22,882 nt of DNA from a virus. Each line of letters begins with the position of its first letter. Position 1 is the stretch's first letter. The stretch spans positions 1 through 22,882 of the IMG/VR virus record IMGVR_UViG_3300023079_000010; one strand, written 5' to 3'. The position numbers were made by a program, and so were the translations under genes. The notes under the pieces are model-generated. The model did no database searches and was not told the origin of the DNA. It saw nothing but the letters and a program-made list of their open reading frames with translations. Shown here one piece after another: positions 1 to 22,882 of the stretch.

Positions 1-828
1 GAGGATCTCGGCCCACGAGGTCTTGGCCGACCAGCCGTCCACCCGGGACCAGTCCTCATGGTTACCGAGCGCGGCGTCCAGTCGCCCGGCACGCCGCTCC
101 CGCCACGCCAGCTCCGGACCCCAGATCAGCGTGTGCAGCCACGCGGGCAGCACCGGCACACCGGTCCCGGTCCAGCGGTACGGGCCCTCGTCGCGGACGC
201 TGGGGGGCACGAGCACGTAGGCGTCGCCCCAGTAGGCGACCCACCCGTGCGGGCTGGTCCAGGTGCCCATCCGCGACGGCAGCTCCACGCCCTCGGGGAT
301 CGTCATCCAGAAGTGCCCGCCCCCGGAGTGCGACCAGACGCCGGTGGCCTGATCGATTTTGCCCGGGGACCACACCGTCGGTGGCACCCCGGCCATCTCG
401 CCGGTGAGCGAGTGCCAGAACCCGGTGAACGCCGCGACCTCGGAGGCCTGGTCGGCGTCGACGCACACCAGCCCCGAACGGCCCACGTGCAGCGCCAGGT
501 TGCACGTGTCCTCGCCGTAGACCTTGGCCGCGAAGTCCAGGTACTTCTTGGCCGTCTTGGAGTCGGTCATCGTGTGGTACTTGCCGCAGGCGTGCGCCGC
601 GCGCTCCCAGCGACGCTGACCCGCGGCCTGTGCCGCCGTCCGCGCGGCGGCGTCGGCCCTCTTCCGGGTGACATCGGGCAGCGGGCAGAACGGCTCCTTG
701 GAGCCGGGTTTGATCAGGATCGGGGCCAGGCCAGCGGAGATCATCGATCGCACCAGGGCGCGCAGATCGGTCTTGTCACCGTCCGCACGGATACCGATGG
801 TCTCGGACAGGGAGTCTGCTGCTAGCAT
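1..828 (-). CDS. Bifunctional DNA primase/polymerase (prim-pol, archaeo-eukaryotic primase type), 3' end outside window
   Basis: The product is likely to make primers and extend them for phage replication. The 276 visible residues match an N-terminal prim-pol domain. Residues 110-126 carry the NLALHVGRSGLVCVDAD block, with D124 and D126 as the metal-binding DxD. Residues 168-174 (SGGGHFW) supply the conserved His172, and VPPS at 207-210 followed by YRW is the third typical block. The ATG at 828 is preceded by GAAAGG at eight bases. The gene is leftward and lies downstream of the DNA polymerase gene, separated by a hairpin. The reading frame is still open at the left edge, so any C-terminal helicase domain lies outside. 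Residues 52-96 form an Ala/Arg/Lys-rich linker before the catalytic blocks. Family assignment is firm; the full domain composition is unknown. Confidence 0.85.
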   Translation of the reverse strand, partial: MLAADSLSETIGIRADGDKTDLRALVRSMISAGLAPILIKPGSKEPFCPLPDVTRKRADAAARTAAQAAGQRRWERAAHACGKYHTMTDSKTAKKYLDFAAKVYGEDTCNLALHVGRSGLVCVDADQASEVAAFTGFWHSLTGEMAGVPPTVWSPGKIDQATGVWSHSGGGHFWMTIPEGVELPSRMGTWTSPHGWVAYWGDAYVLVPPSVRDEGPYRWTGTGVPVLPAWLHTLIWGPELAWRERRAGRLDAALGNHEDWSRVDGWSAKTSWAEIL

Positions 829-893
829 CCGCAGTGCCTTTCAGTTCGCATCTGGTGGGTGCCTCTCGTGATGGTGGGGCGGTTGGTTGTCAC

Positions 894-924
894 CGGGCCT
901 CGAGATTCCAAGTCTCGAGGCCCG
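894..924 (-). terminator. Perfect 12-bp hairpin between polymerase and prim-pol genes
   Basis: The arms at 894-905 and 913-924 (CGGGCCTCGAGA and its exact complement) enclose a 7-nt loop. The hairpin begins just past the polymerase stop (942) and ends about 65 bases before the prim-pol start. No T-tract follows on either strand, so it may be a U-less actinobacterial terminator, an attenuator or an RNA-processing site. The placement suggests that it lowers read-through into the prim-pol gene. Confidence 0.55.
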
Positions 925-941
925 AACTATGCCACGAGTGA

Positions 942-2846
942 TCAGACCTTGGCCCACCGCTCCCCCATGTCCGCCATGTCGGTGCGCAGCACCGGGACCC
1001 GACCGGTCCACCACACCAGACGCGGTGGCGGGGTGGCCATCACCGAGCACACATCATGCGCCGCTTCCCCGTCGACCACCAGCTCGTCGTGCATCGACAG
1101 GAAGATCGCGTCACCCAGTCCGCGGCGTTCGCACTCGAGCACGGACTCGGCCAGCACGTCGTAGGCGCTGCCCTGGACGAAGTAGTTCTGGCCCTTGTAG
1201 CCGGCGAACCCCGCGGGCCGGCCCTCCTCGGCCGGGTACCACGGGACGTCCAGGACCCGGCCGCTGAGCGTCACGATCTGACCGGACTTGTTCGCCGTGC
1301 GCTTGAGGGCGCGCAGCACCCCGGCCGAGCGCGGCAGCGCGGCGAAGATCCGGTCTCGCAGCTCTTCGGCCTGGCGGATCGGGATGCCCAGGTTGCGCGC
1401 CGAGGAGGAGATCGACTCGCCGTACATCGCCGCCAGCAGGATGATCTTGGACGCGTCGTAACTCACCCCGGCCGCGGCGCTGACCGTGTGGTAGATCTTC
1501 TCGCCGCGTTGCTCGTAGCCCTCGAGCATGCCGGTGTCGCCGGCGATGTTGGCCAGCACGACCGGTTCGATCTGGGCCCAGTCGATGGAGGTCAGCGACC
1601 GGCCCTCGTCGGCCATCACCACGCCACGGGCCGGCTCCGGGATCTGGTGGACGGGGAAGTCACCGGAGTAGCTGGAGCGGCCCGTGGCGCTGGCCGCGAG
1701 GATCCCCACGGCGGGGTGCAGCCGGTCGTCCATCCCCGCCCACGGCAGCAGCGTGTTCACCGTGACCGGGACGCTGCTCATCGCCCGGCCGGCTTTCTCC
1801 AGGTAGTCGTCGCGGATGTGGGTCAGCTTCGCGTAGCGCACGTGCTCCCGTGCCAGCGGGTGATCGAGTTTCTCCAGGTGCTCCGCCGCGGCGCTGGGCT
1901 TCTTGTTGAGCCCCGACTTGCCGCCCTTGGTCTTGGGGTGCGTCGCAGGCAACGCGTCCTGCTCGAGCAGCTTCGCGATCAGGTCGTTGCCGTTACCCGG
2001 CCGGATGCCGGCGGCGGTCAGGGTCTTCTCCGCCTCGTCGATCTCGCGGTCGTGGGTGATCCGGTAGGCGTCCAGGAAGTCGGGGTCCCCGCGCAGGCCG
2101 CGGATCGTGCGGCGCAGGAACACCCGGTTGATCACCTGCTCCCGGTCCAGCAGCCGCAGCGCCTCCTCGGCGTCGTCCAGCCCGCCGTGACCGGCGAACC
2201 CGTGCACGGTGAGCCGCTTCCACGCCGCCTGGCGCACCGGGTCGCGCAGCCGCGCGGTGGTGACCGCGTCGCGCATGGCCTCGGTGAGGTACCCCGGCGC
2301 GTCGATGTCCACCTCGGCGTAGAACCGCTCCAGCGTCATCCCCAGGCTCTTCGCGGCCAGGTTCTTGCCCTTGCCCAGCGGCAGGCCCAGGTAACGGTGG
2401 GCGCAGTCACCGAGGGTCTTGCGTCGCAGTGGGTTGGGCTCCGCCAGCCTGGCCCAGATCATCGTGCACCAGGTCTTGGCCACGTGCTCGAGCCGCAGGA
2501 TGCCCAGCACGCCGAGGTTGGGCACGTCGAACGCGCTGTTGTGGAACACCACGGCCGGGGCCAGGTCGAACACCAGGGTGATCAGGGCGCGCTGGTAGGC
2601 CTCGCGCGGGTCCAGCGCCACGACGTGGGTGGGCGTGGCGAAGGTGACGACCTTGACCAGGTAGCGGGCCGCGCCGTCCTTGCCCACCGACTCGATGTCG
2701 CAGGAGACGAATCCCGGCGCCCAGGTGAGCAGCTGAGTGACGGCGTCGCGGACGTGGTCGCGGCCGACGGTGGCCAGGATGCCGTCGGGCCAGCGCTGGG
2801 TGCCGTCCCAGGCCGGGGTGACCGGGTGCCCGGTGTAGACGCTCAC
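942..2846 (-). CDS. Family A DNA polymerase with 3'-5' exonuclease domain
   Basis: A 634-residue replicative polymerase. The exonuclease domain shows Exo I (D50, E52 in DIES), Exo II (NSAFD, 103-107) and a probable Exo III (D193 followed by AVTTARL). The polymerase domain shows motif A (IDWAQIEP, D422), motif B (K467 to Y475-G476) and motif C (MHDEL, H586-D587-E588). There is no 5' nuclease domain, as is usual for phage enzymes. The frame is open back to 3134, but the GTG at 2846 is the likely start: it overlaps the RHH stop as GTGA, so translation is probably coupled, and no good ribosome site precedes it. In motif B the position of Taq Arg659 is Tyr463 and that of Phe667 is Leu471. Leucine there is familiar in phage enzymes; the missing Arg is less so. 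The function is confident. Confidence 0.93.
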   Translation of the reverse strand: MSVYTGHPVTPAWDGTQRWPDGILATVGRDHVRDAVTQLLTWAPGFVSCDIESVGKDGAARYLVKVVTFATPTHVVALDPREAYQRALITLVFDLAPAVVFHNSAFDVPNLGVLGILRLEHVAKTWCTMIWARLAEPNPLRRKTLGDCAHRYLGLPLGKGKNLAAKSLGMTLERFYAEVDIDAPGYLTEAMRDAVTTARLRDPVRQAAWKRLTVHGFAGHGGLDDAEEALRLLDREQVINRVFLRRTIRGLRGDPDFLDAYRITHDREIDEAEKTLTAAGIRPGNGNDLIAKLLEQDALPATHPKTKGGKSGLNKKPSAAAEHLEKLDHPLAREHVRYAKLTHIRDDYLEKAGRAMSSVPVTVNTLLPWAGMDDRLHPAVGILAASATGRSSYSGDFPVHQIPEPARGVVMADEGRSLTSIDWAQIEPVVLANIAGDTGMLEGYEQRGEKIYHTVSAAAGVSYDASKIILLAAMYGESISSSARNLGIPIRQAEELRDRIFAALPRSAGVLRALKRTANKSGQIVTLSGRVLDVPWYPAEEGRPAGFAGYKGQNYFVQGSAYDVLAESVLECERRGLGDAIFLSMHDELVVDGEAAHDVCSVMATPPPRLVWWTGRVPVLRTDMADMGERWAKV

Positions 2847-3100
2847 GGGGTGTCCGGGAAGTAGGACCTGCCCGCGCCCAGGTAAATGCCTTTGGTCGCC
2901 GCTTCCCCGACCTGACGTCGTCGGTCGTTCTCCTCGTCGCGCTCCAGGCGGGAGCGGCAGGCGTTGCGGATCCAGGCCGCGCGGTCGGATCCGGACTTGG
3001 CCGCGGCGACGGCGATCTCCCGCCACAGCGGATCGGGGAAGCGGACGGTGCGGGGCTGGAGATCGGTCTCGATGTCCTCGGCGGGTGTGGGTTGTGTCAT
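2843..3100 (-). CDS. Ribbon-helix-helix (Arc/CopG-like) DNA-binding protein
   Basis: An 85-residue protein. A short beta strand (RTVRF, 17-21) is followed by helix A (23-36), a turn (SGSD) and helix B (39-54), which is the RHH fold. RHH proteins act as dimers that insert the paired strand into the major groove and often bind arrays of short repeats. The C-terminal ~30 residues are extra and unassigned. The gene is first in the leftward replication operon and overlaps the polymerase by four bases. It begins 47 bases from the nearest TGTGAGA heptad. An in-frame stop lies upstream, so ATG 3100 is the only reasonable start, and it has no visible ribosome site. A likely role is autoregulation of the operon, or origin or partition binding. 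The fold is inferred from sequence pattern only. Confidence 0.75.
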   Translation of the reverse strand: MTQPTPAEDIETDLQPRTVRFPDPLWREIAVAAAKSGSDRAAWIRNACRSRLERDEENDRRRQVGEAATKGIYLGAGRSYFPDTP

Positions 3101-3106
3101 GGCGCG

Positions 3107-3112
3107 ACCGTA
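3107..3112 (-). promoter_or_regulatory. Candidate -10 box for leaderless transcription of the RHH operon
   Basis: On the minus strand TACGGT (TAnnnT pattern) is preceded by TGC and ends six bases before the RHH ATG, so the predicted first transcribed base would be the A of the start codon. This fits the absence of a ribosome binding site and the commonness of leaderless messages in actinobacteria. No convincing -35 is seen (GGTGCG at 17-bp spacing). Confidence 0.3.
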
Positions 3113-3186
3113 GCACGCTCAGGCATCTGCGCACCCTGGCGCGAGTTGTGAGACCGATCCTCGGCGAGGTGTGAGACGGGTCGAGT

Positions 3187-3207
3187 TGTGAGATGTGAGT
3201 TGTGACA
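3187..3207 (+). repeat. Left heptad block, three unspaced 7-bp repeats
   Basis: TGTGAGA, TGTGAGT and TGTGACA follow each other with no spacer. The shared pattern is TGTGA-S-W. Two further exact TGTGAGA copies lie upstream at 3147 and 3170. Confidence 0.9.
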
Positions 3208-3237
3208 GGGGGTGAGACCGGGTGACTGTCGGGAGTT

Positions 3238-3330
3238 ACGCATAAATGTGATCCAAAATAGCATTATTATTACTCTTAGTTATATAGTAACTGGAATCGT
3301 ATACGTAGAGTCACTACTGAGTTGTGATTT
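3238..3330. other. AT-rich core, candidate duplex-unwinding element or promoter region
   Basis: By direct count only 24 of 80 bases are G or C between 3241 and 3320, in an otherwise strongly GC-rich window. The stretch contains TTATTATTA and TATATAGTAA. A TATAGT hexamer at 3283-3288 could be a rightward -10, but no good -35 is seen at 17 bp. Its position between heptad arrays and beside polymerase and primase genes fits a replication origin, a divergent promoter pair, or both. Confidence 0.6.
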
Positions 3331-3353
3331 CTCTTCTCCACGGACCCAAGGGA

Positions 3354-3374
3354 TCTCACAACTCACAACTCACA
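3354..3374 (-). repeat. Right heptad block, three unspaced 7-bp repeats in inverted orientation
   Basis: On the plus strand TCTCACA, ACTCACA and ACTCACA are contiguous. They are the reverse complement of the left block pattern, so the two blocks face each other across the AT-rich core. Confidence 0.9.
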
Positions 3375-3540
3375 ACTGAGGAACTCTCGTGTCTTCAAGT
3401 GCCCGCCGAGGAGGGGCTCGAGGTCTTGTGGCCCATGGCACGATGATCAGGTGGACGCACACGCCGAGGAGACCGGTCGTGCAGTGATAGTGTGATTGGC
3501 GTCAGGTTCGGCAACAGCAGGTGGTGGAAGGCGGTGACCA

Positions 3541-3804
3541 GTGGCTACGTGCCTGTGCGAGGTGCATCAGCCGACCGAACGCCGAGGCTCGTTGCTGGAC
3601 TGGAGCCAGTTCGCCAACGGCCGCTGGTGGCGTCTGCGCCGAGGCGAGGACCACGACCAGACACCCCGCAAGGCGTTGCAGTCGGCTCGGATGTGGGCCA
3701 AGCGCAACGGCATGCTCGCCGAGGCCGAACTCCCCGCCGTGGGCGAGGACGACGAGCCATGGGCCATCCGGTTCTACCCACGACCCGACGGCTCGGGACG
3801 GTGA
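3541..3804 (+). CDS. Small actinophage protein of unknown function (87 aa)
   Basis: First rightward gene, 87 residues. The central block WSQFANGRWWRLRRGED, followed by TPRKALQSARMWAKRNGM, resembles a family of short actinobacterial phage proteins that combine an aromatic-rich strand (GxxWxLxxGEDF) with one amphipathic helix. Their function is not known. The GTG start has GGAAGG nine bases upstream. The stop is three bases before the small terminase ATG, so the two are probably cotranscribed. A TGTGATT heptad-like motif lies at 3491-3497. Recognition is by pattern memory, without a search. It is probably soluble, with no membrane segment or cysteine cluster (only C4 and C6). Confidence 0.7.
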   Translation: MATCLCEVHQPTERRGSLLDWSQFANGRWWRLRRGEDHDQTPRKALQSARMWAKRNGMLAEAELPAVGEDDEPWAIRFYPRPDGSGR

Positions 3805-3807
3805 CCC

Positions 3808-4410
3808 ATGGCCGAGCAGCTCCCCGAGGACTACGCCCCGGAAGCCCCTGATCCGCTCCTCAAACCCTCACGTAGGCCCAGGAAACCCAGCGTCAAGCAG
3901 GGCAAGGTCCGGCCGGGACAGGGCAGCGTCCAGTCCGAGGAGTCCGTGATGCGCGACCGGCGCGCCATGGAGCTCGGCGTCGACGGCTGGTCCAACGCAG
4001 CCATCGCCAAGGAGCTGGGCTACCGCGACGGCGCCTCGGTGCGTGAGGCCATCACCCGGCACACGATGAAGATCGTCGACCAGCCGGCCCGCGCGGTGCG
4101 GGAGCTGATGCTCGGCCAACTGGATCGGGCGATCGAAGCCGCCATCGCGGTGATGCTCACACCCAGTTACAAGATCCAGCACGGGGAGCTGGTGGTGGTG
4201 CCCGACCCGCTCAACCCCGGCGCCGAGATCACGCTCACCGACCCCGGTCCCCGGCTCGCCGCGGCCAACACCTTGGCGACGCTGCTGGACCGCAAGTCCA
4301 AGATGCTCGGCATCGACCCACCCGAGCGCCAGGAAATCAGCATCACCCAGTTGCCGGCGTTCGTCGACACGTGGCTGGCCGACAAGAAACGGAAGGTGAC
4401 CGGTGACTGA
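3808..4410 (+). CDS. terS: Terminase small subunit
   Basis: A 200-residue protein that should recognise phage DNA and load it onto the large terminase. Residues 52-86 form a helix-turn-helix block (AMELGVDGWSNAAIAKELGY, then a SVREAITRH recognition helix). Residues 92-118 and 149-168 are helical and likely mediate ring oligomerisation, and a C-terminal tail follows. The first 45 residues are Pro/Lys-rich and probably disordered. Similar GWS-x-x-x-IA-x-ELGY proteins sit before the large terminase in many actinophages. The start ATG follows the upstream stop by three bases, with a weak ribosome site (GGGACGG). Its end overlaps the next gene by eight bases. Three small genes separate it from the large subunit, an unusually long gap for a terminase pair. 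Confidence 0.85.
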   Translation: MAEQLPEDYAPEAPDPLLKPSRRPRKPSVKQGKVRPGQGSVQSEESVMRDRRAMELGVDGWSNAAIAKELGYRDGASVREAITRHTMKIVDQPARAVRELMLGQLDRAIEAAIAVMLTPSYKIQHGELVVVPDPLNPGAEITLTDPGPRLAAANTLATLLDRKSKMLGIDPPERQEISITQLPAFVDTWLADKKRKVTGD

Positions 4411-4684
4411 ACCACGAGTGGAGATCCTGGTCCGGACGACCGTGCCCGATCTGCTGGCGGGGGTCGGTGAGGTCGTCAAGGTTAAAACACTCAGCGAGAT
4501 GATCAGCGGGGCGTACCGCTGGGGGCAGGTGGATGGCCAGAACCGAGCCGAGGGTAAGCCGTACAGCTTCGAGGGCCGGGGCTACAGCATGGCCGGCGTG
4601 AAGCTGGATGACCTGCGCGCCACGTTCCCGAACGAGAACCGGCCCGCAGTGGAGGACGAGGGTGGCGTTCTCTCGCAAGGGTGA
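4403..4684 (+). CDS. Hypothetical protein between terminase subunits (93 aa)
   Basis: A 93-residue protein of no recognised family. It starts at a GTG that overlaps the small terminase stop by eight bases, so translation is probably coupled. The N-terminal half (EPRVEILVRTTVPDLLAGVG) could be one strand plus a helix. The C-terminal half has YSFEGRGYSMAGVKLDDLRATF, followed by an acidic end. No cysteine pairs or membrane segment are seen. Its end overlaps the next start (4662) by 23 bases. The reading frame is GC-typical for the window and fits the tight packing, which supports it as real. The function is unknown. Confidence 0.65.
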   Translation: MTEPRVEILVRTTVPDLLAGVGEVVKVKTLSEMISGAYRWGQVDGQNRAEGKPYSFEGRGYSMAGVKLDDLRATFPNENRPAVEDEGGVLSQG

Positions 4685-4847
4685 CCCGCCTCCGCCGCCA
4701 CCCAACCGGCAGGGCAAGCGGCACCCACGATCGCAGCCACCCGACTGCTCCGAGTGCGGCGGCAAGGGGTGGACCGAATCCGAGGGCACGTGCACCGAGT
4801 GCGGTACGTCGGGCATCGGTTCCAGTTCGCAAGACGAGGACGACTGA
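4662..4847 (+). CDS. Small zinc-finger protein with paired CxxC motifs (61 aa)
   Basis: A 61-residue protein. After a basic, Pro-rich N-terminus (a run of six prolines at 9-14), two CxxC pairs (C29/C32 and C44/C47) form a zinc-ribbon or DnaJ-like knuckle; CSECGGKGW resembles the CxxCxGxG repeat of DnaJ. The tail is acidic. The GTG start is chosen because GGAGG lies six bases upstream (4651-4655) and the cysteine-rich domain follows directly. Longer in-frame upstream starts would overlap the previous gene more. It lies between the terminase subunits, and a second Cys/His-rich small protein is encoded next. It may bind nucleic acid or a packaging protein; nothing in the sequence proves this. 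Confidence 0.7.
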   Translation: MAFSRKGDPPPPPPNRQGKRHPRSQPPDCSECGGKGWTESEGTCTECGTSGIGSSSQDEDD

Positions 4848-4860
4848 GGAGGGCAGCACG

Positions 4861-5247
4861 GTGACCGAGGACAATCCGCTGGTCGTGCGCCGCGTCGGGC
4901 CGCCAATCCTCATCAGCCGGGCCGAGTACGACGAGCTGGTGTTCGACGGCTGGGACGGGGTCGCGCGGGTGTTCTGGGATGAGCTGGGCGCCCGGGCCGC
5001 GGCGCTGTACTCCCACGCCCTGGTGCCCCTGCCGCTGGCCGGTCCTCGGCACGAGAGCCGGCATCTGGTTGAAGACGAGCCGCACCGTTGCCCGGCACAT
5101 GGGGACGTGGCGTGCACCTGGTGTGCGCAGAACCCGGCCAGTTGTGGACCGGACAGCAACAACAGTCCTGCCTGTGACTACTACCGCGAGACTGGGATGC
5201 ACTGGGACACGTGCCCCAACCGCGTCCTGTCGGCGCCTCCAACGTGA
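4861..5247 (+). CDS. Cys/His-rich small protein of unknown function (128 aa)
   Basis: A 128-residue protein. The N-terminal half (SRAEYDELVFDGWDGVARVF) is helical. The C-terminal half holds C77, H80, C85, C88, C95, C105, H114 and C118, in blocks such as ACTWCAQNPASC and TGMHWDTC. This spacing suggests one or two zinc sites. Comparable CTWC...GMHWDTC proteins occur in Streptomyces and other actinomycete phages, without known function. The GTG start follows GAGGAGG at a suitable distance. The stop overlaps the proposed large terminase start as GTGA. No nuclease motif such as HNH is evident, although HNH genes often sit beside terminases. The assignment rests on pattern recognition only. Confidence 0.7.
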   Translation: MTEDNPLVVRRVGPPILISRAEYDELVFDGWDGVARVFWDELGARAAALYSHALVPLPLAGPRHESRHLVEDEPHRCPAHGDVACTWCAQNPASCGPDSNNSPACDYYRETGMHWDTCPNRVLSAPPT

Positions 5248-6764
5248 CCGAGCACGTGACGCTCGAGACCATCCTGGCCGAGGTCCCCGACGCGGTCTGG
5301 GCCCTGCCGCGTGAGCAGCTGTCCGCGGCGCTGGCCAAAGCCACCAAGTGGGACCCGTTGCTGTTCGCCGCGCTCTACTTCCCGCATCACCTGCGCGACG
5401 GGGAGTCGCAGCCGATCACGTTCAGCGCCTTCCACGTGGAGCTGGCACGCCGCGCCCAGCGCTGGGCCGCGGGCAAGCCCGAGCAGCCGATGACCGAGCG
5501 GCACGCGGACATCGCGCCGCGCGAGTCGGGCAAGAGCACCTGGAAGTTCCTGATCCTCCCGTGCTGGGCCGCGGCGCACGAGCACCTGCACTTCGTCGCG
5601 GCGTTCGCCTCGAGCGCCGCGCAGGCCGAGATGCACCTGGCCACGTTCAAGAAAGAGCTCGAGTCCAACCCGCTGCTCATCCAGGACTTCCCGATGCTGT
5701 GCCAGACCAGCCGCAGGCACGGGGGCCTGGTCGACAAGGACACCCAGTCCATCACCATCCGCCGCAACGGATTCATCTTCGCCGCGCGCGGCATCGAGTC
5801 CAACACCTTGGGCATGAAGGTCGGGCAGCGGCGACCGGACATGATCCTTCTCGACGATATCGAACCCGATGGCGCGGTCTATTCCCCGGACCAGAAGGTC
5901 AAGCGACTCGCGACGCTCACCAACTCGATCCTTCCGCTGGCCGTGCACGCCCGTGTCGAATTGTCCGGCACCGTCACGATGCCCGGATCGATCACCCACG
6001 ACCTGGTGCGCACTCTCACCTATCCGAATGAGCCGGTGGAGGAATGGGTCACCGACTCCAAGTTCCAGGTGCACCATTACGACGCCATCGTCTCCGACCC
6101 CGACACCGGCGAGGAACGATCCTTGTGGCCGGAGAAATGGTCCCTCGAATTCCTGCTGTCGATTCGACACACTCGGTCCTATCGACTCAACTACGCCAAC
6201 GACCCGATGGCAGCCGACGGCGCCTACTGGTCGGAGGACGACTTCCGCTACGGCACCACGTTCCCCGCGGCGCTGACCATCCTCAGCCTGGACCCCGCGG
6301 TCACCGACAAGATCACCAGCGACTTCACCGGCATGGCCGTGGTGGCCGGCAACAAGAAGCTGCAGAAGTGCCGGGTGCGCTACGCCCGCCAGGTGAAGCT
6401 GCCCCCGGGTAAGGCCCTGCGCGCCGAGGTGACCCGGCTGCTCGAGGTGTTCCCCGAGATCGGCGGCATCCTCGTGGAGACCAACCAGGGCGGCGACACG
6501 TGGCGCGCGATCCTGCACGACATGCCCGTCAAGATCCTCACCGTGCACCAGAGTGAACCCAAGGAGGTCCGCGCCGCGGCGCTGCTGGCCGACTACCAAC
6601 GCGGCCGCGTGGAGCACGAGGAGAAGCTGCCCCAGGCCGAGGCCCAGCTCGTGCAGTTCCCTGGCGGGCACGACGACATCGTCGACGCCATCGGCAGCGC
6701 GGTGCGACACTTCCTGCCGAAGCTGGATCCGCGCCAGCGTCGATCCACCGTGCAGGGCTACTGA
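5244..6764 (+). CDS. terL: Terminase large subunit (ATPase and nuclease)
   Basis: A 506-residue packaging motor that hydrolyses ATP and cuts concatemers. The deviant Walker A is APRESGKST (91-99) and Walker B is MILLDD, with catalytic acid at 204-205. The RNase H-like nuclease acids are D350 (ILSLDPA), E412 (LVETN) and D477/D478/D481 (HDDIVDAIG). Length and order fit the family. The GTG at 5244 is chosen because it overlaps the upstream stop as GTGA. GTG at 5211 (11 residues longer) and GTG at 5256 remain possible, since none has a strong ribosome site. Codon choice in about 5840-6190 is visibly less GC-biased at third positions (GAATTG, GAATGG, GAACGATCC) than the flanks, which hints at mosaic exchange. 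The function is secure. Confidence 0.95.
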   Translation: MTEHVTLETILAEVPDAVWALPREQLSAALAKATKWDPLLFAALYFPHHLRDGESQPITFSAFHVELARRAQRWAAGKPEQPMTERHADIAPRESGKSTWKFLILPCWAAAHEHLHFVAAFASSAAQAEMHLATFKKELESNPLLIQDFPMLCQTSRRHGGLVDKDTQSITIRRNGFIFAARGIESNTLGMKVGQRRPDMILLDDIEPDGAVYSPDQKVKRLATLTNSILPLAVHARVELSGTVTMPGSITHDLVRTLTYPNEPVEEWVTDSKFQVHHYDAIVSDPDTGEERSLWPEKWSLEFLLSIRHTRSYRLNYANDPMAADGAYWSEDDFRYGTTFPAALTILSLDPAVTDKITSDFTGMAVVAGNKKLQKCRVRYARQVKLPPGKALRAEVTRLLEVFPEIGGILVETNQGGDTWRAILHDMPVKILTVHQSEPKEVRAAALLADYQRGRVEHEEKLPQAEAQLVQFPGGHDDIVDAIGSAVRHFLPKLDPRQRRSTVQGY

Positions 6765-6780
6765 GGAATAGGGGTGTCAC

Positions 6781-8331
6781 GTGACGCTGGTGGATGATCT
6801 CCGGGAGATCGAGAAAGCGGACGCTGAATATCAGATTGCGAAAAACTACTGGGAGGGAAAGCGAATCAAGGAGTTGTTCTCCTCGAAGTTCGCCGCCCAG
6901 AAACTCGGTTCTCACGCCACCAAATACATGGTGAACATCGCCAAGCGCGCGGGGGAAGCCGTGCTGTTCAAGTTGCATGTGCAAGGATTCTCCGTACAGC
7001 GCGACGGCAAAGAGGACCCGGTCTCGGACAAGCTGTTCAAGGAGCACGTTGTCAAGCACAACGAATTGCTTCAAGTGGTCAGCGACTGGATAAACTTCGT
7101 CATCCAATACGGGGACGCTTACCTGTTGGATTGGGACGACGTCAGCGCCGAGGACAGCCAAGGCGTGGACGTGATCGCCTATGACCCCATCGGCTGCCGA
7201 ATCTTCTACGACGTCGAGACCGAGCGCACCCCGCAGCGGTGGGTCCGCACCTGGATGGTCCGCGGCGAGCGCTCCACCGCCGAGCAGGACAGTTGGTACC
7301 GACGCGTCGACGTCATCGACCACGAGCGCAAGCGCAAGCTCATCGCCACCATGCCGGGCAAGGAGCTGCCCACCTCCGACGACGGGTTCAAGCCCTTCAC
7401 CGACGAGGACGTGGATCAGTTCGACGATGAGGGCTGGATCATTGATGACGGCACAGGACCTGGCGAGGTGGTGCACGGCTACGGCGGGCTGCCGGTCTTT
7501 CACGGCAGGACCCGGCGCCCCTACGGCGTGCCCGAGCATGAGTCGCTCTACGGCCTGCAGAACCTGATGATCAAGGACATCAGCACGCTCGCCGCGGCGA
7601 TGGACGGCTACGGTCTGCCGTTCCGCTGGCGCACGATCCTCGAGGGCGCGGCCCTTCGCGCGGGCACCGAGGCGTTCGACGAGGACGAGGAGGGTGGCGA
7701 GGCCGACGAGCGCATCCAGGCCGACGCCGGGGCCATGGCCAACCTCTACGGCACCGACAAAGTCGGGCAGCTCGAGCCGTCATCGGTGGACAACCTGCTG
7801 GACCCCATCGACAAGATCATGATGCTAGCCAGCTCGATCAGCACCACGCCGGTGGAGTTCTTCTCCGTGTCCGCCAACGCCAGCGGCGAGGCCCGTAAGC
7901 AGAACAGTGACCCGTTCGTCTCGAAGTGCCAGACCCGGCTCGAGGACCTGAACGTCACTTGCGTCAAGGCCCTCGAGTTCGCGGCCAACCGCATCCTCGG
8001 CCTGGACGACGTCACCGTGGTGCTGGAGTGGAAGCCCGTCCAGGAGCGCACCCGGATCGAGATCTACGCCCAGGTTACCGCTGCCGTCGCGGCGGGAATG
8101 CCGCCGGTGGAGGCGTGGGTGGAAGCGGGCTACGACCGCGAGGAGATCCTCACCTGGGACCTGTCGGCGATGGAGCTGGACGCGTTGGCCAAGCGGCTGC
8201 GTGACGTCGCCGCCGCGATGAAAGACTTCGGCAGCGCCGCGGCGTTGGGCGTGGGCAAGGTCGACGAGATCGCGGCGATGGCGGCCGCCGTGCTGCGTAC
8301 CGAGCGCACCCCCGAGCAGGTCGGTGCCTGA
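6781..8331 (+). CDS. Portal protein (SPP1 gp6-like)
   Basis: A 516-residue protein expected to form the dodecameric ring at the capsid vertex. It is typical of the actinophage gp6-like portal family: an N-terminal helical region (IAKNYWEGKRIKELF), a central YDVETERTPQRWVRTW wing, the GVPEHESLYGLQNLMIKDIS block, and the stem/clip region ending in ISTTPVEFFSVSANASGEARKQ. An acidic insert (FDEDEEGGEADERIQ) lies near residues 300-314. The GTG start has GGGG about seven bases upstream. Its stop overlaps the next ATG by one base (TGATG). The first ~120 codons use more A/T-ending codons than the rest, as does part of the large terminase, which suggests a mosaic junction. Confidence 0.93.
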   Translation: MTLVDDLREIEKADAEYQIAKNYWEGKRIKELFSSKFAAQKLGSHATKYMVNIAKRAGEAVLFKLHVQGFSVQRDGKEDPVSDKLFKEHVVKHNELLQVVSDWINFVIQYGDAYLLDWDDVSAEDSQGVDVIAYDPIGCRIFYDVETERTPQRWVRTWMVRGERSTAEQDSWYRRVDVIDHERKRKLIATMPGKELPTSDDGFKPFTDEDVDQFDDEGWIIDDGTGPGEVVHGYGGLPVFHGRTRRPYGVPEHESLYGLQNLMIKDISTLAAAMDGYGLPFRWRTILEGAALRAGTEAFDEDEEGGEADERIQADAGAMANLYGTDKVGQLEPSSVDNLLDPIDKIMMLASSISTTPVEFFSVSANASGEARKQNSDPFVSKCQTRLEDLNVTCVKALEFAANRILGLDDVTVVLEWKPVQERTRIEIYAQVTAAVAAGMPPVEAWVEAGYDREEILTWDLSAMELDALAKRLRDVAAAMKDFGSAAALGVGKVDEIAAMAAAVLRTERTPEQVGA

Positions 8332-9155
8332 TGGCCGACAGCGTCGACGACCTCATCGCGGAGCTGGTGGCCATCCTGGTCGACCTGCTCCCCGGCGGGG
8401 ACGTCGACGCCCTGCCGCGCGAGGAGTTCGTCGCCGAGCTGCGCGACGCGCTGCGGCAGGTGCCCGACATCGTCCAGCCCTATCGTGACGAGGCCTACCG
8501 CGAGGGCGTGCGGGAGGCGGGCGGCGACCCACCGGACGACGAGATCTACGAGGACCTCGAGGAGCTCGAGCGCTGGTGGTCCGAGCAGACCGAGAAGCTC
8601 GTGACGCTGGTGGAGCACGGCGAGGTGGAACACCAGGTGGTGCGTGCCCGCGCCGAGTCTCTGCTCAAGCGGGAGGCCACCACGCAGTTGTCGGCGGCGC
8701 AGGACCAGGGTCTGGCCGACCAGGCCGAGGCGCTGGGGTGGGACTCGATCTTCGTGCCCGAGCGCGACGCGTGCCTGTGGTGCACCAGCTACGCCGGCGC
8801 CGTCGCCCACGGCGGGCGCGAGGAGTTCGAGCCGGTGCGCAACTTCACCGCCGACGCGCGCCTCGGTCCGATCACCATCCCCGTGCACCCGTGGTGCCGG
8901 TGCAAGCGCCAGGTGGTGCACCCCGACGACGCGCGCTCGGTGGCGCGGCCGCTCAAGCGGGAGGCCGAGCGCGCGGTGCTGCGGTTCGAGTCGCTGCCCA
9001 GCGAGAGCGACCGGGCCCGCACCGAGGCAGCGGCGCGGCTGCTTGCTGCGGGCACCGCGTTGCCCAAGACCGTGATCGAGCGCTCCGAGCGCGCGGTCCG
9101 CAGACGGCGCAAGGACGAGGGTCCTGCGCGCAAGAGACGCACGACGAGCCCCTAG
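8331..9155 (+). CDS. MuF-like minor capsid / head morphogenesis protein
   Basis: A 274-residue protein coupled to the portal gene by TGATG. The MuF-type signature is present: paired cysteines C148 and C151 (DACLWC), then HPWCRC with H186, C189 and C191, consistent with a metal-binding head morphogenesis fold. A long acidic helical N-terminus (about residues 1-110) precedes it. The C-terminus is very Arg/Lys-rich (ERSERAVRRRRKDEGPARKRR) and could bind packaged DNA. In related phages this protein is incorporated in small numbers and acts with portal and scaffold in prohead assembly. There is no toxin-like C-terminal extension of the kind seen in polymorphic MuF proteins. Confidence 0.85.
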   Translation: MADSVDDLIAELVAILVDLLPGGDVDALPREEFVAELRDALRQVPDIVQPYRDEAYREGVREAGGDPPDDEIYEDLEELERWWSEQTEKLVTLVEHGEVEHQVVRARAESLLKREATTQLSAAQDQGLADQAEALGWDSIFVPERDACLWCTSYAGAVAHGGREEFEPVRNFTADARLGPITIPVHPWCRCKRQVVHPDDARSVARPLKREAERAVLRFESLPSESDRARTEAAARLLAAGTALPKTVIERSERAVRRRRKDEGPARKRRTTSP

Positions 9156-9180
9156 GGCCGGTACCGGGAGGTAGAGCACG

Positions 9181-9843
9181 ATGACCAAGACGATCAACCC
9201 GCTGGACGAGGACGCCGAGGACCAGATCGACGAGGCCACCGAGGTGGACCCGGACGACGAGATCCCGATGTCCGACGAGGTCGACGCGGACGCCGACGAC
9301 GAGGTGGACGAGGACGACCCGCTGGCCGGACTCACCGACGCGCAGCGCGCCGCCGTGGCCGCGCAGATCAAGAAGGCCAACGACAACGCGGTGAAGTGGC
9401 GGAAGAAGGCCACGGGCAAGTTCGTGCCCGCGACCCCGGGTCCGAAGCCCACGCCACCCAAGCGCCCAGCCCCGGCCGGGGGCGAGGTGGATCTCGAGAC
9501 GGTGAAGGCGGAGCTCCGCGCGGAGATGGCCGCCGAGGCGACCACGGCGCGGATCCAGACCGAGGCGCGGTCGGCGCTGCGGGACGCGGGGCTGACGCTG
9601 GACGCGGAGAACAAGACCCTGCAGCGCAAGGCCCTGGACCGGGCGATCCGGCTGCTGGACCTGGAAGGGGCCGAGGACGCCGACGACGTGGAGCTGGCGG
9701 TGGCGGAGCTCAAGCAGGCGATGCCGGGGCTGTTCACCAAGCGTCGCGCGAAGCCCACCGCGGGTGGCGCGTCGGGTCCCCGGTCGGGCGCCGGGGGTAG
9801 CAAGAAGAACCCGGCGGGCAAGATCGCCTCACTGTTCGAGTAG
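9181..9843 (+). CDS. Capsid scaffolding protein
   Basis: A 220-residue protein directly before the capsid gene. The first ~50 residues are extremely acidic (runs of D/E). A short helix (AAVAAQIKKANDNAVKWRKK) and a Pro-rich linker follow, then a helical middle region (about 103-185) that may form a coiled coil, and a Lys/Gly-rich end. This composition and position fit internal scaffolds that guide shell assembly and are then removed. No protease motif is seen here or elsewhere in the head cluster, so scaffold removal may not need a phage protease encoded here. The start ATG has GGGAGG about nine bases upstream. A 156-base structured gap separates it from the capsid gene. Confidence 0.85.
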   Translation: MTKTINPLDEDAEDQIDEATEVDPDDEIPMSDEVDADADDEVDEDDPLAGLTDAQRAAVAAQIKKANDNAVKWRKKATGKFVPATPGPKPTPPKRPAPAGGEVDLETVKAELRAEMAAEATTARIQTEARSALRDAGLTLDAENKTLQRKALDRAIRLLDLEGAEDADDVELAVAELKQAMPGLFTKRRAKPTAGGASGPRSGAGGSKKNPAGKIASLFE

Positions 9844-9848
9844 CTCAG

Positions 9849-9928
9849 ACACTTCAGTCAACACTGAAGTCAGCGTGAAGTGTGATACCTGGTGCTGGTG
9901 CGGTGTTACCCTCGGCACCAGGTATCAC
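9849..9928 (+). promoter_or_regulatory. Structured leader with alternative hairpins before the capsid gene
   Basis: Hairpin 1 pairs ACTTCAGT (9851-9858) with ACTGAAGT (9863-9870) over a 4-nt loop. Hairpin 2 pairs GTGATACCTGGTGC (9882-9895) with its exact complement at 9915-9928 over 19 nt. A competing pairing, ACACTTCA (9849-9856) with TGAAGTGT (9876-9883), would break hairpin 1 and clip hairpin 2. No T-tract follows. The layout suggests attenuation, transcript stabilisation or a protein-binding operator controlling capsid expression. Confidence 0.6.
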
Positions 9929-9999
9929 CTAGCGCGGGTGGACCAGGCGCCCGTGAGGGCAAGGCGAGATCGAGAACTCACGGAGAGAGGAGCGCCACC

Positions 10000-10953
10000 G
10001 TGGCGTTCGCATACGGCACCTGGACCCCACAGCCCTGGTCGGGCAAGGTGGTCACCCGACTCAAGATCCAGTCGGCGATCCTGGGCATCACCACCGGCCC
10101 CGGCGGACGCCTGGACACGATGAAGACCCGGCTGGAGAAGCAGCCGCTCTACACCGACTTCTCGGTGCGGGCCTACGGTCGGCTCGAGCAGATCGACCTG
10201 CAGAACCAGACGATCGACGAGATCGAGCTGCGCGCCCGCAAGGTCGAGGGCATGATCCAGATCGCCGAGGAGGACCTCGTCGAAGGCGGTAACTACGACT
10301 TCGACATGATCCAGCAGTTCCGCGACCGGGGCACCGACAACGCGGCGCTGTACTACGACAACGCCAGCATCGGCACCAGCGGCGAGCCCACGCCGGGCGA
10401 GACCAACATCCTCCGCCCGTACCGCTCGATCCTGCACGCCGTGCACACCGACAACCCGACGCACCACACCACGGTCGCCGCGGCCGCCACCACGGCGCAG
10501 ATCCGAACCGCGATCAAGAAGTCCGTGGAGCAGGCCGAGCGCACCCAGTGGGCCCGCAACCTGCAGACCGTGGCCGACCCGATCTGGAAGTCGTTCCTGC
10601 GCGACATGCCCGTCGACGGCAGCAACGGCCGGCCGATCTGGAACGAGGAGACGGACATGCTCATGGGCGTGTCCAAGATCCACTGGACCGAGGGCGCCCG
10701 CGCCTCCGGCGGCACCGCGACCCACACCCCGGTGGGCAACCCGCTGCTGGCCACCGGTCCCGCCGACCTTTACATCGGCGGCCGCGCGCCGTTCCGCGCG
10801 GGTTACGCGGCCACCCCGGCGGCGTACCTCACCGATCCGGACACCGGCCTCGGCGCGCGCGACGACTCGCTGTACTTCAAGATCAAGTGGTACCCGGCGT
10901 TCGTGCCGGGCATCTCCGACGCGTTCAGCGTCCTGGAGATGACGGGGCTGTGA
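10000..10953 (+). CDS. Major capsid protein (HK97 fold)
   Basis: A 317-residue shell protein. Position after the scaffold, length, and segments such as QIAEEDLVEGGNYD (residues 87-100) and the C-terminal YFKIKWYPAFVPGISDAF are typical of actinophage HK97-fold capsids. The N-terminus (AFAYGTWTPQPW) starts without an obvious cleavable delta domain, in agreement with a separate scaffold gene. The GTG at 10000 is chosen because GAGAGGAG lies eight bases upstream. The frame is open back to 9892, but that would run through the leader hairpin. The stop overlaps a 24-codon reading frame by TGATG, and a terminator-like hairpin follows at 11031. Confidence 0.93.
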   Translation: MAFAYGTWTPQPWSGKVVTRLKIQSAILGITTGPGGRLDTMKTRLEKQPLYTDFSVRAYGRLEQIDLQNQTIDEIELRARKVEGMIQIAEEDLVEGGNYDFDMIQQFRDRGTDNAALYYDNASIGTSGEPTPGETNILRPYRSILHAVHTDNPTHHTTVAAAATTAQIRTAIKKSVEQAERTQWARNLQTVADPIWKSFLRDMPVDGSNGRPIWNEETDMLMGVSKIHWTEGARASGGTATHTPVGNPLLATGPADLYIGGRAPFRAGYAATPAAYLTDPDTGLGARDDSLYFKIKWYPAFVPGISDAFSVLEMTGL

Positions 10954-11024
10954 TGACCCCTTGTGACTGTGGCGTCCGGTGCGAGCACACCGTGTCGGAC
11001 GTGGATTGGGACGATCGTCCTTGA
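10953..11024 (+). CDS. Possible 23-residue cysteine-containing miniprotein
   Basis: A 24-codon frame starts at an ATG that shares its A with the capsid stop (TGATG), so ribosomes leaving the most highly expressed gene could reinitiate on it. It reads MTPCDCGVRCEHTVSDVDWD and three more residues. C4, C6, C10 and H12 could bind one metal ion. It ends seven bases before a strong hairpin. There is no independent ribosome site. The protein could be real or incidental. Confidence 0.35.
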   Translation: MTPCDCGVRCEHTVSDVDWDDRP

Positions 11025-11030
11025 TGGACT

Positions 11031-11065
11031 CCGCACCCTGCCAGCTACAGAACGGCAGGGTGCGG
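11031..11065 (+). terminator. Hairpin terminator candidate after the capsid gene
   Basis: CCGCACCCTGCC (11031-11042) pairs perfectly with 11054-11065 over an 11-nt loop, giving a 12-bp GC-rich stem. The sequence after it (GCTTCCCGCGG) has no T-run. Its place directly after the capsid gene fits partial termination that leaves capsid message in excess over connector and tail messages. Confidence 0.6.
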
Positions 11066-11219
11066 GCTTCCCGCGGCGTGGTGTAGGCGCTCCCCCCGAG
11101 CGGTTCGCACAGTCGCACGCCAACGGGAGTGCCGCGTCCCCGATCGTCTCGGGAGACGTGGACCCGCGGCCGCTCGCAAGGTCCGCACCTTCGCGGGTGA
11201 GACCGGTCGTGGGAGCCAT

Positions 11220-11272
11220 GGGTCCGGGCCGTGGTGGCGCCACCGTGGAAAGTGGGGCCGCGGTCCGGACCC
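11220..11272 (+). repeat. Nested inverted repeats in the gap before the connector genes
   Basis: GGGTCCGGGCCG (11220-11231) pairs with 11261-11272, with one G-U wobble. Inside it lies the 12-bp palindrome GGTGGCGCCACC (11233-11244). The 275-base gap 11025-11299 has no convincing gene. It holds this element and the upstream hairpin. Confidence 0.45.
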
Positions 11273-11299
11273 AGTCCCGCCGAACTCGAGGAGACCGCC

Positions 11300-11791
11300 G
11301 TGGCCCTGGTGACCACCGCTCAGGTTCTGGACGTGACCGGCCGCGAGGTCGACGACGACCAGATCCTGCGCGCCCAGTTCGTGGTGGACCTCATCGGCGA
11401 CGTCGACCTCGAGGACCCCAAGCTGGCCGACAAGATGCGCCCTCGCGACCTCGCGCTGCTGCGCCGGGCGGTGTGTTACCAGACACCGTGGCAGGCCGCC
11501 CAGATCGACTACGAGGAGACCGTCGACGTCCTGCGCATCGCCGGCTCCACCTCCACCGGTGGCATCGAGCTGCGCGACGAGTTCAGCCTGTTGCTGGCGC
11601 CGCTGGCGCGGCAGTCGCTGTCGCGGGTGTCCTGGAAGAGGCGCAAGTGGACCAACCTGCGACCGCGCCGCGACCGGGTCGGCAGCTACGGCCTGTGCTG
11701 GGCGGGGGTCACCGTGAGCCACGACCCGATGGACACCTACGGACAGCTGGACAACGCGCTGCACGACGCCGGCCCTTGGAGCGACGACTAG
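11300..11791 (+). CDS. Head-tail connector (adaptor) protein
   Basis: A 163-residue protein. The N-terminal half has TTAQVLDVTGREVDDDQILRA and RDLALLRRAVCYQTPWQA, a helical pattern common to gp15/HK97 gp6-like adaptors that bind below the portal. The C-terminal half is more basic and beta-rich. GTG 11300 is chosen because GAGGAGA lies six bases upstream. The in-frame extension to 11231 would cross the inverted repeat. Its stop shares bases with the next start (TAGTG). Position between capsid and tail genes supports the role. The exact adaptor family would need a profile search. Confidence 0.8.
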   Translation: MALVTTAQVLDVTGREVDDDQILRAQFVVDLIGDVDLEDPKLADKMRPRDLALLRRAVCYQTPWQAAQIDYEETVDVLRIAGSTSTGGIELRDEFSLLLAPLARQSLSRVSWKRRKWTNLRPRRDRVGSYGLCWAGVTVSHDPMDTYGQLDNALHDAGPWSDD

Positions 11792-12138
11792 TGGCCACCA
11801 CCTTCCGACCCAACTGCCGGGTCACCGTGCTGGACACCCCGAACCCCGCGACCGTCGACGAGAACGGCGACCCGGTGGAGGACGGCGCCGTTCTGGCCGA
11901 GGGGCTGCCGGCGTTCTGGGGCCAGCGCGACGAGCGACGCTACGACCCGGTCACCCAGCGGGTGACGATCATCCGCGGCTGGCAGGTCCGGATGCGGCCC
12001 GGCACGGTGGTCGCCGAGGGGCAGCGACTGCGCAACGACAAGACCGCGGACATCGGTTACGTGAAGGCCGTGGAGCGCGAGACGACCTACGGCACGGCCG
12101 GGGATGTGCTGGTCAGATTGATCTCCGTGCAAAATTAG
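11791..12138 (+). CDS. Head-tail stopper / head closure protein
   Basis: A 115-residue, largely beta-stranded protein coupled to the adaptor by TAGTG. The sequence begins ATTFRPNCRVTVLDTPNPATVDENGDPVEDG and ends with an ISVQN strand. These small barrel proteins plug the connector after packaging and join the tail. The assignment rests mainly on size, predicted strands and order; actinophage versions are highly divergent. Its stop lies five bases before a TTGACA hexamer that starts the inserted cassette, so the connector transcript is interrupted here. Confidence 0.7.
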   Translation: MATTFRPNCRVTVLDTPNPATVDENGDPVEDGAVLAEGLPAFWGQRDERRYDPVTQRVTIIRGWQVRMRPGTVVAEGQRLRNDKTADIGYVKAVERETTYGTAGDVLVRLISVQN

Positions 12139-12142
12139 GGTC

Positions 12143-12173
12143 TTGACATCCACCGCAGGTGTGACAGTGTGAT
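12143..12173 (+). promoter_or_regulatory. Promoter candidate of the inserted cassette
   Basis: A perfect -35 TTGACA (12143-12148) is followed by TGTGAT (12168-12173; four of six matches to TATAAT) at a 19-bp spacing, slightly longer than ideal. It lies within a tandem octamer, GTGTGACA and GTGTGATA (12159-12174), whose TGTGA core matches the control-region heptads. A start site near 12180 would give a leader of about 30 bases to ATG 12211. Confidence 0.5.
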
Positions 12174-12210
12174 AGCTCCACTGCCCCGGCGGACCGGAAT
12201 CGAGAACCCG

Positions 12211-12717
12211 ATGAGCGCACCTCACAGACCCACCACCCGCGTGATGCACCTGCCGTCGCGACGACTCGGCGTACTCGACCACCTGGACGCCGCCGGGGAA
12301 CCCGTCGTCCAGTTCTTCGGTTCCCCCACCAAGTTCCCGTTCACCTGGGAGGTCGTGGAAGTCGTGAACTCCGACGAGCACGAACTCATCCCCGGCGGCT
12401 TCGAGCTCGGCCTCTACGTTGACGGCGAGGGCGACAGCTGGCGCGAGGTCGGCGTCGGGTCGGACGGCGAGACCCTGTTCAACCTCGTCTCCTTGGGCGG
12501 GCACCACGTCACGCCCTATCACGAGCCGTGGACCCGGGAGCAGATCGTCGAGTTCACCGGCGCCCTCGAGCCCGCCGGATCCCCCGCGGCCCGGCACCTG
12601 CGGGAGCAGCGGTCCGACACCGCCGGGGGCGACGGGTCCGCGACGCTCATCGGTTGCCTGCTCGGCATGGTCTGCGCGCTGGGGCTGATCGGCCTGGTGT
12701 GGCTGGTGCTGCTGTGA
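12211..12717 (+). CDS. Tail-anchored membrane protein of unknown function (moron candidate)
   Basis: A 168-residue protein with a hydrophilic, mixed alpha/beta body (1-142) and one hydrophobic C-terminal helix (about 143-168, LIGCLLGMVCALGLIGLVWL) that ends at the last residue. There is no N-terminal signal, so a tail-anchored protein with its body in the cytoplasm is likely. ATG 12211 is preferred over GTG 12169, which lies inside the promoter candidate; no strong ribosome site is present (GGAATCGAG is weak). No family is recognised. It lies among connector genes that have no need of a membrane protein and has its own promoter-like and terminator-like signals. Superinfection exclusion or host-surface modification is an inference from this architecture only. 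Confidence 0.7.
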   Translation: MSAPHRPTTRVMHLPSRRLGVLDHLDAAGEPVVQFFGSPTKFPFTWEVVEVVNSDEHELIPGGFELGLYVDGEGDSWREVGVGSDGETLFNLVSLGGHHVTPYHEPWTREQIVEFTGALEPAGSPAARHLREQRSDTAGGDGSATLIGCLLGMVCALGLIGLVWLVLL

Positions 12718-13019
12718 GGATCAAGCGTCGACGGATCCTCAGCGCGTGCGTCGACTGCGGATTGTCCGGCCCGCACGGTGGGTACGAGAAGTGCCTCCGG
12801 TGTTACCGGAAGTGGCTCTACGCCAAGGTCCGAACACCGCGGGTCACCTGGCGTGCGGCGGACCTGATCGCCGAAGTCGGATTCCTGGCCGAGCAGCGAA
12901 TCCCGCATCACGATGTGGCCCGGAAACTCGGTCTCCAGTGGCCGAGCATCGTCACCGCGCACCGACGCGCCGGGGTCCCGATGCCCGACCCCTATCGCTT
13001 CACCAACTCCCCCTGCTGA
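12714..13019 (+). CDS. Zinc-ribbon / helix-turn-helix protein
   Basis: A 101-residue protein coupled to the membrane protein gene by a GTGA overlap. After a basic start (RIKRRR), C12/C15 and C27/C30 form a zinc ribbon. Residues 62-91 (AEQRIPHHDVARKLGLQWPSIVTAHRRAG) resemble a helix-turn-helix of the type IA-x-x-LG...S-x-x-x-x-x-RAG found in small actinophage regulators. The protein probably binds DNA. It could regulate the cassette promoter, which carries a tandem octamer, or affect host transcription. No late-gene activator family is recognised. A strong hairpin at 13070 follows. Confidence 0.72.
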   Translation: MRIKRRRILSACVDCGLSGPHGGYEKCLRCYRKWLYAKVRTPRVTWRAADLIAEVGFLAEQRIPHHDVARKLGLQWPSIVTAHRRAGVPMPDPYRFTNSPC

Positions 13020-13069
13020 TACAGGGGACGACGGATCGGAGCTGGTACTCCTGTCCTGTCGAGTAGGCA

Positions 13070-13112
13070 AGGGCCGTGATCTCCCGTATCGTGCGGGGCA
13101 TCGCGGCCCTTG
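13070..13112 (+). terminator. Long hairpin terminator candidate ending the cassette
   Basis: AAGGGCCGTGAT (13070-13081) pairs with 13101-13112 with one G-U wobble. The stem continues inward through CCCG/CGGG (13084-13087 with 13095-13098) to a 7-nt loop. The sequence TTGTCGCGTCT follows. This is one of the strongest hairpins in the window and sits 50 bases after the zinc/HTH gene. Confidence 0.65.
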
Positions 13113-13196
13113 TCGCGTCTCGACCTCGGACCCGCAGGCGAACGCCCGTAAACGGCGAGCAGGCGCGGACCGCAGCCGCCCGTAGAGGGGGTGCCC

Positions 13197-13535
13197 GTGG
13201 CCACACATGTCCGCATGTCCGTGGCGCCCGGGTTCCGCCACGACATGGAGCAGCTCGCCGAGGACCTCACCCACCGCCTCGGCCGGGCCATCGCCGTCGA
13301 TGCCATCCGCAACGCCCCCGTGGACACGACGCTGCTCTCCCGCAGCATCCGGTATTACCCCTCCGCGCGCCGGGTCATCGCCGACACCGAGTACGCCGCG
13401 GCGGTGGAGAGCGGGTCCGGACCGCACCTCATCCACAACGCCTGGGGCCGCGAGGGTGTCACCGTGGAGCACCCCGGCGGACCGGCACAGCCTTACCTGC
13501 GGCCCGCCGCGTACAAGCGCCGAGCGTCGCTGTGA
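13197..13535 (+). CDS. HK97 gp10-like tail completion protein
   Basis: A 112-residue protein. The pattern DAIRNAPVDTTLLSRSI, then YAAAVESGSGPHLI and PAQPYLRPAAYK is the familiar signature of HK97 gp10-like proteins (PVDTGxLrxSI, then YA-x-x-vE-G, then a C-terminal PxPFLxPA). These act at the head-tail joint. GTG 13197 is favoured by GAGGGG six bases upstream; GTG 13191 is the alternative. Its stop overlaps the next gene as GTGA. It resumes the structural operon after the inserted cassette, so its transcription may rely on read-through or on a promoter in 13113-13196, where none is obvious. Confidence 0.85.
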   Translation: MATHVRMSVAPGFRHDMEQLAEDLTHRLGRAIAVDAIRNAPVDTTLLSRSIRYYPSARRVIADTEYAAAVESGSGPHLIHNAWGREGVTVEHPGGPAQPYLRPAAYKRRASL

Positions 13536-13996
13536 AGCGCGCGAACTCCGAACTGGTCACGGTGAACTGGCTACTCAGCCTGCCCGACACCCTGCCCGAC
13601 TCCGTGGCGTCCAGCCTGCCGCCGTGGGAGGACTGGAAGGTCTCGGGCACCAGCCGCCGGTTCACCGTGATGGCCGGCCAGGTCGGCGGCTCGGACCTCA
13701 ACGACGCGCCCCTGCGGCGGCCGGTGATGCAGCTGGACTTCTTCGCCTCCCGCAAGGACTCCGCCACCCGACCGCCCTGGGGCGCGGCGTTCACCATGGC
13801 CGAGGACGTCGTCGCCTGCACCGAGGTCGACAGCCCGCACCGCGGCGACGTGGTGCTCGAGCTCCCCCACGGCTTCGAACCGGTCGAGATCCGCAACGTC
13901 GACGTGGTCTTCGGACCGCGGCGAGCGCGGATCCCCGACCCGGCCAGCTACGCCTGCGTCAGCCTTGACGTGGAGATCCAATGGACCCGACTGTGA
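13532..13996 (+). CDS. Tail terminator-like protein
   Basis: A 154-residue protein starting at a GTG that overlaps the preceding stop (GTGA). The mixed alpha/beta pattern with an early WLLSLPDTLPDSVASSLP segment and a central LRRPVMQLDFFA strand resembles tail terminator proteins (gpU/gp17 class), which cap the tail tube and join it to the head. Length and place (after the gp10-like protein, before the major tail protein) agree. Direct sequence similarity in this class is weak, so order carries much of the weight. Confidence 0.75.
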   Translation: MKRANSELVTVNWLLSLPDTLPDSVASSLPPWEDWKVSGTSRRFTVMAGQVGGSDLNDAPLRRPVMQLDFFASRKDSATRPPWGAAFTMAEDVVACTEVDSPHRGDVVLELPHGFEPVEIRNVDVVFGPRRARIPDPASYACVSLDVEIQWTRL

Positions 13997-14009
13997 GGAG
14001 AACAGCCTG

Positions 14010-14387
14010 ATGGGCCAGCACGAGTTCACGCGCGACGAGGACCGTCCCGACGAGCGCAAGCACAAGTTCCAGACCCAGTTCGGCGTTCGGGAGATGACCG
14101 ACGCCGAAGCCTCCGACCTGCAGTCGCAGGGCCTGATGGTCAACCGGGTCGCCGACGACGCCGAGGTGGTCGACAGCCTCGAGGAGGCCACGGTCACGGC
14201 CAACGCCGTCGTCAACGCGCCGCAGAAGGTGGGCGAGAACGACCCGCGCACCGACGAGGAGCGCGCGGCGGAGGCGCGGGAGGCCGAGCTGGCGAAGGTG
14301 GACGCCGTGTCCACGCCGGTCGTCGGCACCGGGTCGGGCGAAGAGACCACGGCCGAGGACACGGCCACCAAGACCCGCAAGCGCTAG
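14010..14387 (+). CDS. Hydrophilic acidic protein of unknown function (125 aa)
   Basis: A 125-residue, strongly charged protein (many D, E, K, R) with little hydrophobic core. A short FQTQFGVREMTDAEASDLQSQG segment lies near residues 19-40, and the second half is rich in Ala/Glu/Thr, ending TKTRKR. The ATG follows GAGGAGA at about eight bases. It sits between tail terminator and major tail protein, where actinophages often encode a small protein of unknown function. It has no enzyme motif, cysteine or membrane segment. It may be a tail assembly factor or disordered accessory protein, which cannot be decided here. Confidence 0.65.
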   Translation: MGQHEFTRDEDRPDERKHKFQTQFGVREMTDAEASDLQSQGLMVNRVADDAEVVDSLEEATVTANAVVNAPQKVGENDPRTDEERAAEAREAELAKVDAVSTPVVGTGSGEETTAEDTATKTRKR

Positions 14388-14429
14388 ACACCCCGCCACC
14401 CGAGACCGACCCGACAAGGAGGTAGCGCC

Positions 14430-14987
14430 GTGGGCGTCACCATCTCGGAACTGATCGTCGGCCCCGCCGACCTGTACCACAAGTGGTACACCGACCCGTA
14501 CCTCGAGCCGGCGACCCCCAACGACGTGATCCCGGTCGGATGGGTCAACCTCGGCGGGACGATGGACGGCATCAACCTGACCATCGCGCAGAGCTTCGAG
14601 CAGATCCGCGCGGACCAGGTCGTCGACAACCTGCTGTCCGTGCCGAACGAGCGCACGTTCAACATCGAGACCAACCTGCTGCAGGCCACCCTCGAGTCGT
14701 TCCGCCGCGTCAACAACGGCGGGTCGATCACCACCGGCGTGGGCTTCCGCAAGTTCGAGCCCATCGTCGACCTGGTCAACGACGACGTCCTGTACTCGTC
14801 GATCATCGTGCGCGGCCGGGCGCCGGTGACGGGCAAGAAGCGGGACATCATCGTGCGCCGCACCCTGGTCACCGACGACGTGGAGTTCACCTACGTCAAG
14901 GCCGGAGCTCAGGTCCTCGCGATGACCCAGACCGCGCACTACGTGTCCCAGTCCATCGCGCCGTTCGCCATCGTGGACGCCGCGTAG
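14430..14987 (+). CDS. Major tail protein
   Basis: A 185-residue tube protein with the strongest ribosome site in the window (AAGGAGGT, six bases before GTG), as expected for an abundant structural protein. The segments VGPADLYHKWYTDPYLEP, VIPVGWVNLGGTMDGINLTI and VLAMTQTAHYVSQ match the beta-rich tail tube fold common to siphophages. It lies directly before the frameshifted chaperone genes, which is the standard order. There is no C-terminal Ig-like decoration domain. Its stop shares a base with the chaperone start (TAGTG). Confidence 0.88.
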   Translation: MGVTISELIVGPADLYHKWYTDPYLEPATPNDVIPVGWVNLGGTMDGINLTIAQSFEQIRADQVVDNLLSVPNERTFNIETNLLQATLESFRRVNNGGSITTGVGFRKFEPIVDLVNDDVLYSSIIVRGRAPVTGKKRDIIVRRTLVTDDVEFTYVKAGAQVLAMTQTAHYVSQSIAPFAIVDAA

Positions 14988-15415
14988 TGCCCGCCGCGAA
15001 GCCGAAGCCGGCACCGAAGACCGTTGTGGTCGACACCTCTCCGGAGAGGGACATCGACTACTTCGGCCCGACTCTCGAGGTGTCCGACGACGCACCCCTG
15101 GCCGAGGTCCCCGGTGGCGCTCGGGTGCTCAAGCCCACGGTGCGCACGTTCGCCCGCCAGGTGCTGTTCGAGTTCAACGGGCGCAAGTGGACGATCCCGG
15201 AGGACTTCGACCGCAGCTGCGCGCTGGAGTACCTGCACATGGCGCGCACCCGCGGGATCGACGTGGCCATCGACTACGCCCTCGAGCTTGCCCTGGGCAC
15301 CGATGACTACGCCGCGTTCCGCAGGATCAAGGGCCTGGACCAGGAACAAATGGACTGGGTCGTCAACACCGTGTCCGGGCGGGTCGCGGGCGCCGGGGGC
15401 AACGTCCCAAAATAG
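14987..15415 (+). CDS. Tail assembly chaperone, short form (gpG-like)
   Basis: A 142-residue protein. The N-terminus is a Pro/Lys/Ala-rich segment, followed by the conserved RQVLFEFNGRKWTIPEDFDRSCALEYLHMAR block of actinophage G-type chaperones and helices around TDDYAAFRRIKGLDQEQMDWVV. It binds the tape measure during tail assembly. The end is GTC CCA AAA TAG: the slippery heptamer CCCAAAA directly abuts the stop, so a fraction of ribosomes should slip -1 and continue into the overlapping frame. The start GTG is coupled to the major tail protein stop. Confidence 0.85.
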   Translation: MPAAKPKPAPKTVVVDTSPERDIDYFGPTLEVSDDAPLAEVPGGARVLKPTVRTFARQVLFEFNGRKWTIPEDFDRSCALEYLHMARTRGIDVAIDYALELALGTDDYAAFRRIKGLDQEQMDWVVNTVSGRVAGAGGNVPK

Positions 15416-15472
15416 CCACGCTCCAGGTGGTCGAACGGGCACGGGAACTGCTGTGGCTGGTCGACCACCTGG
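15406..15472 (+). promoter_or_regulatory. Programmed -1 ribosomal frameshift signal
   Basis: The heptamer C CCA AAA (15406-15412) fits X XXY YYZ in the gpG frame. The TAG stop is the next codon. Ten bases after the heptamer, CCAGGTGGTCGA (15423-15434) pairs perfectly with 15461-15472 over a 26-nt loop. Slippery site, short spacer and stable stem are the three parts of a stimulated -1 frameshift. The loop is long enough for a pseudoknot, but no convincing partner was found. Confidence 0.85.
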
Positions 15473-15816
15473 ACGACGTGCTGTCCGACCTCTCGGCGGT
15501 GCACCGGTTCCGCAGGGACGAGGCGCTGGCGCTCTCGGCCGGGGAGTTCTTCCCGCTGGCCGAGCGGCTGGTGCACTACCCCGGCGTGGTCCGGGACCTC
15601 GTCACCACCGAGATTCGCAAAAACTCGGCATCCGGACCCACTCCCCACCAGGTTCAGCAAGATATTTTGCCCATCACGCAGGTTCACGAGCCCACGGAAG
15701 CGGAGGTGCAGGCCATGCGTGACCAGCGTCGGCGCCAACGATTCGGTGGGGAGTTCGGCGAGCACCGACGCGTCCCGTTGGATAAGGCCTTGAGCGGGGT
15801 GAGCGCGGATGACTGA
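15412..15816 (+). CDS. Tail assembly chaperone, -1 frameshift extension (gpT part of gpGT)
   Basis: This frame is one base behind the gpG-like frame. It has no plausible start codon with a ribosome site; the first in-frame GTG, at 15427, is preceded by nothing like a Shine-Dalgarno sequence. It is reached by -1 slippage on CCCAAAA (15406-15412), giving a fusion of 142 plus 134 residues (276 in total). The extension begins IATLQVVERARELLWLVDHL, is helical and charged, and ends RVPLDKALSGVSADD, overlapping the tape measure start by eight bases. In other siphophages the extension recruits the tape measure and the tail tube protein. The location is canonical. Confidence 0.85.
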   Translation: MATLQVVERARELLWLVDHLDDVLSDLSAVHRFRRDEALALSAGEFFPLAERLVHYPGVVRDLVTTEIRKNSASGPTPHQVQQDILPITQVHEPTEAEVQAMRDQRRRQRFGGEFGEHRRVPLDKALSGVSADD

Positions 15817-18800
15817 GGGCTTCAAGGCCGGTGCCGCCTACATCGACGTGGACGGCGACGCCGACGTCGCGATCCGCAAGATCGAGCGCCAGATCAAGAA
15901 CGCCGGGGGCCGGCTGTCCACGGTGGCGTCTCGGATCGGCAGCAACATGGGCGCCAAGATCGGGTCCAACATAGAGCGCCAGCTCAAGGCCAGCCAGGGG
16001 CGTCTGGGTGTCGCCGCCGACGGCATCGGCACCCGCATCAGCGGCAAGATCAACAGCGCGATCTCCAAGGGCCTCGGCGGCAAGATCGACACCAGCATCG
16101 GCAAGCGCGCCACCCAGGTGGGCCAGGCCGTGGGGTCCGCGCTCGGCGACGGCATCGACGACGGAGCCTCCCGCAGCATCGGCAGCAGCGGGGGACCCAA
16201 GACCAAGAAGGCCCTGGACTCCGTCGCCGAGCGCACCCAGGCCCAGTTCCAGGGTCTCGTGTTCGCCGGGGCGTTCGGCGGCCTCCCCATCGCCGCGGCC
16301 GGTGCCTCCGCGCTGACGATCGGTGCGCTGGCCGCGATCCCCATCGCAGCCGTCGCGGGCGCGGCGACGCTGCAGTCCGGCAACGAGCGCGTGGAGAAGA
16401 GCTACACCCGGCTTGCCGACACCGCCATGGGCGTGATGAAGCGCGCCAGCTCGGTGCTGGTCGACGACCTCGTGGACGGCACCGACAAGCTCGAGGTCGC
16501 CACCCGCAAGCTCGAGCCCGCGATCACCTCGGTGTTCCGCAACAGCGCCCCGGCGGTCGACGGCGTCGTCACGGCCGTGACGTCCCTGGCCAACGAGGCC
16601 ATGCCCGGCGTGCTCACCGCCAGCACCAAGACCGGCGCCGCGATGACCGGCTTGGTCAGCATCGCCACCGGCGCGGGCCGGGGCATCTCCGACTTCTTCA
16701 CCAACGTCAGCAAGGGCGCGGAGTCCTCGGCCAAGAACGGCGCCATCCTCGGCCGGGTGATTCAAGACCTGCTCGGGTTCGCCGGCAGCCTGGTGTCCAA
16801 CCTGGCGTCCAACACCGGCGCGCTCAACAGCTTCGCCAACGTGATGACCACCGTGTACTCCACGGTCCTCAACCTCACCCAGGCCGGTGGCGCGCTGACC
16901 GGGTTCGTGGGCGGCTTCACCGCCGTGGTGTCCGGCGCGCTCTCCGTCGTCAACGGCTTGAGCACCGGCCTCGGCGGCGTGCTCGCCCCGTTGCTGGCGA
17001 TGGGCGGCGCGTTCAAGGCGCTGGACATGCTGACGTTCGGCAAGCTCACCGCGAACCTGGGCACCCAGTTCGCGGGGCTGGGCACCAGCATCGGCGCTGC
17101 CAACGGGGCTCGAGCCAAGTTCGCCACGGGCATGGCCGGTCTCGGCCGAGCGGTGATGTCCCCCGTCGGTCTCGCGACCATGGGCCTGGTGGCCGGCCTG
17201 GCGCTGCTCGGCATGGCCCAGCAGCGCGCGGCCCAGGCGGCGGCCGACCACAAGGCCCGCGTGCAGGACCTCGCCTCCGCGCTGCGGGAGAGCAACGGCG
17301 CGATCAACGACAACGTCCGCAGCGCCGCGGCCAAGTCGCTGGCCGACGCCAAGATGGAGACCTCGGGCAAGGGGTTCCTGGACACCGCGCGCCAGCTCGG
17401 TGTGAACCTGCCCCAGCTCACTGATGCCTACCTCGGCAACGATGCCGCTGGGCGCAAGATCGTGGACACCCTCAAGGCCCAGATCGCCGAAGGGGAGAAG
17501 TACGCCAGCAGCCGCGCGGAGGCCGACGCGCTGCAGGAGAAGAAAGCGATGGCCGCGGACCTCATCGCCACGATGGGCAACGTCAACGGGGCCTACGCGC
17601 TCGCGGTGCAGGCGAACAAGGACCTCGCCGCGGCGTCGGGCACCAGCGCCAGCGCGATGGACACGATGTCCCCCGCCCTGGCCGCGGCGCAGCAGGGGGT
17701 CGGGAAGCTGGCCTCGGCCTACACCACGCTGTACACGCCGATGTCCTCCGCTGCCGACAAGGGCGCCGCGCTGGTCGCGATCCTGGACCGCATCACCGGC
17801 CGCACGCCCAGCTTCGAGGAGGCCATCCAGTCGACCAACGACGTGCTGCGCGGGATGGCCGACGCGTTCTCCCAGGGGATGGACACCACCAAGGGGTGGG
17901 GCCAGGAGCTGATCAACGCCGACGGCACGGTCAACACGATGACCGAGAACGGCTCCAACCTGCAGAACCAGCTGGTGAGCATCCAGGGCGGTTTCGCCAA
18001 CGCCGCGGGCAGCATCCAGGAGCTGGTGGAAGGTGGGATGACCTACAACTCCGCCAGCGAGAAAGTGCGCGCAGAGTTGCAGCGTCAGCGTGACGCGTTC
18101 ATCGCGATCCAGACCCCGATCCTCGGCAGCAAGGCCGCAGCCGAGGCACTGGCCAACACCTACGGTCTGCTGCCCGACGAGGCGGTCACCAAGGTCACCG
18201 ACCACGGCAGCGCGATCATCACCCAGACCGACGTGAACAACCTGCTCCTCAAGGTGAAAGAGCTGCCGCCCAACACCCCCGTGCGCGTCACGTCGATCAC
18301 CGCCGAGGCCGAGCAGAAGCTCAAGGACCTGGGGTACACGGTCACGCACATGCCCGACGGCACGGTGTTGATCTTCGCCAACAACCGGCAGGCGCTGGCC
18401 GGGGCCGCCGAGGTCGAGTCCCGGGTGCAGGCCATCCAGGACCGCAGCGTCTACATCAACGTCGTGGCCACCGGCGTGGCGCAGGCCGCGGCCGCCGTCG
18501 CCGGGATCGCCGCCCGCGCGTCCGCCGCGGTCAACCACGACGGCGGGTTCACCAAGACCGTGGGACACAAGCACCTGCGCCACCGCGCCACCGGCGGGCC
18601 GACGCCGTTCATCGCGGGACTCGAGGGCGCCGCGGTCTACGGCGAACGCGGCGTGGAGGTCGGATTCCCCGGCCGATCGGAGTACGTGTCCACGGCCCTG
18701 CAGACCGCCCGCATGGAGCGCGGCGCCAGCGCCATGGCCGAGGCGATCCGGACCCTGCCGTCGGGCCGCTCGGAGTCCGGAGGCGGCACCACGATCAACC

Positions 18801-18898
18801 TCACCGTGGACGTGCACCCGACGCCGAGCATGGACGTCGACGCGTTCACCACCAAGATCATCCGCAAGATCCAGCAGCGCCTGAACGGGGGAAGCTGA
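15809..18898 (+). CDS. Tape measure protein
   Basis: The largest gene, 1029 residues. It sets tail length and probably helps DNA pass into the host; about 1.5 angstroms per residue would imply a tail near 150 nm (rule-of-thumb inference). The N-terminus is helical and Ala/Gly/Ser-rich with regular IGSNMGAKIGSN-like repeats. Two hydrophobic stretches, about residues 149-191 (IAAAGASALTIGALAAIPIA) and 450-475 (VGLATMGLVAGLALLGMA), could insert in the membrane. The C-terminal part has FIAGLEGAAVYGERGVEVGF, a motif frequent near tape measure ends. No lytic transglycosylase or peptidase motif was recognised. The ATG start overlaps the gpT stop, and the stop overlaps the Dit ATG as TGATG. Confidence 0.93.
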   Translation: MTEGFKAGAAYIDVDGDADVAIRKIERQIKNAGGRLSTVASRIGSNMGAKIGSNIERQLKASQGRLGVAADGIGTRISGKINSAISKGLGGKIDTSIGKRATQVGQAVGSALGDGIDDGASRSIGSSGGPKTKKALDSVAERTQAQFQGLVFAGAFGGLPIAAAGASALTIGALAAIPIAAVAGAATLQSGNERVEKSYTRLADTAMGVMKRASSVLVDDLVDGTDKLEVATRKLEPAITSVFRNSAPAVDGVVTAVTSLANEAMPGVLTASTKTGAAMTGLVSIATGAGRGISDFFTNVSKGAESSAKNGAILGRVIQDLLGFAGSLVSNLASNTGALNSFANVMTTVYSTVLNLTQAGGALTGFVGGFTAVVSGALSVVNGLSTGLGGVLAPLLAMGGAFKALDMLTFGKLTANLGTQFAGLGTSIGAANGARAKFATGMAGLGRAVMSPVGLATMGLVAGLALLGMAQQRAAQAAADHKARVQDLASALRESNGAINDNVRSAAAKSLADAKMETSGKGFLDTARQLGVNLPQLTDAYLGNDAAGRKIVDTLKAQIAEGEKYASSRAEADALQEKKAMAADLIATMGNVNGAYALAVQANKDLAAASGTSASAMDTMSPALAAAQQGVGKLASAYTTLYTPMSSAADKGAALVAILDRITGRTPSFEEAIQSTNDVLRGMADAFSQGMDTTKGWGQELINADGTVNTMTENGSNLQNQLVSIQGGFANAAGSIQELVEGGMTYNSASEKVRAELQRQRDAFIAIQTPILGSKAAAEALANTYGLLPDEAVTKVTDHGSAIITQTDVNNLLLKVKELPPNTPVRVTSITAEAEQKLKDLGYTVTHMPDGTVLIFANNRQALAGAAEVESRVQAIQDRSVYINVVATGVAQAAAAVAGIAARASAAVNHDGGFTKTVGHKHLRHRATGGPTPFIAGLEGAAVYGERGVEVGFPGRSEYVSTALQTARMERGASAMAEAIRTLPSGRSESGGGTTINLTVDVHPTPSMDVDAFTTKIIRKIQQRLNGGS

Positions 18899-19830
18899 TG
18901 ACCTACCCCGTGACGCCCTACACCTGGACGCTGGACGGCAAGACGTTCGGCACCGGCGACGGCGCCTACATCACCCACGCCGAGGGGTGGGCGTCCACAC
19001 CACAGCCGCGCACCAACCGCTCGCCCCGCGTCGCCGCGGCCGGGGACTACGCGGGCAGCACCTACGGCGGGCCGCGCACCATCGAGATCAAGGGCGTGTG
19101 GCAGACCGCCACCCGCGCCGAGCGGTTTGCCGCACTGGACGCGCTCGCCGAGCTGTTCACCGCCGGGGACCCCGAGACCAACTACGTCATCTCCCGCACC
19201 GAGGGCGACCGCTCCCGGCGCACCGGCGCGCGGCTGGACGACGAGCTGGACCCCCAGGTGCGCCCCAGCGGGCTGATCGTGTTCGAGACGCAGCTGTACT
19301 GCCCGGACCAACGGTGGTGGAGCCTCACCGCGACCGACTGGCCGATCACCCCGCTGCCGGCCGACGCGCCCGGAGGCGTGCTCTGGAACGGCAGCACGGG
19401 CACCACCGGCAACGGCGTGCTCTGGAACGGATCGCTCGGAACGACCGGAGGTGGTGTCGAGTGGGGAGCAAGCAGCACCGGCGGCGACGGCACGGTACTC
19501 GTGTCCAACGCGGGCAACGCCGCGGCTGGTGTCGTGGTCCGCTTCCACAGCACCGGTGGCACCGGGTTGCTCAACCCCTTCGTCACGATCCCCGTCACCG
19601 GCGAGACCCTGCAGTATGCGGGCATCATCCCGGTGGGTCAGGTGCTGGTCATCGACACCGAGACCGGGATCGTCACGTTGCAGGGAACCTACCTGCCCTC
19701 GGCGCTGAGCCGGGACGACTTTTTCACGATCCCCCGGCGCTCGAGTCGTAGGCTGCTCTTCGGCAGCCAAGGTCCCGCCGACCAGGGCTACATGTCGGGA
19801 TACAACTACTCCGGATACCAGGGAGGCTGA
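18898..19830 (+). CDS. Distal tail protein (Dit-like)
   Basis: A 310-residue protein directly after the tape measure, coupled by TGATG. Its N-terminal region (TIEIKGVWQTATRAERFAAL, then an IVFETQLYCPDQRWWS strand) resembles Dit ring proteins, where a D-x-R-W-W block closes the first domain. The C-terminal part is beta-rich and could be the galectin-like or decoration domain. Between them, residues 160-197 are three near-identical 13-residue units (GVLWNGSTGTTGN type). Dit forms the hexameric hub at the tail tip. The repeat linker is not a standard Dit feature. Confidence 0.8.
   Translation: MTYPVTPYTWTLDGKTFGTGDGAYITHAEGWASTPQPRTNRSPRVAAAGDYAGSTYGGPRTIEIKGVWQTATRAERFAALDALAELFTAGDPETNYVISRTEGDRSRRTGARLDDELDPQVRPSGLIVFETQLYCPDQRWWSLTATDWPITPLPADAPGGVLWNGSTGTTGNGVLWNGSLGTTGGGVEWGASSTGGDGTVLVSNAGNAAAGVVVRFHSTGGTGLLNPFVTIPVTGETLQYAGIIPVGQVLVIDTETGIVTLQGTYLPSALSRDDFFTIPRRSSRRLLFGSQGPADQGYMSGYNYSGYQGG
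19375..19488 (+). repeat. Coding tandem repeat, three 39-bp-type units in the Dit gene
   Basis: Units start at 19375, 19414 and 19453 and encode GGVLWNGSTGTTGN-like peptides; the third is degenerate (GVEWGASSTGGD) and one residue shorter. The first two share almost every base over the first 20 positions, which suggests a recent duplication. Confidence 0.85.
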
Positions 19831-19832
19831 CC

Positions 19833-21047
19833 GTGACCGCACCAGTCGCGATGGACGATGCTCTGCCGTTGCTGTCGACCAACCCCACGATCGGGCGCAA
19901 CAACAGCCGTGACATCAAGCGGTTCCTGTTCGAGAGCATGCTGCTGCTGCCCGCAGGCAGTTTCATCCGGCGCGGAGTCTTCCACAACGGCTGGTTCGCC
20001 AACGGCCAGCCGCAGGAACTCAAGGTCCTCGAGTCCGGCCCCGGACCCAACGTCGTGGTCAACACCGGGTTGTTCGCCGTGCACCGTGGCGCGATCGGCG
20101 TCGCCGCCAACGAGGGCCCCTACATCGGCGGCACCCTGGGACAGAGCACCATCCCGCTGACGGTGCCCGCCGCGCCCACCCTGAACCACCGCTACGACGG
20201 CATCTACGCCCGTGTGGTGGACAAGAACATCCCCGCCGACGCCGCGGGGTCGCTGCACGGCCCGTACATCGACATCATCGCCGGCGCCGTGGGCGGCAGC
20301 CTCAACATCAACGGCACCCCCGGCACCGCGGGCGCGCCTCCGGCGACGCTGGACGGCTACGTGCCGCTGGCCTATATCGCCCGGCTGCAGAACGACAACG
20401 TGATCAACCAGGCGGACATCATCGACGTGCGCCGCGGCACCGCGCTGCCCGGCTACCCCCGGATGATGTTCCCCTACGACGTCGCCAACATCGCCACCGA
20501 CGTCGGGTACCGCATCGGGGAACAGCGCTACCGCACCGCCGTGGCCCCGTACCCCGCGCTGGTCGACCGCTACGACGGCACCACGTGGCGGGGCACCGGC
20601 GGGTCGATCGCCTTCGCCCAGACCGCGCAGATCGCCTCGGGCAACCTCGCGGCCAACACGGCGGTCAAGGTGGCCACCGATCTGACCATCCCCTGGCCGG
20701 GGTTCCCGTACAAGATCAAGGGCTACGCCGCGCTGCTGTGGGGCGCGGCGACGGGTGCTCCCCGTGAGCTGGTCGGCGAGATCAACTTCGACTCGTCACT
20801 TTCCTACACCCCACCCTCGGGTGTGGGCAACACCCCGCCGGTCACGGCAATCGGGTGGACCAGTTCCAACCTCCCCAACGGTGGCCAGACCGAGCTGATC
20901 GTCACCGCCCCGGCCGGCGCCGAGATCAACGACGGGCTTCCGCACACCATCTCGTTCTGGATCTACGCGCCCACCGCCAACGCCGTGGTGTCCACGATCC
21001 TGGCCGGGTACTCCTACCGGTTCGTCATCGAGATCGTCCCGGCATGA
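19833..21047 (+). CDS. Minor tail / baseplate protein
   Basis: A 404-residue protein. The N-terminal half (residues 30-220) has the pattern common to actinophage tail tip proteins: a LKVLESGPGPNVVVNTGLFAVHRG strand pair, then the HRYDGIYARVVDK segment and DGYVPLAYIARL, similar to baseplate or fibre-attachment proteins. The second half is beta-rich and varied (AFAQTAQIASGNLAANTAVK), suggesting a host-facing domain. The start GTG has GGGAGG about six bases upstream. Its stop overlaps the next ATG as ATGA. No enzymatic motif is visible. The exact baseplate role is uncertain. Confidence 0.72.
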   Translation: MTAPVAMDDALPLLSTNPTIGRNNSRDIKRFLFESMLLLPAGSFIRRGVFHNGWFANGQPQELKVLESGPGPNVVVNTGLFAVHRGAIGVAANEGPYIGGTLGQSTIPLTVPAAPTLNHRYDGIYARVVDKNIPADAAGSLHGPYIDIIAGAVGGSLNINGTPGTAGAPPATLDGYVPLAYIARLQNDNVINQADIIDVRRGTALPGYPRMMFPYDVANIATDVGYRIGEQRYRTAVAPYPALVDRYDGTTWRGTGGSIAFAQTAQIASGNLAANTAVKVATDLTIPWPGFPYKIKGYAALLWGAATGAPRELVGEINFDSSLSYTPPSGVGNTPPVTAIGWTSSNLPNGGQTELIVTAPAGAEINDGLPHTISFWIYAPTANAVVSTILAGYSYRFVIEIVPA

Positions 21048-22165
21048 GCGTCCGCCGCGGGCTGTGGGCGTTCGTCACCGAGACCCGCACCGGTCGCGTG
21101 GTGGAGAAGAACCTGCCGTTCACCTCGCCGCGCGCCGGGTACCGGATCAACACCGAGGGGCCGATCTCGGTGGACGTCCCGATGACCGGGGCGTTCAACA
21201 AGCGACACTTCCGGTTCCTGCAGAATCCCTGGCGCTACTCCTACGGCCTGGCCCTGGACGACTTCGTGATCCAGTGCGGGCCGATGACCGAGCACCCGGA
21301 GTACTCCCCGGACTCCGAGACGTGGTCGGTGGTGTGCGCCGGGCTGATGGTGTTGTGGAACCGCAAGCGGATCCTGCTGACCGACCTGTCCTACCCCAAC
21401 CTCAGCCTGCACGACGTCGCCCGCACCCTCATCGCCCAGGACATGGCCCAGACCTACGGCGACCTACCCGTGGACCTGCCGTCGCAGAACAACCTCGGCG
21501 GGGCGAGCACCACCTACGAGGCCGCGAAGCTGCCCAAGATCGGCGACCTGCTGCGCGACCTCACCGACGAGGACAACGGGATCGAGCTCGAGTTCCGGCC
21601 CTACTTCGTCGACCCCACCACCTGCGACCAGGTCCGCCACACCATGCGCATCGGCGCCCCGTTCCTGGGCAGCCGCACCAAGGTCCACCGGTGGTCGCGG
21701 GACAAGTCACTGGTGTCGGTCACCCCGTCCGGCGGGGGCGGTCGCATCGCCGACACCTACATCGTCGCCGGGCAGTCCACCGGCGGGGGCAGCACGTACG
21801 GGATCAGCGCGCCTCCCCCCGCGGAACGCAGGCTCGCCACCCAGGGCTGGCCGCTGCTGATGGACCTGGACAGCACGCACACCAGCGAAGCCGACGTGAC
21901 CACCCTGACCAGCTACGCCAACGCCAACTACGCCGCCCACCACGACGGACCCCGGCAGATCACCGCGCGGGTCAAGGCGCTGCCCGCGCCGGGGCAGGGG
22001 CCGCGGCTCACCGACTGGTCCCTCGGCGACGAGGGAATATTCCCCGTTCGCGGCTACCTCGGGATGCCCGACGCGGACTTCCGCTGCCGCATCATCGGCT
22101 CCGACCTGGTCAACTCCGACGAGATCGACCTCGAGCTCCAGGTCCTGGCCGAGGTGAACACGTGA
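21044..22165 (+). CDS. Tail-associated protein, ReqiPepy6 gp37-like
   Basis: A 373-residue protein starting at an ATG that overlaps the previous stop (ATGA). The first 100 residues (RRGLWAFVTETRTGRVVEKNLPF, then the YSYGLALDDFVIQCGPM strand) and the later ARTLIAQDM and IELEFRPYFVD blocks resemble gp37-like hub proteins, which are tail-tip components that follow Dit in actinophages. Gly-rich turns near 227-247 (TPSGGGGRIADTYIVAGQST) link the two halves. The match is by memory of the family; a profile search would confirm it. Length and gene order are consistent. Confidence 0.65.
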   Translation: MSVRRGLWAFVTETRTGRVVEKNLPFTSPRAGYRINTEGPISVDVPMTGAFNKRHFRFLQNPWRYSYGLALDDFVIQCGPMTEHPEYSPDSETWSVVCAGLMVLWNRKRILLTDLSYPNLSLHDVARTLIAQDMAQTYGDLPVDLPSQNNLGGASTTYEAAKLPKIGDLLRDLTDEDNGIELEFRPYFVDPTTCDQVRHTMRIGAPFLGSRTKVHRWSRDKSLVSVTPSGGGGRIADTYIVAGQSTGGGSTYGISAPPPAERRLATQGWPLLMDLDSTHTSEADVTTLTSYANANYAAHHDGPRQITARVKALPAPGQGPRLTDWSLGDEGIFPVRGYLGMPDADFRCRIIGSDLVNSDEIDLELQVLAEVNT

Positions 22166-22806
22166 CCAGCCCCCGACTCCCCGGCGTCCCCTCCCCCGAC
22201 CACGACCAGGTCGACGGCACCCGCACAGTGCTGCGGCGCCTGGACGACCTGCGCAAGGCCCTCGTCGGCCTGGTCCGCGCGACCGACGACACCGGCGCCC
22301 TGGTTCTCGCTCCCGGCAACGGAGCCTCGGGCTGGGGTGTGGCGCTCCCGCAGCTGCACGCGCCGATGTACCCGCTGGTGCCCTACCTGGGCAACCTCGG
22401 TTACACCTTCACCGTGGCCGCGACGTGGACGGTGAAACCCATGGCGCAGCGGATGAACATCGGCGTGCGCTGGGGGTACCTCGAGACGCCGATGACCACC
22501 GGCACCGGGATCGGCGAGTACGAGCTGCGCTACAACGTCGGCCTGGTGCCGCTGCCGCGCGGGTCCGGCGTCGGGTTCTCCACCCTGGTCGACGCCTGGG
22601 ACTCCGGGACGCCGGGCACCAAGGGCCAGGACGGCAGCCTCACCAGGCAACTGGCGTTCACCTTGCCCGCGGGCCCGGTGTTCAACGACGCGGGCGGCGT
22701 CACCTGCTCGATCTGGACACGCAACCGGCCGTCCACCGGGATGATGACGGACCTGGCCCGCGTCGCACCGATGTGGGCCTACCAGTCTGGGATCGGGAAA
22801 GGGTAG
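22162..22806 (+). CDS. Minor tail protein of unknown role (214 aa)
   Basis: A 214-residue protein whose GTG overlaps the preceding stop (GTGA). Residues 1-50 are helical and hydrophilic (RTVLRRLDDLRKALVGLVRA), possibly a coiled-coil joint to the hub. The remainder is beta-rich with many Gly/Thr (YTFTVAATWTVKP, then YELRYNVGLVPLPRG) and ends GIGKG. It may be a fibre or baseplate component. No family is recognised. Placement within the tail-tip cluster is the main evidence. Confidence 0.65.
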   Translation: MTSPRLPGVPSPDHDQVDGTRTVLRRLDDLRKALVGLVRATDDTGALVLAPGNGASGWGVALPQLHAPMYPLVPYLGNLGYTFTVAATWTVKPMAQRMNIGVRWGYLETPMTTGTGIGEYELRYNVGLVPLPRGSGVGFSTLVDAWDSGTPGTKGQDGSLTRQLAFTLPAGPVFNDAGGVTCSIWTRNRPSTGMMTDLARVAPMWAYQSGIGKG

Positions 22807-22808
22807 CC

Positions 22809-22882
22809 ATGGGCCTGCCGGAAGAACTGGGTACCGCGACGCTGATCGGCTCGTTCGTGGACAGCGAGGGCGAACCCGACCC
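22809..22882 (+). CDS. Start of a further tail gene, cut by the window edge
   Basis: Only 24 codons are visible. The ATG follows the previous stop by two bases, with GGGAAAGGG about five to six bases upstream. The N-terminus (MGLPEELGTATLIGSFVDSE) resembles the beginning of phage fibre proteins built from small beta domains of the type G-x-x-x-D-x-x-G-x-P. The identity remains open. Confidence 0.6.
   Translation, partial: MGLPEELGTATLIGSFVDSEGEPD

Follow-up and report, generated by a model that had tools for sequence, protein, structure and literature searches.

Genes beside the repeat arrays

The window (the whole stretch of 22,882 nucleotides that we analysed) comes from an uncultured, actinobacterial phage, and the array of short repeats with which we are concerned sits in it with the genes for DNA copying on one side and those for packaging on the other. 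The genes on its two sides are as follows.

1..828, minus strand: bifunctional primase/polymerase (Prim-Pol), N-terminal part (PF09250, E=1e-12; phrog_906, E=1e-62)
942..2846, minus strand: family A DNA polymerase, PolA (PF00476, E=5e-25; phrog_17)
2843..3100, minus strand: 85-aa ribbon-helix-helix (RHH) protein, first gene of the replication operon (PHROGs matches)
3541..3804, plus strand: 87-aa protein that opens the rightward operon (Lsr2 DNA-binding domain weakly matched by a homologue)
3808..4410, plus strand: probable small terminase subunit, TerS (phrog_645, E=3e-19; position; homologues before TerL)

The original prediction placed an RHH gene at the head of the replication operon, and the PHROGs and Pfam matches confirm that this gene is real and heads an operon with PolA and Prim-Pol. 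The RHH protein matches phrog_949 (E=3e-5) and the Arc-like repressor family phrog_6506 (E=6e-4), and is 98% identical in a twin contig. A model of the protein shows the two expected helices at low confidence (pLDDT 58); Pfam returned no match above cut-off, a sequence search of the PDB was empty, and tblastn found no relatives in phages and only the twin in viral contigs. Its ATG is at 3100, with the left repeat set approximately 42-46 bp away, and the PolA gene overlaps its end by 4 bases. The Prim-Pol gene is cut by the contig end, leaving the helicase and C-terminal parts off the contig.

In the rightward direction, the large terminase gene (TerL) begins at 5211, downstream of the probable TerS, and PHROGs matched both TerL and the portal. 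PHROGs labels phrog_645 "Rnase E", apparently a mislabel, because the gene precedes TerL. Homologues of the 87-aa protein adjoin TerS in three contigs (L007, L021 and L023), and because the L023 copy weakly matches the Lsr2 DNA-binding domain (E=0.002), the 87-aa protein may be a binder of AT-rich DNA placed beside the AT-rich core described below. The equivalent gap of L007 (115-215) holds TGATACTTAGTG twice, 56 bp apart, together with copies of AGTGATA; these are possibly that phage's own iterons.

Two iteron sets around an AT-rich core

The features of the intergenic region are listed below.

3142..3377, no strand: candidate origin, whole (1 difference from a 97% identical twin contig)
3144..3152, plus strand: iteron L1, AGTTGTGAG (sequence; matrix scan)
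3167..3175, plus strand: iteron L2, AGGTGTGAG (repeat analysis; matrix scan)
3184..3192, plus strand: iteron L3, AGTTGTGAG (repeat analysis; matrix scan)
3191..3199, plus strand: iteron L4, AGATGTGAG, 7 bp past L3 (matrix scan)
3198..3206, plus strand: iteron L5, AGTTGTGAC, 7 bp past L4 (repeat analysis; matrix scan)
3238..3318, no strand: AT-rich core, candidate melting region (contains the window's most AT-rich 60-mer)
3320..3328, plus strand: iteron R1, AGTTGTGAT, on the core's right side, oriented as the left set (repeat analysis; matrix scan)
3355..3363, minus strand: iteron R2, inverted AGTTGTGAG (matrix scan)
3362..3370, minus strand: iteron R3, inverted AGTTGTGAG (matrix scan)
3369..3377, minus strand: iteron R4, inverted AGTTGTGAG (matrix scan)

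When all 22,882 bases were scanned, every exact copy of WCTCACA in the window (7 of 7) fell within 3147-3374. In 5000 dinucleotide shuffles of 3101-3480, a segment with 7 observed copies and 2 unspaced triplets, the mean was 0.21 copies, the maximum was 3, and no triplet arose, which rules out a chance origin of the arrays. The heptad copies that had been predicted were therefore all found in place and far above chance. Their description as unspaced 7-bp repeats holds for the triplets and fits only that part of the array: isolated copies conserve (G)AGTTGTGAG in the repeat analysis, a unit of 9-10 bp rather than 7, and successive copies are spaced by 23, 17, 7 and 7 bp in the left set and by 7 and 7 bp in the right set. 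The matrix scan counts nine copies of the 9-mer AGTTGTGAG, five perfect and four near-perfect, and the array outscores the rest of the window. The five iterons of the left set point inward; three of the four on the right are inverted and one is not. The longest contiguous run of heptads is three, with the consensus WCTCACA.

A feature absent from the original prediction is what lies between the two repeat sets: the 60-mer at 3242-3301, richer in AT than any other in the window, at 75% AT against 57% for the next best elsewhere and a window mean of 31%. Searched over the whole window, the arms 3183-3198 and 3356-3371 are the top inverted pair around AT-rich DNA. The twin contig (L003/L006) differs by approximately 3.4% in the flanks, whereas 3142-3377 has one difference in 236 bp where about 8 would be expected; this single difference, at position 3155, falls between iterons. 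There is no GC-skew switch at the candidate origin, a crude scan for sigma-70 promoters and terminators gave no match, the Rfam and tRNA scans were empty, and no nucleotide match was found in phages.

The layout in related phages

Relatives were gathered from viral contigs through their TerL homologues, and their primase-helicase genes were located with Pfam models. In many of them a short repeat peculiar to the phage forms two sets, most often oppositely oriented, with an AT-rich core between them. These arrays adjoin the primase-helicase gene or lie upstream of its operon, and the repeat sequence differs among most lineages. In a blind scan of 21 primase-helicase records, the top inverted 7-mer cluster lay upstream of the operon or at the 3' end of the gene in 13; clusters on the 5' side were just upstream of the operon, and the DNA was mostly AT-rich. 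Shuffles gave p<=0.003 in most of the relatives' regions tested, a panel that is biased in that several members were first noticed by their arrays; the blind scan and the co-variation described below are less so.

The position of the arrays varies. In L195, GGGGGCA arrays separate a leftward Prim-Pol-D5 operon, whose first ORF is not RHH-like as judged by eye, from rightward genes towards TerL. In L087 and L199 the arrays lie between helicase and PolA sequences, and in G001, the nearest kin of the window's Prim-Pol and PolA, TGACAT arrays lie at the 3' end of a Prim-Pol-AAA_25 gene. In L023, inverted arms of 29 nt stand 149 nt apart on either side of an AT-rich patch. They immediately follow a gene fragment whose match in PHROGs is to the C-terminal part of a DNA polymerase/primase family; this fragment had no BLASTP match to the G001 helicase. 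The Microbacterium phages Isperia, OscarSo and Wyvern, seen by eye, have GGTTGTCAGGTTGTTAC ... AACAACAACCACAGCAACC flanking a core close to the end of the genome. They are not among the blind-scan positives by 7-mer count, and we regard the element (L200:32270-32400) as a candidate origin.

The scanned stretches of ReqiPine5, Evaa, Audrey and Morrissey showed no comparable arrays, and none were seen in DirtyBubble and 9NA. Because the first four have a Prim-Pol similar to that of the window and show no clear array, the two-set layout, as judged by sequence comparison, is common but not universal. Morrissey, a Gordonia phage, has a perfect inverted repeat of 16 bp, CTCATGTGATCGTTCG, whose spacer is 34 nt long (L020:8420-8485); it lies between two genes, both downstream of PolA.

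We scanned 2.9 million viral contigs for exact runs of three unspaced WCTCACA copies and obtained eight matches, one of them the twin and another L010, a 4-kb contig of an unrelated phage with 39% GC. There, CTCAC-core repeats lie to the left of a core of approximately 92 bp and TGTGAGATGTGAGATGTGAGA to its right; a VapE-type helicase gene (PF05272, E=6e-39) has its stop about 90 bp before the array, and TerL lies downstream. Among the ORFs of this contig we recognised none for an RHH protein. The triplets in L011-L014, L016 and L017, which we read only as the sequence around the match, mostly look like runs on one side only, in other contexts, and we drew no support from them. In L013 (550-680) a whole intergenic gap seems to consist of approximately 15 in-phase degenerate heptads, AAxTCxx, that reach a start codon, and similar one-sided period-7 runs stand ahead of start codons in L012 and L014, contigs that are otherwise unrelated.

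Repeat type and the helicase C-terminus

To ask which protein goes with the repeat type, we compared seven related genomes (Streptomyces phages and metagenomic kin) with two repeat types, a small sample with D5-type helicases. GGAGGG occurs 8-12 times (expected 1.1-2.0) in Rooney, phiRKBJ001, Lizz, G014 and G030, whose helicase tails are 66-100% identical; GGTCGG occurs 7-8 times (expected 0.5-1.1) in Gibson and G013, whose tails are 86% identical to each other and 42-45% identical to those of the GGAGGG group. The ATPase core, by comparison, is 82-100% identical across all seven, and the helicase N-terminus groups otherwise, G013 going with Rooney and G030 with Gibson. Both of these discordant recombinants agree with the pairing of repeat and helicase tail, and the first gene of the operon does not track the repeat type. 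In this comparison, the repeat sequence goes with a single stretch of the helicase, its C-terminal ~115 residues. The repeats of PHTowN and Wentworth are GGATGA, and half of their helicase is unrelated.

An extra ORF without a PHROGs match lies ahead of the conserved phrog_38269 gene in Rooney (L205:5521-5931); the Rooney repeats are those of phages without the annotated extra ORF.

A candidate replication origin

The origins of phage-inducible chromosomal islands (PICIs, which include the SaPIs) always have two iteron sets on the flanks of an AT-rich region (PMC6092414), and the C-terminal domain of SaPI Rep recognises its own iterons (PMC7581432). The window has five iterons to the left and four to the right of an AT-rich core, and the RHH-PolA-Prim-Pol operon adjoins the left set. 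We consider it likely that 3142-3377 is a PICI-type replication origin and that the helicase part of Prim-Pol reads its iterons; the region is read as a helicase-bound origin because the SaPI Rep C-terminus reads iterons. An origin complex was one of the options in the original prediction, and it is the one that the comparison with relatives favours. We infer that the origin is active and, because the helicase part lies off the contig, likewise that its iterons are recognised by the phage's own helicase. To be set against this, the co-variation comes from D5-type helicases, whereas the kin of the window's Prim-Pol (phrog_906, G001) carry AAA_25; judging from G001, the window phage's helicase is probably of the AAA_25/RepA type.

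Positions 1-828 encode the N-terminus of the Prim-Pol/helicase, and under the origin reading the C-terminal part of this protein would most likely be the initiator. The initiator would assemble on both iteron sets, open the AT-rich core, and load the helicase or become the helicase, after which PolA, from the same operon, would extend the DNA.

The first alternative, and the one originally put forward, is that the RHH protein binds the arrays cooperatively, as omega of pSM19035 does, and acts as a repressor of its own operon, possibly of the divergent one too. Autoregulation is frequent in RHH families, the first repeat copy is 46 bp from the RHH start codon, and the TCACA core resembles the omega heptad WATCACW, which is fitted exactly at 3323-3329 and 3491-3497. 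In pRN1, moreover, a small repressor gene, orf56, stands ahead of the replication protein gene (PMC4234260). The search for the same gene-array pairing in related phages nevertheless went against it: phrog_949, the only profile used, was found in none of 45 relatives (some of these records being fragments), many of which keep the architecture, and is present only in the window and its twin. L010 likewise has TGTGAG arrays and no RHH gene seen in its contig. The unit is 9-10 bp rather than 7, the runs are of three where omega parS needs four, and in the relatives repeat identity goes with the helicase tail. We therefore regard binding of the arrays by the RHH protein in the manner of omega as unlikely.

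Still less probable, in our judgement, is that both proteins use the region, the iterons doubling as operators and the RHH protein acting, there or at a nearby site, as copy control for the replication operon. The intergenic region is shared by divergent genes and pRN1 orf56/orf904 offers a precedent, but the crude scan found no sigma-70 promoter match there. Regulation of the operon by the RHH protein, by analogy with the small repressor gene of pRN1, is plausible in its own right.

There is only a slight chance that the array serves packaging, as a pac/cos site that the small terminase recognises. It does lie upstream of TerS and TerL, and in the Streptomyces relatives the arrays are near the genome end; TerS identity and repeat type, however, disagree. 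TerS is 99% identical between Rooney and Gibson, one with GGAGGG and the other with GGTCGG, and 90% identical between Lizz and G013, whose repeats also differ, and on these grounds a packaging site was rejected in the relatives. A partition (parS-like) site has a superficial likeness to omega heptads in its favour, but no ParA-like gene was recognised in the window proteins examined, most of the phage being outside the contig, and we give this reading almost no weight.

With the origin reading preferred, a broader proposal can be made, in which our confidence is about even: full-size tailed actinophages commonly use a layout once ascribed to PICIs alone among bacterial replicons, and each lineage pairs its own iteron with an exchangeable, DNA-reading C-terminal tail of the primase-helicase, so that origin specificity has been swapped naturally through recombination of approximately 115 residues plus the intergenic region. 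The layout, together with the pairing of tail and iteron, provides a rule by which origins can be located, and the matching initiator predicted, in phages with a primase-helicase of their own. Few actinophage replication origins appear to have been characterised. Our partial coverage of the literature turned up no earlier description of the two-set layout in phages, which is weak evidence.

Comparison with known systems

Each parS of the omega system of pSM19035 has 7-10 consecutive WATCACW heptads, and activation of ParA needs four contiguous ones. The window array shares unspaced 7-bp runs, a TCACA core, direct and inverted copies and a nearby RHH gene; it differs in having runs of three, a unit of 9-10 bp and an AT-rich core between the sets, and it does not show the 7-10 consecutive WATCACW heptads. 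The omega system also has a ParA partner (delta), whereas none was recognised among the window proteins examined, from an incomplete genome, and the window's relatives keep the architecture without the RHH gene.

In pRN1, the orf56/orf904 pair resembles the window in placing a small DNA-binding copy-control gene ahead of a primase/helicase gene in one operon, but its candidate origin, 3' of the replication gene, takes the form of a stem-loop, and the authors of that study could identify no iteron or AT-rich origin (PMC4234260). The helicase Cch2 of the Staphylococcus element SCCmec is similar in that it binds the short repeats of a putative origin through its C-terminal domain; unlike those of the window, these are three 5-nt direct repeats 3' of the helicase gene.

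The likeness to PICI and SaPI origins lies in the two-set layout beside primase/helicase genes and, in the relatives tested, in the pairing of the C-terminus with the iteron type. PICI and SaPI origins lie 3' of rep, whereas the window site, like those of L195 and the Streptomyces phages, precedes the entire operon on its 5' side. The former are found in satellites and have a D5/VapE helicase; the layout of the window occurs in tailed actinophages, where it is known from sequence alone, and its phage probably has a Prim-Pol-AAA_25 protein. Because the site does not lie immediately 3' of rep, we do not claim that it belongs to the PICI/SaPI-type origins, but only that it would work like one.
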